Shown one piece after another: positions 1 through 64,000 of a stretch of 64,000 bases of DNA (positions are counted from its first letter, which is position 1; each line of letters begins with the position of its first letter). Source of the DNA: Arthrobacter sp. MA-N2. Lineage in GTDB: Bacteria > Actinomycetota > Actinomycetes > Actinomycetales > Micrococcaceae. The position numbers were made by a program, and so were the translations under genes. The DNA lies in contig NZ_KI912155.1 of assembly GCF_000517125.1 (NCBI RefSeq), positions 1,052,583 through 1,116,582 of the forward strand, read 5' to 3'. The notes beneath the pieces were generated by a model. The model had not been told where the DNA came from. It saw only the letters and a list, made by a program, of their open reading frames with translations, and ran no database searches.

Positions 1-60
1 AGGAGAAGCCAAATGATCGAGTTGCTTTTCACGGTAAATTCCTTAATGAACAGTAAATGG

Positions 61-777
61 TCAGGCGAGATCGCGCTTGAGAAATACCCAGAATCCCGTT
101 CCGAGCGCAAAAGCGAGCCACATAGCTGCTCCAGCAAGGGAATCCAACCTCAGGCTTCCCACCAGCTCTTGGTTCGCCCAAACCGAGAGCAAGTTCGGGA
201 AAAGGAAGTCGGCGAAGTGCCCCAGCTGACGGCCCACAGCTGTCGGCAAAACAAGGCTCAAGGGCACGACAAAGAGGCTCAGGAGATGGTTGCGGATGAG
301 GGAACCAATCGCGAAGCCCCACAGCGACCCCATGCCGGACACCCCGGCGAAGGCCACCACCACGTGGGTGCTGACATGCCAGCGGTCAACCCCCAGTTCC
401 CCTGCCAGCCCGAAAAGCACGCCAATGGTTGTACCCGCCACCAAGGCCGCGACGGTGGTGGAGGCCGCCCGCCCGGTGAATGCCGCGCCACGCTGGAACA
501 CCAGGATGCGCCGATGAAACGATCTCGTGTTGAAATCCGAGGTAAAGGAGAAAGAGCCCACCACGGCCGCTGCAGTAAGCATCAGCGACAACCCGGCGTC
601 CAGGAGAATTCGATCACCGCCTGTCATCGCATGGCCGCTTTCCTCTTCCGGTTCTATCGCCGCCGCCACCACAAGTCCACCGATCAGGCCGGCCACGAGC
701 AACGTACCGATGGCCGATCCTTTCCACAACCAGGGACGTCGCAGATCAGACAAGAAGGCAGGTGCATAGTTGAGCAA
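61..777 (-). CDS. ABC transporter permease (daptide exporter subunit)
   Basis: A 238-residue, strongly hydrophobic protein with about six membrane segments and no nucleotide-binding motif. It is the last gene of the minus-strand RiPP operon. Its frame begins with TTG directly after the TAA stop of the upstream permease (same frame, TAATTG), and no in-frame ATG lies near the N-terminus, so TTG is the likely start and translation is probably coupled. With the next permease and the ATPase at 1512-2222 it should form an ABC-2 type exporter, by context for the mature peptide or self-immunity. Substrate is inferred from the neighbourhood only. Confidence 0.75.
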   Translation of the reverse strand: MLNYAPAFLSDLRRPWLWKGSAIGTLLVAGLIGGLVVAAAIEPEEESGHAMTGGDRILLDAGLSLMLTAAAVVGSFSFTSDFNTRSFHRRILVFQRGAAFTGRAASTTVAALVAGTTIGVLFGLAGELGVDRWHVSTHVVVAFAGVSGMGSLWGFAIGSLIRNHLLSLFVVPLSLVLPTAVGRQLGHFADFLFPNLLSVWANQELVGSLRLDSLAGAAMWLAFALGTGFWVFLKRDLA

Positions 778-1515
778 TTAGGCCCCCCTTCTCCGCAGCG
801 TCCACATCGCAGCTGCTCCTGCGGCCGCCAACCATCCCAAGGCGACAAGGAAAGCGGGCAATGGTTCAAGAAGACCTTCAAGGGGCAAGGATGCGATACC
901 GGCCAAGGCTCCGGACGGTAGCCAGTGCGCGATTTCAGGAAAATTCGCCATGAGCGGCAATTCCAAGACGAGCGGAATCAACATGGTGACTATCGTCGTC
1001 GCATAGTAATGCCTGATGATCCAGCCCAGCGAACAGCCCCACAAACACCCGACCACTGACGCGACGATGACGCCGAGCAAAGCACGCAAGGACTCGCCAC
1101 CTACTAGGTCAGCGCGGACTTCCGGGGAGACGATGAGCGCGACGCTGCCGCTCCAGAGCGCCACGCCTGTTGCAGCGGTGAGGAGCCCAACAACCAACGA
1201 GGCAATGTACTTGGTTCCCACAAGATGCCTCGGCCCGGACATGGCCACGCTTCGTCGAAGAGTCCCGTAGTAAGCCTCCCGAGTGACGATGTAGCTTCCC
1301 GCGAACGTGGCAACGATGGTGATCGTCGCGGCGAGTCCCCAGAAGGTTTGGACGTTTTGGGTCAAGGAAAGCTTGGCCGAATTGTCCGGCCAGCCGAAGA
1401 AATTGGCGACAAACCACGGCACCAGCGCCGTGAATGCCAAAACGCCCAGGGCCGAGTAGCCGCTGAAGTACCTGAGCAGCTCCGCCCGGAGTCCGCCCGC
1501 GAAAGCCGGATTCAT
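778..1515 (-). CDS. ABC transporter permease (daptide exporter subunit)
   Basis: A 245-residue integral membrane protein with about six predicted helices, resembling ABC-2 type permeases of small-peptide exporters. Its ATG overlaps the stop of the ATPase gene (ATGA, 1512-1515), and its own stop abuts the next permease, so the three transporter genes are translationally coupled. The pair of unequal permeases with one ATPase is common in lantibiotic/RiPP export or immunity modules. The role in peptide export is inferred from position in the cluster. Confidence 0.78.
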   Translation of the reverse strand: MNPAFAGGLRAELLRYFSGYSALGVLAFTALVPWFVANFFGWPDNSAKLSLTQNVQTFWGLAATITIVATFAGSYIVTREAYYGTLRRSVAMSGPRHLVGTKYIASLVVGLLTAATGVALWSGSVALIVSPEVRADLVGGESLRALLGVIVASVVGCLWGCSLGWIIRHYYATTIVTMLIPLVLELPLMANFPEIAHWLPSGALAGIASLPLEGLLEPLPAFLVALGWLAAAGAAAMWTLRRRGA

Positions 1516-2222
1516 CGGACTCCCTCCAGAATCTTGAAATACGCGGCTTCCAGGCTCCCGCCGCCAACGGCCATGGCATTCTCAAGAGACCCGCGGAACA
1601 ACATCCGTCGCTTGAGGATGACCACTTCGTCGGCTATTTGTTCCAGCTCCGTCAACTGGTGGCTGGAGACCAGGACGCTCCCTCCGGAACTCGCGAAATC
1701 CCTCAGGAAGGACCTCAGCCATTGAATACCGTCGGGGTCCAGCCCATTGGCCGGTTCGTCGAGGACAAGGAGCTTGGGGCTGCCGATTATTGCCGAGGCG
1801 ATGCCTAGCCGCTGCCTCATCCCGAGGGAGTAGTCCCGGACTTTCCTTTTCCCGTGAGCCGTCAGATCGACCAGTTCCAGGACCCGATCGACGTTCTCGG
1901 GCGAGGTGCCGGCAGCGAGCTGACAAATCCGGAGGTGGCGGCGGCCGGTGAGGCCGGGTTCGATGTCCATTCCGTCCAGGTTCATTCCAACTTTGGTGGC
2001 CGGTTTTTGCAGGGTTCGATAGTCGACTCCAAAAACCGTCGCACGCCCGGATGTCGCCTCCAACAGGCCAGTCAGGCCCGCGAGCGCAGTACTCTTTCCG
2101 GCACCGTTAGGGCCGATCAGTCCCACAATCCGCCCAGCGGGGACCTCAAACGTCAGGTCTTCGACGGCGAAGCTTGTGCCGCGTTTCTTGCTGAACCGGT
2201 CGAAAGTCGCGTGGATTGTCAT
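1512..2222 (-). CDS. ABC transporter ATP-binding protein
   Basis: A 236-residue ABC ATPase that should energise the two permeases downstream. Walker A GPNGAGKST is at residues 37-45, the signature region SLGMRQR at 132-138, Walker B LLVLDEP at 151-157, and an H-loop histidine in SSHQL follows. Length fits a stand-alone ATPase of the multidrug/bacteriocin-export (CcmA-like) type. The start ATG overlaps the stop of the metalloprotease gene (ATGA, 2219-2222). Function as peptide exporter or immunity pump is inferred from context. Confidence 0.88.
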   Translation of the reverse strand: MTIHATFDRFSKKRGTSFAVEDLTFEVPAGRIVGLIGPNGAGKSTALAGLTGLLEATSGRATVFGVDYRTLQKPATKVGMNLDGMDIEPGLTGRRHLRICQLAAGTSPENVDRVLELVDLTAHGKRKVRDYSLGMRQRLGIASAIIGSPKLLVLDEPANGLDPDGIQWLRSFLRDFASSGGSVLVSSHQLTELEQIADEVVILKRRMLFRGSLENAMAVGGGSLEAAYFKILEGVR

Positions 2223-3916
2223 TGCATTCCTTTCCCGGAGTGGGTGATGGCTTGTCCGAATCCGTCAGGCCAGAGCGGAGAATTCGAGGCGGTACTCCAG
2301 AGCCACTCCCCCAGCCCGAGCACCCTCTTGCTGGTCACCTCGGCCCTTCCAGAGACCGGTAGATCGGCAGAACCTTCAAGGCACCCCTGGTAGGCCAGCA
2401 CGGGAACGTTCGTGCCGGGTAACGTCACCGGGAGGATGGTCTCCAGGGGTGCAGTGGAGTTCGACGGCGGCTCCGCCCCGATGGTTGCCCGTGCCAGTTC
2501 TTCGTGAACAACCATTCCCTGGGATTTCAAAGTCACCGCGTCCCCTGGCGCGATTGCTTGAACGGGCGATCCGTTGGGGGTTACGATCTTCAGTTCGCCG
2601 TTGCTATAGGTGTAACCGGCTACCACCACCGACGTCACCGGAATCGCGGTGAGAAGCCCGGCCGCGGCAGCAGTCCCAAGGAGCAGCAAAGCAATCCGCC
2701 GCCATGCCGGACTCCCCCTCCTTGAGGCCGAGCTCAAGAACCGGGTGACTCCTTTCGCCGCCACCACAAGCAAGAGACAAACAACCACAAACACCACGAT
2801 GTGCCCGGCGTATCCGAGCTGCAGAACAATTGGGATAAGTCTCTGGAAACCGATGACCATAAAGGCGATCCCCGATAGGAGGCTTGCGCCTCCGAACCAT
2901 GCGAAGAGGAATTGGCCTCGGGTATGGACACGTGAACCGAGAAGGCGGTGACTGACGACGTCGGCCAAGGCGGTGATCGATTTGCGCCGTAGGTGGGGAA
3001 TGTCGAGGGCTGACATCAACGCTATGTATCCGTCCATCTTGATAAACGGAAAGAGATTCAGGACGGCTATTGCATAGCAAATGATCCCGTACAGGGTTGC
3101 TGCGTCCCTCAGCGATGTCGCTGGCATCAGGCTTTGGACCGCCAGCGCCACGCTCCCCAGACCGAGATGAACGAGAGGTCCGGCCAGCGCAACCAGCACC
3201 CTCTGTTTGCGCGAACATAGTCGCCATCCGTCCGTCACGTCGCAAAAGAATGCCGGAGCGAGGTAGAACAGCATGATTCCGATACGCCGGGGCGTGCCAC
3301 CGAAATAGACGAGTGCCATTCCATGGCCGAGCTCGTGCAGCAAAGTGGAGGCGAACATCGCGACGGCGACGAACAGATAGGCCTCCAAGGGCAGTGGCGT
3401 TGCCAACACCCGCAAAAGATTTGGCCCCGCTGTCAAAGCGCCAACGATACCGCTGGCCACGAGAACAGCAGCTGCAGCGAGGGCACCTGGGCGAACCATG
3501 GCTGCAACCGCGGGACGGAGGACCTTGAGGAAGGGAGCGGGATTGAAGAGCGTAAGCTGCACGGTCAGAGGAGCCCGGAACTGGATTCGCCGCGTTTCTG
3601 CTCGGCTCCCGGTCACGTCGAAGACACCGGTGTGAACGAGTTGGCGGACAATCCCCCTGACATCATCGGCAGTCCATGGATTGCCGAGGTGGTGGGCTAC
3701 CTGGGCGGGGTCCTTCTTTCCGTCCAGGGCTCTGAGCACGTTGGCCACATCGTGCGAGACCCTGGCTTTGGGCACCCCGTTGATCGCCACGATCCATGGC
3801 CCGTCGGCCTGCAGGGGTTCATCAACGGATGCAGATGGGGCCAGCTGCACGGGCCACTGAACGGCCGTTCGCCTGTCTGAAGTTCTTGTCATGGTTGTTT
3901 CTCGAGCAGGGTTCAT
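2219..3916 (-). CDS. mpaP: Daptide biosynthesis intramembrane metalloprotease (MpaP-like, M50 family)
   Basis: A 565-residue polytopic membrane protein. Residues about 35-105 look like a PqqD/winged-helix peptide-recognition domain. The membrane part carries the site-2 protease zinc motif HELGH at 194-198 and the partner motif NLFPFIKMDG at 287-296, whose Asp is the usual third ligand. A soluble C-terminal domain of about 120 residues follows the last helices. In daptide clusters this family is proposed to remove the leader peptide. It is coupled by ATGA overlaps to YcaO upstream and the ABC ATPase downstream. A second in-frame ATG eight codons in is an alternative start. Confidence 0.82.
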   Translation of the reverse strand: MNPARETTMTRTSDRRTAVQWPVQLAPSASVDEPLQADGPWIVAINGVPKARVSHDVANVLRALDGKKDPAQVAHHLGNPWTADDVRGIVRQLVHTGVFDVTGSRAETRRIQFRAPLTVQLTLFNPAPFLKVLRPAVAAMVRPGALAAAAVLVASGIVGALTAGPNLLRVLATPLPLEAYLFVAVAMFASTLLHELGHGMALVYFGGTPRRIGIMLFYLAPAFFCDVTDGWRLCSRKQRVLVALAGPLVHLGLGSVALAVQSLMPATSLRDAATLYGIICYAIAVLNLFPFIKMDGYIALMSALDIPHLRRKSITALADVVSHRLLGSRVHTRGQFLFAWFGGASLLSGIAFMVIGFQRLIPIVLQLGYAGHIVVFVVVCLLLVVAAKGVTRFLSSASRRGSPAWRRIALLLLGTAAAAGLLTAIPVTSVVVAGYTYSNGELKIVTPNGSPVQAIAPGDAVTLKSQGMVVHEELARATIGAEPPSNSTAPLETILPVTLPGTNVPVLAYQGCLEGSADLPVSGRAEVTSKRVLGLGEWLWSTASNSPLWPDGFGQAITHSGKGMQ

Positions 3917-5160
3917 ATCAACGGATGAGGCGTTGAGGCGAACGCGGTCCGACTCGACGGCCCGTCAGGGCTGTTCGGAACGAAGTGCAGTCGCTTGGAT
4001 TCGTCCATCGTCAGGGGGAACGCACCTGGACAGATTGCCTTGCCCGCTTGCCAGCCGAGCGCTTGGATCGCTGACGGAAGCCTGTGGGTGAGGCTGACCC
4101 AGTGCGAGGTGATTCCTTTCCGATTCAGGTACCGCACCAAGTCGTCCACATCGGGCTCGGGGTGAGCACGGGGCAGCGGCGATTTCGAGAATGTCTGCAC
4201 CCATCCGCGGAGTTCATCGATGGCGGGACCCGTGGTCCAGAAGTCCGCCCTCGCTTCGTCGTTCGTCACCCCTGAATCGCCTGTGCCTGAGGAGGGAGAT
4301 CTGGCAAGGAGGAGTTCCCGGATTTGGAGCGCTTCCTGGAGGGCTCCCCGCAAGGCAGAAATGGGGTCGGAGGATGCCTTAAGGCCCACGGCACCGAACT
4401 GGCCATTCTCAGTGTCATCCAGAATTACACCCACTGCGGTCTCCAAGGGGCCGTCGTCGTTGGGGACAAAAGCGAGCGTGGCGTGGATCCCGGCGTCGAG
4501 GACTGTTCTGAGGAGCCTGGTGAACCTGAGGGTTGACGGATCACTGCGCAGGGACACAGGGATGTCTTTCATGGTGAACTCCTTGAGCGGTGTCCTCCGG
4601 CACCAGGCCCATAAGAAGGCATCCCGCTCAATGATTTCCGCGATTGCGGTGATCTTGGCGAAGCGTTCCGAGGGTCCTGCTGCCGCGCCGTTCGGGGATG
4701 GATCGAAGTACCGGGCGACGGGCGTTTCTTGAGGAATTCCGCGGGGGCTGTAATCCACCACCGGCGCCGGAATATGCGATTCATTCCCTGAAACCAAGTC
4801 CACTGCCCGGTACCACGGAATCTCGAAACCGAGGGCCGAGGCGTGTCCAAGTCCGGCTGACACGAAGTCAATCCGCTTTTCCTGACAGGGTGTGGTCACG
4901 AGGAGGTGTCCCGAATCGGGCGGCACCGGAACCAGCGCGAATCGCTCTACCGCTTCGCCGGCTCCCCTGGTGAGGGACCGCCGCCTGTTGGCGTCGAATG
5001 CTCCGACGGCGGAAGAGAACCCGGAGGAGTGTTCCGCGGTCCCCCGGTCATTGGCCAAATGCGCTACCGTGCGCCAAAGACCGACCTCGTTCGGGACGTA
5101 GACCCGCGCGTCGGAAACCAAGCCCAGGGAAGGATCCAAGGTCCGTGCTGGGTCGATCAT
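3913..5160 (-). CDS. YcaO-family cyclodehydratase/thioamidation-type protein
   Basis: A 415-residue YcaO-domain protein (421 residues if the upstream ATG at 5178 is used). I prefer 5160 because its ATG overlaps the methyltransferase stop as TGATG. ATP-site signatures are present: S-x6-E-x2-ER near residues 62-73, AEIIERD near 174-180, and the LQEALQIR block near 274-281. YcaO enzymes activate backbone amides with ATP to make azolines, thioamides or amidines. No partner (Ocin-ThiF, E1-like or TfuA) is in the window, and the three precursors contain no Cys, so the modification is unknown. It sits between MpaM and MpaP, which suggests it acts on the same peptides. Confidence 0.85.
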   Translation of the reverse strand: MIDPARTLDPSLGLVSDARVYVPNEVGLWRTVAHLANDRGTAEHSSGFSSAVGAFDANRRRSLTRGAGEAVERFALVPVPPDSGHLLVTTPCQEKRIDFVSAGLGHASALGFEIPWYRAVDLVSGNESHIPAPVVDYSPRGIPQETPVARYFDPSPNGAAAGPSERFAKITAIAEIIERDAFLWAWCRRTPLKEFTMKDIPVSLRSDPSTLRFTRLLRTVLDAGIHATLAFVPNDDGPLETAVGVILDDTENGQFGAVGLKASSDPISALRGALQEALQIRELLLARSPSSGTGDSGVTNDEARADFWTTGPAIDELRGWVQTFSKSPLPRAHPEPDVDDLVRYLNRKGITSHWVSLTHRLPSAIQALGWQAGKAICPGAFPLTMDESKRLHFVPNSPDGPSSRTAFASTPHPLI

Positions 5161-5984
5161 CACGTCCCGCACACCCACATTTCAACCCCGTTCAGCGAAC
5201 GGACCAGCGAGGGGATCCGAACAGCACGTCTTTCGCGAACGTGCAAACCCTCAGCGTTGAGTTCCGCTTCAATGACCTCATTGCGGACGTAAGCTATCTC
5301 GCTGGCATACGCGCTTGAGCGGTATGTCCTTCCTTCATCAAAATCGACCTTGATCATGGTCACATGCCGTGTTCCGTTGCCCGGATCCCGGCGTTCAATA
5401 GTGAACAGGATCGAGTTGCAGTCAAGCACCGAATATCCAGCCTTCGTTCCGCCCTGATCATGTGGCTGCTGCCCGGATTGCTCCGCGTCCAGGACCGTGA
5501 GCACAAAGCGGCCATCAGGGCTAAGGCGATCGCGCACTCGACGAAAGAGCTCCCGACGCTGCTCATGAGACAGAAGCGTTACCGAACTGGCTCCTAGGAC
5601 AATGCAGCCGAACTCATCATGAACATGAAGCCGGGACATGTCGGCTTCGATGACATCCACGGCGACCCCTTGAGGGTTAAAGGATCGGGTCGCGGCTCTT
5701 TCCCTCAGCATCTGCAGCATTTCCGGTGAAGAGTCAACGGCTGTCAACGGACGCCCCAGGGCGAGGAGTGCCCTGGTAATCCTGCCGGACCCTGCGGCCA
5801 ATTCGAGGATTGGTCCGGTCGTTTTCCTTGCGGCCCCCAGAATCTCAGGAAGCTCGGAAAGGTCAGCAGCAGTGATCTTGTCGTAAAGGCGGGAACCCTC
5901 AATGCCGTACAGGTCCTCAGGGGGATCCCCGTGACCGATGGCGCGCAGGATGTCGTCAGCAGTCTCGTTGCTTGCGTTTCTCAT
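5160..5984 (-). CDS. mpaM: Daptide-type RiPP biosynthesis methyltransferase (MpaM-like)
   Basis: A class I SAM-dependent methyltransferase of 274 residues, with motif I (ILELAAGSGRI) at about 59-69 and a post-motif-I acidic AVDSS at about 79. In daptide biosynthesis the methyltransferase dimethylates the new C-terminal amine. The start at 5984 is chosen over one at 6065 because the longer form would extend into the hairpin at 6021-6065 and the last precursor. It is the first gene after that hairpin, so it is probably expressed below the precursor level. Assignment to MpaM rests on family plus cluster context. Confidence 0.82.
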   Translation of the reverse strand: MRNASNETADDILRAIGHGDPPEDLYGIEGSRLYDKITAADLSELPEILGAARKTTGPILELAAGSGRITRALLALGRPLTAVDSSPEMLQMLRERAATRSFNPQGVAVDVIEADMSRLHVHDEFGCIVLGASSVTLLSHEQRRELFRRVRDRLSPDGRFVLTVLDAEQSGQQPHDQGGTKAGYSVLDCNSILFTIERRDPGNGTRHVTMIKVDFDEGRTYRSSAYASEIAYVRNEVIEAELNAEGLHVRERRAVRIPSLVRSLNGVEMWVCGT

Positions 5985-6020
5985 CAACTCGTACTCTCGG
6001 GAGGCACATGGGGGACGGGT

Positions 6021-6065
6021 GTGCGCGCGGGTGGCGAATATGAGCGCTTCCCCACCCGCGCGCAC
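6021..6065 (-). terminator. Hairpin between precursor genes and mpaM (candidate partial terminator)
   Basis: A perfect 14-bp inverted repeat (GTGCGCGCGGGTGG at 6021-6034 and its complement at 6052-6065) with a 17-nt loop lies 3 nt past the last precursor stop. It has no U-run on the minus-strand transcript. It may stabilise the precursor transcript 3' end or attenuate read-through. Confidence 0.7.
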
Positions 6066-6068
6066 GGA

Positions 6069-6206
6069 CTAGGTCGCGGCGATGCCAACGGCGATGCCGG
6101 CGATGATGATGACGTCACCGGCACGGATGTACCACGGAGTGTCGTCAGGTGTGTCGAGGTTCTCCAGTTCTTCAACGGTCAGTTGAAGGTTTGAGGTTGC
6201 AATCAT
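6069..6206 (-). CDS. Daptide-type precursor peptide 3
   Basis: A 45-residue precursor that starts after a strong ribosome-binding site (AAAGGAGGAG), so the longer 63-residue reading is rejected. The leader holds the block LQLTVEELENLDTPDD shared in form with the two other precursors. The core is hydrophobic and helix-forming and ends GIAVGIAAT with a terminal Thr, the residue known daptide enzymes convert to the C-terminal diamine. There is no Cys. It is the last of three tandem precursors, directly before the hairpin. Confidence 0.9.
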   Translation of the reverse strand: MIATSNLQLTVEELENLDTPDDTPWYIRAGDVIIIAGIAVGIAAT

Positions 6207-6260
6207 TTCTCCTCCTTTCAACGGTGTTTCTGGGCGTCGGATAGTTGGCTGTGCGTCCAT

Positions 6261-6386
6261 CTAGGTGATGCCGACGGCAATGGCGCCGATGGCCACACCT
6301 TGGGACACCCCGAGGAACCAATTGTTGAAGTCCGGTGTATCCATGGATTCGATTTCCTGGATGGAGATATTGAGCTGATCTTGCAT
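6261..6386 (-). CDS. Daptide-type precursor peptide 2
   Basis: A 41-residue ORF beginning MQDQLNISIQEIESMDTPD and ending GAIAVGIT followed by TAG. It shares the leader pattern L-x-[IV]-x-E-[LI]-E-x-[LMI]-[DE]-x-P-D with its neighbours and has a Gly/Ala/Ile/Val core with C-terminal Thr and no Cys. A GGGGGTG Shine-Dalgarno lies upstream. It is easily missed because it is short, but the three-fold repetition of pattern next to mpaB and mpaM makes it convincing. Confidence 0.9.
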   Translation of the reverse strand: MQDQLNISIQEIESMDTPDFNNWFLGVSQGVAIGAIAVGIT

Positions 6387-6432
6387 TGTGTTCACCCCCT
6401 TTTGTTTCGTTTGCCTCATTTGTCCCGCCGCA

Positions 6433-6576
6433 TCAGGTGATGGCGACGCCGAGTCCGACCAGAGAGAGCCCTACTGTGATTCCGTGGATACGTTCGCTCC
6501 AGTCGTCCGGAACTTCGATGCTTTCCAACTCCTGAATTTCAAGGTCCAGAAGCCTTGGTGCGCCGCTGCTGTTCAT
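6433..6576 (-). CDS. Daptide-type precursor peptide 1
   Basis: A 47-residue ORF with leader block LDLEIQELESIEVPDD and core GITVGLSLVGLGVAIT. It ends in Thr, has no Cys, and is preceded by a GGGGGTG ribosome-binding site at normal spacing. It begins only 4 nt after the mpaB stop, so precursors and enzymes are co-transcribed. Core length of roughly 20-25 residues and an amphipathic or hydrophobic helix fit membrane-active daptides. Confidence 0.9.
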   Translation of the reverse strand: MNSSGAPRLLDLEIQELESIEVPDDWSERIHGITVGLSLVGLGVAIT

Positions 6577-6580
6577 GTGT

Positions 6581-7795
6581 TCACCCCCTTTCCCTTACCA
6601 CTCGTTGGTGGCCCACTGGGCTTGGCAAGGCTCGCTGCATGTTGCTGGCTTTCCGGAGGACGCGCAGGATGTGGACCCCGTCGATTCCGTGCAGCATGGG
6701 TAACACCCGGCCCCAGCGGCTGACGGCCAGGTTGGCTGTTTTCATGGCAGTCCGTTCGCTCAGTTCATCGAGCCCGCGAACTCCCCATCGCCGCATCAGC
6801 TCCTTGATTCCACGGGCAGCATTGCGGCCGAGCGAGGGGTCAACACTCGCTACCGCGGACCACAGGGCGGCCAAACGATGGGGGTCGCCCCAGGCGGTGG
6901 CGCCGTTTTCAATCTCGTCCCATATCGCTTCAATGACAGTGGCGGTTGCGGTCATTTTCCGCACACCCGTCACGTACGCCAGTTCATTCGCGACGTACCA
7001 GTGTTTGGCCCCATACGGGTTGCGAGCGATGAGCGACCATCCGGTGTGGGTTTCCATGCTCAACCGAGCCGCAGCAAGCCGCAGCTCAGGGGAGTCTTCG
7101 CGCGTCAAGCGATTCCCCAACCGCACCATGCGCACCAGAACCGAGAGCGCGTCGTCGTCGAAAATACTCGGGGAACTGCCGATCAGCGTTCCGGCCACCC
7201 GGAGAAGCGCTTCGAGCAGCCCTTCGAGCACCAGCTGCCGCGGGAGGGTGGACAAATGGCCGGCATCAAGTACCGCGACGTCACCTGAAAGGTGACGTGA
7301 AGCAATCAGGTGGCGTCCGACGTCGGTGTCCAGACACGCTACAGCGCTGACTTCGGCGCCGGTTCCCACAGTGGACGGCATCAGAATGGTTCTGGGACGA
7401 GTATTTGGCTCGGCCCCGAAAGGCAGGACGATGAGGCCCGATCGCTTGGCGTGACGCGCCGCGAATTCAGCAAAACACCGATCGGCTGTGAAGAGCGCGG
7501 AGATTTTCACCGCGTCCAGGACGGAACCGCCCCCAAGTCCCACAACGGTGGTGAGGTCGTAGCCGCGGATAAACTCCTCAACAAGCCCTAGCGTCGTGAA
7601 AGAGACAGGCCGCGCGTCGAGCTCCAGGACCGGCATTCCCTTGAGATCCCCATTCAGGAGTCGATCCCGGTGTTCCGGGAGTGCGCGGTCCACAACAAGT
7701 CCGGTCCGCCCACGGATCAGAGTGCCGACATATCTGGCAGACGTTCCCTGATCGAGAATGACGCAGCGCGTGTTCCAGGTCCGGTCGGCGATCAT
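6581..7795 (-). CDS. mpaB: Daptide-type RiPP biosynthesis dehydrogenase (MpaB-like, Fe-ADH fold)
   Basis: A 404-residue protein of the iron-containing alcohol dehydrogenase fold: a nucleotide-binding GLGGGSVLDA stretch at 86-95, then an STVGTGAEVS block typical of the family. Daptide work assigns MpaB the oxidative decarboxylation of the C-terminal Thr to an aminoketone. The usual metal-site pattern (DALxHxxE, then HGxxH and PHG) is not apparent; the matching region reads EALLRVAG and AKHWYVAN. This suggests a changed active site. Its ATG overlaps the aminotransferase stop (7792-7795). Confidence 0.84.
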   Translation of the reverse strand: MIADRTWNTRCVILDQGTSARYVGTLIRGRTGLVVDRALPEHRDRLLNGDLKGMPVLELDARPVSFTTLGLVEEFIRGYDLTTVVGLGGGSVLDAVKISALFTADRCFAEFAARHAKRSGLIVLPFGAEPNTRPRTILMPSTVGTGAEVSAVACLDTDVGRHLIASRHLSGDVAVLDAGHLSTLPRQLVLEGLLEALLRVAGTLIGSSPSIFDDDALSVLVRMVRLGNRLTREDSPELRLAAARLSMETHTGWSLIARNPYGAKHWYVANELAYVTGVRKMTATATVIEAIWDEIENGATAWGDPHRLAALWSAVASVDPSLGRNAARGIKELMRRWGVRGLDELSERTAMKTANLAVSRWGRVLPMLHGIDGVHILRVLRKASNMQRALPSPVGHQRVVRERG

Positions 7796-9081
7796 CCGAA
7801 GATCCCGTCCCGATGGGCGGCGCTGAGACCGCCTGCGATTGCCGCATGGAGTTCCTCAAAGTTCTCTTCCGTGAAGACCAAGGCCGGAAGGAGTTGGATC
7901 CTCCCCGGTCCCGGCTGCACGATTGCGCCAGCCTGATGAATATGCCTCACGACGGCCAGGACACCGTCTGCTGACAGCGGTTCCCCCTGCGCTGTTTCCA
8001 GTTTGATGCCCCGCATGCAGCCCCGACCGGTTATGGTGCTGACGCCCGGAATGCCCATGAGCCGGACAATGAGGCGATCAAGTCCAGCCGAGACCACTGC
8101 CCCGAGACCCTGAAAATCCACGCTTTTTAGTTCGTCAATGGTCGAAAGTATCGCGGCGCACGTGGCCGGTGTTCCTGCTTGGGTTTCTCCATGGACAAAG
8201 ACAGATTCCGTGGAATCGAACTTCCGGGTTACTCGCTGTCCAATCAGAAGGGCGGCACACGCACTGGTACCGTTCGTCATGGCCTTGGACGTCACAATGA
8301 TGTCCGGGGCCGTGGGCCATTCGTCCGAGACAAACCATGAATTCACTCGTCCGAAGCCCGTGGCCACTTCATCTGCGATGGCCAGGAAGCCGTGCTCCTC
8401 CCGGAAGGTCAACAAGGAACGCACGAAGCTCGCTGGCACGACGTCCGCCCCGGATCCAAGGACAGGTTCAACGATGACTGCGGCCACTCTGTGGCCTTCC
8501 CTGCGCATTAATAGCGCCAGTTCGGCGCCCCCATCGTCGAATCTGATGTGCCGTATATTGCGGCGGTCCACCCCGTAGATCGTCTGAGCGAGGTGGTCAC
8601 CGCTGAGAGCCTGGCTCCCGTAGGTCAGCCCGTGATAGCTACCGGCCAGCCCTACGATGATTTTTCGCTCGGGTTGTGCGTCCAAGAGGAAGTATTGGCG
8701 CGCGAGCTTCATGCCGGCGTCGTTGGCAGCACCCCCGGAAGTAGAGAAGACCACCCTCTCGAAGGAGTGGGCCGGGAGTGAAAGCAGCGCGTTTGCCGCC
8801 TCGATTGCTTTGCGATTCGCAGTCCGGAACAACGGAAGATAGGACGCTGCCTCAAGCTCTCTGGCAATTGCACCGGCAATTCGCGCGTTACCGTAGCCGA
8901 GGTTGGTGTTCCACAGTCCACTCTTTGCGCACAGGCGTCGTTGCCCGTCTTCAAAATCTACGTGGACGCCATGGGCCCTGACGGCAGTGTAGCTATCGAC
9001 GGGAAAATTGTGTTGGGTAACAAATGGTACCCAGAGCGGAAGTCGGGTGCTGGGGGTATCAAGGGCGGGTGCGGCAGTCAT
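7792..9081 (-). CDS. mpaD: Daptide-type RiPP biosynthesis aminotransferase (MpaD-like, class III)
   Basis: A 429-residue PLP-dependent class III aminotransferase. Visible motifs are the cofactor Asp in ADEVATG (about 237), the Schiff-base Lys in SKAMTNG (about 266) and the phosphate-binding STSGGAAN near 113-120. In the daptide pathway it aminates the ketone left by MpaB to give the C-terminal 1,2-diamine. Overlap with mpaB and 58 nt spacing from mpaC place it in the same operon. The fold is clear; the substrate comes from context. Confidence 0.87.
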   Translation of the reverse strand: MTAAPALDTPSTRLPLWVPFVTQHNFPVDSYTAVRAHGVHVDFEDGQRRLCAKSGLWNTNLGYGNARIAGAIARELEAASYLPLFRTANRKAIEAANALLSLPAHSFERVVFSTSGGAANDAGMKLARQYFLLDAQPERKIIVGLAGSYHGLTYGSQALSGDHLAQTIYGVDRRNIRHIRFDDGGAELALLMRREGHRVAAVIVEPVLGSGADVVPASFVRSLLTFREEHGFLAIADEVATGFGRVNSWFVSDEWPTAPDIIVTSKAMTNGTSACAALLIGQRVTRKFDSTESVFVHGETQAGTPATCAAILSTIDELKSVDFQGLGAVVSAGLDRLIVRLMGIPGVSTITGRGCMRGIKLETAQGEPLSADGVLAVVRHIHQAGAIVQPGPGRIQLLPALVFTEENFEELHAAIAGGLSAAHRDGIFG

Positions 9082-9139
9082 CAGGTGTCGGTCCTCGGAA
9101 TTGGACGGGCGGTGGCCGGCAAGTTGACGTTTCTGGAGC

Positions 9140-10183
9140 TCAGCCGGCGCCGAAAACGTCCACGCCTGCCCGTTCGAACTGTTCTAGGACGGCTCGTGTG
9201 GATTCCTCGGCTGCCGCTACGGAAACGCCCAGGGCAGCAGCTACCGCAGACGCAGCGAGCTGGAGATGCCGCAGATTCGAGAGGGCCTCGATGATGGCCG
9301 CCGCATCAGGTCCAACCCGGAAAGTCCGGCCCGACGCGGTGTCCAGGAGTGTGTACTGTCCATCGCTGTGGATGATGAAGGGAGCCCGTGGTGAGGGGAG
9401 ATCGTCAGTGGGCGATGCTCCGTAGACGCTGGCGCCAAAGCCGACAATCGTAGCTTTGGAGCGATCGTCCCGGGGAATGAATTTCCAGGCATCCAGTGCA
9501 GCCAAGTAACGGGGAATCCAAGGCCGGGCGCCGAGGGAATCACGAACAGCCTCCGCATCACAGACAGAAGCCAGTGCAGATTCCGGTTCCAGCGCGAGGC
9601 ACCTTGTCCGAATGTCTGCCAACGAATCGCCCGCCTTGCCAACAGTGGATCCGTAGGGACCGCTGAGTACCGTTCCGTCAGATGCGATGTGGAGCCTCGC
9701 GAGGGGGGAACCAACGCTTTGACCGCCGTCTAGAAGGCCGCGCTCTGCAAAGACGGCGTTGACTTCGGTAAGCTGCCACACGAAATGGCCCGATCGTCGA
9801 GCTTCTTCTGCGTCGTCGAAGAAGGCCTGCCAGTCTTCAGAAGTAGTAATCCTGACAACCGTGACTCCCATGAGGCTGATGAACGGAATGGCCAGGTAGT
9901 CCTGGACCTCGAGGCTGAGGCTGCCAGCAACCAACAGCTCTTCCCCGACGACATCGAAGAACCCCGAGACCGGAACCACGGTGTCTTCATCGGCGCCGTT
10001 CCCGCCGTCGAGCACGAAGACGATCGATTGCTCGCCGGCAAGCTCCTTTGCATACGGAGCGTGCTCAGGATTCTCAACGAAGATTGCATGATCCGGAATT
10101 CGACCGGGAATGCCCGTAATCCACTGGTCCATCGCTGCGCCAACCGCCTGTTGCTGACTTAGTTTCACTTCCCAATCCCCCAT
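9140..10183 (-). CDS. mpaC: Daptide biosynthesis RiPP recognition protein (MpaC-like)
   Basis: A 347-residue protein with no catalytic motif that I recognise. The last 75 residues, from about SDGQYTLLD to the end, have the pattern of a PqqD-like winged-helix RiPP recognition element, which would bind the conserved leader block of the three precursors and present them to MpaB/MpaD/MpaM. It is the first gene of the operon; transcription probably starts within 10184-10320. Assignment to MpaC is from the RRE-like C-terminus and gene order. Confidence 0.75.
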   Translation of the reverse strand: MGDWEVKLSQQQAVGAAMDQWITGIPGRIPDHAIFVENPEHAPYAKELAGEQSIVFVLDGGNGADEDTVVPVSGFFDVVGEELLVAGSLSLEVQDYLAIPFISLMGVTVVRITTSEDWQAFFDDAEEARRSGHFVWQLTEVNAVFAERGLLDGGQSVGSPLARLHIASDGTVLSGPYGSTVGKAGDSLADIRTRCLALEPESALASVCDAEAVRDSLGARPWIPRYLAALDAWKFIPRDDRSKATIVGFGASVYGASPTDDLPSPRAPFIIHSDGQYTLLDTASGRTFRVGPDAAAIIEALSNLRHLQLAASAVAAALGVSVAAAEESTRAVLEQFERAGVDVFGAG

Positions 10184-10599
10184 AAGTTGCGTCCTGTACC
10201 GGCACCGTGGAAAGGCCCTCCGATGATCGGCGGCACGGGACCGTCCTTGTGTAGGAGACTAGGGCCGCAAAAACGGCCTCCGTGTAAAAAGGGGGAAATT
10301 CAGTGCTGACGGACCAGAATTAAGGGTGGAATCGGGCAATCTACGTGTGGCTGGGGATGGTTCTCCGTGTAGATCGGGGATGTGCAAAGACAAGCTGCCT
10401 CGTTGGGGTATCCCCGACAATGCCAGGCCCAGCGTTCCGTATCGCTTCTCCACTCGTAGCGCATTGCGTCCCTCACGCCTTACCCCCAGATCCCGCGCTG
10501 GTATTCAGGGAAATACGATGCCGCGTACCGGGACGCGACCCGCAGCTCAGCGATGTCGCCATCATCAACTTCGAGAAAACCGAATCGACAGTACTCGGC
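10184..10599. other. Intergenic region upstream of the daptide operon
   Basis: About 415 bases with no supported gene. It must hold the promoter of the minus-strand operon, but I see no convincing -35/-10 pair. A short hairpin (GGCCG / CGGCC) sits at 10263-10278 on a run of A/T bases. The distal part grades into the transposase remnant. Confidence 0.4.
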
Positions 10600-10970
10600 G
10601 AAAGAGAAAGCAAACTATTTTCGCCGGCTGGATCGCGGGGAACTGTTCGGGCTGTAGCGGCCGAACTCGGGCTTAACGTCGACGCGTGTTATCGCTGGCG
10701 TCACGAGACGGGCCCATCGACCGCGCGCGGGAAGAACCGGACGTACTCGGCCGAGGACAGGTCGGAGTTCTTCCGACTCCTGCATTGCACGGGAACGTGT
10801 CGGCGGTCGCGAAGATGCTGGGTTTCGTCCGGGTGACCTGTCCCAAATGGGCGCATCAGGCGGGTCTATTCACTGGCCGGAAAATTTAAGCGCAACGGAC
10901 CGAATTCCTCCAGTTGCGCGCTGACGGAGCCAGCCGGGCGGCAGCGGCGCAGAAGTTGGCGGACGACAAG
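10600..10970 (+). pseudogene. Decayed transposase fragment (tandem helix-turn-helix N-terminus)
   Basis: Three reading frames together give a transposase-like N-terminus: GTVRAVAAELGLNVDACYRW, then after a frameshift near 10795 GNVSAVAKMLGFVRVTCPKW, then past a stop EFLQLRADGASRAAAAQKL. Repeated short HTH motifs of this kind are typical of IS30-like and related actinobacterial transposases. No catalytic domain follows. It is a broken remnant next to the RiPP cluster, consistent with the cluster lying in a variable region. Confidence 0.6.
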
Positions 10971-11188
10971 GGCAGAGCCTGTAACGATGAGGCCCTCAGT
11001 CTCATAACGCCAGACCTTGGTCTCCCACTGATCCGAATGTGGCACATACGTTTCATCTGGCAACCCGCGTTGAGGCAGGGAACAAGACCGTTTGGTACCA
11101 AGACTGCCTCCGGTGACAAACTCCTGTCCCGTGTAATGCGGGGACGGAACCTGCACCGCAGTCAGTGTAGCGCTGAGCAGTGTGCCAG
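10971..11188. other. Intergenic, nothing recognised
   Basis: No gene, repeat or hairpin that I can support. Short ORFs here lack ribosome-binding sites and family resemblance. Confidence 0.4.
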
Positions 11189-11725
11189 TTAGCTGGGCGG
11201 AGCTGACTGTCGCACGTTCGATCCTGCGGCGAGTAGCCATCGACCGGCATTGGTGCATTGAGCGACGACTGTCAGTATTCCGGAGCCGCTGGGTACGAGT
11301 TTCGTCTGGTCGCCATTGCTAGGCTGACTCAGGTCCCATGTCCCGTAAAGTGTGGAAACTGATTCAGACACCGACTTTCTCTCGACGCCTCTGAGAACCA
11401 GCTTGGCGGGCGCAAGCCGACTGCTGAAGGCCTTGGCATGGCCCTCTTCTATACCGGAACGATTTTTCATAACCGTCCCGTAGATATTGATGAACTGGGC
11501 TTCGTCCGTGAACAGTGCGGCTAGAGCCGGAGCATCGTGCCGATTGAATGCTTCAACAAATTCACTCATGAGAGCCTCTGGAGCAGCCTGGCAGGAGCTG
11601 CTCGAGCCTGTCGATGACTGTGGTTGCGCGAAGGAACATCCAGAAAGGGCAAGCACTGCCCCGATAGATAGGGCCACCGGCACCGATAACCCGGCAAACG
11701 TCTGTCTGGTAAGAGCAGCCATCAC
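11189..11725 (-). CDS. SnoaL/NTF2-like lipoprotein
   Basis: A 178-residue secreted protein: hydrophobic signal segment ending in lipobox LSGC at about residue 30, a Ser-rich linker, then an NTF2/SnoaL-like domain beginning LMSEFVEAFNRHDAPALAALF and running about 120 residues. The family includes SgcJ/EcaC-type small proteins of unknown role. It stands alone on the minus strand between the transposase remnant and the glyoxylate operon. I cannot tell its ligand. Confidence 0.7.
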   Translation of the reverse strand: MMAALTRQTFAGLSVPVALSIGAVLALSGCSFAQPQSSTGSSSSCQAAPEALMSEFVEAFNRHDAPALAALFTDEAQFINIYGTVMKNRSGIEEGHAKAFSSRLAPAKLVLRGVERKSVSESVSTLYGTWDLSQPSNGDQTKLVPSGSGILTVVAQCTNAGRWLLAAGSNVRQSAPPS

Positions 11726-11971
11726 AAACCCCTAACTTCCTTGCTTTTCTGTCCGCCTACGTGGAATGTCATCGGCCTGCGACGGCGCGGGTGGGGTCGA
11801 GCCACACGATCCGCGAAGCAGCAATGCACCTGACAGCAATTAGTAGTTTGCGGCCGGCACATTATGACGCGCTCTAGCCCGACGCCTGCGAGACACCCCA
11901 TTTACGTCCGGCCCGCAGATCGCGAAAACGACACCGGCGCCACTTGTTGGTATCCCAAAGACCCACCCCCC

Positions 11972-12000
11972 TTGACTCCCACCCTCGCCTTCCCTAAACT
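11972..12000 (+). promoter_or_regulatory. Promoter of the hyi-glxR-gcl-glxK-allB operon
   Basis: TTGACT at 11972-11977 and TAAACT at 11995-12000 are separated by 17 bp, close to the sigma-70-type consensus. It lies 136 bp before hyi and immediately upstream of two operator-like sequences. Confidence 0.65.
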
Positions 12001-12036
12001 TTTCATAAAGCAGAATCTAAATTCCACAAAGCGGAA
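12001..12036 (+). promoter_or_regulatory. Tandem IclR-type operator candidates
   Basis: Two 15-mers, TTTCATAAAGCAGAA (12001-12015) and TTCCACAAAGCGGAA (12022-12036), lie 21 bp apart, two helical turns, just downstream of the -10. The second is a TTCC-N7-GGAA palindrome also found before uraD. The arrangement fits a repressor of the IclR/AllR type that responds to glyoxylate or allantoin. The regulator itself is not in the window. Confidence 0.6.
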
Positions 12037-12135
12037 ACTTGACGAGTCTGGCCAAGCGGACGAAACCAAAGTCAGCCAAGCCCACGAAGCCCAGCGGAAC
12101 TTAGATCCCAAGCCCTCCCCGGAAGGACACCTACG

Positions 12136-12939
12136 ATGACGTACACAGTGAACTGCTCCATCCTCCTGACGGAGCTGCCCCTGCTCAAGCGTCCCGCCGC
12201 CGCGAAGGCTGCCGGCTTTGACGCCGTCGAATTCTGGTGGCCCTTTGAAACCTCCGTCCCCACGGACGCCCAGGTAACCGAGTTCGAGAACGCCATCAAG
12301 GACGCTGGCGTTCAGCTCACCGGCTTGAACTTCAACGCCGGCAACATGCCCGGCGGCGAGCGCGGCCTGGTTTCCTGGCCCGCACGCTCCTCCGAGTTCC
12401 TGGACAACATCGACGTTGTCGCAGGCATCGGTGAGCGGCTCGGCTGCAAGGCCTTCAACGCCCTCTACGGCAACCGCATTGACGGCGAATCAGCCGAGAA
12501 GCAGGACGCCATCGGCGCCGAAAACCTGGCCAGCGCCGCGCAAGGCGTCGCACGCATCGGCGGCACCGTCCTTCTCGAGCCCGTCAGCGGCGCGCCCAAG
12601 TACCCGCTCCTCAAGGCCGCCGACGCCCTCAAGGTGATCGCCCGGGTCAAGGAAGAATCCGGTGCGGAGAACATCAAGCTCCTCGCCGATTTCTACCACC
12701 TGGCAGTCAACGGGGACGACGTCGCAGCCGTCATCGAGAACCACGCCAAGGACTTCGGCCACATCCAGATCGCCGACAACCCCGGCCGCGGGGCTCCCGG
12801 AACCGGCGAGCTTCCCCTCGGCGAATGGATCGCCCGCAGCCGCGAACTCGGCTACGGCGGCTACATCGGCCTCGAATACAAGGAACCGCAGGAAACGGCC
12901 TTCAGCTGGGCCATCCGCCAGCGCGCCACCTCCCACTAG
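12136..12939 (+). CDS. hyi: Hydroxypyruvate isomerase
   Basis: A 267-residue TIM-barrel protein of the sugar phosphate isomerase/epimerase superfamily, interconverting hydroxypyruvate and tartronate semialdehyde. It begins MTYTVNCSILLTELPLLKRP, shows the family glutamate in FDAVEFWWPF, and ends with GYIGLEYKE, where the final metal-binding Glu sits. Length fits Hyi. It heads the operon with glxR, gcl, glycerate kinase and allB, which routes glyoxylate from allantoin to 3-phosphoglycerate or 2-phosphoglycerate. Confidence 0.92.
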   Translation: MTYTVNCSILLTELPLLKRPAAAKAAGFDAVEFWWPFETSVPTDAQVTEFENAIKDAGVQLTGLNFNAGNMPGGERGLVSWPARSSEFLDNIDVVAGIGERLGCKAFNALYGNRIDGESAEKQDAIGAENLASAAQGVARIGGTVLLEPVSGAPKYPLLKAADALKVIARVKEESGAENIKLLADFYHLAVNGDDVAAVIENHAKDFGHIQIADNPGRGAPGTGELPLGEWIARSRELGYGGYIGLEYKEPQETAFSWAIRQRATSH

Positions 12940-12959
12940 TCCCCGCCCCCTCCCACCCG

Positions 12960-13025
12960 CCCAACTGACTAGCAGTTGATGTCGTTATGAGCCCTCAAAA
13001 CGACATCAACTGCGAGCTAGTTGGG
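12960..13025. repeat. Dispersed long palindrome, copy 1 (26-bp arm family)
   Basis: An inverted repeat between hyi and glxR: arms 12960-12984 and 13001-13025 with three mismatches and a 16-nt loop. The right arm reads CAACTGCGAGCTAGTTGGG at its end. Near-identical architecture recurs at 24920-24987 and 48552-48619. Confidence 0.85.
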
Positions 13026-13051
13026 TCCAGCAGACTTCAGTAAGGAAAATC

Positions 13052-13930
13052 ATGAGCAACGTTGCAGTCATCGGACTCGGAATCATGGGCCTCCCCATGG
13101 CCATCAACCTGGTCAAGGCCGGCCACACCGTCACCGGATTCAACCGCAGCCAGGACAAGATCGACAAGCTCGTCTCCGAAGGCGGCAAGGGCGCCAGGAG
13201 CATCGCCGACGCCGTCAAAGACGCCGACGTCGTCATCACCATGGTGCCGGACTCCCCCGACGTCGAAGGTGTCGTCAGCGGCCCGGACGGGGTCTTCGCC
13301 AACGCGAAGAAGGGCGCCCTCTGGATCGACGCGAGCAGCATCCGCCCGGACGTCGCCACCCGCCTCTCGGCAGACGCCGTCGCAGCCGGCATCCGCCCCC
13401 TCGACGCCCCGGTTTCCGGTGGCGAACAGGGCGCCATCGACGCCGTCCTCTCCATCATGGTTGGCGGTGACGCAGCCGACTTCGAAGCAGCCCAGCCGGT
13501 CCTCAACGCCGTCGGCAAGACCATCGTCCATGTGGGCCCCTCCGGCTCCGGCCAGACCGTCAAGGCAGCCAACCAGCTGATCGTGGCCGTCAACATCGAG
13601 GTCCTCGGCGAGGCCATCGCCTTCCTTGAGGCCTACGGCGTGGACACGGACGCAGCCCTCAAGGTCCTCGGCGGCGGTTTGGCCGGATCCAAGGTCCTCG
13701 AGCAGAAGGGCCAGAAGATGCTCGACCGCAACTTCGACCCCGGCTTCCGCTTGGCCCTCCACCACAAGGACCTCGGTATCGTCACCTCCGCAGCCCGCGA
13801 AGCCAACGTCGCCATCCCGCTCGGCGCCGTCGTCGCACAGCTCGTCGCCGCCACCGTCAACCAGGGCGACGGCGGACTCGACCACTCGGGACTGTTCAAG
13901 CAGGTCCTCCAGCTCAGCGGCCGCAAGTAG
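13052..13930 (+). CDS. glxR: 2-hydroxy-3-oxopropionate reductase (tartronate semialdehyde reductase)
   Basis: A 292-residue beta-hydroxyacid dehydrogenase. The Rossmann motif IGLGIMG is near residue 6, the substrate-binding DAPVSGGEQGA near 115-125, and the catalytic Lys in GQTVKAANQL near 170. It reduces tartronate semialdehyde, the Gcl product, to D-glycerate with NAD(P)H. It lies between hyi and gcl in the same operon. Confidence 0.93.
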   Translation: MSNVAVIGLGIMGLPMAINLVKAGHTVTGFNRSQDKIDKLVSEGGKGARSIADAVKDADVVITMVPDSPDVEGVVSGPDGVFANAKKGALWIDASSIRPDVATRLSADAVAAGIRPLDAPVSGGEQGAIDAVLSIMVGGDAADFEAAQPVLNAVGKTIVHVGPSGSGQTVKAANQLIVAVNIEVLGEAIAFLEAYGVDTDAALKVLGGGLAGSKVLEQKGQKMLDRNFDPGFRLALHHKDLGIVTSAAREANVAIPLGAVVAQLVAATVNQGDGGLDHSGLFKQVLQLSGRK

Positions 13931-13987
13931 AGCCGGCCGCAACTAAAGCATCCCGGCGACAGGCCGGAAACAAGCACCACTGGGCAA

Positions 13988-14012
13988 CCGCCGTCGTACT
14001 TCACGACGGCGG
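13988..14012 (+). other. Intra-operon hairpin between glxR and gcl
   Basis: A perfect 10-bp inverted repeat (CCGCCGTCGT / ACGACGGCGG) with a 5-nt loop and no T-run. It is more likely an mRNA processing or stability element than a full terminator. Confidence 0.5.
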
Positions 14013-14074
14013 CTCCCCCACTACACCCTAAAACCGCCCACGGCGGGCGAAACAGACTTTTCAAGGAGCACACC

Positions 14075-15865
14075 ATGACGAAGATGCGCACTGTAGACGC
14101 AGCCGTCGCCATCTTGGCAAAGGAAGGCGCCATCGAGGCGTTCGGCCTGCCAGGCGCGGCAATCAACCCCTTCTACTCCGCGATGCGGACACACGGCGGT
14201 ATCCGCCACACCCTGGCCCGACACGTTGAGGGCGCCAGCCACATGGCCGACGGCTACTCCCGGGCAGCGGACGGAAACATCGGCATCTGCATCGGTACCT
14301 CGGGCCCCGCAGGAACGGACATGATCACCGGCCTGTACGCGGCCTGGGCAGATTCCATCCCCATGCTCTGCATCACCGGCCAGGCCCCCGTTGCCAAACT
14401 GCACAAGGAAGACTTCCAGGCCGTGGACATCGAGTCCATCGCCAAGCCGGTCACCAAGATGGCCATGACCATCCTGGAACCGGGCCAGGTTCCGGGCGCC
14501 TTCCAGAAGGCCTTCCAGCTGATGCGCTCCGGCCGCCCGGGCCCGGTCCTGCTGGACCTGCCGTTCGACGTGCAGATGGCCGAGATCGAATTCGACATCG
14601 ACGCTTACGAGCCCATCGCCGTCGAGAAGCCCAAGGCCAGCCGCAAGCAGCTGGAAAAGGCACTGGACATGCTCACCGCAGCCGAGCGCCCGCTGATCGT
14701 CGCCGGCGGCGGCATCATCAACGCCGGCGCCTCCGCCCAGCTGGTTGAACTGGCCGAACTGCTGAACGTTCCGGTCATCCCCACCCTGATGGGCTGGGGC
14801 ACCATCCCGGACGACCACCCCCTGATGGCCGGCATGGTAGGCCTGCAGACCTCGCACCGCTATGGCAACGAGACCATGCTGGCCTCGGACTTCGTCATCG
14901 GCATCGGCAACCGCTGGGCCAACCGCCACACCGGCGGACTGGACACCTACACGGCCGGCCGCAAGTTCGTGCACATCGACATCGAACCGACGCAGATCGG
15001 TCGCGTGTTCTCGCCGGACTTCGGCATCGCGTCCGACGCCGGTGCGGCGCTGGACGGGCTGATCGAGCTGGCCCGCGAGCGCCAGGCAGCGCAGTCCCTG
15101 CCGGACTACTCCGGATGGGTTGCCGAATGCACCGCACGCAAGGGTTCCCTGCACCGCAAGACGCATTTCGAGAACGTGCCGATCAAGCCGCAGCGCGTGT
15201 ACGAAGAGATGAACAAGGCCTTCGGCAAAGACACTACCTACGTGTCCACCATCGGCCTCTCGCAGATCGCCGGTGCACAGTTGCTGCACGTCTTCGGTCC
15301 CCGGAAGTGGATCAACGCCGGCCAGGCGGGCCCTCTGGGATGGACATGTCCCGCCGCCCTGGGCGTTGTCCGCGGCAAGCCGGACGAGACCGTTGTTGCC
15401 CTGTCCGGCGACTACGACTTCCAGTTCATGATCGAAGAACTGGCGGTGGGCGCACAGTTCAACCTGCCGTACATCCACGTGGTGGTGAACAACTCGTACT
15501 TGGGCCTGATCCGTCAGTCGCAGCGCGGCTTCAACATGGAACAGAACGTGTCGCTGGCGTTCGAGAACATCAACTCCACTGATCTCTCTGCGACCGCAGC
15601 GGGCTACGGCGTGGACCACGTCAAGGTGGCCGAGGGCCTCGGCTGCAAGGCCATCCGCGTGGAAGACCCGTCCGATCTGCCCGCCGCGTTCGACAAGGCC
15701 AAGGCACTCATGGGCGAGTTCAAGGTTCCCGTGGTGGTGGAAGTGATCCTGGAGAAGGTCACCAATATCTCCATGGGTGTTGAAATCGACGGCGTGAACG
15801 AGTTCGAAGAGCTGGCCGAGCGTGCCGAGGATGCCCCCACTGCGATCATCGCCCAGCGGGCCTAG
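14075..15865 (+). CDS. gcl: Glyoxylate carboligase (tartronate-semialdehyde synthase)
   Basis: A 596-residue ThDP-dependent enzyme that joins two glyoxylate molecules into tartronate semialdehyde and CO2. In [13 protein letters not shown] the residue at the usual catalytic Glu position is Val, which is characteristic of glyoxylate carboligase. The ThDP motif is [11 protein letters not shown]...NNSYLG in the C-terminal third. An AAGGAG site precedes the ATG. It is the central step of the operon. Confidence 0.96.
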
Positions 15866-15887
15866 TAAGTACTGAAAGAGGTACGGA

Positions 15888-17111
15888 ATGCGTGTGGTCA
15901 TAGCTCCGGACAAGTTCAAGGGATCGCTGTCAGCTCCCGAGGTCGCCAGCCGCTTGAGCACGGGATTGCGGGCAGGTTTTGCCGCCAGTCACCCGGCCGA
16001 GGGCTTTGAAACCACGCTCATCCCAGTGGCCGACGGCGGCGAGGGGACTCTCGACGCCGCCGTCGGCTCCGGCTTCGCCCGCCGCAGCGCCACGGTCACC
16101 GGGCCCACAGGCCAGCCAGTCATGGCCGAATTCGCCGTCCGTGGCGAGGAAGCCGTCATCGAAATGGCCGAAGCCTCGGGGCTCGCGGCACTGCCAGGCT
16201 TCGGCGACGGCAGCGCCCCGAACTCCGGCACCGCCAGAACTTCAACCAGCCTGGGCACGGGCGAACTCATCCGCGCCGCCCTGGACCTCGGCTGCCGGCA
16301 CATCATCCTCGGCGTCGGCGGCAGCGCCAATACCGACGGCGGCGCAGGCGTCCTGCAGGGCCTCGGCGCCCTGCTCCTCGACGCCGACGGCAACGAACTC
16401 CCCGCCGGCGGCGAAGCACTGGCCCGGCTGGACCGGATCGACCTCTCGAACCTGGATGTCCGGCTGGAGGCAAGCGAGTTCGTCTTGGCGTCCGACGTCG
16501 ACAATCCCCTTTTGGGCCGCACCGGCGCCGCCGCGATCTTCGGACCGCAAAAGGGCGCGACGCCGGACGACGTCGCCGCGCTCGATGCCGCCTTGGCCCA
16601 CTTCGTCCGGGTCCTCGCCGACGAAATCGGCCCCGAAGCCCAGGACGCCGCACAGGCGCCGGGCGCGGGTGCGGCAGGCGGCGTCGGCTATATTGCCATC
16701 GCGGCGCTTGGCGCGGCACGCAGGCCGGGCATCGACGTCGTCCTCGAATTCACGGAATTGGAGCAGCGGCTGGCGGGCGCGGACCTGGTGATCACCGGCG
16801 AAGGCAGCCTCGACGAACAGAGCCTGCTCGGCAAAACGCCCATGGGTGTGGCGCGGGCGGCAGTGCGTTCCGGGGTCCCTGTGATTGCAGTCTGCGGCCG
16901 CAGTACGCTGAGCCCGGAACAACTTACGGAGTCCGGTTTCGAGTCGGTCCACGCATTGACCGAGCTCGAAGCCAATGTAGAGAAATGTATAGCTGAAGCA
17001 GGGCCGCTGCTTGAAGAATTAGGTGTGCACATCGGCGTGCGCCTCTCTGAAAAATCGGCACCCACCCAAGTCGCAGCGCGAACCGAGACCAAGGAGCAAC
17101 TCCATGTCTGA
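15888..17111 (+). CDS. glxK: Glycerate kinase (GarK/GlxK family)
   Basis: A 407-residue glycerate kinase of the GarK type: N-terminal [20 protein letters not shown], the [11 protein letters not shown] block, [13 protein letters not shown] mid-protein, and [20 protein letters not shown] near 298-317. It phosphorylates glycerate made by GlxR, delivering carbon to glycolysis. Its stop overlaps the start of allB by 8 nt, so the two are coupled. Confidence 0.93.
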
Positions 17112-18465
17112 AGAGACCACCACAGCACACGGCCCGTTTGACCTGGTCATCCGCGGCCAACGCGTCCTCACCACCGCCGGCATTACCGCCCGCGAGGTTG
17201 GCGTCCGCAACGGCGTGATCGTCGCGATCGAACCATTGGGTAACGGCTTGGAAGGTACCCAGGTAATCGAGCTCGCCGACGACGAAACCCTCATCCCCGG
17301 CCTCGTGGACACCCATGTGCACGTCAACGAGCCCGGCCGCACCGAGTGGGAAGGCTTCGCCTCCGCCACGCGCGCTGCCGCAGCCGGCGGCGTCACTACC
17401 ATCATCGACATGCCGCTGAACTCCATCCCGCCCACCACCAACGTGGACGGCCTCAAGCTCAAGCGCGAAGTAGCCGAGGACCAGGCATTCGTGGACGTCG
17501 GATTCTGGGGCGGCGCCATTCCGGGCAACAAGAAGGACCTGCGCCCGCTGCATGACGAGGGAGTCTTCGGCTTCAAGTGCTTCCTGCTCCACTCCGGCGT
17601 GGACGAGTTCCCGCACCTGGACGCGGACGAGATGGAAGAGGACATGGCCGAGCTCAAGTCCTTCGACTCCCTCATGATCGTCCACGCCGAGGACTCGCAC
17701 GCGATCGACCACGCACCCCACCCCGGCGGCGCTCACTACTCCACCTTCCTTGCCTCCCGCCCCCGCGGCGCCGAGAACAAGGCCATCGCCGAGGTCATTG
17801 AACGGGCCCGCTGGACCGGTGCGCGTGCGCACATCCTGCACCTCTCGTCGTCGGACGCTCTGCCCATGATCGCGTCGGCAAAGCGCGACGGCGTTCACCT
17901 CACCGTGGAAACCTGCCCGCACTACCTCACGCTCATGGCCGAGGAAATCCCCGATGGCGCCACCGCCTACAAGTGCTGCCCGCCCATCCGCGAGGCCTCA
18001 AACCGCGAGCTGCTCTGGCAGGGACTCCAGGACGGCACCATCGACTGCATCGTCTCGGACCATTCCCCCTCGACACTTGACCTGAAGGACCTGGAAAACG
18101 GCGACTTTGCTGTGGCCTGGGGCGGCGTCTCCTCGCTGCAGCTGGGACTTTCGCTGATCTGGACCGAGGCAAGGCACCGCGGAATCTCCTTGGAGCAGGT
18201 CGTGTCCTGGATGTCCGAGAAGCCCGCAGCCTTGGCCCGACTCCACAACAAAGGCCAGCTCGCGCTCGGCTACGACGCGGATTTCTCGATCTTCGCTCCC
18301 GACGACGCGTTCGTCGTCGACGTCACGAAGCTCAAGCACAAGAACCCGATCACGCCGTACGACGGCAAGGCGCTCTCCGGCGTCGTACGCAAAACGTACC
18401 TGCGCGGCAACGAGATCGATGGCCGGACGCCCAGCGGCAAACTGATTCGCCGCGGCGGCGTGTAA
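17104..18465 (+). CDS. allB: Allantoinase
   Basis: A 453-residue cyclic amidohydrolase that opens allantoin to allantoate. The metal-binding [11 protein letters not shown] follows the N-terminal strand domain, FKCF carries the Lys expected to be carboxylated, and HAED, LHLSS and DHSP supply further ligands. The ATG at 17104 is preferred over an upstream in-frame start at 17023 because the latter lies inside the kinase gene. Its place in the operon links allantoin breakdown to glyoxylate use. Allantoicase, the next step, is not in the window. Confidence 0.94.
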
Positions 18466-18475
18466 GTCCGCAGCC

Positions 18476-19117
18476 ATGGCCGTCAACGTCCATGCCCCGT
18501 ATGGGCAACTTCCCGCCCGGCTCAACGCCTCGCGGCACCAGCCAGCTTCCGTGGCTCGGCCGGGGCTGTACCCGCGCGGCCTGGCCGTGTGGGTACAGCC
18601 GGGTGAAGGCTGCGACATCGATCCTGAGGTTTGGGCCCGGGCCGCTGAAGCGGTCCTGGCCCGCGCCCGCAAACTTGTTCCGGGGGCCGAAGCCCTCCTT
18701 TGGCCCGCCGCCGGAGCTGCAACGTCCGACGGCGAAAGCCGCCCCGCCGCTGTCAACCCACCGGTTGTCCTGGCTAACGCCCGGGCCGGCCGGCGCAGCA
18801 CCGTAGCAGTGGATCTCGCCGCAGACACTGTCCTGCTGGATGGCGTCCCTGTCGGCTTCACGGCGATGGAGCACAGCCTCTTGCGCTATCTCGTGGAGAA
18901 CCTGTCCCGGGCCGTTCCACGTGAAGAATTGCAACGTTTTTTGGAGTCACTTGACTGTCCCGGCGCGGCATTCCGGTCCATCGACGTGTATGTTGGACGC
19001 GTCCGGCGCAAGTTGGGCTCAGCCCGTCATGTCATCGCCACAGTGCGTGGAGACGGCTACCAGTTCGTGCCCGGACCTGGCTCCACAGTCCGCGGACCCG
19101 CGGAATACTGCATCTAG
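18476..19117 (+). CDS. Winged-helix (OmpR/PhoB-type) transcriptional regulator
   Basis: A 213-residue protein whose C-terminal 95 residues form a Trans_reg_C winged helix: a VDLAADTVLLDGVPVGFTAMEH segment, a recognition helix with SIDVYVGRVRRKL, and the wing IATVRGDGYQFVP. There is no receiver domain; the N-terminal 100 residues are Pro/Ala-rich and not recognised. It follows allB by 10 nt and may belong to the operon. The start is uncertain because the N-terminus lacks conserved features. Confidence 0.75.
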   Translation: MAVNVHAPYGQLPARLNASRHQPASVARPGLYPRGLAVWVQPGEGCDIDPEVWARAAEAVLARARKLVPGAEALLWPAAGAATSDGESRPAAVNPPVVLANARAGRRSTVAVDLAADTVLLDGVPVGFTAMEHSLLRYLVENLSRAVPREELQRFLESLDCPGAAFRSIDVYVGRVRRKLGSARHVIATVRGDGYQFVPGPGSTVRGPAEYCI

Positions 19118-19184
19118 GCAGACCGTTAAACCTTTAGATTGATCGCCGGCCACGGCGGTTGCCCGACAAGTCAAGGATCGCAAC

Positions 19185-19652
19185 ATGACCCAGAAGCTCC
19201 TAGCCGGAACCCAGGCCCCCGATTTTTCCCTGCTCAACTCCGAAGGCCAAAAGGTCTCCCTCTCGGACTATCGCGGGCGCAACGTCATTGTGTACTTCTA
19301 CCCCAAAGCCGCCACCCCCGGTTGCACCACCGAGGCATGCGACTTCCGGGACAGTCTGTCCAGCCTCCAATCTTCCGGTTACGAAGTCCTGGGCATCTCT
19401 CCCGACGCCCCGGAAGAGATCGCACGCTTCGCCGGGGACTACGCCCTGACCTTCCCGCTCCTCTCCGACCAAGACCACGCAGTGGCCTTGGCCTACGGTG
19501 CCTGGGGCGAGAAGCTCGTGAACGGCGAAGTAGTTGACGGTTTGGTCCGCTCCACCGTGGTGCTCGATGGCGAAGGAAAGGTCAAGCTGACCCAGTACCA
19601 GGTCAAGGCCGATGGCCACGTAGCAGAGCTGAAAGCCGAACTCGGGCTCTGA
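19185..19652 (+). CDS. bcp: Thiol peroxidase / peroxiredoxin (Bcp family)
   Basis: A 155-residue AhpC/TSA-fold peroxiredoxin with the peroxidatic Cys in PKAATPGCTTEACDF; the second Cys five residues on is the resolving Cys seen in many Bcp proteins. It reduces hydroperoxides using thioredoxin. A clean RBS precedes ATG. It is monocistronic by spacing and ends before a long palindromic terminator shared with the convergent patatin gene. Confidence 0.93.
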   Translation: MTQKLLAGTQAPDFSLLNSEGQKVSLSDYRGRNVIVYFYPKAATPGCTTEACDFRDSLSSLQSSGYEVLGISPDAPEEIARFAGDYALTFPLLSDQDHAVALAYGAWGEKLVNGEVVDGLVRSTVVLDGEGKVKLTQYQVKADGHVAELKAELGL

Positions 19653-19720
19653 TCCCCCGTCTCCCCCGCGACGCCCGCTCACTTATGAGCCCCTCCAGCA
19701 TGACCCTCCTTCAGCTATGA

Positions 19721-19782
19721 GGCCAATATCCGGGACCCTCCTGCAGATGATTATCTGCAGGAGGGTCCCGGATATTCTGGCC
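19721..19782. terminator. Long palindrome, bidirectional terminator candidate
   Basis: Arms of about 28-30 nt (left 19721-19748, right 19753-19782) pair almost perfectly around a 4-nt loop; one two-base indel. It separates bcp (+) from the patatin gene (-). Half of it (CTGCAGGAGGGT...) recurs at 21110, linking it to the GTGAGCGAGCGT repeat family. Confidence 0.75.
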
Positions 19783-19882
19783 AAAGACGAGCGAGCGTCA
19801 GATCGGTTGCCGCTCGCCGCCGATGTGCGCGAACCGGTCACCATGTTCCGCCTGGTTACTTGAGCCCTTGGTTGCTTGAGCC

Positions 19883-20848
19883 TCAGCACCAGAACTCGGC
19901 GAGCTGCTCGGCGAGGGTTCTGCCTTGCTCGTGTCCGGCCCGGGCCGCGGCAGGACGCATGGACAGATCCATCGCATTGGCGCCGAACAGGTGCTCGGCG
20001 TTGCTCTCCGGGAAGATCGTCTCGACCCTGCTGCCGCCTGCGCGTAGATCGTCGACCTGCGCCGCGAGCTGCATGCCCCAGTCCAAGGGATGCAGGGTTC
20101 TGCCGCCGAAGGGTGAGAGCACCAGCACCCGCTCGTGTCCGGCCGCGAGATCGGCATTCTCGTTGCGTCGGTAGCCGCCGTCGATATATCGGTTGTCCCC
20201 CAACCGGTAGGGAAGGCCGCTGGAACAGCTGGCGGCGATGGCGTCCGCCAGCCCGACTCCGCTGTGGCGGTCGAACACTACCGGCTCACCTGTCCGGGCA
20301 TCGACCGCCGTGATGAGCACTGTTCGTTGCGGCCAGCTCTGACTGGGCAACCGCGAGCCGACGATAGTGCGCCACTGTGTCGACCAGGAGCCGTCCGACG
20401 CCGCATCCAGATCGAGTGCCGCCGCGCCCATTCTGCGGCGCATGTCAACCGGGTCCTCAGCGGAGGCGATGATTCTGCTCATCCTCTCCAACTGGTCCAC
20501 CACCGGCCTACCAGGATTGCGTCCTCGGTCGGATCCGACCACCGGACCGGTCCGTTGCGGGGAGACTGCGGACAGGATGGCTGCGAGCAGCTCGGCCGGG
20601 GTTGCACCAGCTATCTGGGCCGCCGCCGTCGAGCCGGCCGATGTCCCGATGGTCAGATCGGCAGTCGTCACGTCCAGCCCGGCACCGAACAGGCCGGCGA
20701 CGACACCGATCAGCCACGCGTTGCCTGTCGATCCGCCGCCCCCGAGGACCAAGGCTCGCTCGCCGTGGCCCATCAGGCGCAGCGGCGCGCGGTCGGATGC
20801 CGCCGTCGAGGTGACGTTCAGAGTTGAAAAAGGTGTTGTTATGTTCAT
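19883..20848 (-). CDS. Patatin-like phospholipase family protein
   Basis: A 321-residue serine hydrolase of the patatin fold. The oxyanion loop LGGGGSTGNAW and nucleophile GTSAGS are in the first 100 residues; DGGYRRNENADLA carries the catalytic Asp of the Ser-Asp dyad. The start at 20848 is chosen over 20932 for its AAAGGCGA ribosome-binding site. Substrate is unknown; family members hydrolyse phospholipids or acylglycerols. A small ORF with a very strong RBS precedes it. Confidence 0.86.
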   Translation of the reverse strand: MNITTPFSTLNVTSTAASDRAPLRLMGHGERALVLGGGGSTGNAWLIGVVAGLFGAGLDVTTADLTIGTSAGSTAAAQIAGATPAELLAAILSAVSPQRTGPVVGSDRGRNPGRPVVDQLERMSRIIASAEDPVDMRRRMGAAALDLDAASDGSWSTQWRTIVGSRLPSQSWPQRTVLITAVDARTGEPVVFDRHSGVGLADAIAASCSSGLPYRLGDNRYIDGGYRRNENADLAAGHERVLVLSPFGGRTLHPLDWGMQLAAQVDDLRAGGSRVETIFPESNAEHLFGANAMDLSMRPAAARAGHEQGRTLAEQLAEFWC

Positions 20849-20900
20849 GGGAGTCGCCTTTCGCGAATTGCCTGATCTGGCGCTCCCGGTGGCGACTATT

Positions 20901-20954
20901 TCAGTCGCGCGATCGTGGACTGCAGGGAGCACCCATACTGGATACTGCGTTCAT
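20901..20954 (-). CDS. Possible leader peptide upstream of patatin gene
   Basis: A 17-residue ORF (MNAVSSMGAPCSPRSRD) preceded by AGGAGGTGAG, a near-perfect Shine-Dalgarno at good spacing, and ending 52 nt before the patatin start. The RBS is stronger than that of the patatin gene. It may be a translated leader in the 5' UTR. I do not recognise the sequence and no attenuator is evident. Confidence 0.4.
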   Translation of the reverse strand: MNAVSSMGAPCSPRSRD

Positions 20955-21104
20955 GGGTCTCACCTCCTGTCGATAGATCACGATCACCGGAACGCTAGCA
21001 CGGCGACGACGCGGTGCGCAATCGGCATCATGCCAGTTGCCGCGGCACTGTCGATCGCGCCGTCGGCCGCTCACATCCGGCCCATCCAACACACCCAACA
21101 CACC

Positions 21105-21195
21105 CAACTGCAGGAGGGTTCCCGCATTTTTGGCCATAGGTGAGCGAGCGTCGGGGGAATTGGCGCCTAAAGGTGAGCGAGCGTTAGGCCTTAGC
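21105..21195. repeat. GTGAGCGAGCGT intergenic repeat cluster
   Basis: CTGCAGGAGGGTT...TTTGGCC followed by two GGTGAGCGAGCGT units (21152 and 21173 regions). Related units occur at 19670-19800, 22322-22366, 40500-40560 and 42188-42237, all between genes. Confidence 0.7.
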
Positions 21196-22278
21196 GATCG
21201 CCTCTTCCAGTGCACCAAGGACCAGCTTCACCGATGCCCTGTTCGCGTTCGGACCCATCATGCCGATCCGCCAAACGGTCGACGTAAAATGGCCCGCCCC
21301 AGAGCCGATTTCAATACTGAAGTTCTTCAGAAGGTAAGTGCGGACGGCGGCCGAGTTCACGCCGGCGGGCACTTTGACAGTGGTGAGGCTCGGCAGGCGC
21401 GAGCCTTCGGCAGCAAATAGCTCCAAGCCCATGGCTTCAAGTCCCTCCCGCAACTCGGTTCCGGCGGCGCGGTGCCGCGCCTGGACAGCGGTCAACCCCT
21501 CGGCAAGGATGCGGTCAAGCCCGGCCTCGAGCCCGGCGATCATGGTCACTGGCGCTGTGTGGTGATACGTCCGGCTGCCACTCGCCGCGCCAACATATCC
21601 ACCCAAAAGACCGATATCCAGGTACCACGAACGCGGATCCTTGATGCGCCGCTCAAAAGCGCGCTCAGACACGGTGAAAGGGGACAATCCAGGAGGTGTC
21701 CCCAGGCACTTCTGTGTCCCGGCGTACCCGACGTCGATCCCCCACTCGTCGGCCAGGAGCTCCAGCCCGCCGATGGACGTCACCGCGTCCACGATCAAGA
21801 GGGCGTCGCCCTTGCCGGCCCCAAGGGGTGCGACGTCGGACAGGACGCCTGTGGAGGTTTCGGCATGGACGGCGGCAATCACCTTGGGATTCGGGTGTGC
21901 GGCGAGGACTCTTTCCGCGTCAACTGGCTGGCCCCATTCATGGTCGACGCGCACTACCGTGGCACCGCAGCGCCGGGCCACCTCGCACATTCGCTCCCCG
22001 AAAAGGCCGTTGACGGCGATTACTGCCACATCGCCGTCGGACACTGTATTAACAAAAGCGGCCTCCATCCCGCCTGAGCCTGTGGCACTCAACGGCAAGG
22101 TGCGGGCATTCCGGGTCCCCCACACGGTCCGGAGCCCGGCGCATGTCCGGTCGAGGCGCCGAATGAATACCGGATCCAGGTGACCGATCACCGGATACGC
22201 CAACGCGGCGGTCACCTCCGGATAGCAGTTGCTGGGACCGGGTCCGAAGAGATACCGGGACGTCAGGACCTCTGGCAT
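21184..22278 (-). CDS. Alanine/ureidoglycine-glyoxylate aminotransferase family protein (PucG-like)
   Basis: A 364-residue fold-type I, class V PLP aminotransferase. ATGSGGMEA binds the cofactor phosphate, VDAVTSIGG carries the PLP Asp, and GTQKCLG holds the Schiff-base Lys. Members transfer amino groups to glyoxylate from serine, alanine or (S)-ureidoglycine. Lying among allB, gcl and uraDH, a PucG-type ureidoglycine-glyoxylate role is plausible, but the substrate cannot be fixed from sequence. The start at 22278 has AAAGGAG; a longer reading to 22386 runs into the repeat and IS boundary. Confidence 0.85.
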   Translation of the reverse strand: MPEVLTSRYLFGPGPSNCYPEVTAALAYPVIGHLDPVFIRRLDRTCAGLRTVWGTRNARTLPLSATGSGGMEAAFVNTVSDGDVAVIAVNGLFGERMCEVARRCGATVVRVDHEWGQPVDAERVLAAHPNPKVIAAVHAETSTGVLSDVAPLGAGKGDALLIVDAVTSIGGLELLADEWGIDVGYAGTQKCLGTPPGLSPFTVSERAFERRIKDPRSWYLDIGLLGGYVGAASGSRTYHHTAPVTMIAGLEAGLDRILAEGLTAVQARHRAAGTELREGLEAMGLELFAAEGSRLPSLTTVKVPAGVNSAAVRTYLLKNFSIEIGSGAGHFTSTVWRIGMMGPNANRASVKLVLGALEEAIAKA

Positions 22279-22382
22279 GGCGAAACTCCTTTGGCTGGTG
22301 CTGACATTCTCCACCAGACAGTAAAGGTGAGCGAGCGTTTCGGGATTTCGCGTCAAAGGTGAGCGTGCCCCTATGTTTTTTG

Positions 22383-23606
22383 TCAAGCTGCTGTGGGTGT
22401 TCGTGCTTGGTAGAGGGTTCCGTCTCGGAGCATGGCGTAGAGGGTGTCGCAGCGGCGTCTGGCGAGGGCGATGAGGGCTTGGTTGTGTCGTTTTCCTTCG
22501 GCTCGTTTGCGGTCGTAGTAGGCGCGCGAGAGCGGGTCTTTCAGTGCGGCGAAGGCGGAGAGGTAGAGGGCGCGTTTGAGGACTTTGTTGCCTTTCCGGG
22601 AGGCGCGGTCGGCACGGATGGAGGTCCCGGATCGCCAGGTCACCGGTGTCAGGCCTGCGTAAGATGCCAGGTGCGCCGCTGAGGCGAAGTCTTTCCCGAC
22701 GACTTCGGTGAGGATCCGTGCTGCTGTCCTGACGCCGACCGCCGGCAGTGACGTCAGGACGTGGTGAAGAGGGTGGGCCTCCACGAGGGCTTCGACCTGG
22801 GCATAAACGGTAGCGCGGGCTTCGTGGAACGCGGCGAGCATGCCCGCGAGCTGGGGCAGCACGATCGTGGCGGCGTTCGTGCCGACCACGACCACGGTTT
22901 GCTTGCCCAAGGCCTCGATGATCTCATCGGCGAGGCGTTCGCCCATCCGGGGCGCGAGCTTTCCCAGCCGGTTCCCGATCCGGCGCCGGCCGGCATGACG
23001 CAAGGCCTCCGGGGTGGGCCAGGTCCGCAGCAGGTCCAGCACGGCAGGGTGGTCCAGGCGCGGGCCAAGAACACGCTCCAGTGCCGGGTGGATCTGGGTG
23101 AGCAGACCGCGGATCCGGTTGGAAGTCGCAGTGATCTGTTTGGCCAGGTCATCGTCGAAACCGCAGAGCATGCTCAGCTCGGCGAGCTGGGTGTCGGCGA
23201 GTTGGACCGAGCGCAGGGCGTGGGGCATGGTGCGTGCGGCGTCGGCGATGATGAACGCGTCCCGGGCATCGGTCTTCGCCTCTCCCGGGTGCAGATCCGC
23301 GATCCGCCGCATCGCCAGGCCCGGCAGGTAACCGACGGGCATGCCGGCGGCCTGGGCCACGGCCACCGGGAGCGCCCCGATCGTCGCGGGCTGATCGACG
23401 ACCAGCAACGCCTGTCCGTGGCCTTGAAACTCGGCCAGGATCTCACGGATCCGGGCCTCGTCATTGGGCAATGCCCGGTCCAGCAGCTTCTTCCCGGCCC
23501 GGTCCAAGGCAACGGCGTGGTGTTCGCCCTTGCCGACGTCCAAGCCAATGAAAACGTCAACGGTTTCGTGGTTTCTGATCACCTGGCACCTCCAGTCGCG
23601 GGTCAT
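22383..23606 (-). CDS. IS110 family transposase
   Basis: A 407-residue serine/DEDD-type recombinase. The N-terminal RuvC-like DEDD domain begins VFIGLDVGKGEHH (first Asp) and continues EAKTDARDAFIIA (later acidic residues). The C-terminal Transposase_20 domain has LPAVGVRTAARILTEVVG and the conserved Ser in YAGLTPVTWRSGTS. Full length and intact, so possibly active. It sits between the pucG-like gene and uraD. Confidence 0.95.
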   Translation of the reverse strand: MTRDWRCQVIRNHETVDVFIGLDVGKGEHHAVALDRAGKKLLDRALPNDEARIREILAEFQGHGQALLVVDQPATIGALPVAVAQAAGMPVGYLPGLAMRRIADLHPGEAKTDARDAFIIADAARTMPHALRSVQLADTQLAELSMLCGFDDDLAKQITATSNRIRGLLTQIHPALERVLGPRLDHPAVLDLLRTWPTPEALRHAGRRRIGNRLGKLAPRMGERLADEIIEALGKQTVVVVGTNAATIVLPQLAGMLAAFHEARATVYAQVEALVEAHPLHHVLTSLPAVGVRTAARILTEVVGKDFASAAHLASYAGLTPVTWRSGTSIRADRASRKGNKVLKRALYLSAFAALKDPLSRAYYDRKRAEGKRHNQALIALARRRCDTLYAMLRDGTLYQARTPTAA

Positions 23607-23825
23607 CCTCCAGTGCCGGCCCGTCAGCGGTGTCAGGGCCCGGCATCCACGTTACGCACGACGATCCCAAACTGTCCTGCCCCTATTAGCGGTCTCCCTG
23701 GCACCTGCCAAGCCCCGGTGACAACACGCTCAGGATCATGCATCGACAGAGCGTCACAATCATGCCGGGACGGCAGGCCAACACACCCATATCCTGCACC
23801 AGGAAAGGGCTACGAAAAAGGTAAC
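23607..23825 (-). ncRNA. Candidate bridge-RNA region of the IS110 element
   Basis: About 220 nt of noncoding, GC-rich sequence upstream of the transposase start. By analogy with characterised IS110 elements this is where the bridge RNA, with target- and donor-binding loops, would be transcribed. I have not folded it; the call rests on position. Confidence 0.3.
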
Positions 23826-23889
23826 GAGCGTTTCGGGCGGAGGAAGGACCGGGGTGCGGTAGTCTCTTGACACCGCCGTACTCTTTGGA

Positions 23890-23932
23890 TTGACTATTAC
23901 GTATGCTGAAATAACAGTTCCATGATGTGGAA
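23890..23932 (+). promoter_or_regulatory. uraD promoter with IclR-type operator
   Basis: TTGACT at 23890-23895, a TAACAG -10 candidate at 23912-23917, and directly after it TTCCATGATGTGGAA (23918-23932), the same TTCC-N7-GGAA palindrome found at the hyi promoter (12022-12036). The match ties uraDH to the glyoxylate operon as one regulon. Confidence 0.65.
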
Positions 23933-24034
23933 GACTAGGGGAGCCCAGGCGCCCAAGTCCATCCGGCGGAAATCGCCGGAGTTCCGCATAGCCAACACCA
24001 TGGATGCCAGCACTCGCACGAGGAATGAACAAGC

Positions 24035-24561
24035 ATGCAGCTTGAAATATTCAACAGCGTGGACCGTGCGGACGCGATCGACGTCCTGCGCCCATGCCTC
24101 GATATCCAGCGCTGGGTGGAGCACATCGCGGATGCACGCCCCTTTCGCAGCCTGGACTCCCTGCTCGACTTCGCCCGGGAAACCGCCGAACCGTTCACGT
24201 CAGACGAAGTCGCGGCCGCGATGGCCCATCACCCCCGGATCGGCGAACGGCCCAAGGCCCACACCACCGAAGCCGCGATGTCCCGCTCGGAACAGGCCGG
24301 CGTGGATCCCAACGACGACGGCCTGGTCAGCGCCTTGGCGGAAGGCAACCGTGAGTACGAGGCAAAGTTCGGCCGCGTCTTCCTGATCCGCGCCGCGGGA
24401 CGGACAGCCAAGGAAATTCTGGCCTCCCTCCAGGAACGGCTCAACCACACCGCCGAAGAAGAAGACGCCATCGTGGCGGGCCAATTGCGCGACATCGCTT
24501 TGCTGCGCCTTGCCGGTGTGATCAGCGAAGCCAGCGCGCGCAGCGAAGGAGTACCTAGCAA

Positions 24562-24565
<4 letters not shown>
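24035..24565 (+). CDS. uraD: 2-oxo-4-hydroxy-4-carboxy-5-ureidoimidazoline decarboxylase
   Basis: A 176-residue all-helical OHCU decarboxylase, the last step from urate to S-allantoin. AMAHHPRIGERP carries the catalytic His of the family and NREYEAKFGRVFLI a further active-site block. It overlaps uraH by 4 nt (ATGA). It supplies allantoin to AllB encoded in the same region; urate oxidase is not in the window. Confidence 0.94.
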
Positions 24566-24903
<338 letters not shown>

Positions 24904-24919
24904 TTCCTCCGTGTCGGCC

Positions 24920-24987
24920 GCCCAACTAGCTCGCAGTTGTTGTCGCTTTGACGCTTCATAACGACAACAACTGCGAGCTAGTTGGGC
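24920..24987. repeat. Dispersed long palindrome, copy 2
   Basis: Perfect 26-bp arms (24920-24945, 24962-24987) around a 16-nt loop, beginning GCCCAACTAGCTCGCAGTTG. It lies 16 nt after uraH. Arm changes relative to the other copies are paired on both sides, so the fold is conserved. Confidence 0.88.
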
Positions 24988-25027
24988 GCGCGAGCCCGAC
25001 GCGTCTCGAAACGGTAGGCTGGAAGGC

Positions 25028-25381
25028 ATGATTTCTGAGGAACCGAACGCCACCGACGGCACGTCACAAGACACAGCGCAGGACGGCCCCGCCGAGCGCC
25101 GTGGGATCACGGTCCGTCGCGCGCCGAAATTCGTTCCGTTCATGGTCCTGGGTGCGGTCATCGGCATCATCGTTGCCGCACTGGTGGCTTACGGGATACC
25201 CGGCGATGCGAGTTTCGACACCGGGGCGGTCTTCGGATTCTTCCTTGTTTCGTTTGCCGCCGGCGGAGTCCTGCTAGGTTCAATCGCAGCCCTCGTCCTG
25301 GACAAGGTCAGCGTACGGCGCACTCAACGCGCGGTCGTGGAGTCCGTACCCGGACCCGCAGCAGACGACGCCGAAGCCTAG
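25028..25381 (+). CDS. Small two-helix membrane protein, unknown function
   Basis: A 117-residue protein with an acidic N-terminus of about 37 residues, two membrane segments (about 39-59 and 72-92, the second Gly-rich) and a short charged tail. It lies 62 nt before purF. No enzymatic motif. I do not recognise a named family. Confidence 0.7.
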   Translation: MISEEPNATDGTSQDTAQDGPAERRGITVRRAPKFVPFMVLGAVIGIIVAALVAYGIPGDASFDTGAVFGFFLVSFAAGGVLLGSIAALVLDKVSVRRTQRAVVESVPGPAADDAEA

Positions 25382-25443
25382 GATCCCGGTCACAAACTCG
25401 CGTGGGGGAAAATACCACGCCAACATCATGCGACAATTGACCA

Positions 25444-27063
25444 GTGGCACGTGGCGACGGAAAACTTTCTCATGATCTTCTCCCCGACGAAAAAGGACCT
25501 CAGGACGCTTGTGGCGTCTTCGGGGTCTGGGCTCCTGGCGAAGAGGTAGCAAAACTCACCTATTACGGGCTGTACGCGCTGCAGCACCGCGGACAAGAAT
25601 CGGCTGGTATTGCTACCAGTGACGGCAAGCGCATCAATGTCTACAAAGACATGGGCCTCGTGTCCCAGGTCTTCGACGAGACAACGCTGAACACCCTCAC
25701 GGGACACCTTGCCGTCGGACACTGCCGCTACTCCACCACCGGAGCCAGCCATTGGGCCAACGCTCAACCGACCCTCGGTGCAACTGCTACCGGAACCGTG
25801 GCCCTCGCCCACAACGGCAACCTGACCAACACCGCCGAACTCCGGGAAATGATCCTCGAGCGCAACGATGGCCAGCTGACCGGAGAAATGAAGCAAGGCA
25901 ACACCTCGGACACTGCGCTGGTCACCGCCCTCCTCGAAGGCGAAGAGGGCAAGACCCTCGAACAGACCGCGCTTGAGCTGCTTCCCAAGATCCGCGGCGG
26001 ATTCTGCTTCGTGTTCATGGACGAAGGGACCCTCTACGCCGCCCGCGACACCTACGGCATCCGCCCCCTGTGCTTGGGCCGCCTTGAGCGCGGCTGGGTT
26101 GTCGCCTCGGAGCAGTCCGCGCTGGCAACCGTCGGCGCGAGCTTCATCCGCGAGATCGAGCCCGGCGAGTTCATTGCGATTGACGAGAACGGCGTCCGTT
26201 CCCAGCGCTTCGCGGATGCGACGCCGGCCGGTTGCGTTTTCGAGTACGTCTACCTTGCGCGTCCCGACGCTTCGATTGCAGGACGTTCCGTGTATGAGTC
26301 CCGCGTGGAGATGGGCCGTCAGCTGGCCCGCGAAAACACCCAGGTAGCGGACATCGTCATCCCGGTCCCGGAATCCGGCACCCCCGCCGCGGTCGGCTAC
26401 GCCGAAGAGTCCGGTATCCCGTTCGCCCACGGCTTCGTCAAGAACTCTTATGTGGGCCGCACGTTCATCCAGCCTTCGCAGACCCTGCGCCAGCTCGGCA
26501 TCCGGCTCAAGCTCAACGCCCTCGAATCCGTGATCCGCGGCAAGCGCGTGGTGGTTGTGGATGACTCGATCGTGCGCGGCAACACCCAGCGCGCCATCGT
26601 GCGGATGCTCCGCGAAGCCGGCGCCGCGGCCGTCCACATCAAGATTTCCTCCCCGCCCGTGCAGTGGCCCTGCTTCTACGGGATCGACTTCGCCTCGCGG
26701 GCTGAACTGATCGCCAACGGCGCCACCATTGAAGAGATCTCCCACGCCATTGGCGCAGATTCGCTGGCGTACATCTCCGAAGACGGCATGATCGGCGCCA
26801 CCCAGCAGCCTCGCGAACGCCTCTGCACCGCCTGCTTCACGGGCCGGTACCCCATCGCACTTCCGGGTTCGGACAAACTCGGCAAGAACCTGCTTGAGCG
26901 CACCGACCTCGGCGGGCTGCCGGCGTCGGGCACTTCCACGGAAGCCGTAGACGCAGACTCGGACGACCCGGCCAACAAGCCCGGCGCCACGGGTTGCGAC
27001 CCCGGACCCGACGCCGAGTTTGAGAACCTGCTGACCGACGCCGATAAGAAAGAGTCTGTATGA
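25444..27063 (+). CDS. purF: Amidophosphoribosyltransferase
   Basis: A 539-residue enzyme for the first step of purine synthesis (PRPP + Gln to phosphoribosylamine). GTG start. A short propeptide precedes the catalytic Cys in DACGVFGVW; the glutaminase domain has HRGQESAGI; the PRTase domain has VVVVDDSIVRGNT, the PRPP loop. The C-terminal 60 residues are acidic and low-complexity. It overlaps purM by 4 nt. Confidence 0.97.
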   Translation: MARGDGKLSHDLLPDEKGPQDACGVFGVWAPGEEVAKLTYYGLYALQHRGQESAGIATSDGKRINVYKDMGLVSQVFDETTLNTLTGHLAVGHCRYSTTGASHWANAQPTLGATATGTVALAHNGNLTNTAELREMILERNDGQLTGEMKQGNTSDTALVTALLEGEEGKTLEQTALELLPKIRGGFCFVFMDEGTLYAARDTYGIRPLCLGRLERGWVVASEQSALATVGASFIREIEPGEFIAIDENGVRSQRFADATPAGCVFEYVYLARPDASIAGRSVYESRVEMGRQLARENTQVADIVIPVPESGTPAAVGYAEESGIPFAHGFVKNSYVGRTFIQPSQTLRQLGIRLKLNALESVIRGKRVVVVDDSIVRGNTQRAIVRMLREAGAAAVHIKISSPPVQWPCFYGIDFASRAELIANGATIEEISHAIGADSLAYISEDGMIGATQQPRERLCTACFTGRYPIALPGSDKLGKNLLERTDLGGLPASGTSTEAVDADSDDPANKPGATGCDPGPDAEFENLLTDADKKESV

Positions 27064-28220
27064 CCTCCGCATCCTCCGCCGCTGAGAACGCAACCGGCAT
27101 CACCTATGCGTCCGCCGGCGTCGACGTCGAAGCGGGCGACCGCGCCGTCGAACTCATGAAGGACGCCGTCAAGGCGACCCACAACAGCTCGGTGCTCGGC
27201 GGCGTCGGCGGTTTCGCCGGCCTGTATGACGTCTCCAAGCTGCTCACGTACAAAAGGCCGCTGCTGGCCACGTCCACGGACGGTGTCGGCACCAAAGTTG
27301 CCATCGCCCAGGCCATGGACATCCACGACACCATCGGCTTCGACCTCGTCGGCATGGTGGTGGATGACATCGTAGTAGTGGGTGCCGAGCCGCTCTTCAT
27401 GACCGACTACATTGCATGCGGCAAGGTTGTCCCCGAGCGCATCGCGGACATCGTCCGCGGCATTGCTGCCGCCTGTTCCGTTGCCGGCACTGCCCTGGTG
27501 GGTGGCGAAACCGCTGAGCACCCGGGCCTGCTGGGTGAGAACGAGTACGACGTCGCCGGTGCAGCTACCGGTGTTGTCGAAGCCGACGCCCTGCTTGGAC
27601 CGGACCGCGTCCGCGCCGGCGACGTCGTGATCGGCATGGCGTCGTCAGGCCTGCACTCGAACGGTTACTCCTTGGTCCGCCGTGTGATCAACCACGCCGG
27701 GTGGGCCCTGGATCGTCAGGTTTCCGAGCTCGGCCGCACTTTGGGCGAAGAGCTTTTGGAACCGACCCGAGTCTATGCCGCTGACTGTTTGGACCTCGCC
27801 CGCGCGTTCCCGGTCAGCGGCATTGGTACCGCAGCCGGCGCCGTGCACGGCTTCAGCCACGTTACCGGTGGCGGGCTCGCAGCCAACCTGGCCCGCGTGC
27901 TGCCGCAGGGTCTCGTGGCCACGGTTGACCGCGCCACGTGGGAACTGCCCGCCATCTTCAAGCTCGTGTCCGAACTCGGGAATGTGCCCCTGGCTGATCT
28001 TGAGCGCACGCTCAACCTGGGTGTTGGCATGGTGGCCATCGTGTCGCCGGAGATCGCTGACGCCGCCGTAGCCCGCCTCAACGAGCGCGGACTGCCGTCA
28101 TGGGTGATGGGTACCGTAGCTGCGGACTCCGCGTCAGTGGACAAGAGCGGCCCGGACTACGTCCAGGGCGCCAAAGGCGTCGACGGCGGCGCCGTGCGTC
28201 TAGTGAACGCCTACGCCTAA
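27060..28220 (+). CDS. purM: Phosphoribosylformylglycinamidine cyclo-ligase (AIR synthetase)
   Basis: A 386-residue ATP-dependent cyclase, fifth step of purine synthesis. Motifs: TYASAGVDVEAGD at the N-terminus, GVGTKVAIAQ, DIVVVGAEPLFMTDY, and GGGLAANLARVLP in the C-terminal domain. ATGA coupling with purF. It ends before a strong bidirectional terminator. Confidence 0.97.
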   Translation: MTSASSAAENATGITYASAGVDVEAGDRAVELMKDAVKATHNSSVLGGVGGFAGLYDVSKLLTYKRPLLATSTDGVGTKVAIAQAMDIHDTIGFDLVGMVVDDIVVVGAEPLFMTDYIACGKVVPERIADIVRGIAAACSVAGTALVGGETAEHPGLLGENEYDVAGAATGVVEADALLGPDRVRAGDVVIGMASSGLHSNGYSLVRRVINHAGWALDRQVSELGRTLGEELLEPTRVYAADCLDLARAFPVSGIGTAAGAVHGFSHVTGGGLAANLARVLPQGLVATVDRATWELPAIFKLVSELGNVPLADLERTLNLGVGMVAIVSPEIADAAVARLNERGLPSWVMGTVAADSASVDKSGPDYVQGAKGVDGGAVRLVNAYA

Positions 28221-28233
28221 GGGTTCTTAACGC

Positions 28234-28286
28234 AAATCGAGTGCCCACCCAATTGCCGATCCGGCAGTTGGGTGGGCACTCGATTT
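28234..28286. terminator. Bidirectional terminator between purM and the VOC gene
   Basis: 25-bp arms (28234-28258, 28262-28286) with one mismatch and a 3-nt loop, flanked by AAA on the left and TTTG on the right. It ends 2 nt before the stop codon of the convergent VOC gene. Confidence 0.88.
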
Positions 28287-28288
28287 GT

Positions 28289-29074
28289 TTAGGAGCTTTC
28301 GCCGGCCATCACGCTGAAGCCCGCTCCGGCAGGATCGCCGAGAACTGCCATCCGGCCGACGCCGGGCACATCGAAGGCAGGCGCGAACACCTGGGCACCG
28401 AGCTCCACGGCTTTCGCGATGGATTCGTCCACGTTGGCAACATTGAAGTACGTCATCCAGAACGGCGGCATACCCTCCATGGGCTGTTTCATGGCGCCGG
28501 CCACGGACTTCCCGTCCACCAGCAATTGGGTGTATTCCTGCAGATCGCCGGCTGCTGCGGTTTCGCTGGAGCATCCCGTCACGGATTCATAGAAAGCCAC
28601 GGCCTTGGCGACGTCGTTTGTCTGCAGCTCGTTCCAGATCACCGTGCCCGGTTCATTGACCAACCCCGCACCGTGGTGGCTTCCGGCCTCCCAGAAACCA
28701 ATCTGGGCACCCGTGGGATCAGCGGCAAAGAACATGCGGCCGCTCCCATTGGGGACGCTGTCCGGCGGGAACAGGACGTTGCCACCCGCCGCCGTCGCGC
28801 GTTCAGCTGCCTCATCGACGGAATCGACGGCAAGGTAGTTGGCCCAGTAGGACGGTGCTCCTGCCGCAGCCATGTCCGGCATTTGCTGCATCATGCCCGC
28901 TACATAGCGGCCCTGCAGCTTGGCCATGTAGTAGGTCATGCCGTTGCCGGCATCCATCGCATCCAATTCCCAGCCGAACAGATCACCATAGAAGGCCTTG
29001 GAAGCCTCAATGTCCGACGATGACAGGTCCACCCAACACGGAGTTCCCTGCTTGTAGCTATCTACCTGCGGCAT
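28289..29074 (-). CDS. VOC family protein (two glyoxalase domains)
   Basis: A 261-residue protein of two tandem vicinal-oxygen-chelate domains, each with a betaalphabetabetabeta pattern: the first begins TPCWVDLSSSDIEASKAFY, the second VIWNELQTNDVAKAVAFYE. The start at 29074 is taken for its AAGGGA site. Such proteins include glyoxalase/bleomycin-resistance-like and hydroxylase-like enzymes; the specific function is unknown. Confidence 0.85.
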   Translation of the reverse strand: MPQVDSYKQGTPCWVDLSSSDIEASKAFYGDLFGWELDAMDAGNGMTYYMAKLQGRYVAGMMQQMPDMAAAGAPSYWANYLAVDSVDEAAERATAAGGNVLFPPDSVPNGSGRMFFAADPTGAQIGFWEAGSHHGAGLVNEPGTVIWNELQTNDVAKAVAFYESVTGCSSETAAAGDLQEYTQLLVDGKSVAGAMKQPMEGMPPFWMTYFNVANVDESIAKAVELGAQVFAPAFDVPGVGRMAVLGDPAGAGFSVMAGESS

Positions 29075-29206
29075 TGCTATCCCTTCGTTGAGTAGCCGGC
29101 ATGCGCCAGCGGGTATCTCGTTCAACGTAGTACGGGGGTCCGACACTGACAACCGCCCAGCGCGCGTCGGGCCTCTCTATAGCGGCTTATAGCGGCGCCG
29201 GAACCC

Positions 29207-29490
29207 TTATGCGTGGACGGCCCGGCCCGTGAAAGCGATCAAGCGCTCCAGGCTGGATGACGTCTCGGAGACTTCCTGGGCCGGGGCGAAGCTGCCGCTT
29301 GCGCGGACCTGCTCGCTGATCGTGTTCTGCGCAAGGACCTCGACGTAATCGGTGAGCTCATCCGCCACCGACACTTCGGCGCCCAGGGCCTTGGCGATGC
29401 TGCCAATCGATCCCGCAAGGTGGTCAAGCAACTGCGACACGGTGAAATCGGCACACGGAGTCTGGGTCTGCGCGTCGGCTGCGGTACTGA
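29207..29490 (-). pseudogene. Remnant of a TIGR03086-type metal-binding (DinB/mycothiol-like) protein
   Basis: About 95 codons: TPCADFTVSQLLDHLAGSIG resembles the early part of the TIGR03086/maleylpyruvate isomerase-like family, and SSSLERLIAFTGRAVHA resembles its extreme C-terminus. The middle, with the usual metal-binding His residues, and the true N-terminus are missing; the family is normally about 190 residues. It runs into the next fragment in a different frame. Confidence 0.55.
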
Positions 29491-30010
29491 CGCACGTCAC
29501 CGCCGGTGGAGACGTTGTCCGCCGGGGCCTCTGGCTGCTCCCAGGCCCACGTGAAGACCACGCGCTTGCCCGGTTCGATTTCGGTGAAGGTTCCGGCTGC
29601 GTGGTGGCCCGGAGTGACGGTCCAGCGATACTCGCCGCCGACCCTCAAGTCGACGCGTGCGGCAACGGTCTGCCAGCGGCGGAGGCGTGCAGGCTGCGTG
29701 ATGAGTTCGAACGCCTGGTCGACGGTGGTGAAGGTTTGTGCGTCAGCGACGAGCATGTCCAGCTCCGCGGTCCAGAACTGCTCAAAAAGCATCCGGAGTT
29801 CTCTCATGCCGACGTTGTCCAAGCGGTAGAAGCGGTTGCGACCTTCTTTGCGGGCGGCAACGAGGCCTGCCTCCTCCAGCAGCAACAAGTGCTGCGAGAT
29901 GGCGGATCTGCTCACGGTGAATTCGGCTGCCAGCTCCGTCACGGTGCACATGGACAGGTCGGATACTGCTGGATCATTCTCTTTGCCGAAGCTGCAGGTC
30001 CCGTGAGTCC
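29484..30010 (-). pseudogene. Remnant of an ArsR-SRPBCC fusion protein
   Basis: A winged-helix segment (VTELAAEFTVSRSAISQHLLLLEEAGLV) is followed by an AHSA1/SRPBCC domain that is normal up to GKRVVFTWAWE...DNVST and then reads out of frame into the TIGR03086 fragment. The first helix of the ArsR domain is also degenerate. A deletion seems to have joined the 3' part of this gene to its neighbour. Confidence 0.55.
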
Positions 30011-30156
30011 GCGGGTCCGGAATTTGTCCATTCGAATCATTGAGCAGAATCCGACATCCGAGCGAAGACGATCCCGGGACGGACATCACACGCCCGGGAT
30101 TTACATACGTTTTGTCCTATAACCCAGAAAACACCTTGGTCCGGCAAAGGGGAACG

Positions 30157-30200
30157 AAAAAGGCCCGTAGGGCACGCCAATCGCGGCGAGCCCTACGGGC
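30157..30200 (-). terminator. Rho-independent terminator of the DUF3073 gene
   Basis: 11-bp stem (GCCCGTAGGGC at 30163-30173, complement at 30190-30200) with AAAAA on its left, giving a U-run on the minus-strand transcript. It lies about 100 nt past the DUF3073 stop. Confidence 0.85.
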
Positions 30201-30296
30201 TAAATCGTTATGAGTGGCATCCGGGGATGCCACATGACCTCGTGTACGACGGCGGTACGCAACGCGATGCCGAAAGGCACCTGATAGTTGCGACAG

Positions 30297-30530
30297 CTAT
30301 CCGATACGGCGGGTGTCTACCTCGTCGTCATCGTCTTCCAAGTCCTGCGCGTACTTGTCCTCGTAAGCCGAGTAGTCCGGCTCCGGCGGATCGTCCGCGA
30401 ATCGGCTCGTCGCACGACTTGATGGCCCCGTGAGCTCGCGCTGAAGGGCTGAATAGTCAGTGTTCGGGGAGTAGTACTTGATGTCCCGAGCCTGCTTGGT
30501 AGCTTTTGCCTTTTGACGGCCGCGCCCCAT
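30297..30530 (-). CDS. DUF3073 domain-containing protein
   Basis: A 77-residue protein beginning MGRGRQKAKATKQARDIKYY and ending in an Asp-rich tail, the standard shape of the actinobacterial DUF3073 family. The start at 30530 has an AAAGGGGG site; the longer reading adds an unlike N-terminus. Basic N-terminus and acidic C-terminus; role unknown. In many actinobacteria it is found close to purM. Confidence 0.92.
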   Translation of the reverse strand: MGRGRQKAKATKQARDIKYYSPNTDYSALQRELTGPSSRATSRFADDPPEPDYSAYEDKYAQDLEDDDDEVDTRRIG

Positions 30531-30751
30531 GGCGTGACCCCCTTTTGTACTTGGACCGGAGGTGGTCACCTTGGCTATCGGTGAGGCCCCGGAATGTTTG
30601 GTCAATTTGTCGTATGTCTAGATTACATGCTTTCTGGAGTGACTGCTTGCCACGACGTTCGTAAAAGCCGCGTCACAGTCCCAGCTGGCCATATCATCAT
30701 TCGCCGACATGAAAAACTTGGGTAGAGTCGCCCTAATATCGGGCCACACGC

Positions 30752-31468
30752 ATGAGAGGCGCAAATTCGGACATGGGCCAGGACAACACCTTCCCGGGCA
30801 ACAACGGTACAGGCGACGATGAGTCGCCGGTAGACCCTGCTTCCGGGGCCGAGGATCCGGCGGCTTCGGGCATCGACCCCGAGAATGGCGTACCTGGCGG
30901 GCTCGAGCCGGGGAGCACTGTTCCTCCCGAAAAAGGCTCCCCGCTGCGAACCGCCCTTGACGTCATGACACGGCAGCGACTCATCATTGGCGGCATTGTG
31001 CTGGCCGTGTTGATCCTCATCGGCGTGGTGATCTGGATCCTCGTGGGCGCGCTCGCGAACCGGCCTGTGGCTAACGCCACTCCCGAACCCGCCACGTCCA
31101 CCAGCCGCGGCCCCCTTCCCGCGGACGTGGAGGCGAGGGACTACCAGCTGGGCGATTGCTTCGCGGATTTCGACTCCAACGCCACCAAGTCCAGGGCTGT
31201 CGACTGCACCACCGACCATTCCGCCCAGCTGGGCGCAATATTCCGTTACAAAGCGGACGACACCTTCCCCGGCGCTACTGCCCTCCGTGACAAGGGGCGC
31301 GAAATCTGCCGTAACGTGATGCTCAACGAGGCCTCCACGAAGTACACACTCCTACAGCAGAATGTCTACCCGAGCGCCTCCAGCTGGGACAACGGTGATC
31401 GCCGCGTGGACTGCTTCATCGTGGTGAACTCCGGAAACACGCTCAAGGAATCCATCCTCCAGAAGTAG
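30752..31468 (+). CDS. Septum formation-domain-like membrane protein
   Basis: A 238-residue single-pass protein: a Gly/Pro/acid-rich cytoplasmic part of about 75 residues, one membrane helix (about 80-102), and an extracytoplasmic domain with LGDCFADFDS, VDCTTDHSAQLGA, a Cys in REICRNV and a Cys in RRVDCFIVV. That Cys spacing resembles the Septum_form domain (PF13845). A second ATG at 30773 is an alternative start. Function unknown. Confidence 0.72.
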   Translation: MRGANSDMGQDNTFPGNNGTGDDESPVDPASGAEDPAASGIDPENGVPGGLEPGSTVPPEKGSPLRTALDVMTRQRLIIGGIVLAVLILIGVVIWILVGALANRPVANATPEPATSTSRGPLPADVEARDYQLGDCFADFDSNATKSRAVDCTTDHSAQLGAIFRYKADDTFPGATALRDKGREICRNVMLNEASTKYTLLQQNVYPSASSWDNGDRRVDCFIVVNSGNTLKESILQK

Positions 31469-31483
31469 CCCCGCCAGCTCCAG

Positions 31484-34153
31484 CTAGTTCTTCCGCCGCA
31501 CCTTGAGCCCGCTGCCCGCCGGGGCTCCGCCGCCAGGAACTGACAACGCTTCAAGCCCCTCAATGGTGAGTTCATCGACGTCGGCGGCGGTATCCACGAA
31601 AACTGTGTCACCGTCCGCTATATGCCCGGCAAGGATCTCCTTGGCCAAGCGGTCGCCGATCTCGCGCTGGACGAGCCTACGCAACGGACGTGCCCCGTAG
31701 GCAGGGTCGTAACCGGACATCGCGAGCCAAGCCCGGGCGCCCTCGCTGACCTCGAGAGTGAGCCGGCGGTCACGCAGGCGCTTGGACAGCTCGGCCACCT
31801 GTAGTTCAACGATCTTGGCGAGCTCCTCCACGCTGAGCGGATCGAATAGCACAATTTCATCGAGCCGGTTGAGGAACTCAGGCTTGAAGGAAGCGTTGAC
31901 CACGGCCATGACCGCATCCCGTTTAGCCGCCGCGTCCAAAGTTGGATCCACGAGGAACTGGCTGCCAGAGTTGGAGGTCAACACCAGGATGGTGTTCCTG
32001 AAGTCCACCGTCCGGCCTTGGCCGTCGGTGAGGCGGCCGTCATCGAGCACTTGCAGGAGGATGTCGAACACCTCGGGGTGCGCCTTTTCCACTTCGTCGA
32101 GCAGGATCACGGAGTACGGACGGCGGCGGACCGCTTCGGTAAGCTGGCCGCCTTCCTCGTAGCCCACGTATCCGGGAGGGGCACCGACCAGCCGGGCCAC
32201 GGAGTGCTTTTCCCCGTATTCGGACATGTCGATCCGCACCATGGCGCGCTCGTCGTCGAACAGGAAGTCGGCCAGTGCCTTGGCGAGCTCGGTCTTACCG
32301 ACGCCCGTAGGACCCAGGAACAGGAACGATCCCGTGGGGCGATTGGGGTCGCTGATGCCCGCGCGGGCGCGGCGGACGGCATCGGAAACGGCGGCCACGG
32401 CCTTGGCTTGACCGATCAGCCGCTTACCCAGCTCTTCTTCCATATGCAGCAGCTTCTGGGATTCCGCCTGCAGCATGCGGCCGGCGGGGATGCCCGTCCA
32501 GGCCGAAATAACCTCGGCGATATCGTCCGCTGTTACCTCTTCCGCCACCATGAGGGCAGGCTTCGCTTCGCCCCTTGCTTCCCGGGCGGATTCTTCCTCG
32601 GCCGCTGCGTTCAGCTCGCGCTCCAGGGCCGGCAGTTCGCCATAGAGGATGCGGGAGGCGGCTTCAAGGTCGCCTTCGCGCTGGTACTTTTCGGCCGCGG
32701 AGCGAAGTTCGTCAATTTTCGCCTTGAGGTCACCAACGCGGTTCAGTCCGGCTTTCTCAGCTTCCCAACGGGCGTTCAGCGCTGCCAGAGCTTCCTTCTT
32801 GTCCGCCTTGTCCGCCCGGAGGGCGGCAAGGCGTTCCACCGAAGCGGCGTCGGTCTCTCGCTCGAGGGCCAGCTCCTCCATGGTGAGCCGGTCCACGGCA
32901 CGGCGAAGCTGGTCTATTTCCTCGGGAGCGGAGTCGATTTCCATCCGGAGCCTGGACGCGGATTCGTCCACGAGGTCAATCGCTTTGTCCGGCAGCTGGC
33001 GGCCCGAAATATAGCGGTTGGAGAGCGTGGCCGCAGCAACCAGGGCGGAGTCCGCGATAGCCACTTTGTGATGTGCCTCGTAACGTTCCTTGAGACCGCG
33101 GAGGATACCGATAGTGTCCTCGACGCTGGGCTCCCCCACGTATACCTGCTGGAAGCGGCGTTCCAGGGCAGGGTCCTTCTCGATGTTTTCGCGGTACTCG
33201 TCCAGGGTGGTGGCACCGATCAGGCGGAGTTCACCACGGGCAAGCATGGGCTTGAGCATATTACCCGCGTCCATGGCGCTCTCACCGGTAGCGCCGGCGC
33301 CCACGACGGTGTGGATCTCGTCGATGAAGGTGACGATTTGCCCGTTGGAGTTCTTGATCTCCTCCAGCACTGCCTTGAGGCGTTCCTCGAATTCACCGCG
33401 GTATTTGGCTCCGGCCACCATGGACGCGAGGTCCAAAGCAATCAGGGTCTTCCCCCGGAGGCTTTCGGGGACGTCACCCGCCACCATGCGCTGGGCGAGG
33501 CCTTCCACCACGGCGGTCTTACCAACACCGGGCTCACCGATCAGCACCGGGTTGTTCTTGGTGCGGCGGCTCAAGACTTGGATGACCCGCCGGATTTCGC
33601 TGTCCCGACCGATCACGGGATCCAGCTTGCCCGAGCGCGCAACGGCCGTGAGGTCGGTGCCGTATTTCTCCAGTGCCTGGAAGGTGTTCTCCGGATCCTG
33701 GGACGTGACTTTCCGGTCGCCACGGACACCCGGCAAGGCGGCGAGAAGCGCTTCATGGGAAGCACCGGCGTCGCGCAGTAACTTTCCTACGGCGTCGCTC
33801 CCGGCGGAGAGTCCCAAGAGGAGGTGCTCGGTGGAGACAAAAGAATCGCCGAGCTTCTCGGCCTCGTTTTGGGCAGCCTGGATGGCCTGCATGGAGGGGC
33901 GGGAAAGCTGCGCTTGCTGCACGGAACTGCCCGACGACGACGGCAGCGCCTTGATCGCTGAGCTCGCCTGCACGCTCACGGCATCCGGGTCCGAGCCGGT
34001 GGCGCGCAAGAGCGCGACGGCGACACCCTCGCGCTGGTCCATAAGCGCCTTGAGTAAGTGGGCAGGCTCCACCTGCGGGTTTCCGGCTGTTGATGCGTTC
34101 ATGGCCGCCGCGGAAAGAGCCTCCTGACTCTTGGTGGTGAACTTAACGTCCAT
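31484..34153 (-). CDS. clpB: ATP-dependent chaperone ClpB
   Basis: An 889-residue Hsp100 disaggregase. N-terminal double Clp_N repeat, first AAA+ domain with Walker [12 protein letters not shown], a long coiled-coil middle domain (about 400-520), and a second AAA+ with [11 protein letters not shown]. The start at 34153 has AAAGGAG and begins [14 protein letters not shown], the usual form. It works with DnaK to rescue aggregated proteins. A HAIR-type palindrome upstream indicates HspR control. Confidence 0.97.
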
Positions 34154-34183
34154 GGAAGAGCTCCTTTCGGGAAGATGACGATT

Positions 34184-34213
34184 ACTCAAAGTTGAGTCTA
34201 CTATGCTCAACTT
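34184..34213 (-). promoter_or_regulatory. HAIR-like operator (HspR site) upstream of clpB
   Basis: AAGTTGAGT (34189-34197), 7-nt spacer, GCTCAACTT (34205-34213): the form of the HAIR consensus CTTGAGT-N7-ACTCAAG with one arm mismatch. An overlapping palindrome ACTCAAAGTTGAGT is at 34184-34197. It lies 36-60 nt before the clpB start. Confidence 0.85.
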
Positions 34214-34311
34214 TGCATAAGCGACCCTCCCGGTCCATGTTTGCCTACGGCGAAACTGCTGTCTATAGCACGCAGCGCACTGACTTCGACAAACCGCCGT
34301 ACGATATGCAC

Positions 34312-34779
34312 ATGGCACCCTTCACGGTCACCCGCAATGCACTGATCCCCGCTGCCCCCGCCGACATTTTCCCCTTCGTCAACAGCTTCCACGAATGGAC
34401 CAAATGGTCCCCGTGGGAGGCAGTTGATCCCAAACTAAGCCGCAGCTACTCGGGCAACGAATCCGGCGTCGGAGCAAAGTACGCCTGGAGCGGCAACAAC
34501 AAGGCGGGCACGGGCACCATGGAAATCGTCGGTTCGCAGGAACCCGGCAAGATCGACATCCGCCTGGAGTTCACCAAACCGATGAAAGCCGTCAACCCGA
34601 CTGCGTTCACGTTTGTGCCGGAGGGCGACGGGACCCGCGTCACTTGGACAATGACCGGCGAAAACAAGGGACTCGGCAAAGTCTTCGCCTTGTTCATGAA
34701 TATGGACAAAATGGTGGGCGGCGACTTCGAAAAAGGCCTGGCCTCCCTCAAAACGGCGGTCACCCAAAAGAACTCGTAG
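34312..34779 (+). CDS. SRPBCC family protein
   Basis: A 155-residue START/SRPBCC-fold protein: the N-terminal strand FTVTRNALIPAAPADIFPFV, then WTKWSPWE in the helix-grip region, and C-terminal GGDFEKGLASLK helix. An upstream start (34192) would overlap the HAIR site and clpB promoter, so ATG at 34312 (or 34306) is preferred. Ligand unknown. Confidence 0.8.
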   Translation: MAPFTVTRNALIPAAPADIFPFVNSFHEWTKWSPWEAVDPKLSRSYSGNESGVGAKYAWSGNNKAGTGTMEIVGSQEPGKIDIRLEFTKPMKAVNPTAFTFVPEGDGTRVTWTMTGENKGLGKVFALFMNMDKMVGGDFEKGLASLKTAVTQKNS

Positions 34780-34794
34780 CCCCGGACGCAGGCC

Positions 34795-35664
34795 ATGGCT
34801 TTATACCTGGATCCGCCGCTGTGGCCCGCACACGGGACGGTGTTCTCCCATCTCGTCTCGGACACATCGCTTGCGGAACTGCACGCCTTTGCCAAGGCCG
34901 CGGGGATTCCCGGGCGAGCCTTCGACGGCGACCACTACGACGTCCCGGAGCGCCGCTACCAGGACCTCCTGTCCGCCGGTGCCATCCCCGTGGAGGCCCG
35001 CATCTTGGTCCGCAAGCTGATCGCGAGCGGTTTGCGCATCCCTGCCCGGGAACGGAGCAAAGCCCTCACCGTACCCCTTCTGGAGCGCTGGAATTCAACG
35101 CTTCCGGGGCATGAGGAGCTTGGTTTCGAGCTCCTGGAACGCTGGGGCGAAGGGCACCGGAAGTATCACAGCCGCACGCATTTGTTGGCCGTGCTCGAAG
35201 CTTTGGACCTCCTCACCGGGCCCGCGCTCACCCCGCGCCCGGTAACCCTCGCCGCATGGTTCCACGACGCCGTCTATGAGGGAATCGCGGGGCACGACGA
35301 AGAACAATCGGCCTCGTTGGCCGAGGACCGGCTTGCCATAGCAGGCCTTCCCAAGGCAGTGGTTGACGAGGTCGCCCGGCTCGTCAGGCTGACTTCCACG
35401 CACAGCCCCGAACCAGGAGATCACGCGGGCGCGCTCCTGTGCGACGCCGATCTCTCCATCCTCGGCGCAGAACCCGCCGCATATGCCCGCTACCTCAGCG
35501 CCGTCCGCGAGGACTATGCCCACGTCAGTGACGCCGACTTTGCCTCAGGCAGGGCCTCGGTGGTCAGGCAATTGCTTGCCCTGGATCCGCTCTTCCACAG
35601 CGAACGAGCCCAGGGTCTCTGGCTGGATGCCGCGCGCCGTAACCTGGAGGCCGAACTTTCATGA
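34795..35664 (+). CDS. DUF4031 domain protein with HD-type hydrolase domain
   Basis: A 289-residue protein. Residues 1-85 match the DUF4031 pattern (ALYLDPPLWPAHGTVFSHLV ... FDGDHYDVPERRY). Residues 100-289 are an HD-superfamily domain with HSRTHLLAVLEAL, the metal-binding pair in AAWFHDAVYEG, and a late Asp in LLCDADLSILG. The predicted metal-dependent phosphohydrolase has unknown substrate. ATGA overlap with the next gene. Confidence 0.85.
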   Translation: MALYLDPPLWPAHGTVFSHLVSDTSLAELHAFAKAAGIPGRAFDGDHYDVPERRYQDLLSAGAIPVEARILVRKLIASGLRIPARERSKALTVPLLERWNSTLPGHEELGFELLERWGEGHRKYHSRTHLLAVLEALDLLTGPALTPRPVTLAAWFHDAVYEGIAGHDEEQSASLAEDRLAIAGLPKAVVDEVARLVRLTSTHSPEPGDHAGALLCDADLSILGAEPAAYARYLSAVREDYAHVSDADFASGRASVVRQLLALDPLFHSERAQGLWLDAARRNLEAELS

Positions 35665-36440
35665 CCACGGCGGCGGCGGTGCACCGGCAGCTTCCGTTCG
35701 CGGTGAGGTTTGAATGGGGGCTCGACGGCGGCCGTGCCATAGCGTCCGGCGCCGACCTTGCAGTGGTGGTTGACGTCCTCTCCTTCACCACATGCGTCAG
35801 TGTCGCCGTCGACCGCGGGGCTGTCGTGTTCCCCTACCCTTGGAAGGATGCCGGAGCCGAGGATTTCGCCAAGCATCACGGCGCCCGGCTGGCGGGCACG
35901 AGGGGAGGCGGCGGACTGAGCCTCGCGCCGTCGAGCCTTCGCGACGCGAGAGCGCTGAACCGCGTGGTGCTCCCATCGCCCAACGGCTCATCGATTGCCT
36001 ACGAGCTCGCGCGGGAAGTCCCAATCATCGCGGCCGTCTCGCTGCGCAACGCAGCCGTCACCGCGGATTGGGTGGCGGCCGAACTTCCCCCTGAGGCGGT
36101 GGTGGCGGTGATCGCCGCCGGCGAGCGCTGGCCCGGCGGTTCGCTCCGGCCCGCCGTGGAGGATCAGATCGGGGCCGGCGCCTTCATCGCCGGACTCGCG
36201 GCCGCGGGGCGGGGCGGCTTCACCCCGGAAGACGGCAAGGAAGGTTTCTCTCCGGAGGCTGAGGCCGCGATGGCTGTCTTCAATGCTTCCGAGCCCCGAC
36301 TCCGCGATGCTCTGGAAGAGTGTTCGAGCGGCCGGGAGCTGATCGGCGCCGGGTACCCCGACGACATCGAGATCGCCGCCGAACTTGACGCCGGGATCGC
36401 TGTGGCCCTGTTGAGGGACGGTGCGTTCCGGAGGCCCTGA
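35661..36440 (+). CDS. 2-phosphosulfolactate phosphatase family protein (ComB-like)
   Basis: A 259-residue member of the ComB fold: VVVDVLSFTTCVSVAVDRGA, the LPSPNGSSIAYE block and AVIAAGERWPGG are the recognisable family segments. In methanogens ComB acts in coenzyme M synthesis; actinobacterial members have no established substrate. It is coupled to the HD gene upstream by ATGA. Confidence 0.83.
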   Translation: MTTAAAVHRQLPFAVRFEWGLDGGRAIASGADLAVVVDVLSFTTCVSVAVDRGAVVFPYPWKDAGAEDFAKHHGARLAGTRGGGGLSLAPSSLRDARALNRVVLPSPNGSSIAYELAREVPIIAAVSLRNAAVTADWVAAELPPEAVVAVIAAGERWPGGSLRPAVEDQIGAGAFIAGLAAAGRGGFTPEDGKEGFSPEAEAAMAVFNASEPRLRDALEECSSGRELIGAGYPDDIEIAAELDAGIAVALLRDGAFRRP

Positions 36441-36486
36441 GTATGGCCAAGCCTACGCGCCCCGCGGCACCTCCTATCATGGACAT

Positions 36487-38184
36487 ATGACCTCCTATCT
36501 CCAAGACCAGGGCGCCGCACTCCCCCCAGCCCGTCCCGACGTCGAGCACGTCCTGGCCGTGCGCGGCGCGGGAGGCTACCGGCAATACCGCATCCCGGCG
36601 CTGGCCGTCTCCACGGCGGGAACAGTGCTCGCCGCCTACGACGGCAGGCCGAACCTTGACGACCTGCCCAACCCGATCGACCTCTTGCTCCGCCGCAGCA
36701 CGGACAGCGGCCGTACCTGGGAGGAACAGCGGGTGGTTCGCAGCGGTTCCGGGCTCAATGGCTACGGCGACCCCAGCCTCCTGGTAGACGCCCAGACCGG
36801 GCGGATCTTCATGTTCCACGCCGCAGGCACGCACGCGGGCTTCTTCGAGGCAGTGGCCGGGCTGGAACCGGAAGACGACGTGCAGCATTGCGATGTCAGC
36901 TTTTCCGACGACGACGGCGTCACCTGGCAGCACCGGCGTCTCACCGAGCAGCTCAAGCTGGGCCGTGTCAAGCTGGGCCGTGGCGAACGCGGCATCACCG
37001 GGATCTTCGCCGCGGCCGGGCAGGGAATCCAGCTGCACGCCGGTCCGTTCGCCGGGCGCCTGGTGCAGCAATTCGTGGTGCTCGTGGACGGCGAAATCCT
37101 GGCAGCTTCCGCGTACAGTGACGACCACGGCGAGAACTGGACACTTGGTTCACTGATCGGGAAGGGTCCGGCAGGGATCGGCCCCAACGAGAACAAAGTC
37201 GCGTGCCTCGACGACGGCCGCCTCCTCCTGCATTCACGCGCGACGCCCCGACGCCTGGCCGCGACCTCCCACGACGGCGGCGAAACGTGGAGTCAGCTGG
37301 AACGGGTAGAGGACCTCCCGGACCCGAGCGACAATGGTTCCTTGGTCCGCTTCGACGGAATGCCGAGCGTGACGTCCCTGAGCAACCGGGCCACGGACAC
37401 TTGGCTGCTGGCGAGCAACAACCAGGACACCTCGCTCCGCCGCAACACGGTCCTCAGCCTGTCCACGGACAACGGTGTCACTTGGCCCGCCAAGCTCCTG
37501 CTGTGCGAGGGCAGCTCGGCTTACTCGACGGCTGCCCGGCTTCCGGACGGGAACATCGGCGTCCTGTACGAACGGCAGGGCTACCGCGAGATCGTCTTCG
37601 TTTCCGTGCCGGTGGAACAGCTGACGGAGCAACTTCGCGTGCCGGATCGAGGCGCCACCGAGTCCCAGTCCGCCGGCGTCGAGTTCCACATGGAACTGCG
37701 CTCCATCACTCCCGGACGGCCCACGGTGTGGCGGAACGCCGGAGAATTCCACGTCATCTCCCCGGACAACACCGGCGATTGGGACGTACAGACCTGGAAG
37801 GAAGTCGGCCAAGGCTACTCCGCCGAGCAAGCCCAAGTCCTCGGTACCCGCGAAGCCCAGGACCTCAACTACGGCCCCATCATTCCAGGCTACAAAGCCG
37901 GGGACATCCTCGCCTTCACCGGACGCGCCCGCAATCTGGGCACCCGGCCGGCTGCCGGCGTCGTACTCCTCGGACCGCACGCGAACGCCCCCGACTTCCC
38001 GCCCACCGACCTCGCGCCGGGCGCGGAAGCCCTGTACTTCACTCCCGTGTACACCGTCACCGAAGAGGATCTTGCGCGGGACTCGCTTGAGCTGACCTTT
38101 ACGGTGGCGTACGACGGCGGCGCGCGGGCCGTGGAGCGCAGCTTCAGTTTCGATCTGCGCAGCGGAGCCGTGACGGCTAATTAG
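36487..38184 (+). CDS. Exo-alpha-sialidase (neuraminidase), GH33-like
   Basis: A 565-residue six-bladed propeller: QYRIPAL carries the first triad Arg, AYDGRP the acid Asp, and five Asp-boxes are visible (STDSGRTW, SDDDGVTW, SDDHGENW, SHDGGETW, STDNGVTW). NENKVACL, HSRATPRR and YERQGYREI supply Glu, Arg and Tyr/Arg candidates. Residues about 395-565 form an extra beta domain. There is no signal peptide, unlike most bacterial sialidases. It cleaves terminal sialic acid or a related sugar; no sialate catabolism genes are nearby. Confidence 0.86.
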   Translation: MTSYLQDQGAALPPARPDVEHVLAVRGAGGYRQYRIPALAVSTAGTVLAAYDGRPNLDDLPNPIDLLLRRSTDSGRTWEEQRVVRSGSGLNGYGDPSLLVDAQTGRIFMFHAAGTHAGFFEAVAGLEPEDDVQHCDVSFSDDDGVTWQHRRLTEQLKLGRVKLGRGERGITGIFAAAGQGIQLHAGPFAGRLVQQFVVLVDGEILAASAYSDDHGENWTLGSLIGKGPAGIGPNENKVACLDDGRLLLHSRATPRRLAATSHDGGETWSQLERVEDLPDPSDNGSLVRFDGMPSVTSLSNRATDTWLLASNNQDTSLRRNTVLSLSTDNGVTWPAKLLLCEGSSAYSTAARLPDGNIGVLYERQGYREIVFVSVPVEQLTEQLRVPDRGATESQSAGVEFHMELRSITPGRPTVWRNAGEFHVISPDNTGDWDVQTWKEVGQGYSAEQAQVLGTREAQDLNYGPIIPGYKAGDILAFTGRARNLGTRPAAGVVLLGPHANAPDFPPTDLAPGAEALYFTPVYTVTEEDLARDSLELTFTVAYDGGARAVERSFSFDLRSGAVTAN

Positions 38185-38204
38185 GGCGGCGCTTGGGGCG
38201 CTCC

Positions 38205-39941
38205 TTAGAAAATCTGGCGGATGTTGGTCTTCGCGAGGTCGATGAGTTGGTCGCCGCGGCCCGAGAGGACGGTCCGGATCGCGTAGAGCGTGAAGCCCTT
38301 GACCTGTTCAGCGCTGATCGCCGGCGGAATGGACAATTCCTGCCGGGCCGTTCGGACATCGATCAGGGCCGGGCCGTCGTGGGCGAAAGCTTCCGCCAAT
38401 CCCGCCTTCAGCCCGGAGGAGTCGTCCACCCGGATCCCGCGGATGCCCAGCGATTCCGCGAGCTTCGCAAAGTCCGGGATCTCCAGTTCCGTGCCGAAAT
38501 TGACGAAGCCCGCGGCCTTCATTTCGAGCTCCACGAAATTCAGTGAGGAGTTGTTGAAGACCACCACTTTGACGGGGAGCTTGTTCTGCACCAAGGTAAT
38601 CAGCTCACCGAGAAGCATGGTCAGGCCGCCGTCCCCGGCCAAGGCAACCACTTGGCGGCCGGGATACGCGGCAGCCGCACCAATTCCGTGCGATAGAGCA
38701 TTGGCCATGGTTCCGTGGTTGAACGAGCCAAGAAGCCTCCGCCGACCGTTCATGGTCAGATAGCGGGCGGCCCACACGGTGGGGGACCCGACGTCGCACG
38801 TGAAAACAGCATCCGGGGCTGCCAACTCGTCCACAAGCCTGCCCACAAACTGCGGATGGAGGGGCTGGCCGCCCTTCGCCGGAGAGGCGAGGTCATCGAG
38901 TTTAGCGCGCGACCTGGCGTAGTGCTTGAGCGAGGTGCTCAGGTGGGTACGCTTCGACTTGCGTTCGATCAGGGGCAGGAGCGAGGCCGCCGTATCCTTG
39001 ACCGTGCCCACGAGCCCAAGGTCAAGCGGGGTACGCCTGCCGAGCTGCTCGCCCCGGATATCCACTTGGATGATCTTGGCGTTCTCCGGGTAGAACTGCT
39101 GGTACGGAAAATCGGTGCCCAGCATGAGCAAGGCCTCGCAGCTCGCCATGGCACGGTAACCGGAACTGAACCCCAAGAGCCCGGTCATGCCGACGTCGAA
39201 CGGGTTGTTGTACTCCAGGTGTTCCTTGCCGCGCATCGCGTGGACGATCGGCGCCCCTAACGCGTCCGCGAGGGCCATGACCTCAGCGTGCGCACCCGCG
39301 GCGCCGGCGCCGGCCAGGATGGTGACTTTGCTGGCCGCGTTGAGCATGCCAGCTGCCTCCGCGAGCTCACGGCTATTGGGGCGGATCTCTGGCCGGGCGG
39401 CGCGGATCACCGCGGTCCGCTCGCTGTGCGCCTCCGCGAGGGCAACATCGCCGGGAATCACGACGACGGCGACACCCCGCTTCTCGACCGCCGTCCGCAT
39501 GGCGATCTCCAGGACCCTGGGCATCTGGGAAGCATGGGCGACGTGCTCGACGTAGACACTGCATTCCCGGAATAGTTCTTGGGGATGGGTTTCCTGGAAG
39601 TACTGGCTGCCGATCTCTTCGCTGGGAATGTGGGCGGCGATGGCCAGCACGGGAACCCTGGACTTGTTGGCATCGTAGAGCCCGTTGATCAGATGCAGGT
39701 TGCCCGGTCCGCAGGATCCTGCACACACCGCCAGTTCATCGGTAAGACCCGCCTCTGCAGCTGCTGCCAACGCCGCGGCTTCCTCGTGCCTGACATGGAC
39801 CCAGCGGATACTGTCTTCCTCCCTCAGGGCATCCGTGAACCCGTTGAGCGAATCTCCGGGGATCCCATAGACGCGTTGGATGTTGTTGGCTTTGAGGGTG
39901 GCGACGATGTTCTTGGCAACAGTGTTCCTGGCGGCGGGCAT
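38205..39941 (-). CDS. poxB: Pyruvate dehydrogenase (quinone) / pyruvate oxidase
   Basis: A 578-residue ThDP/FAD enzyme oxidising pyruvate to acetate and CO2. The catalytic Glu is in HVRHEEAAA, GSCGPGNLHLINGLYDA is the family block, and the ThDP motif is GDGGLTMLLGE...NNSSLNF. The C-terminal 25 residues (GRGDQLIDLAKTNIRQIF) match the membrane-interaction end of PoxB. GAAAGGA ribosome-binding site. Confidence 0.93.
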   Translation of the reverse strand: MPAARNTVAKNIVATLKANNIQRVYGIPGDSLNGFTDALREEDSIRWVHVRHEEAAALAAAAEAGLTDELAVCAGSCGPGNLHLINGLYDANKSRVPVLAIAAHIPSEEIGSQYFQETHPQELFRECSVYVEHVAHASQMPRVLEIAMRTAVEKRGVAVVVIPGDVALAEAHSERTAVIRAARPEIRPNSRELAEAAGMLNAASKVTILAGAGAAGAHAEVMALADALGAPIVHAMRGKEHLEYNNPFDVGMTGLLGFSSGYRAMASCEALLMLGTDFPYQQFYPENAKIIQVDIRGEQLGRRTPLDLGLVGTVKDTAASLLPLIERKSKRTHLSTSLKHYARSRAKLDDLASPAKGGQPLHPQFVGRLVDELAAPDAVFTCDVGSPTVWAARYLTMNGRRRLLGSFNHGTMANALSHGIGAAAAYPGRQVVALAGDGGLTMLLGELITLVQNKLPVKVVVFNNSSLNFVELEMKAAGFVNFGTELEIPDFAKLAESLGIRGIRVDDSSGLKAGLAEAFAHDGPALIDVRTARQELSIPPAISAEQVKGFTLYAIRTVLSGRGDQLIDLAKTNIRQIF

Positions 39942-40030
39942 GGACTGTTCCTTTCGAGGGAGGCAGTGCAGACACCGCCTACGCTACTCCGGAACAATCC
40001 ATGGCGCCTTACGCAAGGAGGACCCCGGGG

Positions 40031-40432
40031 TCAGCGGTAGGTGCTGACGAAGGGACGGTTGCTCGGCACGATCTGCTTTCCCAACGGCATGAGCGACACC
40101 GGGATGAGCTTCAGGTTGGCGATGGCCAAGGGAATCCCGACGATGGTGATGGCCATGGCGAATGCAGTGACCACGTGGGCGACCGCGATCCAAATGCCCG
40201 CCACCAGCAACCAGATGACGTTGCCCAGGAGTGTAAAGATGCCCCCGCTCCCGGGCTTGTCAACGACCATACGACCAAACGGCCACAGTGCGTACGAGGC
40301 GATCCGGAACGACGCGATGCCCCACGGGATGGTGACGATCATCAAGCAACAGAGAATTCCGGCCATGAAATATCCCAAGGCCAGAACGAAGCCGCCGAAG
40401 ACGAGCCAGATGATGTTGAGCAACGTTTTCAT
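40031..40432 (-). CDS. YccF domain-containing membrane protein
   Basis: A 133-residue protein with two copies of the YccF repeat: each pairs a NIIWLV / NVIWLL helix start with a following TIPWGIASFRIA / GIPLAIANLKLI segment. About four membrane segments. Function unknown. Confidence 0.88.
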   Translation of the reverse strand: MKTLLNIIWLVFGGFVLALGYFMAGILCCLMIVTIPWGIASFRIASYALWPFGRMVVDKPGSGGIFTLLGNVIWLLVAGIWIAVAHVVTAFAMAITIVGIPLAIANLKLIPVSLMPLGKQIVPSNRPFVSTYR

Positions 40433-40499
40433 GTTTCCATTGTCCCTTGTGGGACGCAGCCGCGGCCTAGGGGTTCGCCCTGAAATACCCCTGATCTTC

Positions 40500-40560
40500 C
40501 GATCCCCGCTCAGCTATGCGGCCCTTTTCCCGGACGCCCGCTCACATATGGGGCCAAAGT
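40500..40560. repeat. GTGAGCGGGCGT repeat units (minus orientation)
   Basis: CGCTCAGCTATGCGG... and GACGCCCGCTCACATATGGGGCC are reverse-oriented members of the family at 21105-21195. They lie between yccF and the lipoprotein gene. Confidence 0.6.
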
Positions 40561-40594
40561 CGGTCAGCGTCGACAGGATTTCCCTGACGAAGGC

Positions 40595-41080
40595 CTATTT
40601 GCAGTTGACGCTCAGCCAGGTTGTGACGGGAGCCATCGCCTTTTCGAACTTTCCGCTCGAGTACACCGTTTGGTCCTGCAAGCCGGCGATAGCCGTGTCC
40701 TTGAAATTCGTGAAATCTGCCCTGAAGCTTTCCGGGACGCGCTCGGCGGTTGCGGTGAGCTCGGCCTTATCCTGCTCCAGTTCCGCAGTCTTTCCCTGCG
40801 CCGCAGACATGGGTAGCAACGACGCTCCCGTGGCTTCCTGGGAGACGGTGGAACACATTTCGGCTGCCGAAGCGAAGCCCCCGTACGGGCCCGACGATGG
40901 ACTTGGGCTTGCGCTGGCCGACGCGGTTCCGTCAGTGCTAGAGGGCGACGGCGTACCAGCCGAGGCGTTGCCCCCACCCTGCGCGGAGCAGCCGGACAGC
41001 GCCAGAGCGGCGAAGAAGGCGATCGTCAGGTATCGGATAGGGCCGTTAAGAGGTTTAGCAAGGATCTTCAAAGGTCGCAT
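40595..41080 (-). CDS. Hypothetical lipoprotein
   Basis: A 161-residue protein with a signal segment and lipobox ALSGC at about residue 30, a Ser/Pro/Thr-rich linker (35-65) and a helical C-terminal domain with two Cys (EMCSTV and SVNCK) likely disulfide-linked. No family recognised. Confidence 0.7.
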   Translation of the reverse strand: MRPLKILAKPLNGPIRYLTIAFFAALALSGCSAQGGGNASAGTPSPSSTDGTASASASPSPSSGPYGGFASAAEMCSTVSQEATGASLLPMSAAQGKTAELEQDKAELTATAERVPESFRADFTNFKDTAIAGLQDQTVYSSGKFEKAMAPVTTWLSVNCK

Positions 41081-41211
41081 TCTGCTTGGCGGTCAGTCCC
41101 CGGAGCCATTCGGCCCCGAGGAACAATTGCATTCTGTCCCCGCCGTGGGAGTCTAGCCCGAATGGCCTCCGACCTTCCAAGTTGACTTCTGGCATTTGCT
41201 GGTTGCCCGGG

Positions 41212-41688
41212 CTATTCCCGCACCAACAGGGTGTCCAACTTTGTGAACGAAGTCCCCCATCCTTCGCGAGTCATTTCAACCCATTCGTCCGAGTCAAACG
41301 GTCCTTGCGTAAGGTGAAGCCGGGTGCGGTTGCCTTCCAGTACCTCAAACTCAAGGCGCATTTCGAGCAAAAGGGTGATCCCGGCGTCGGGCTCTGCTTT
41401 TTGGGTGGCCACCAGCAACGCAGGCGGATCGTAAGCGGTGATGACAGCGTCAATAGGCGATTCCTTGGTGGCACCGTCCTCGTCCCAGGTCATCACGAGC
41501 TGCCAGACGCCACCCACTCTGGGTTCCACGACAATCCGGTCGCGCGGCGAGTCGACGCCCACCGGCCCGAACCATGCAGCCAGCTGCTCGGGGTCCACGA
41601 AGGCTTCGAAGACTAGCTCACGTGGGGCGTCGAAGTCGCGGGTCATGGTGAGGATGTGCTGTTCAGTGGTGCTCTGTTCCGTGTTCAT
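41212..41688 (-). CDS. SRPBCC (AHSA1-type) protein
   Basis: A 158-residue Activator-of-Hsp90-homologue-1-like protein, typical MTRDFDAPRELVFEAFVDPEQLAAWFGP N-terminus and EWVEMTREGWGTSFTKLD C-terminal helix. ATG at 41688 overlaps the end of the upstream ArsR gene. The ArsR-plus-AHSA1 pairing is very common; ligand unknown. Confidence 0.88.
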   Translation of the reverse strand: MNTEQSTTEQHILTMTRDFDAPRELVFEAFVDPEQLAAWFGPVGVDSPRDRIVVEPRVGGVWQLVMTWDEDGATKESPIDAVITAYDPPALLVATQKAEPDAGITLLLEMRLEFEVLEGNRTRLHLTQGPFDSDEWVEMTREGWGTSFTKLDTLLVRE

Positions 41689-42035
41689 TGCTTGACCCCT
41701 CGATCGTTTGAATCGTGCTGAATCTTGCGTAGGTGGGCGTCGAGGCGGGTGAAGCTGACATCCCAGAATCGCCTGTATTCGTCCATCCATTCGGTGGCTT
41801 CGCGCAATGGTTCTGCTTCCAGTTTGGAAGACCTCCATTGCGCATTCCGGCTCCGGCTGATGAGCCCCGCGTTTTGCAGGACCTTGAGATGCCGCGAGAC
41901 GGCGGGAAGGCTGATGTCGAACGGTTCGGCAAGCTCGTTCACGGTGGCTTCACCCTCCGACAGGCGGGCGAGAATGGCCCTTCGGGTGGGGTCGGCAAGT
42001 GCCGAGAAGATGAGGCTGAGCCGATCTGTGGGCAT
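41685..42035 (-). CDS. ArsR family transcriptional regulator
   Basis: A 116-residue winged-helix repressor: LADPTRRAILARLSEGEATV, recognition helix SLPAVSRHLKVLQNAGL. No Cys metal site. It is coupled to the SRPBCC gene and is preceded by a palindrome that is probably its own operator. Confidence 0.92.
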   Translation of the reverse strand: MPTDRLSLIFSALADPTRRAILARLSEGEATVNELAEPFDISLPAVSRHLKVLQNAGLISRSRNAQWRSSKLEAEPLREATEWMDEYRRFWDVSFTRLDAHLRKIQHDSNDRGVKQ

Positions 42036-42049
42036 CGTTGGCGCCTTAG

Positions 42050-42087
42050 TATTTAACGCATTGGCTAAATAGCCGATGTGTTAAATA
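42050..42087 (-). promoter_or_regulatory. Operator palindrome of the ArsR gene
   Basis: 17-bp arms TATTTAACGCATTGGCT and AGCCGATGTGTTAAATA with two mismatches and a 4-nt centre, 15-50 nt before the ArsR start. AT-rich arms overlap the likely promoter, fitting autorepression. Confidence 0.8.
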
Positions 42088-42187
42088 TCTTATCTCGAAG
42101 CGCGGCTGTCAATGGTTTTTCGAAGCCTGGACTCCCTCAGACGCGCGTTACCTTTTGAGGGGCAAACCGCAAACGCACGCTCATGAC

Positions 42188-42237
42188 TTCTGCAGGAGGA
42201 TCGCGCCAAAAGGCACCAAAAGTGAGCGGGCGTCCGG
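42188..42237. repeat. GTGAGCGGGCGT repeat unit
   Basis: CTGCAGGAGGATCGCGCC ... AAAAGTGAGCGGGCGTC follows the same order of blocks as 21105-21195. It lies just past the trpF stop. Confidence 0.6.
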
Positions 42238-42244
42238 GGTGGGG

Positions 42245-42841
42245 TCAGGCTTTTGCGGCCCGGACGAAGGCCCGGACGAGCTCAAGGTCCTTCACCCCGC
42301 GCGAGGACTCAACGCCGCTGGACACATCTACGCCCCAAGCTGCTGCTTCATGCGCTGCGGCCCCTACATTGGACGGGGTCAGGCCGCCGGCCAACAACCA
42401 GTGGCGCCCGCCCAGAGCGAATTTCCGAACCGAGGAAAAGTCCCAAGCCTCCCCCGAACCCGGGACAGCGGCGTCAATCAGGAGGAGTTCCTCGCCCCAC
42501 TCCTCGAACTCCTCCGGCGCGGCACCCATGGTGACCGCCCTGATCAGCCGCATCCCGGCGTCGTGCACGGTCTTTACATCTTCCTGCGAGCGGCTGCCGT
42601 GCAGTTGGACCCATTTCAGGCCAGCCTCGCGGGCTGTCGCAACGGCGTCGGCGGCGGTCTCGCGGCGGAAGACTCCGACGGCGGCCACACCTTTCGGTAC
42701 ATGGACGAGTAGGTCCCGGGCGCGGTCTGGCGATATCTGGCGCGGACTCTTGGTCAGCACGAAACCCACGGCGTCTGCGCCGGACTCGACGGCGGCCTGC
42801 ACGGATTCAGGCGTGCTCAGGCCGCACACTTTGACGAACAT
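42245..42841 (-). CDS. trpF: Phosphoribosylanthranilate isomerase
   Basis: A 198-residue TIM barrel with N-terminal FVKVCGLSTPESVQAAVESG carrying the catalytic Cys, VQLHG, and LAGGLTPSNVG near the C-terminus for phosphate binding. It isomerises PRA to CdRP in tryptophan synthesis. It stands apart from other trp genes. Confidence 0.95.
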   Translation of the reverse strand: MFVKVCGLSTPESVQAAVESGADAVGFVLTKSPRQISPDRARDLLVHVPKGVAAVGVFRRETAADAVATAREAGLKWVQLHGSRSQEDVKTVHDAGMRLIRAVTMGAAPEEFEEWGEELLLIDAAVPGSGEAWDFSSVRKFALGGRHWLLAGGLTPSNVGAAAHEAAAWGVDVSSGVESSRGVKDLELVRAFVRAAKA

Positions 42842-42974
42842 TCCGGGCCTCCAACCTTTTACCTCCCTACGACGTTAGCAAGGGCATCGGGGATTGATGA
42901 ACCGAGCCAAGTTTGCGCCGATGTTACGGGAGCGTTCAGCCGGGTGCAGGCAGGCTCGGGCTAGGCTGGAGCGC

Positions 42975-43604
42975 ATGGAGATCATCCGTTTTGCCCAGCT
43001 CAAGCCTCAACCGTGGCGCAACGGCGGCGGGGTGACCCGCGAACTGGCGAGCCATCCGGAAGCGGCGTCGGCGCAAGACGGGGCGTGGGACTGGCGCGTC
43101 AGCATCGCCGACGTCGTATCGGCCGGCGATTTCTCGATGTTCCCCGGTATGGAGCGCGTCATCACGGTGATCGACGGCGAGTTGCTGCTGCTCACGGTGG
43201 ACGGTGAAGAGCACCCCTTGGAAAAGTACCGGCCCTTCCGGTTTTCCGGAGAAGCAGCCTCTTCCAGCGCGCTCCCGACCGGCGACATCCGGGATCTCAA
43301 CGTGATCGCCCGCGCCGGCGAATTCAAGGGCTACACGTCCATCATCGAACTCTCCAAGAAGCGTGCGCACCCGGTGTTCGAGGGCCAGTTGGCGGTCCTC
43401 TTGGAGGGCAAGGCTTCCGTCACTTCCGGCGCGCAGACTGCGGAAAGCGCGGAGGCACCAGACGGCGAAGCCGCGACGACGGAACCTGTGGACCTCGCTC
43501 GCTACGACGCGGTAGTCGGATCGGACACCCGCAGTCCGGAAATCCTGGGCCGTGGATTCCTGGCCGTTATCTCCATCGACCGCGTGGAGCATGCGCACTC
43601 CTAG
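42975..43604 (+). CDS. HutD/Ves family protein
   Basis: A 209-residue cupin-like protein: QLKPQPWRNGGGVTREL at the start and WRVSIADVVSAGDFSMFPGMERVITVIDG are diagnostic of HutD. It has about 25 extra Ala/Glu-rich residues near 155-180. HutD is associated with histidine use, but no other hut gene is here. ATG at 42975 chosen; upstream sequence is unlike the family. Confidence 0.88.
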   Translation: MEIIRFAQLKPQPWRNGGGVTRELASHPEAASAQDGAWDWRVSIADVVSAGDFSMFPGMERVITVIDGELLLLTVDGEEHPLEKYRPFRFSGEAASSSALPTGDIRDLNVIARAGEFKGYTSIIELSKKRAHPVFEGQLAVLLEGKASVTSGAQTAESAEAPDGEAATTEPVDLARYDAVVGSDTRSPEILGRGFLAVISIDRVEHAHS

Positions 43605-43772
43605 GTCCGGGCGCTGGACATAATGCCAACATGCCCACCCGCATACTCCAGCACTGGACATGTCCCTTGGTGGTGCTCGCGGCTGGGCATGTCCTCTGGC
43701 GCGGATCGCCACCAAAACTGGCCCCCCGGCGTCGAGCTTGCTAGCCTCGAAGTAAGGCCAGCACAGGGACCT
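43605..43772 (+). other. Intergenic with GGACATGTCC-type short repeats
   Basis: Contains TGGACATGTCC near 43655 and GGGCATGTCC near 43684, related to the CATGTCC blocks of the repeats at 46296-46487. It leads into the riboswitch at 43773. Confidence 0.5.
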
Positions 43773-43813
43773 CCGGACGACGGCTCAGTACCCGGCACGC
43801 GACAAGACTGGCC
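43773..43813 (+). promoter_or_regulatory. Guanidine-III (ykkC-III) riboswitch
   Basis: The 41-nt element matches the known compact pseudoknot fold block by block: CCGGACGA, then a stem strand GGCTCAGT, TACCCGG, a short loop, GACAAGAC, and the closing strand ACTGGCC. CCGG pairs with CCGG (P1) and GGC-CAGT pairs with ACTG-GCC with one bulged T (P2). It ends at the AAAGGAT ribosome-binding site of the first SMR gene, fitting translational control by guanidinium. This is the expected context for the class. Confidence 0.93.
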
Positions 43814-43825
43814 AAAGGATATGTC

Positions 43826-44140
43826 ATGTCGTGGTTAATCCTCATCCTCTCCGGTGGACTCGAAGCCGTCTGGGCAGCCGCACTTCACCGTTCGCAAGGC
43901 TTCCGCAGGCCATTGCCTTCCGCCGTCTTTCTCGTCACCGTGGTTGCGAGCACCGCGGGACTGGCCTTCGCCATGCAATCCATCCCCACGGGCACCGCTT
44001 ACGCAGTGTGGGTGGGGGTCGGCGTCGTCCTCACGGCCGTTTACGCGATGATCGCCAAAGTTGAGCGCCCGACGGCGGCACGCCTGCTGCTGCTCGCGGG
44101 TATCGGCGTGTGCGTGGTCGGCTTGAAGGTGGTGGCGTAG
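43826..44140 (+). CDS. SMR-family guanidinium exporter subunit (Gdx/SugE type)
   Basis: A 104-residue four-helix small multidrug resistance protein. SGGLEAVWAAALHRSQGFRR has the conserved membrane Glu of the drug/proton site, and GTAYAVWVGVG is the helix 3 motif. The N-terminal sequence resembles Gdx (SugE) rather than EmrE. The guanidine riboswitch directly upstream supports export of guanidinium. It lies 2 nt before a second SMR gene. Confidence 0.92.
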   Translation: MSWLILILSGGLEAVWAAALHRSQGFRRPLPSAVFLVTVVASTAGLAFAMQSIPTGTAYAVWVGVGVVLTAVYAMIAKVERPTAARLLLLAGIGVCVVGLKVVA

Positions 44141-44142
44141 CA

Positions 44143-44508
44143 ATGTCCGCCAAGTTCGCATGGGCAGTTCTGTTGGCCTCCTCCGTCCTCGAAGCGGTGT
44201 GGGCGACGGCCCTCGGCCTGTCCAACGGATTCAGCCAAGCTATCCCCACCGCCGTCTTCGCCGTCGCGGCGACCCTTAGCATGATCGGCCTCAGTATCGC
44301 AGTAGGGCGCATTCCCCTTGGCACGGCCTACGCCGTTTGGGTGGGGATCGGCGCTGCGCTCACGGTCGGCTGGGCGATGGCCACCGGCGTCGAACCCCCC
44401 AGCCCGCTCAAGCTGATCTTCATCGCGGGAATCGTGGGTTGCGCAGCAGGACTGAAGGGGCTTCCCTCGGAGCAGCGTGACGAAGTGGCCGAGCCAGCCG
44501 AGCTTTGA
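44143..44508 (+). CDS. SMR-family exporter, second subunit
   Basis: A 121-residue four-helix SMR protein with LLASSVLEAVWATALGLSNGF (membrane Glu) and GTAYAVWVGIGAAL. Adjacent unequal SMR genes often form antiparallel heterodimers (YkkCD/EbrAB-like), which is the likely arrangement here. Its C-terminal tail is longer and acidic. The start at 44143 is 2 nt after the first SMR stop, so translation is coupled. Confidence 0.9.
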   Translation: MSAKFAWAVLLASSVLEAVWATALGLSNGFSQAIPTAVFAVAATLSMIGLSIAVGRIPLGTAYAVWVGIGAALTVGWAMATGVEPPSPLKLIFIAGIVGCAAGLKGLPSEQRDEVAEPAEL

Positions 44509-44584
44509 GCCGGGCGTGCGGAATACTCCCCCGCCCCGCGGAGTTGCCAGCAATGAGATGACCACTCGGCGAAGGAGAACAACC

Positions 44585-45604
44585 ATGAGCCCGGAACCCA
44601 CGACGGCACACCTCGGCGACGGCCTGACCGTGAGCCCCCTCGGATTCGGTGGAATGGCGTTGACGCCTGTGTACGGCGAGGTGGACCCCGCCGAATCCCT
44701 CGGGACACTGCATCATGCCGTGGACGCCGGCATCAGCTTCATCGATACGGCGGATATTTACGGCGCGGGCGAGAACGAGGAACTGATTGCCAAACTGTTG
44801 AAAGAGCGCCGCGACGAGGTCCAGCTCGCTACCAAGTTCGGAATCGTGGGCAATCCGCGGGATGGCTACACCGATGTCCGCGGAGATACCGCCTACGTGA
44901 CCCAGGCGGCGGAAGCGAGCCTCCGCCGCCTGGGCACTGATGTCATCGACCTCTACTACATGCACCGCCGTGACCTCCGCGTTCCGATTGTGGAAACCGT
45001 GGACGCCATGGCGGAGCTTGTCCGGGCGGGCAAGGTCCGGCACCTGGGCTTGTCGGAAGTGACGGCCGAGGAGCTAAGGGAAGCCAACGCCGTGCACCCG
45101 ATCGCCGCAGTGCAGAGCGAATGGTCAATCTGGAGCCGGGACGTTGAACGCAACGTCGTCCCGGCTGCAGCCGCGTTGGGAGTGGGCTTCGTACCCTATT
45201 CACCGCTTGGCCGGGGGTTTCTGACCGGGACCGTCAACGCCGAACAACTCGGCGAGAACGACTTCCGGCACCGCATCCCCCGTTTTGCCGACGGAGCCCT
45301 TGACGCGAACCAGGCGGTTGTTGCCGCGGTGCGCTCCGTGGCCGCTGAGCTGTCGCAGAGCACTGGACGGGATGCAACCGCCGCCCAGGTGGCTTTGGCG
45401 TGGCTTTTCGCCCAGGGCCGCCGCCTCAAGCTCAGCGTGGTCCCCATCCCCGGCACACGCAAGGCGCACCGGATCGACGAGAACCTGGGAGCCCTGTCGC
45501 TCGTGTTGAGTGCCGCCCAACTGGACGTGCTCGACGGCGCTGCGGACGCCGTCGTCGGCTCACGGTCCGCGGATCCCACCTGGGTTTCGCAGGGCCGCGA
45601 ATAA
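44585..45604 (+). CDS. Aldo/keto reductase
   Basis: A 339-residue TIM-barrel AKR with the catalytic tetrad visible: Asp and Tyr in FIDTADIYGAGENE, Lys in LATKFG, His in YYMHRRD. NADPH-binding region near the end has VPIPGTRKAHRIDEN. AKR13/YajO-like members reduce aldehydes and ketones; substrate unknown. The chosen ATG has a GAAGGAGAA site. Confidence 0.92.
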   Translation: MSPEPTTAHLGDGLTVSPLGFGGMALTPVYGEVDPAESLGTLHHAVDAGISFIDTADIYGAGENEELIAKLLKERRDEVQLATKFGIVGNPRDGYTDVRGDTAYVTQAAEASLRRLGTDVIDLYYMHRRDLRVPIVETVDAMAELVRAGKVRHLGLSEVTAEELREANAVHPIAAVQSEWSIWSRDVERNVVPAAAALGVGFVPYSPLGRGFLTGTVNAEQLGENDFRHRIPRFADGALDANQAVVAAVRSVAAELSQSTGRDATAAQVALAWLFAQGRRLKLSVVPIPGTRKAHRIDENLGALSLVLSAAQLDVLDGAADAVVGSRSADPTWVSQGRE

Positions 45605-45638
45605 TCGCTAAGCCGCGCTGCTTCCGTAGAGTGGACGA

Positions 45639-46289
45639 ATGGACTCACTCATTCATTCACTGCGTGACATCACCATCCGGCGTATCTCGGTCAGCGAGAT
45701 GAACAACAACGTGTACCTGCTCACCGCCAAGGGAAGTGGTGCGCAGATCCTGATCGACGCCGCGGACGACCTTCCAGCCATCCAGCAAATGATCCGGGCC
45801 TCGGCCGCGGACACTACTGCTACACCGAACCTGGCCCTGATCGCCACGACGCACCAGCATTGGGACCACGTCCGTGCGCTTCCCGGGTTAGTGGAAGCTA
45901 CGGGCGCGAAGACCTCTGCCGGCGAGGACGACGCTGACGCGCTGCCGGTGCCTGTGGACGTGCCGTTGCGCCATGGCGATGTTGGAAACTTCGACGGTTT
46001 CGACATCACCGCGGTGCACTTGCGCGGACACACTCCGGGTTCAATTGCCTACGTGTACCAAGATCCGGAAGGGCCGACGCACATTTTCAGTGGCGACTCC
46101 TTGTTCCCGGGAGGCGTTGGCAACACCCAGAACGATGCCGCCCGCTTCACATCGCTTTTGAACGACGTGACGGAACGGGTGTTCGAGGTTTACCTGGACG
46201 ACACCGTGGTTCATCCTGGCCATGGAGATCCGACCACACTCGGTGCGGAACGGCCTCACTTGGCTGAATGGCGCGAGCGCGGCTGGTAA
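45639..46289 (+). CDS. MBL fold metallo-hydrolase
   Basis: A 216-residue beta-lactamase-fold hydrolase of the glyoxalase II type, with THQHWDH (HxHxDH variant in which the first position is H-Q-H), HLRGHTPGS, the bridging Asp in FSGDSLF, and HPGHGDPTT. Two metal ions are expected. Substrate unknown. An 87-nt tandem repeat pair follows its stop. Confidence 0.9.
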   Translation: MDSLIHSLRDITIRRISVSEMNNNVYLLTAKGSGAQILIDAADDLPAIQQMIRASAADTTATPNLALIATTHQHWDHVRALPGLVEATGAKTSAGEDDADALPVPVDVPLRHGDVGNFDGFDITAVHLRGHTPGSIAYVYQDPEGPTHIFSGDSLFPGGVGNTQNDAARFTSLLNDVTERVFEVYLDDTVVHPGHGDPTTLGAERPHLAEWRERGW

Positions 46290-46295
46290 CCCACA

Positions 46296-46487
46296 GGCAC
46301 ATGTCCGTTATTTGGGCTCAGGAGTGGACATCTCAGGAATATGTCCACTCCTTGTTCCCCACGTTGAGCATGTCCATCCGTGCATTCCGCTACGGAACAC
46401 GGCACATGCTCATTCTTTGGGCTCAGGAGTGCACATATCAGGAATATGTCCACTCCTTGTTCCCCACGTTGAGCATGTCCATCCGTG
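46296..46487. repeat. Pair of 87-nt direct repeats with internal palindromes
   Basis: Units 46296-46382 and 46401-46487 are nearly identical over most of their length. Each contains GGAGTGGACAT / ATGTCCACTCC (11-bp arms, 9-nt loop; one mismatch in unit 2) and ends GAGCATGTCCATCCGTG. They fill the space between the convergent MBL and helicase genes. Confidence 0.88.
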
Positions 46488-46539
46488 GTGGCCTAGCGAG
46501 CCAGGCCACCTAGCGGGACTGCCTTGGACTCCAAGCTGC

Positions 46540-48264
46540 CTAGCGGCCGCGGCGCTCGTTCGACGCCGGAGCAGAAGCACGTCGCGGGCCGCTGCGCGTC
46601 GGGCGGCCCGAACCGGAGTTGCCCGAGCCGGAGCCGTATGAGCCGCCGGAGTTGCCGCCCGTGTTCGAGGACCATACAGCCTTGTTGCCAGTGCTGCGGG
46701 TGGACGTGGCAGATTCCGTGCGCGGAGCCGACGCCGAGCGGTTACCGCCAGATGCACGCTGGCCGGTTGCCGGACGGCCGCTGCGGCCACCCTGGCCCTG
46801 TGCGCCTGGAACGTCGTTGCGGTGAGTGGAGCCAGCGTTGCCGCGTCCACGCGAGCTGCGGGCGACGTCGTCGTTCGCAGCAGCGCGGCGCTCCGCACGG
46901 TTGATGTCGGTGCGGACGGGCTCGGCCGCAACCTTGCCACGTCCACCGCGACCACCACGACCACCCGCAGTGGGTGCAGCCTGGGTGGTGCGGCGGCTGC
47001 GCTTGCGCTGGGCATTGGCACCGGTGGAGGTGCCGCCGCCCGGCTGCTGGGTCTTCGCGGCGAGCAATGCCGCCCGAGTACGCGGATCAACTTTGTCCGC
47101 AACGTCGCCCACGAGCTTGGCAACCAGCGGTGAGTTGGCTGTGACGCGTTCGAAGGATACGTCGACGCCGGCGGCCTTCATAAGCTTCTTGACGTCGGAC
47201 TGCTGCTCGGGGAGCGTCAACGTGACCACAGTGCCGTCGGAACCTGCGCGGGCCGTACGGCCGGAGCGGTGCAGGTAAGCCTTGTGCTCGGTGGGTGGGT
47301 CAACGTGGATGACGAGTTCGACGTCGTCGACGTGTACACCGCGGGCGGCGACGTCGGTGGCCACCAGGACTCGGACCTCGCCGCTGGAGAACTCGGCGAG
47401 GTTGCGGTCACGGGCGTTCTGCGACAGGTTTCCATGGAGATCGACGGCGGGGATGCCGCAATCGGTCAGGGTCTTGGCCAATTTGCGGGCGTGATGCTTG
47501 GTCCGCATGAAAAGGACGCGGCGACCGGCACCGGACGCGAGCTCGACGATCAGTTGCTTCTTGACGGTCTGGTCGTTGACCACCAGGACGTGGTGCTCCA
47601 TGGTGGTGACCGCAGCCTGGGGGTCATCAACGGAATGGGTCAGCGGGTTGGACAGGTAACGGTTGACCAGCTTGTCAACACCGTTGTCCAGCGTCGCGGA
47701 GAAGAGCAGGCGCTGGCCCTGGGCGGGGGTCATGTCCATGAGTTTCTTGACGACCGGGAGGAAGCCGAGATCGGCCATATGGTCGGCCTCGTCCAGCACC
47801 GTGATCTCGACAGCTTCCAAGGTCAGGATGCGCTGGCGGATGAGGTCCTCGAGGCGGCCCGGGCAGGCGATGACAATATCGACGCCGGCGCGGAGGGCCT
47901 TTTCTTGGCGGGCCTGGGAGATCCCGCCGTAGATGACGGTGGTGTTCAGGCCCATGGCCTTGGCCAGCGGTTCAATAGTGGCGTTGATCTGGGTGGCGAG
48001 CTCACGGGTTGGTGCGAGGACCAAGCCCATGGGGCGGCCGGGCTTGCGGAAGTGCTTGGCTTCGCGCTCGGCGAGACGCGCCACAAGCGGGATAGCGAAA
48101 GCGATGGTCTTACCGGAGCCAGTGCGTCCGCGGCCCAGGACGTCGCGGCCTGCGAGCGTGTCCGGGAGGGTCTTGACCTGGATGGGGAAGGCTTCTTCAA
48201 TTCCATCTGCGGCGAGGGACTCGGCGATGGCCTTGGGCGTGCCAAGGGCAGCAAAAGTAGTCAT
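46540..48264 (-). CDS. DEAD/DEAH box RNA helicase
   Basis: A 574-residue helicase. Motifs in order: Q-motif FPIQVKTLP, Walker A GRGRTGSGKT, PTRELATQ, VLDEADHMADLGF, FSATLD, and HRSGRTARAG. The C-terminal 180 residues are Arg/Gly/Ser/Ala-rich and probably disordered, an RNA-binding tail common in actinobacterial RhlE/DeaD-like proteins. The start at 48264 gives MTTFAALGTP. A hairpin with a U-run lies in its leader. Confidence 0.93.
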   Translation of the reverse strand: MTTFAALGTPKAIAESLAADGIEEAFPIQVKTLPDTLAGRDVLGRGRTGSGKTIAFAIPLVARLAEREAKHFRKPGRPMGLVLAPTRELATQINATIEPLAKAMGLNTTVIYGGISQARQEKALRAGVDIVIACPGRLEDLIRQRILTLEAVEITVLDEADHMADLGFLPVVKKLMDMTPAQGQRLLFSATLDNGVDKLVNRYLSNPLTHSVDDPQAAVTTMEHHVLVVNDQTVKKQLIVELASGAGRRVLFMRTKHHARKLAKTLTDCGIPAVDLHGNLSQNARDRNLAEFSSGEVRVLVATDVAARGVHVDDVELVIHVDPPTEHKAYLHRSGRTARAGSDGTVVTLTLPEQQSDVKKLMKAAGVDVSFERVTANSPLVAKLVGDVADKVDPRTRAALLAAKTQQPGGGTSTGANAQRKRSRRTTQAAPTAGGRGGRGGRGKVAAEPVRTDINRAERRAAANDDVARSSRGRGNAGSTHRNDVPGAQGQGGRSGRPATGQRASGGNRSASAPRTESATSTRSTGNKAVWSSNTGGNSGGSYGSGSGNSGSGRPTRSGPRRASAPASNERRGR

Positions 48265-48428
48265 GTGTTTCAAGGGTCTTTCTGGCGGTGTCCAACGGAC
48301 ATCGTCCCCCGACGCCGGTTGGGCCAAGGGTTCGCCGAGGAAAAAGTCAGTGATCGACCGGTGGGCAATAAGCCGTGGCCGGGACCAGAGAAAACGCGTT
48401 CATCGACGCAGGATGTGCCTCTCACATG

Positions 48429-48483
48429 AAAAAAGCCCACTTCCCAAGTTTGGAATTAATCCAAATTCGGGGACTAAGCGGGC
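48429..48483 (-). terminator. Attenuator-like terminator in the helicase 5' leader
   Basis: On the minus strand GCCCGCTTAG...AATTTGGA pairs with TCCAAACTTGG...AAGTGGGC and runs into TTTTTT. No minus-strand gene lies upstream within 15 kb except across plus-strand genes, so this terminator sits 165 nt before the helicase start and probably attenuates it. Confidence 0.7.
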
Positions 48484-48551
48484 ATCACTGCACATCAAGT
48501 AGATCCATTCTAGCATCTGCGAGCTACTCCCCTTCGCACGACCGTCCCCTT

Positions 48552-48619
48552 GCCCAACTAACTCGCATTTGTTGTCGCTCTGAGCCTCCAAAACGACAAC
48601 AAATGCGAGTTAGTTGGGC
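48552..48619. repeat. Dispersed long palindrome, copy 3
   Basis: Perfect 26-bp arms (48552-48577, 48594-48619), 16-nt loop, beginning GCCCAACTAACTCGCATTTG. Differences from copy 2 occur in both arms in compensating fashion. Confidence 0.88.
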
Positions 48620-48664
48620 GGGGCGGGCGTTGCCTCTGGGGGCCTCTCGGGGCAGGCTTGAGCC

Positions 48665-49354
48665 ATGACGCACCATCACGACGGCGAAGCCCCCCTCTCC
48701 AGCGGAACCCGCCTTTCCAGCGAAGCCCCCGACGCCGACCCGGCTCAGTTCTGGGATGATGTCTACCGCGAAAAGGCGAAGAAATGGAGCGGGAATCCCA
48801 ATCCGCAGCTGATCGCGGAAGCCACGGGCCTTGCCCCCGGCACCGCCCTGGACCTGGGCTGCGGCGAGGGCGCAGACGCCATCTGGCTCGCCCAGCACGG
48901 CTGGACGGTGACCGCGGTGGATGTCTCCGCCGTCGCGCTTGAACGCGCAGCAACCCATGCGGTCGACGCCGGGTTGCAGGACAGCATCGCTTGGCAGCAG
49001 CGGGACTTCGGCTCATGGCATCCGGAAGAGAGCTTCGAATTGGTGTCCTCCCAATTCCTCCATTCTCCGCTGGTCCCGTGGCCGGAATTCCTGGTCTCTG
49101 CCGCATCCGCCGTGGCTTCCGGCGGCACCCTGCTGGTGGTCGGGCATCACCCGGAAGGCCTGACTCCGTGGAGCGCACACAAAGAAATGAAGGACAAGTT
49201 CTTCACGCCCGAGGACCTGGTGGAGGCCCTCACGAACGGTCCGGGGACTTGGCGGATCAACGTTGCCGATTCGCGGGAGCGAGTGGTTACCGGCCCTGAA
49301 GGCCAACAAGCCACCACCATCGACAGCGTGCTCCGGGCCACCCGAAGCCACTGA
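48665..49354 (+). CDS. Class I SAM-dependent methyltransferase
   Basis: A 229-residue methyltransferase with motif I ALDLGCGEGADAIWLA at about 58-73 and VTAVDVSAVAL following. The N-terminal FWDDVYREKAKKWSGNPN is typical of TehB/thiopurine-like small-molecule methyltransferases in actinobacteria. Substrate unknown. Confidence 0.88.
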   Translation: MTHHHDGEAPLSSGTRLSSEAPDADPAQFWDDVYREKAKKWSGNPNPQLIAEATGLAPGTALDLGCGEGADAIWLAQHGWTVTAVDVSAVALERAATHAVDAGLQDSIAWQQRDFGSWHPEESFELVSSQFLHSPLVPWPEFLVSAASAVASGGTLLVVGHHPEGLTPWSAHKEMKDKFFTPEDLVEALTNGPGTWRINVADSRERVVTGPEGQQATTIDSVLRATRSH

Positions 49355-49598
49355 TCCAAGTCGCTTCGGTGCCAGGCTGGGGGCGACTGGCCAGCCAGTC
49401 GCCCGCATTCCGCATGCCCTCAGGAAGCGGTCCACCGAGGAATCTTGAAGCCCAGCGGAGGATTTTCATGCGCGACCACCCAAACGGGTGGTTTAAACCA
49501 TCCCGAATCAGCGTTTCGCCTACCCGCAAATGACAGGACGATGGATGCCAAGACAACGAGACCGGCGGCACACGATCCGCTTTTAGAAAGGAAGCCCG
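49355..49598 (+). promoter_or_regulatory. gap-pfk upstream region with motif shared with tkt
   Basis: ATCAGCGTTTCGCCTACCCG at 49507-49526 is 19/20 identical to the reverse-strand sequence at 60324-60343 before tkt. Just before it, GGGTGGTTTAAACCATCCC is a near-perfect palindrome (about 49486-49504). Both are candidate binding sites for the LuxR-type regulator of the cluster. Confidence 0.7.
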
Positions 49599-51089
49599 AT
49601 GCTAGAGACTTCAGCTTCTCGTCTTTTGTGGATGGGCCGGGAGGCGTTGGCTGAGGCCATGATTCCGGTGATTGGCCGGTTGTACCGGGAAAATAATGTG
49701 GTGACGAGCATCCATGGGCGCAGTTTGGTCAACACGTCCACGATGGGGATCTTGAAGGCGCATCGTTTCGCGCGTCGGATCAGCAAGGAAGAGCTGCCTT
49801 TGGAGGAGACGGCGCCGTTGTTGGATGTCCTGGCGGGGCTGGAGCTGGGGGCTGCGGCGATTGATATTGCCCGGTTGAATGAGAAGTTCAAGTCCGAGGG
49901 CGGTGGCCTGTCTTTGGAGGAATTCCTCCGGGCCGAGCTGGCCGGGGTTGTGGGGCGTCGGGGCGCGGATGACCGGAGCAGTACCGATGTGGTGTTGTAT
50001 GGTTTCGGGCGGATCGGCCGGCTCCTGGCGCGGTTGCTGATTGAGAAGGCCGGTGGCGGGCACGGGCTGCGTCTGCGTGCGATCGTGGTGCGTAAGGGGG
50101 CGGAGAACGATCTGGTCAAGCGGGCGAGTCTGCTGCGCCGGGATTCGGTGCATGGTTCTTTCGAGGGGACCATCCGGGTGGACGAGGCTGCGAACACGAT
50201 CACGGCCAACGGTGTGCAGATCCAGGTTATTTACTCGGAGAACCCTTCCACGGTCGATTACACGGCTTATGGCATCAAGGATGCCCTGGTGGTGGATAAC
50301 ACGGGCCGGTGGCGCGATGCCGAGGGCCTGTCCCAGCACTTGGCCAGCAAGGGCGTGGCGCGGGTGTTGCTCACGGCCCCGGGCAAGGGCGATTTGAAGA
50401 ACATTGTTCATGGCATCAACCATTCCTCGATTCTGGACTCGGACACGATCGTCACCGCGGCGTCGTGCACCACGAACGCGATTACCCCGGTGCTCAAGGC
50501 GCTGAACGACAGGTTCGGGGTCATCCACGGGCACGTGGAGACCGTGCATTCGTTCACGAACGATCAGAACCTGATCGATAACTTCCATAAGGGCGACCGG
50601 CGGGGGCGTTCGGCTGCGCTGAACATGGTGATTACCGAGACGGGTGCGGCCAAGGCGGTGGCCAAGGCCCTGCCTGAGTTGCAGGGCAGGCTGACCGGCA
50701 ACGCGATCCGGGTGCCGACTCCGGATGTGTCGATGGCCATTTTGAATCTGAGCCTGGAGACGGGGACCACGAAGGAGGAGGTCAACGACTACCTTCGTGA
50801 GATGTCGTTGCACTCGGAGCTGCGCAAGCAGATCGACTTCATCGATTCGCCCGAGGTTGTCTCCACGGACTTCGTGGGCTCCCGCCGGGCCGGCATCGTG
50901 GACGGTCTGGCCACGATCGCCAACGGCAAGAATCTGGTGGTCTATGTCTGGTACGACAACGAATTCGGCTACTCGTGCCAGGTGGTGCGCGTCGTGGAAG
51001 AAATGGCAGGCGTGAAGCGGCCCTCGTTCCCGGTGAGGGATGTCGTTGAGGAAGCCATGCCGGTGCTTGCCGCCCTGGGATCGGCCTAG
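49599..51089 (+). CDS. gap: Glyceraldehyde-3-phosphate dehydrogenase, long form
   Basis: A 496-residue GAPDH. Residues 1-128 are an N-terminal helical extension absent from the usual 335-residue enzyme; the NAD domain starts YGFGRIGR at 134-141, and the catalytic Cys is in ASCTTN (Cys290). WYDNEFGYS near the end is the standard block. AGAAAGGAAG ribosome-binding site. It is followed by pfk and belongs with the sugar-phosphate genes further right. Long-form GAPDHs occur in several actinobacteria as second copies. Confidence 0.93.
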   Translation: MLETSASRLLWMGREALAEAMIPVIGRLYRENNVVTSIHGRSLVNTSTMGILKAHRFARRISKEELPLEETAPLLDVLAGLELGAAAIDIARLNEKFKSEGGGLSLEEFLRAELAGVVGRRGADDRSSTDVVLYGFGRIGRLLARLLIEKAGGGHGLRLRAIVVRKGAENDLVKRASLLRRDSVHGSFEGTIRVDEAANTITANGVQIQVIYSENPSTVDYTAYGIKDALVVDNTGRWRDAEGLSQHLASKGVARVLLTAPGKGDLKNIVHGINHSSILDSDTIVTAASCTTNAITPVLKALNDRFGVIHGHVETVHSFTNDQNLIDNFHKGDRRGRSAALNMVITETGAAKAVAKALPELQGRLTGNAIRVPTPDVSMAILNLSLETGTTKEEVNDYLREMSLHSELRKQIDFIDSPEVVSTDFVGSRRAGIVDGLATIANGKNLVVYVWYDNEFGYSCQVVRVVEEMAGVKRPSFPVRDVVEEAMPVLAALGSA

Positions 51090-51161
51090 CGTCCGCCCTC
51101 CACCACTCATGTCACCGGGCCGAACCCATGCCCGCAAACCTTCTTAGATTTGAGCCGAAAC

Positions 51162-52187
51162 ATGAAAATTGGAATCCTCACCAGCGGGGGCGACTGTCCC
51201 GGTCTAAACGCCGTTATCCGCGGTGCCGTGCTCAAGGGCATTGCCGTCCACGGCCAGGAATTCGTCGGTTTCCGGGACGGCTGGCGTGGTGTGGTTGAGG
51301 GCGACGTCATCGAGATTCCCCGCACCATGGTCCGGGGCATCGCGAAGCAGGGCGGAACCATCCTTGGCACCTCCCGCACCAACCCGTTCGAGAACGGCGG
51401 CGGCCCCGAGGTCATCAAGGCCCACATGAAGCGATTGGGCATCGAGGCGATCATCGCCATCGGCGGGGAAGGCACCCTGGCCGCGGCCAAACGCCTGACC
51501 GACGCCGGACTGAAGATCGTCGGCGTTCCCAAGACAGTGGACAACGACCTTGACGCCACGGACTACACCTTCGGTTTCGACACCGCCGTCCAAATCGCCA
51601 CCGAGGCCCTGGACCGGCTACGCACCACCGGAGAATCGCACCACCGCTGCATGATCGTGGAGGTCATGGGCCGGCACGTGGGCTGGATCGCCCTGCACGC
51701 CGGGATGGCAGCCGGCGCGCACGCCATCCTCATCCCCGAGCAGAAGATCAGCATCGAGCAGATAGCCCAATGGGTCAAGGAAGCCCACACCCGAGGCCGC
51801 GCGCCACTGGTAGTGGTGGCCGAAGGGTTCGTCCCGGACCACATGGAATCACCGCACTCCGAACGCGGCCTGGACACCTTCGGCCGTCCCCGGCTCGGTG
51901 GCATCGCGGACCAACTGGCCCCGGAAATCGAAGCCCTGACCGGCATCGAAACCCGTGCCACCATCCTGGGCCACATCCAGCGCGGCGGCGTGCCCTCAGC
52001 CTTCGACCGCGTCCTGGCCACCCGCCTGGGCATGGCCGCCATCGACTCCGTGGTCGAAGGCTTCTGGGGCACCATGACAGCACTCAAAGGCACCGAAATC
52101 GAACGAGTAGCATTCGAGGACGCCCTGAACAAACTCAAGACCGTCCCCCAGAACCGCTACGACGAAGCCGCAGTCCTGTTCGGCTGA
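51162..52187 (+). CDS. pfkA: 6-phosphofructokinase (ATP-type, actinobacterial)
   Basis: A 341-residue PFK: MKIGILTSGGDCPGLNAVIR, then GGEGTLAAAKR, PKTVDNDLDATDYTFGFDTA and EVMGRHVGWIALHAG. The Gly in GGEGT favours ATP over pyrophosphate, while the Lys in PKTVDND is shared with the mixed actinobacterial clade; donor is an inference. ATG at 51162 is preferred to TTG at 51150. The 3' 200 nt of this gene recurs at 53228-53427. Confidence 0.93.
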   Translation: MKIGILTSGGDCPGLNAVIRGAVLKGIAVHGQEFVGFRDGWRGVVEGDVIEIPRTMVRGIAKQGGTILGTSRTNPFENGGGPEVIKAHMKRLGIEAIIAIGGEGTLAAAKRLTDAGLKIVGVPKTVDNDLDATDYTFGFDTAVQIATEALDRLRTTGESHHRCMIVEVMGRHVGWIALHAGMAAGAHAILIPEQKISIEQIAQWVKEAHTRGRAPLVVVAEGFVPDHMESPHSERGLDTFGRPRLGGIADQLAPEIEALTGIETRATILGHIQRGGVPSAFDRVLATRLGMAAIDSVVEGFWGTMTALKGTEIERVAFEDALNKLKTVPQNRYDEAAVLFG

Positions 52188-52263
52188 ACCCCGCGGCCAG
52201 CCTGTCGGGCTGAGGGGCCCGAGGCCCTCCCGAGACAGCGATCATAGGAATTGCTCGGACACC

Positions 52264-52345
52264 GGACCGTCTTGCCGACCGTGCCGAGCTGATTGGCGGC
52301 GTCCAGGATCCGGGCCGCAGCCGCATGTGCCTGCTGGCAGAGCAT
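52264..52345 (-). pseudogene. C-terminal remnant of a fructose-bisphosphate aldolase gene
   Basis: Minus-strand AAAARILDAANQLGTVGKTV aligns with the C-terminus AARIVEAAKQLGSVGKTF of the intact aldolase at 54485. Nothing of the rest of the enzyme is present. Confidence 0.65.
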
Positions 52346-52429
52346 CGCGTAACTGTGCCCGTTTTCTCTCCATTTGATTCATCGGAGGACTGCGCACAGG
52401 CGTGCTGGCAGGCCAATGAAGTCACTACC

Positions 52430-52545
52430 GCTTCCCCTCGGACCCGAGGTGGATTCCGGCTACTGGGTCCGCCAAACGAGCAACGGGCTGGAGATTGACT
52501 TCCTGGAAGTCGCCGACAAGTCCCGCCGCCAGGGACTCGGCACAC
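52430..52545 (+). pseudogene. Possible GNAT acetyltransferase fragment
   Basis: SGYWVRQTSNGLEIDFLEVA followed by DKSRRQGLGT resembles the acetyl-CoA binding part of a GNAT domain (RxxGxG form). No intact domain surrounds it. Confidence 0.3.
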
Positions 52546-52767
52546 CTACCATCAGGCCGTCGCGCCGGCAGCATTCCCGGCCGTCTCCCGTCCCGGTCGC
52601 CCAGGAATGACGATGCCTTCTGGTATGGGACCACGTAGTAAGTACTGCTGCCCTATCTTTCAGAAGCTTGACCTTCGCATGGTCGAGTTGGCCGCCTAAC
52701 GATTTACCTCGTTGGGCGTGGGTCCGCACCGCAAGCGGGTTGTCGCGCCACGCGACGGGTCCTGGAT

Positions 52768-53130
52768 TTGAAACAAATCAACCGGCTCGCCGGCGGGACA
52801 AAGGCCTTCGACCCGATGCCCCTGCTGGAATCCGTCGGCATGGCCCACCGTGCGAGCAACCGTCCGGGCCAGCTCTCCGGCGGGGAACGCCAGCGCGTAG
52901 GCATCGCGCGGGCACTTGTCACCGGGGCGAAACTCCTTCTCGTGGATGAACCGACCGCGTCCCTGGACCGTGCTCGCAGCCGCGAAGTCGTGGAACTCCT
53001 CGCACGTCAGAGCCATGACCACGGCGTCGCAACCGTCATGGTTACCCATGACCATGACGTCCTCGGCTACTGCGACCGCGTCGCCGAAATGGTGGACGGC
53101 CGCTTAGGGGCCCCGGCCCCGATCCGCTAA
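52768..53130 (+). pseudogene. Truncated ABC transporter ATP-binding protein (3' half)
   Basis: 120 codons hold the signature LSGGERQRVGIARAL, Walker B LLLVDEPTASLD and the H-loop VMVTHDHDV of a LolD/MacB-type ATPase, but Walker A and the N-terminal half are missing. The ORF begins at a TTG without a family-like start. No partner permease is nearby. Confidence 0.75.
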
Positions 53131-53227
53131 CCAGCCCGATCCCAAGCGCGCGACGGCGGCCCGCTCAGCAGGCCGCCGTCGCGCCGTACTCTTGATGCGT
53201 ACGTAAAGTCAGTGTCAAAGGATCCCG

Positions 53228-53427
53228 CCAGCGCGGCGGCGTGCCCTCAGCCTTCGACCGGGTCCTGGCCACCCGCCTGGGCATGGCCGCCATCGACTCC
53301 GTGGTCGAAGGCTTCTGGGCACCATGACAGCACTCAAAGGCACCGAAATCGAACGAGTAGCTTTCGAGGATGCCCTGGACAAGCTAAAAGTCGTTCCGCA
53401 GAACCGTTACGACGAAGCGGTTCAGAC
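53228..53427 (+). pseudogene. Duplicated 3' fragment of pfk
   Basis: Nearly identical to 51980-52170 of pfkA ([20 protein letters not shown]...), with one G deleted in the run at 53319-53322 that shifts the frame. It stops at VPQNRYDEA and runs into the 3' end of the convergent Gfo/Idh gene. It is either a partial duplication or the relic of a second pfk. Confidence 0.85.
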
Positions 53428-54417
53428 GTCCCCCTCTTGTTTCCGCGCTGCCCTGTCGAGAGCTTCCAACGCCCGCGCGTTGTTTGCCGCGTCCGTGAGG
53501 TCGTAGCGGAGCGGCGTTCCGTTGAGGACGCTGTCAGCGAAGTGTTCGCCCATCCGTACGAAGTGGTTTTCGCCCTTGACCTCGTGATAGATCGTGTCCT
53601 GCCCGAAGTGATGCTCCTCCAGGACCGAATCCTCCTCCAGGAGCCCAAAAGGATTGTCGAGGTAGAGCCGGCCTTCGGTGCCCGTGAGTTCCAGGAAGTT
53701 GCGCCGCTCGAGATTCACTCCGGTATCAAACAGCGCGGTCGCGCCGCCGGGAAAGCGCAGCATGCCGGCAATGCTGGTGTCGACCCGACCTCCGTCGATG
53801 GCGTCACGGTAGTTGCCAAAGGCGGCGACTCGAGCCGGCTCCTGGGCCGTGACCATCCGGCTCATGTTGACGCAGTAGCACCCGGTATCGAAAAGTGCGC
53901 CGCCGCCGAGCCCGGCATACCAGCGGATGTTGTCGTCCCCGCCCGCATCGAAGGAGTGAGCGACGTGGACAAAAGTCAATTTGCCCACCGTGCGGGCCGC
54001 GAGCAGCTCTTGCAGCTTCTCGAAACGCGGGTGAAACCGGTACATAAAACCTTCTAAGACTTTGAGCCCGGTCTTCTCGGCCTTGCTCGTAATCTCCTCG
54101 CACTCGCCGGCGCTCATCGCCAAAGGTTTTTCACAGAGGACGTGTTTGCCTGCGTCCAAGGATTTTAGAATCCATTCGAGGTGCAGGGCATTGGGAAGCG
54201 CAATGTAGACGGCGTCAATGTCCGGGGAGGCGAGCAGCGCGTCATAAGAGCCAAACGCCTGTGGGACACCGTGCTTGTCGGCGTACTCTCTGGCCCTTTC
54301 CTCGGTGCGGGACGCGATGCCTACGACCTCACCATTTTTCGTTTCCTGCAGCGCCGGAATTGTCTTTCGGACGACTCGGGCGGTGCCCAGTACGCCCCAA
54401 CGCAGTTTCTCGCTCAT
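53422..54417 (-). CDS. Gfo/Idh/MocA family oxidoreductase
   Basis: A 331-residue NAD(P)-dependent sugar or polyol dehydrogenase: WGVLGTARVVRKTIPAL Rossmann start, CEKPLA with the family Lys near 97, and GGGALFDTGCYCVN in the substrate domain. It is the last gene of the tkt-tal-rpe-rpiB-fba series, 67 nt after fba. Substrate unknown. Confidence 0.88.
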   Translation of the reverse strand: MSEKLRWGVLGTARVVRKTIPALQETKNGEVVGIASRTEERAREYADKHGVPQAFGSYDALLASPDIDAVYIALPNALHLEWILKSLDAGKHVLCEKPLAMSAGECEEITSKAEKTGLKVLEGFMYRFHPRFEKLQELLAARTVGKLTFVHVAHSFDAGGDDNIRWYAGLGGGALFDTGCYCVNMSRMVTAQEPARVAAFGNYRDAIDGGRVDTSIAGMLRFPGGATALFDTGVNLERRNFLELTGTEGRLYLDNPFGLLEEDSVLEEHHFGQDTIYHEVKGENHFVRMGEHFADSVLNGTPLRYDLTDAANNARALEALDRAARKQEGDV

Positions 54418-54484
54418 TAAACACTCCTTCTTGCAGGCTATCTGCCCCGAGAAAGGCTCTGCCCCTCCTTTAGGGGTTCCGACA

Positions 54485-55504
54485 TTAGAAGGTCTTGCCT
54501 ACCGAGCCGAGCTGCTTTGCGGCTTCCACGATCCGGGCAGCCATGCCGGCCTCGGCCGAAGCACCCCAGACACGCGGATCATAGGCCTTCTTATTGCCCA
54601 TCTCGCCGTCGACCTTCAGGACGCCGTCGTAGTTCGAGAACATGTGTCCGGCAACCGGACGGGTGAACGCATACTGGACATCCGTGTCGATGTTCATCTT
54701 GATGACACCATAGGAAACAGCATCCGCGATCTCCTGCTCCGTGGAACCCGAACCACCGTGGAACACCAGATCAAACGGGTTGTCCTTGCCGATTTTGGCA
54801 CCGACCTCCGCCTGGATCTGCTTCAGGAGCTCCGGACGGAGCTTGACGTTGCCCGGCTTGTACACGCCATGGACATTGCCGAACGTCAACGCCGTCAGGT
54901 AACGGCCGTTCTCCCCCGCACCCAACGCCTCGATCGTGGCCAAGGCGTCTTCGGTGGTGGTGTAGAGCTTCTCGTTGATCTCGTTCTCCACACCGTCTTC
55001 CTCGCCACCGACCGTGCCGATCTCAACCTCGAGGATGATCTTGGCCGCAGCCGCACGCTCCAGAAGTTCCCGGCCGATCCGCAGGTTCTCGGACAAAGTC
55101 TCGTGCGAGCCGTCCCACATGTGCGAGTTGAAAATAGGGTCCTTGCCCGCCTTCACCGCTTCCTCCGAAGCAGCCAGCAACGGCAACACAAAATCAGCCA
55201 GCTTGTCCTGCGGGCAGTGATCCGTATGCAGGGCAATGTTCACGTTGTAGTTCTTCGCGACCTCACGGGCAAAAGCAGCAAAACCCAAGGAACCGACAAC
55301 CATGTTCTTGACCGAAGCACCGGACCAATAAGCCGCACCACCAGTCGAAACCTGAATAATGCCATCCGACTCAGCCTCAGCAAAACCACGGATCGCCGCA
55401 TTCAAGGTCTGCGACGAGGTCACATTCACGGCCGGAAACGCGAAACCACCGGCCTTCGCACGGTCGATCATCTCGGAGTAAATCTCTGGGGTTGCGATGG
55501 GCAT
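54485..55504 (-). CDS. fbaA: Class II fructose-bisphosphate aldolase
   Basis: A 339-residue zinc aldolase: HTDHCPQDK binds zinc and carries the catalytic Asp, VFHGGSGST is the phosphate loop, and MNIDTDVQYAFTRPV is the C-terminal block. It splits fructose-1,6-bisphosphate (or joins trioses). Located with Rpe, RpiB, Tal and Tkt, it probably is a second, pathway-dedicated copy. Confidence 0.95.
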   Translation of the reverse strand: MPIATPEIYSEMIDRAKAGGFAFPAVNVTSSQTLNAAIRGFAEAESDGIIQVSTGGAAYWSGASVKNMVVGSLGFAAFAREVAKNYNVNIALHTDHCPQDKLADFVLPLLAASEEAVKAGKDPIFNSHMWDGSHETLSENLRIGRELLERAAAAKIILEVEIGTVGGEEDGVENEINEKLYTTTEDALATIEALGAGENGRYLTALTFGNVHGVYKPGNVKLRPELLKQIQAEVGAKIGKDNPFDLVFHGGSGSTEQEIADAVSYGVIKMNIDTDVQYAFTRPVAGHMFSNYDGVLKVDGEMGNKKAYDPRVWGASAEAGMAARIVEAAKQLGSVGKTF

Positions 55505-55556
55505 ACTGACTCCTATGCTGATTATTCGTCTGTGCTGGCACGGGTGGGGTGCTGGT

Positions 55557-56030
55557 TTAGTTGGTGATTTCGCCGGTGGTTTCGTAGGTGGCGATTTGGC
55601 TGATGCGGCGTTCGTGGCGTTCGGCGTTGGTGAATGGTTCGGTGAGGAATGCTTTGATGAGTTCGGTGGCTTCGTGGACGGTGTGTTGGCGTCCGCCGAC
55701 TGCGACGACGTTGGCGTTGTTGTGTTGGCGGGCGAGTTTGGCGGTGTCCAGGTTCCAGGCCAGGGCTGCGCGGACGCCTTTGACTTTGTTCGCGGCGATT
55801 TGCTCGCCGTTGCCTGAGCCGCCGAGCACGATTCCGAGGGCGTCCACGCCTGCGGTTTGGTCGGCCACGACGGCGGTAGCGGCGTTAATGCAGAAGGCCG
55901 GGTAGTCGTCTTCGGCGTCGTAGGCTGCGGGTCCGTGGTCTATCATTTCGTAGCCGTGGGCGGAGAGGGTGGTGATGAGGTGGGAGCTTAGTTCCATACC
56001 TGCGTGGTCGGTTGCGATGTGAACGCGCAT
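55557..56030 (-). CDS. rpiB: Ribose-5-phosphate isomerase B
   Basis: A 157-residue RpiB/LacAB protein: MRVHIATDHAGMELS, the GIVLGGSGNGEQIAANKVKGVRAAL active-site loop and NNANVVAVGGR. It has Ser in GGSGNG where actinobacterial RpiB carries Glu/Ser-type bases rather than the E. coli Cys. It interconverts ribulose- and ribose-5-phosphate. 11 nt after rpe. Confidence 0.94.
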   Translation of the reverse strand: MRVHIATDHAGMELSSHLITTLSAHGYEMIDHGPAAYDAEDDYPAFCINAATAVVADQTAGVDALGIVLGGSGNGEQIAANKVKGVRAALAWNLDTAKLARQHNNANVVAVGGRQHTVHEATELIKAFLTEPFTNAERHERRISQIATYETTGEITN

Positions 56031-56041
56031 GGGGGTGTCCT

Positions 56042-56752
56042 TCAGGCTTGCCGGGGTTCGGGGGTGGTTGTTTTGGAGGCGAAGGCGAGTTGGCCTTTGG
56101 CCCGGAGTGCCTCGATCGCGTCGGCGGGTGAGGGTTTGCCGTAGACGGCTGATCCGGCCACGAAGACGTTGGCGCCGGCTTCGGCGGCGCGGGTGATGGT
56201 TTCCTCGGTGATGCCGCCATCAACTTGGATGGCGACGTTCACTCCGGAGCCCTGGACCGCGGCGCGGGCGCGGCGGATCTTGGGGAGCATGACGTCCAGG
56301 AATGCCTGGCCGCCGAAACCAGGCTCTACGGTCATGATCAGGAGCATGTCCAGTTCGGGGAGCATGTCCAGGTAGGGTTCGACCGGGGTGGCCGGGCGCA
56401 GTGCCATGCCTGCCTTGGCTCCTCGTGCGCGTAGCTCGCGGGCGAGTTTGATGGGGGCATCGGACGCTTCGACGTGGAACGTGACCGAGTGCAGGCCGGC
56501 GTCGGCGAACTGGGGCGCCCACCGGTCGACATTGGAAATCATCAGGTGGGCATCCAGCGGAACGGGACTGACTTTTTGTACCCGCTCCACGACGGGCAGA
56601 CCGATGGTCAGGTTCGGCACGAAGTGGTTGTCCATGACATCGACGTGAACGGCGTCGGCGTTGCTGATGCGGGCAAGCTCGGCTTCGAGGTTGACGAAGT
56701 CAGCCGAGAGGATGCTGGGGTTGATGCAGCAATTCCGGGGTGAACTGGACAT
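56042..56752 (-). CDS. rpe: Ribulose-phosphate 3-epimerase
   Basis: A 236-residue TIM barrel: [30 protein letters not shown] (metal His and Asp), [12 protein letters not shown] and IQVDGGI. The start at 56752 gives a normal length. It makes xylulose-5-phosphate for transketolase and transaldolase encoded next to it. Confidence 0.96.
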
Positions 56753-56795
56753 GGTGTCTGCCTTTCGGTAGCGGTCAGAGCTTGCAGATGAGGGC

Positions 56796-56819
56796 ATGGA
56801 GACTCCGAAGAGTCTCCAT
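56796..56819 (-). other. Hairpin between tal and rpe
   Basis: 9-bp inverted repeat ATGGAGACT / AGTCTCCAT with a 6-nt loop and no U-run; likely an intercistronic RNA element. Confidence 0.45.
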
Positions 56820-56865
56820 GCCTCGGGGCGGGGCGGCGCGGCAGCCCCTGAAGGACACCGGCCGG

Positions 56866-57987
56866 TCAGCCGGCTTTCCGGGCGGCGGCGAGGGCGCCTT
56901 CGACGTCGGCGAGGAGTTCCTTCCAGCTGGCCACGAACTTGTCCAGGCCCTCGGACTCGAGCTGGGCGACGACGTCGTTGTAGGAAATGCCCAGGCCTTC
57001 GAGTGCGGTCAGGACGTTGTTTGCTTCCTCGTAGGTGCCCGTGATGGTGTCTCCGGTGACCACGCCGTGATCGAAGGTCGCGTCGAGGGTCTTTTCCGGC
57101 ATGGTGTTCACGACGTCGGCGGCGACGAGTCCGGTCACGTACAGGGTGTCGGGGTAGGCCGGGTCCTTCACGCCCGTGGAGGCCCAGAGCGGGCGCTGCG
57201 GGAGCGCACCGGCTTCGGCCAGGACGGCCCAGCGTTCGGTGGAGAACAGCTCTTCGTAGACCTGGTACGCGAGACGGGCGTTGGCCACCCCTGCCTTGCC
57301 CTTGAGGGCCTTGGCTTCCTCGGTGCCCAGGGCGTCCAGGCGCTTGTCGATCTCGGAATCCACGCGGGAGACGAAGAAGGAGGCCACGGAGTGGATCCGG
57401 GAGAGATCGTACCCGTTTTCCTTGGCCAGCTTCAGGCCGGACTGGAAAGCGTTGATGACGGCCCGGTAGCGTTCCAGGGAGAAGATCAGGGTCACGTTGA
57501 CGCTGATGCCCTCGGCCAGGACCGCGGTGATGGCCGCGAGGCCTTCCAGGGTTGCCGGGATCTTGATCAGGACGTTGTCCTTCTCGACCTTTTTGTAAAG
57601 CTGCTTGGCCTCGGCGATGGTGCCTTCGGTGTCCCAGGCCAGGCGGGGATCGACCTCGATGGAGACCCGGCCGTCCACGCCCTTGGTCGCGGCTGCGATC
57701 GGGGCGAAGAGGTCGCAGGCATCGGCAACATCGGTGGTGGTGATCTCGAAGATCGTCTCTTCAACGCCGGCGCCCTTCGCGGCGAGCCCGGCGATCACGG
57801 CGTCGTAGTCGCTGCCGGAGGTGATCGCGGCCTGGAAAATCGAGGGGTTGGTGGTGACACCAACGACGTTCTTCTCGTCGATGAGCTTCTGCAGGCTGCC
57901 GCTGGAAAGACGTTCCCGTGAAAGGTCATCCAACCAGATGGACACGCCGGCGGCGGAAAGCTGTGCGGTGGGTGTTGCATCGGTCAT
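56866..57987 (-). CDS. tal: Transaldolase
   Basis: A 373-residue class I transaldolase of the long actinobacterial type. GVTTNPSIF near the N-terminus, [16 protein letters not shown] with the Schiff-base Lys near 142, and [17 protein letters not shown]. It transfers dihydroxyacetone units between sugar phosphates. Between tkt and rpe in the cluster. Confidence 0.96.
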
Positions 57988-58086
57988 GGCTTGTGTTTCT
58001 TCCTTCGAAATTGGTGGCAGCTTGCGATGGCGCCGCGGAATGCCTTTCGGGCACTCCGCGGCGCCGGACGCCGTGCAGTGGGGGTG

Positions 58087-60243
58087 TTAGTTCCCTGCCG
58101 CGGCGAGGGAGTCCTTCGCGGCGGCAGCGACTGCTTCTGCCGTGATGCCGAACTCCTGGAACAGGCGCTGGTAGTCCGCCGAGGCACCGAAGTGCTCCAG
58201 GCTGACGGAACGGCCGGCGTCACCGACGAATTCCTTCCAGCCCAGGGCCAGTCCTGCCTCGACCGAGACACGGGCCTTCACGGCGGCCGGAAGCACGGAC
58301 TCGCGGTACGCGGGGTCCTGCTTGTTGAACCACTCCACGCACGGCATGGAGACAACGCGGGTGGCGATGCCCTCGCCCTGGAGCGCTTCGCGGGCCTTCA
58401 CGGCGAGCTGGACTTCCGAACCCGTGGCGATCAGCAGCACCTGCGCCGGGACCGTGGCACCGTCCCTGGATGCCTCGGCCAGGACGTACCCGCCCTTCGC
58501 GACCCCGGCCGGGGAGCCGAACGTGTCACCGTTCGCCGGGCCTTCACCGCGGGCATAGGTCGGGATGTTCTGACGGGTCAGCACGATACCGGCCGGGTTC
58601 TCGTGGTTCTCCAGCATGGTCTTCCACGCTATGCCCACCTCGTTCGCGTCACCGGGACGGACCACGTCCAGGCCCGGGATCGCACGGAGGGTGGCGAGCT
58701 GTTCCACCGGCTGGTGGGTCGGGCCGTCCTCGCCCAGACCGATCGAGTCATGGGACCACACATAGATCGACGGGACACCCATCAGGGCACCAAGACGGAT
58801 CGCCGGCTTCTGGTAATCGGAGAAAATCAGGAACGTGCCCGAGAACGCCCGGGTCCGGCCGTGCAGGGAGATACCGTTCACGATCGACGCCGCAGCATGC
58901 TCGCGGATACCAAAGTGCAGGACCCGCCCGTACGGGTTGCCCTTCCACGCTCCCGTGGAACGGGACGCCGGAATGAACGACGGGGAACCCTCGATCGTGG
59001 TGTTGTTGGACTCGGCAAGGTCCGCCGAACCGCCCCACAGCTCCGGAAGAACCGGACCGATCGCGTTCAGGACCTTCCCGGACGCGGCCCGGGTCGAGAC
59101 ATCCTTGCCCGCTTCGAACACCGGCAGAGCGGCGTCGAGCCCGGCCGGAAGCTTCTTGGCCTCGATCCGCTCCAGCAGCGCAGCACCCTCGGGGTTCCCG
59201 GCCTGCCACGCACTGAAAGCCTCATCCCACCGCCCACGGACAGCCGCGCCGCGCTCAACAACCTTACGGGCATGGGCCAGGACATCCTGGTCAACCTCGA
59301 AGGACTTGGCCGGGTCAAAGCCCAGGACCTCCTTCAGGGCCGCGACTTCCTCGGCACCCAGGGCCGAACCATGGATCCTGCCCGTGTTCTGCTTCTTCGG
59401 GGCCGGGTAACCGATAATGGTCCGCAACGAAATGATCGAGGGCTTGGAAGTCTCCGCCTTCGCGGCCAGCAAAGCCGAGTACAGCTCCTGGACGTCCTCG
59501 ACGTATTCACCCGTCCGGGTCCAGTCCACCCGCTGGGTGTGCCAGCCGTACGCCTCGTAACGCTTGAGCACGTCCTCGGTAAACGCGATGTCCGTGTCGT
59601 CCTCGATCGAGATGTGGTTCTCGTCATAGACCACCACGAGGTTGCCCAGCTCCTGATGCCCGGCCAGGGAAGAAGCCTCCGAGGTCACGCCTTCCTGAAT
59701 ATCACCATCGGAAGCAATGACCCAGATCGTGTGGTCGAACGGGCTCTCACCGGCAGGAGCATCAGCATCGAACAAACCCCGCATCCGGCGCTGGGAATAC
59801 GCAAAGCCCACCGAGGACGCCAGACCCTGGCCCAACGGACCCGTAGTGATCTCCACACCCGCCGTGTGCTTGTATTCCGGGTGCCCCGGAGTCAACGAAC
59901 CCCACGTACGCAACGCCTTAAGATCATCCAGCTCCAGACCATAACCGGAAAGGAACAACTGAATATACAAAGTCAACGACGAGTGCCCCGGCGACAGAAT
60001 GAACCGGTCACGACCCAGCCAAGCAGGATCACGCGGGTCATGACGCATCAACTTCTGGAAAAGAAGATACGCAGCCGGCGCCAGGCTCATCGCCGTGCCC
60101 GGATGACCATTACCAACCTTCTCCACCGCATCAGCAGCCAAAACCCGGGCAGTATCCACCGCAAGCCGGTCCTCGGACGTCCACTCAAGCGTCCCCGCCT
60201 CAGGATCTAACAAGCCACGCACCGCATTTACTGTCGGATTCAC
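58087..60243 (-). CDS. tkt: Transketolase
   Basis: A 718-residue ThDP enzyme with GTG start: VGNGHPGTAMSLAP, the ThDP motif ASDGDIQEGV...YDENHISIEDDT, and FGIREHAAASIVNGI in the pyrimidine domain. It moves two-carbon units in the pentose phosphate or RuMP cycle. First gene of the minus-strand set, transcribed away from the LuxR regulator. Confidence 0.97.
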   Translation of the reverse strand: MNPTVNAVRGLLDPEAGTLEWTSEDRLAVDTARVLAADAVEKVGNGHPGTAMSLAPAAYLLFQKLMRHDPRDPAWLGRDRFILSPGHSSLTLYIQLFLSGYGLELDDLKALRTWGSLTPGHPEYKHTAGVEITTGPLGQGLASSVGFAYSQRRMRGLFDADAPAGESPFDHTIWVIASDGDIQEGVTSEASSLAGHQELGNLVVVYDENHISIEDDTDIAFTEDVLKRYEAYGWHTQRVDWTRTGEYVEDVQELYSALLAAKAETSKPSIISLRTIIGYPAPKKQNTGRIHGSALGAEEVAALKEVLGFDPAKSFEVDQDVLAHARKVVERGAAVRGRWDEAFSAWQAGNPEGAALLERIEAKKLPAGLDAALPVFEAGKDVSTRAASGKVLNAIGPVLPELWGGSADLAESNNTTIEGSPSFIPASRSTGAWKGNPYGRVLHFGIREHAAASIVNGISLHGRTRAFSGTFLIFSDYQKPAIRLGALMGVPSIYVWSHDSIGLGEDGPTHQPVEQLATLRAIPGLDVVRPGDANEVGIAWKTMLENHENPAGIVLTRQNIPTYARGEGPANGDTFGSPAGVAKGGYVLAEASRDGATVPAQVLLIATGSEVQLAVKAREALQGEGIATRVVSMPCVEWFNKQDPAYRESVLPAAVKARVSVEAGLALGWKEFVGDAGRSVSLEHFGASADYQRLFQEFGITAEAVAAAAKDSLAAAGN

Positions 60244-60406
60244 GATTAATCCCTTTCGATTGCCTCAACGGCCCATAACGACCGAACGGATGCTTCTATT
60301 GCTACCCATAATCCCGAATCAAACGGGTAGGCGAAACACTGATTTCTGACGGTTATCACTACACTTAAGTGTTGAATGGATGATTTCACCCCGATAGACT
60401 GCCCAG
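60244..60406. promoter_or_regulatory. Divergent tkt / luxR-type regulator control region
   Basis: Holds the 20-bp motif shared with gap (60324-60343, minus orientation), CCCGTTTGATTCGGG-type inverted repeat (minus strand) beside it, and a perfect 12-bp palindrome ACACTTAAGTGT at 60361-60372. These are candidate sites for the adjacent regulator. Confidence 0.65.
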
Positions 60407-61726
60407 ATGAGCGCAGCAACCGACCAACCCTTGAACGACTTCACCCCCTCCGTTTCAGACCTGCCGTGGCCGCTTTTGCAAGCCGTAGCAGAATTGGCCG
60501 ACGCGCCCCTCACCCAGATAGCGGATCGACTACGTGACGCTATGCTCCCCTACCTGGGAAGCAGCGCGCTGGTCATCTTCACCGAAGACTGCACCGGGCG
60601 GCCACAGAAGAAAGCGGGCGAGGAAGACATCATTTCCCGGGTCTCGATCGCCGAGCTTGACACGCTTCGCGCCGCCCTTTCGGATGAGACACCCTGGTTC
60701 GGTGAAGCCGAGATCGGCGGCAAACCCCGCCCCGTGCTCGCCGTGACGTACGCCCCCAGCCACGCTCTCCTTGTCCTCACAGATCCGCAGGCGGCACCGG
60801 ACCAGGAAGATCCCGAGCAAACGGACCGGCTGGATGTCGTGACATATCTGTGGCGTATCGCCGCCCGACGGATCCAGGAAAAAGTGGCCGACGCGCCGCC
60901 GTCGTACCTTTTGGAATCGCGGGCAGCCTCAGCTGAACGCATCCGCGTGACGGCGGAACTGACCGATCTGCACTCCACAACCCTGGAAACCCTTCTGGCG
61001 GCCCTGCGCTCATCTTCCTTGAACGACACGGCAGCCCGCACAACCGTCACTGACCTCACCGCCAAAGCCTTGGTGGGACTCCGCATCCTCAGCGACCGCA
61101 CGACCGACCTGGTGGAAGAGCCCGTCGCCAACGCTTTCGAACGCCTACGGGAGGACCTGCGACCTCTCACGCGCTTCAGCGGAATTGAGGTCGAATTCAT
61201 CGAACCGCCCCTGAATGGACGTGCTCTCCCTGGCGAAGTTGCCCACGCGGCACGGGCCATCGTCCGCGGACTTGCACTTGCCATGATGGAACAACCAGAG
61301 GTCAGCAGAGTCCGGACGCAGTGGGACTGCGACGGCGAAAACCTGCTGATCAACGTACGCGACGACGGCCGCGGCGCACTCACCGCCGACGCACCGAGCA
61401 TCAGCCGCCTGGACCGCCGGGTCCAGGCGCTCAATGGCCGCCTGCGGATCGACGTCATGCCAGGCTGGGGCGCAGACGTCTTCGTCACGCTCCCACTGGA
61501 CCTGCCAGTCCGCCCGGCCGGGGATGTCGCCGGATGGAACCTTGCCGCCCGGGAACTCGAAGTCCTCCAGCACCTTGTCGCCGGTCACCGCAACCGCACT
61601 ATCGCCTTATCCCTGGGCATCAGCGAGAATACGGTCAAGTTCCATGTACGGAACCTCTTCAGGAAGCTCGACGTCGGCTCACGCACCGAGGCGATCGCCC
61701 TGGCACACAGCCACGGACTCCGATGA
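60407..61726 (+). CDS. LuxR-family regulator with GAF-like and HATPase-like domains
   Basis: A 439-residue one-protein sensor-regulator. Residues 40-150 look like a divergent GAF sensor; 180-370 resemble the NreB/DegS-type kinase ATPase region (VRDDGRGALTADAP, then LNGRLRIDVMPGWGADVFVTLP) but lack an evident phospho-acceptor His; 375-439 are a LuxR HTH (LAARELEVLQHLVAGHRNRT...SENTVKFHVRNLFRKL). It is divergent from tkt and likely controls the sugar-phosphate genes. Confidence 0.85.
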   Translation: MSAATDQPLNDFTPSVSDLPWPLLQAVAELADAPLTQIADRLRDAMLPYLGSSALVIFTEDCTGRPQKKAGEEDIISRVSIAELDTLRAALSDETPWFGEAEIGGKPRPVLAVTYAPSHALLVLTDPQAAPDQEDPEQTDRLDVVTYLWRIAARRIQEKVADAPPSYLLESRAASAERIRVTAELTDLHSTTLETLLAALRSSSLNDTAARTTVTDLTAKALVGLRILSDRTTDLVEEPVANAFERLREDLRPLTRFSGIEVEFIEPPLNGRALPGEVAHAARAIVRGLALAMMEQPEVSRVRTQWDCDGENLLINVRDDGRGALTADAPSISRLDRRVQALNGRLRIDVMPGWGADVFVTLPLDLPVRPAGDVAGWNLAARELEVLQHLVAGHRNRTIALSLGISENTVKFHVRNLFRKLDVGSRTEAIALAHSHGLR

Positions 61727-61809
61727 CGGGCTAACGCCCGACAGGACCGGGGAACCCGGTGCGTGCGGATTTTGGCAATCTGGGAATCGAGGGAGTAGCC
61801 GGTGGGTGG

Positions 61810-62694
61810 CTATTCCGCGGGACGGGTTGCGTGGCCACCGAACTGGTGGCGAAGCGCAGATACCATCTTCATCGCTGGTGAGCTGTCCTCACGCGACGCG
61901 AAGCGGGCGAAGAGCGAGGCTGTGATTGCGGGCGCAGGAATGGCATTGGCAATCGCTTCTTCCACAGTCCACCGGCCTTCACCAGAATCGTCAACGTAGT
62001 CGTCGATGTTTTGCAGCCCCGGATCGTCTTCCAAAGCCCTGACCATCAAGTCGAGAAGCCAGGACCGCACCACAGTCCCCTTTTGCCAGGCACGGAAGGT
62101 GCCGAACACCTCAGTGATGATGTCTTTGGAGGCGAGCAGCTGGTAGCCCTCGGCGTAGGCTTGCATGAGGCCATACTCGATGCCGTTATGCACCATTTTG
62201 GCGTAATGGCCTGCCCCGACTCCGCCAACGTGGACGAAGCTGTCCGCCCGCTCACCATCCGGGCGCAGGGCATCAAAGATCGGAAGGGCGCGTTCGATGT
62301 CCGCAGCTTCGCCCCCGACCATCAGGCCATAGCCGTTCTGTAGGCCCCAGACTCCACCGGACACACCGCAGTCTACGAAGCGGATCCCCTTGGCAGTCAG
62401 CAGTTCACTGTGCTTCTGGTCCTCAGTGAACCGGGAGTTGCCGCCGTCGATCACGAGGTCGCCGGGCTCAAGTTTTTCACCAAGCTCGGCAATGACAGCG
62501 CTGGCGATGATACCGGCAGGGACCATGACCCAGATAATCCGGGGCGCGGGCACTTTGTCCAGGAGTCTGTCGATCGAGGCTACATCGGTGACCTCCGAGT
62601 TGCGGTCGTAGCCGGTAACTCCCACTCCACCCTTGCGCAGCCTTTCGCGCATGTTGAAACCCATTTTTCCAAGGCCGATCAGTCCGATGTGCAT
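61810..62694 (-). CDS. gnd: 6-phosphogluconate dehydrogenase, decarboxylating, short type
   Basis: A 294-residue 6PGDH, shorter than the classic 470-residue enzyme and like the NAD-preferring GndA/YqeC group: IGLIGLGKMGFNM, LVIDGGNSRFTED, CGVSGGVWG and HYAKMVHNGIEYG with catalytic Lys. It yields ribulose-5-phosphate, the formaldehyde acceptor of the RuMP cycle. Confidence 0.94.
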   Translation of the reverse strand: MHIGLIGLGKMGFNMRERLRKGGVGVTGYDRNSEVTDVASIDRLLDKVPAPRIIWVMVPAGIIASAVIAELGEKLEPGDLVIDGGNSRFTEDQKHSELLTAKGIRFVDCGVSGGVWGLQNGYGLMVGGEAADIERALPIFDALRPDGERADSFVHVGGVGAGHYAKMVHNGIEYGLMQAYAEGYQLLASKDIITEVFGTFRAWQKGTVVRSWLLDLMVRALEDDPGLQNIDDYVDDSGEGRWTVEEAIANAIPAPAITASLFARFASREDSSPAMKMVSALRHQFGGHATRPAE

Positions 62695-62743
62695 CGGGGA
62701 CTCCTTCTTATAGCTCTAGGGGCACGGCTCCATGATCGGGAGA

Positions 62744-63421
62744 TCATGCGGACATGGTGGCGAACATGAGGGCCATGGTGGTGGCGCCGAGGGCTTCGAG
62801 TCCGTGGTTTGTGCGGGTGTGGGGTGGTGGGGTTGTTTTGGGGTGGGTGGTTTTTTGTCGTCGGGCGCGCAGTAGGAGGATGAGGAATATTACTGCTGCG
62901 GCTGTGAAGAATGTTGCCGGGAGGATCGCTAGTGCCGGTGAGTGATCGAGTGTTGGGGTTGCCGGGCTGTGGGGCGTTGTTGTCATGGTGTGGTGGGTGG
63001 CTGGCATGGGCATGGGCATGGTCATTGTTTGTGCGGGGGTGGTTCCCTGGGCGGGGGTGGTTCCTTGGTTCATGAGGGCGATCATGAGGGCTGCGCCGGC
63101 CATGGTGAGGGCGTGGTAGGCGCATTTGAGCCGGCCTTGGGCGGTGGTGCAGAGTGTTTTGAATTCGGGGCGGGCGACGGCTTGGATGGTGAACCAGAGG
63201 GCTGCGCCGGTGAGGACGGCGATTTGGGCCAGCAGGGTGGTGGGTGCGAGGTTCCAGAGCATGGCGGCCATCAGGATGTTCATGAGGGCGTGGAGGATGT
63301 TGTTGACCCGGTCTGTGTGGTGGCGGGTCCGTGCTGCTTGCAGGGCGTGGTAGCTTCCGCCCAGGAGCAGGGCGGCGGTGAGGGTCCAGGTAATGGCGGG
63401 GATGTTGAACACGTGGATCAC
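62744..63421 (-). CDS. DUF5134 domain-containing membrane protein
   Basis: A 225-residue protein with GTG start and about five membrane segments. WTLTAALLLGGSYHALQAAR and HALMNILMAAMLWNLAP match the DUF5134 pattern. Between helices 4 and 5 there is a Met/Pro/Thr/His-rich loop (TMTMPMPMPATHHTMTTTPH), which resembles extracytoplasmic copper-binding sequences. Next to a copper amine oxidase gene, a copper-related role is possible. Confidence 0.85.
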   Translation of the reverse strand: MIHVFNIPAITWTLTAALLLGGSYHALQAARTRHHTDRVNNILHALMNILMAAMLWNLAPTTLLAQIAVLTGAALWFTIQAVARPEFKTLCTTAQGRLKCAYHALTMAGAALMIALMNQGTTPAQGTTPAQTMTMPMPMPATHHTMTTTPHSPATPTLDHSPALAILPATFFTAAAVIFLILLLRARRQKTTHPKTTPPPHTRTNHGLEALGATTMALMFATMSA

Positions 63422-63454
63422 GCTCTCGCTGCTGGGTTTGGGTGAGGTATGGGT

Positions 63455-63549
63455 TCAGTCCCCGGTGCGGGTGTGGACAGCGCCGGGGACTGAAGATCGG
63501 GGAAAGGGGTGTGGTCCCCGGTGCGGGTGTGGAGGGCGCCGGGGACCAC
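63455..63549. terminator. Two tandem near-identical hairpins
   Basis: Hairpin A (63455-63493) and hairpin B (63511-63549) share the block GTCCCCGGTGCGGGTGTGGA and the closing GCGCCGGGGAC. Each stem is about 10-11 bp with a long loop. They lie between the amine oxidase and DUF5134 genes and are likely transcription barriers. Confidence 0.65.
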
Positions 63550-63568
63550 GGTTAGTGCTTGCTTGGCT

Positions 63569-64000
63569 TTATTGTTCGTTTCCTGTGCTGCAGTGCCCGC
63601 CGTTGGTGCCCCGGGTTTCGGTGGGGAGGTTCAGGGTGGGGTTTTGGTTGAAGAAGCCGTGGGGTTCGAGCATGAAGCCGATGTTCTGGCGGGGCATCAC
63701 GGGCCAGTCTTCGAGACGGACGACGTGGTGCATGCCGAAGGTGTACCAGACCACGAGGTCCTCATCCACGATGTTCCGGTCCTTTTCGGTCCAGATATGC
63801 AGGCCGTCATCGGCGCCGGTGGACTGGTTCGGGAACTCCCCGGCAGCGAAGCGTTCGGTCCGGTCGTACGCGGTGACCCAGAGGTTGTTCCGGGCGAACT
63901 GGGCGCGTTTGGAAACGTAGGACTCGTCCCCGGCCGCGAGCTGGATGCCATCGGTGGGGATCAACCGGTACGCGACCGGTTCATCGACGATGTTCCTGCT
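63569..64000 (-). CDS. Copper amine oxidase, C-terminal part (continues past window edge)
   Basis: The last 143 codons of a primary-amine oxidase. The reading frame is open to base 64000. NLWVTAYDRTERFAAGEFPNQ, IVDEDLVVWYTFGMHHVVRLEDWPVM and QNIGFMLEPHGFFNQNP are diagnostic; the HHVVR His near the C-terminus and preceding residues belong to the copper-site region. In Arthrobacter such enzymes oxidise methylamine to formaldehyde. The topaquinone Tyr lies outside the window. Confidence 0.93.
   Translation of the reverse strand, partial: SRNIVDEPVAYRLIPTDGIQLAAGDESYVSKRAQFARNNLWVTAYDRTERFAAGEFPNQSTGADDGLHIWTEKDRNIVDEDLVVWYTFGMHHVVRLEDWPVMPRQNIGFMLEPHGFFNQNPTLNLPTETRGTNGGHCSTGNEQ

Follow-up and report, generated by a model that had tools for sequence, protein, structure and literature searches.

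The locus raises the question of which C-terminal group its three Thr-ended ribosomal peptides would finally carry. Profile searches of the window (the whole stretch of 64,000 nucleotides analysed) identified positions 61-10183, minus strand, of this Arthrobacter sp. MA-N2 DNA as a daptide RiPP cluster, and at the level of sequence this observation, made by the first-pass annotation, is confirmed.

Composition and layout of the cluster

The enzyme roles read from the letters in that annotation (RRE protein, class III aminotransferase, Fe-ADH-fold dehydrogenase, methyltransferase and M50 protease) were all borne out: the five core enzymes matched daptide families and not unrelated ones, 5/5 over the NCBIfam curated daptide equivalog cut-offs. 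The features of the cluster are, in gene order:

9140..10183, minus strand: DapB homologue, accessory protein with a C-terminal RRE (NF041823 daptide_RRE, 217.4 bits, cut-off 150)
7792..9081, minus strand: DapD homologue, class III (PLP) aminotransferase (NF041821 daptide_amino, 528.6 bits, cut-off 450)
6581..7795, minus strand: DapC homologue, putative Fe-ADH-fold oxidative decarboxylase of C-terminal Thr (NF041822 daptide_DH, 323.9 bits, cut-off 300)
6433..6576, minus strand: precursor A1 (NF041808 daptide_123, 27.9 bits, cut-off 25); predicted core DDWSERIHGITVGLSLVGLGVAIT, 24 aa
6261..6386, minus strand: precursor A2 (NF041808 daptide_123, 36.1 bits, cut-off 25); predicted core DFNNWFLGVSQGVAIGAIAVGIT, 23 aa
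6069..6206, minus strand: precursor A3 (NF041808 daptide_123, 51.8 bits, cut-off 25); predicted core DDTPWYIRAGDVIIIAGIAVGIAAT, 25 aa
5160..5984, minus strand: DapM homologue, SAM methyltransferase (NF041820 daptide_MTase, 245.5 bits, cut-off 175)
3913..5178, minus strand: DapY homologue, YcaO, 421 aa, C-terminus PHPLI (PF02624, 99.8 bits)
2219..3916, minus strand: DapP homologue, M50-type intramembrane protease, 565 aa (NF041824 daptide_HExxH, 365.4 bits, cut-off 300)
1512..2222, minus strand: T1, ABC transporter ATPase (PF00005, 93.8 bits)
778..1515, minus strand: T2, permease-like membrane protein (same-place homologue in 12/15 relatives)
61..777, minus strand: T3, second permease-like membrane protein (same-place homologue in 12/15 relatives)

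The reading frames of all these genes are open. The daptide aminotransferase exceeded its cut-off in only 13 of the 396 genomes sampled from the order, and the gene order B-D-C-A1-A2-A3-M-Y-P was identical in all 16 Micrococcaceae clusters compared, that of MA-N2 and those of 15 relatives (L011-L023 from Arthrobacter, Paenarthrobacter and Sinomonas; L092; L093); the daptide assignment is therefore not due to chance. The YcaO (3913-5178) and the ABC transporter genes (61-2222) had been left unnamed in the first-pass annotation.

The RRE of the DapB homologue is PqqD-like (residues 274-341; PqqD PF05402, 22.5 bits, just below 23.4). The longest DapM frame spans 5160-6065, with the NF041820 match starting at residue 49 of this long frame, and the ATG at 5984 is judged from sequence to be the likelier start. 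T1 has 76-88% identity to its counterparts at the same place in 12/15 relatives, T2 and T3 gave zero Pfam or NCBIfam matches in the profile scans, and none of the three was found beside clusters L012, L013 and L023. An extra ABC pair to the left of the window (L009:7381-9473) was dropped as a cluster part: its permease was unmatched in L011, L012, L013, L014 and L019 (5/5 examined), and its ATPase shares just 35% identity with an ABC ATPase close to the cluster of L011. Promoter and terminator scans gave results at chance level.

Precursors and the conserved three-peptide set

The three Thr-ended ORFs (6433-6576, 6261-6386, 6069-6206) had been located exactly, and the NCBIfam profile scores upheld both their identity as precursors (3/3 over the NF041808 cut-off) and the daptide class. 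Purine-rich stretches resembling ribosome-binding sites precede A1, A2 and A3 (AAAGGGGGTGAACACATG, AAAAGGGGGTGAACACAATG and GAAAGGAGGAGAAATG, respectively). The predicted cores were obtained by placing the cut after the ELExxxxx motif; applied to the Thermobifida fusca precursor L039:1823-1966, which is TfDapA1 only by assumption, this rule gives 26 + 21 residues, the lengths published for TfDapA1 (PMC12670281).

Precursors were present in the close homologous clusters, and the prediction of three new peptides holds for their exact letters, but not beyond them: the 15 other Micrococcaceae clusters encode closely similar versions of all three cores. Both leaders and cores have low pN/pS (0.11-0.19 and 0.10-0.16, respectively; 15 or 16 clusters), and on this sequence comparison the precursor set is under purifying selection. 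Each core has an internal Ser/Thr, with S or T at that position in 16/16 Micrococcaceae clusters.

The 15 other Micrococcaceae clusters show the same precursor types in the same order, as do six more distant ones but not four others; among the loci parsed into exactly three precursors (25), order-matched pairing was best in 21. Triad conservation was consequently rejected as a general daptide rule, another pairing being best or tied in L036, L043, L047 and L102. Order-matched scores exceeded all 300 residue shuffles in 24/25 loci (in L102 they were reached by 3/300), a control silent on order, as loci failing the order match also pass it. No precursor was returned by the finder for L026, L029 and L038, and no convincing one for L032, L033 and L040; version 2 of the finder missed precursors that version 1 found in L100, L104 and L105.

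None of A1-A3 reaches the equivalog cut-off of 40 bits of the specific NCBIfam models: A1 is nearest Mpa1 (22.8 bits), A3 is nearest Mpa3 (29.7 bits) and A2 is undecided (Mpa2, 17.0; Mpa1, 17.7). As a type test these models were discarded (sets scanned: A2 and A3), since the A3 rows match Mpa3 in 11/11, yet also Mpa1 and Mpa2, and all 11 A2 rows match Mpa1 as well as Mpa2, which leaves the A2 type unsettled by them.

The YcaO and the C-terminal group of the products

The first-pass annotation had C-terminal Thr converted to N,N-dimethyl-1,2-propanediamine (Dmp) on all three peptides. The Dmp enzymes are indeed present, but Dmp is probably not the main end product, because the cluster contains a DapY-side YcaO and published DapYs turn the mono-methyl intermediate (Mmp) into a C-terminal imidazoline. 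In 2025, ribosomal peptides with an imidazoline end were described from two organisms, imidazolines being presented there as previously unseen in RiPPs: both characterised enzymes, TfDapY and SaDapY, end in PxPxP and make 3,4-dimethylimidazoline (Diz) from Mmp, diverting it from the Dmp side branch, and the azuritides carry Diz in 3/4 and Dmp in 1/4 (PMC12670281). The same source notes PxPxP as common to DapY and azoline formers, not as the definition of DapY.

In the YcaO tree, in which the published DapYs were represented by the T. fusca YcaO (L039) alone, the MA-N2 protein stood among the daptide-cluster YcaOs (46/69 rows; branch support 100/100), apart from 23 azoline-type YcaOs. Of the daptide-side rows found by YcaO search alone, 33/34 share their locus with a daptide aminotransferase; the remaining 12, uncounted here, are the MA-N2 locus itself or come from aminotransferase searches. 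The Glu-rich motifs GEAVER, E..ERDA and QE.LQ, which we take to be the ATP/Mg site, are invariant in 15 rows, and the AF2 model (pLDDT 85.7) matched LynD, MjYcaO and MkYcaO in Foldseek, the heterocyclase LynD best; by this model the protein has the YcaO fold with ATP-site motifs. Y is flanked by M and P in 16/16 Micrococcaceae clusters; 13/15 relatives, however, were retrieved through the YcaO search and so do not independently attest to its presence. Identity to the T. fusca YcaO is 32%, and the C-terminus is PHPLI instead of PxPxP. The C-termini of the 46 daptide-side YcaOs are PxP[LV][IV] in 32, PxPLP in 11 and otherwise in 3; to our knowledge no enzyme with a PxPLI/V end has been characterised, and the MA-N2 cluster suggests a larger, as yet uncharacterised share of the DapY group.

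By analogy, we consider it likely that this YcaO-containing daptide cluster yields three hydrophobic peptides in which the C-terminal Thr ends up mainly as Diz, with Dmp as a side product. The RRE protein (B) would deliver the precursor to the dehydrogenase (C) for oxidative decarboxylation of the C-terminal Thr to aminoacetone; the aminotransferase (D) would form 1,2-diaminopropane, and the methyltransferase (M) would add one methyl to give Mmp. The YcaO (Y) would then activate the amide before this group with ATP, and ring closure of the secondary amine onto that amide would give Diz, in competition with the second methylation to Dmp. The protease (P) would cleave after ELExxxxx and T1-T3 would export the peptides. 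The computed [M+H]+ of the Diz-capped peptides are 2459.38 (A1), 2300.26 (A2) and 2522.41 (A3); for the Dmp forms they are 2491.403, 2332.281 and 2554.439, respectively (monoisotopic). Diz is not required on all three, since SaDapY left one of four peptides ringless.

It is unlikely that the cluster is a plain one, with Dmp at the end of each of the three peptides and with a YcaO that does nothing or plays a minor part: the full set of Dmp enzymes, the last residue deviating from PxPxP and the ending of SaDapA3 as Dmp despite SaDapY (PMC12670281) would fit this, but the YcaO frame is open and its ATP-site motifs are retained. Against an inactive YcaO, the gene is also present in the clusters of G063, G137 and G150 (3/3), the sampled family genomes besides MA-N2 found via the aminotransferase to have such a cluster.

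Formation of oxazolines or methyloxazolines from internal Ser/Thr, that is, a daptide-azoline hybrid, is very improbable. The conserved Ser/Thr of each core makes the residue content compatible with it, LynD is the best structural match, and some daptide clusters are reported to contain a YcaO that forms azolines, but the MA-N2 YcaO groups away from the azoline type, no E1-like partner or azoline dehydrogenase was found among the nine cluster proteins scanned, and the tfDap and saDap cores are described as sharing only the C-terminal Thr (PMC12670281).

The nearest described systems are saDap of Streptomyces azureus (azuritides), tfDap of T. fusca and mpa; saDap and mpa were compared by published description and T. 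fusca through the sequence of strain NBRC 14071 (DSM 43792 in PMC12670281). Like MA-N2, saDap and tfDap have DapBCDMPT, a daptide-side YcaO and C-terminal-Thr precursors with ELExxxxx leaders. They differ from MA-N2 in having four or five precursors instead of three, no additional third transporter gene and PxPxP instead of PHPLI; Y follows P in T. fusca, and neither the lanthipeptide dehydratase nor the monooxygenase of tfDap was among the nine MA-N2 proteins scanned. The mpa cluster (Microbacterium paraoxydans, daptides 1-3), which was selected as carrying primary enzymes only, also has three precursors and the BCDMPT enzymes and yields Dmp, whereas MA-N2 has the YcaO in addition. In the 15 relatives Y is 53-74% identical to that of MA-N2.

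A penultimate-residue rule for the Diz/Dmp branch was rejected. In a first sample Y-free clusters had mostly A-T or L-T and Y-bearing ones mostly I-T, V-T or T-T, the Y-free L101 (short contig) also having I-T; in the class-wide sample I-T or V-T was seen in the Y-free L129, L134, L135 and L137, and A-T in the Y-bearing L034 and L025. This agrees with the 'no obvious sequence trend' stated in PMC12670281.

A second daptide cluster in the same genome

The MA-N2 genome has a second daptide cluster (L010), without YcaO. Among the papers searched, none mentions daptide and Arthrobacter together. Some combinations of daptides 1-3 are reported to be more haemolytic than each singly (PMC10036551), which, with the conserved order and types of the triad, argues that the three peptides probably act jointly on membranes. 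Somewhat short of an even chance, we tentatively propose that the triad is one fixed membrane unit from Micrococcaceae to Microbacteriaceae, its Micrococcaceae members imidazoline-capped by an uncharacterised type of DapY ending in Ile (PHPLI), and that the YcaO-free cluster of the same cell makes tertiary-amine peptides. If true, imidazoline and tertiary-amine C-termini coexist in one cell, divided between two clusters. A YcaO-bearing and a YcaO-free cluster in one genome form a natural control pair that, with the conserved triad, opens two questions to testing: what decides between an imidazoline and a tertiary amine, and why daptides occur in sets.

In the other cluster little is left of T1 and T2, and transposase-like remnants (judged by eye only) lie upstream of B in the YcaO-bearing one; that the latter is itself decaying or silent, without product, is nevertheless the least probable reading of all, as its genes are all open and pN/pS is low in its leaders and cores.

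Precursors and enzymes of the daptide cluster

The features on which the analysis rests are the following:
6433-6576, minus strand, precursor A1
6261-6386, minus strand, precursor A2
6069-6206, minus strand, precursor A3
3913-5178, minus strand, YcaO protein (Y)

The three short ORFs reported by the first-pass annotation were confirmed at these coordinates, each with a terminal Thr and all with a common leader pattern, as had been claimed, which reads E-[LI]-E-x5; a ribosome-binding-site-like stretch precedes each, and all three score above the curated cut-off of the NCBIfam daptide_123 model. The enzyme assignments also stood: the RRE protein (B), aminotransferase (D), dehydrogenase (C), methyltransferase (M) and M50 protease (P) are each above the NCBIfam daptide equivalog cut-off. 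Read as transcribed, the genes run B-D-C-A1-A2-A3-M-Y-P-T1-T2-T3 (T1-T3, exporter genes), and the majority of neighbours overlap or almost do. The long frame of M starts inside the spacer 3' of A3; the ATG at 5984 is the likelier start, because in the long frame the match to the family model starts no earlier than residue 49. Cut after ELExxxxx, the predicted cores measure 24, 23 and 25 residues (A1, A2, A3). The same rule divides one of the five precursors of the Thermobifida fusca NBRC 14071 cluster (L039:1823-1966) into 26 + 21 residues, which are also the published lengths for TfDapA1.

In homologous systems, B and C turn the C-terminal Thr into aminoacetone, D yields 1,2-diaminopropane and M then methylates it (PMC12670281, PMC10036551). 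According to PMC12670281, DapY converts the mono-methyl intermediate into 3,4-dimethylimidazoline (Diz), the cyclised form of the unmethylated diamine (Miz) is no substrate for methylation by M, and the end products of the S. azureus cluster are Diz in three of four peptides and the dimethylamine form (Dmp) in one. By homology, the cluster in the window would follow the same route, from B/C through D and M to Y.

Around the cluster, transposase-remnant-like sequence was seen, by eye only, upstream of the RRE gene (10260-10900), followed by a gene with a DUF4440/SnoaL-like domain (11189-11725, minus strand). Just left of the window, another ABC ATPase and permease pair adjoins T3 (L009:7381-9473); this permease had no match beside the clusters of the five relatives examined.

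The YcaO protein and its family

The ORF at 3913-5178, unnamed in the first-pass annotation, encodes a YcaO protein (PF02624, 99.8 bits against a cut-off of 25.7); the NCBIfam SagD model gave 79 bits, far below its cut-off of 219. Its AlphaFold2 model (mean pLDDT 85.7) matches LynD (4v1v, E 1e-15), MjYcaO and MkYcaO. The motifs GEAVER, E..ERDA and QE.LQ, invariant across 15 YcaO rows, are assigned to the ATP/Mg site of the YcaO family, an assignment supported by alignment to MJ1094.

A protein search (7993 candidates scored) yielded at least 64 relatives at E <= 1e-10. Among the matches listed, the top 56 share 51-75% identity (four of them are short) and, where named, belong to Arthrobacter, Paenarthrobacter, Sinomonas or 'Micrococcaceae', the nearest coming from the three genera; those past the top 56 share 32-35%, with Streptomyces and Microbacterium among the named. 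When named genomes were scanned with the alignment of YcaO proteins, 37 loci were recovered, and 25 of 295 sampled genomes of the same family carried a YcaO at E <= 1e-10 (four strong, E < 1e-160; the others weak). The data set was enlarged by clusters from order and class samples, and 69 of 74 rows (five dropped) entered a maximum-likelihood tree that includes the T. fusca NBRC 14071 YcaO and leaves out SaDapY. A single branch with 100/100 support divides the tree into a side of 46 rows and a side of 23, the latter with C-termini PxP[FY]P or near. On the 46-row side, 33 of the 34 rows recovered by YcaO similarity alone come from loci that also encode a daptide aminotransferase; the exception is L030, close to a contig end.

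The T. fusca YcaO sits in an 11-row subclade with PxPLP ends (100/98), and PxPxP is held by both TfDapY and SaDapY, the characterised imidazoline-forming enzymes of T. fusca and S. azureus (PMC12670281). The window protein ends in PHPLI and is one of 32 rows ending PxP[LV][IV], which were not recovered as a single clade in the tree. Since both characterised enzymes are of the PxPxP kind, we are not aware of any enzyme of the PxPLI/V kind that has been characterised. Two daptide clusters of the same order carry a divergent YcaO with the C-terminus QPLI (L098:11-997, L099:15-959), on the opposite strand and adjoining the methyltransferase gene; when the azoline-type rows serve as outgroup, these two YcaOs and L044 branch off first on the daptide side.

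Conservation of the three precursors

The same three precursor types, in the same order, recur in the 15 other Micrococcaceae clusters examined (L011-L023, recovered via YcaO; L092 and L093, via the aminotransferase). All 15 keep B-D-C-A1-A2-A3-M-Y-P, and T1-T3 adjoin the cluster in 12. Further away, the order-matched precursor pairing scores highest among the six pairings in two Microbacteriaceae clusters that have Y (L034 and L041) and in four Y-free clusters from one family of the order (L100, L103, L104 and L105), with narrow margins in L034 (116 vs 114) and L104 (116 vs 106); it was not top-scoring in L036, L043, L047 and L102. The clusters compared are related and are therefore not independent events.

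Core pN/pS across 16 clusters was 0.16 for A1, 0.11 for A2 (15 clusters, one length variant omitted) and 0.10 for A3; the last 14 leader codons gave 0.19, 0.11 and 0.12. In the nine of 15 relatives aligned, identity to the window's precursors was 85-90% for A2 (73% in L012) and 82-93% for A3. Enzymes B to P share 53-83% across all 15 relatives, values mostly exceeded by A2 and A3, whereas A1, at 64-83%, is roughly level with the enzymes. It is thus chiefly A2 and A3 that are conserved and not diversified. Certain combinations of daptides 1-3 give higher haemolysis (PMC10036551, section 8), which together with this conservation suggests joint action of the three peptides.

The literature already describes daptides, daptide clusters that carry a YcaO, and Diz. 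A literature search found no paper joining 'daptide' with 'Arthrobacter'; a supplement list of 1,034 published clusters lay outside this search, and the clusters compared here may figure in it. What merits testing is the DapY kind that ends in PHPLI, together with the conserved three-precursor triad.

Other daptide loci

The same genome holds a second daptide cluster (L010, G000:C1:904000-923000; aminotransferase 571.7 bits) with B, M, D, C, P and two precursors with Leu-Thr ends, all still open. It is distant from the window cluster (48% identity in D, 27% in C) and lacks a YcaO, that of the window being the sole match in the genome at E <= 1e-10. At 8946-9139, a comparison to the relative L091 shows that 28 residues resembling the start of T1 (46%) lie eight bases ahead of 34 residues resembling the end of T2 (68%); because these remnants abut, most of the exporter genes appear to have been lost by deletion.

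Four clusters from Amycolatopsis and Lentzea (L026, L029, L033, L040) have the order B-M-D-C-Y-P-T1-T2; a motif search for precursors there gave none convincing, and their leaders may be divergent or their precursors located elsewhere. Very hydrophobic short precursors, e.g. MQKRELDLGVRELETLDAAWVIIIPIIIIIT, are encoded at L101:6855-7468, within a daptide cluster whose contig is short; the cleavage rule would leave them cores of only about 10-18 residues.
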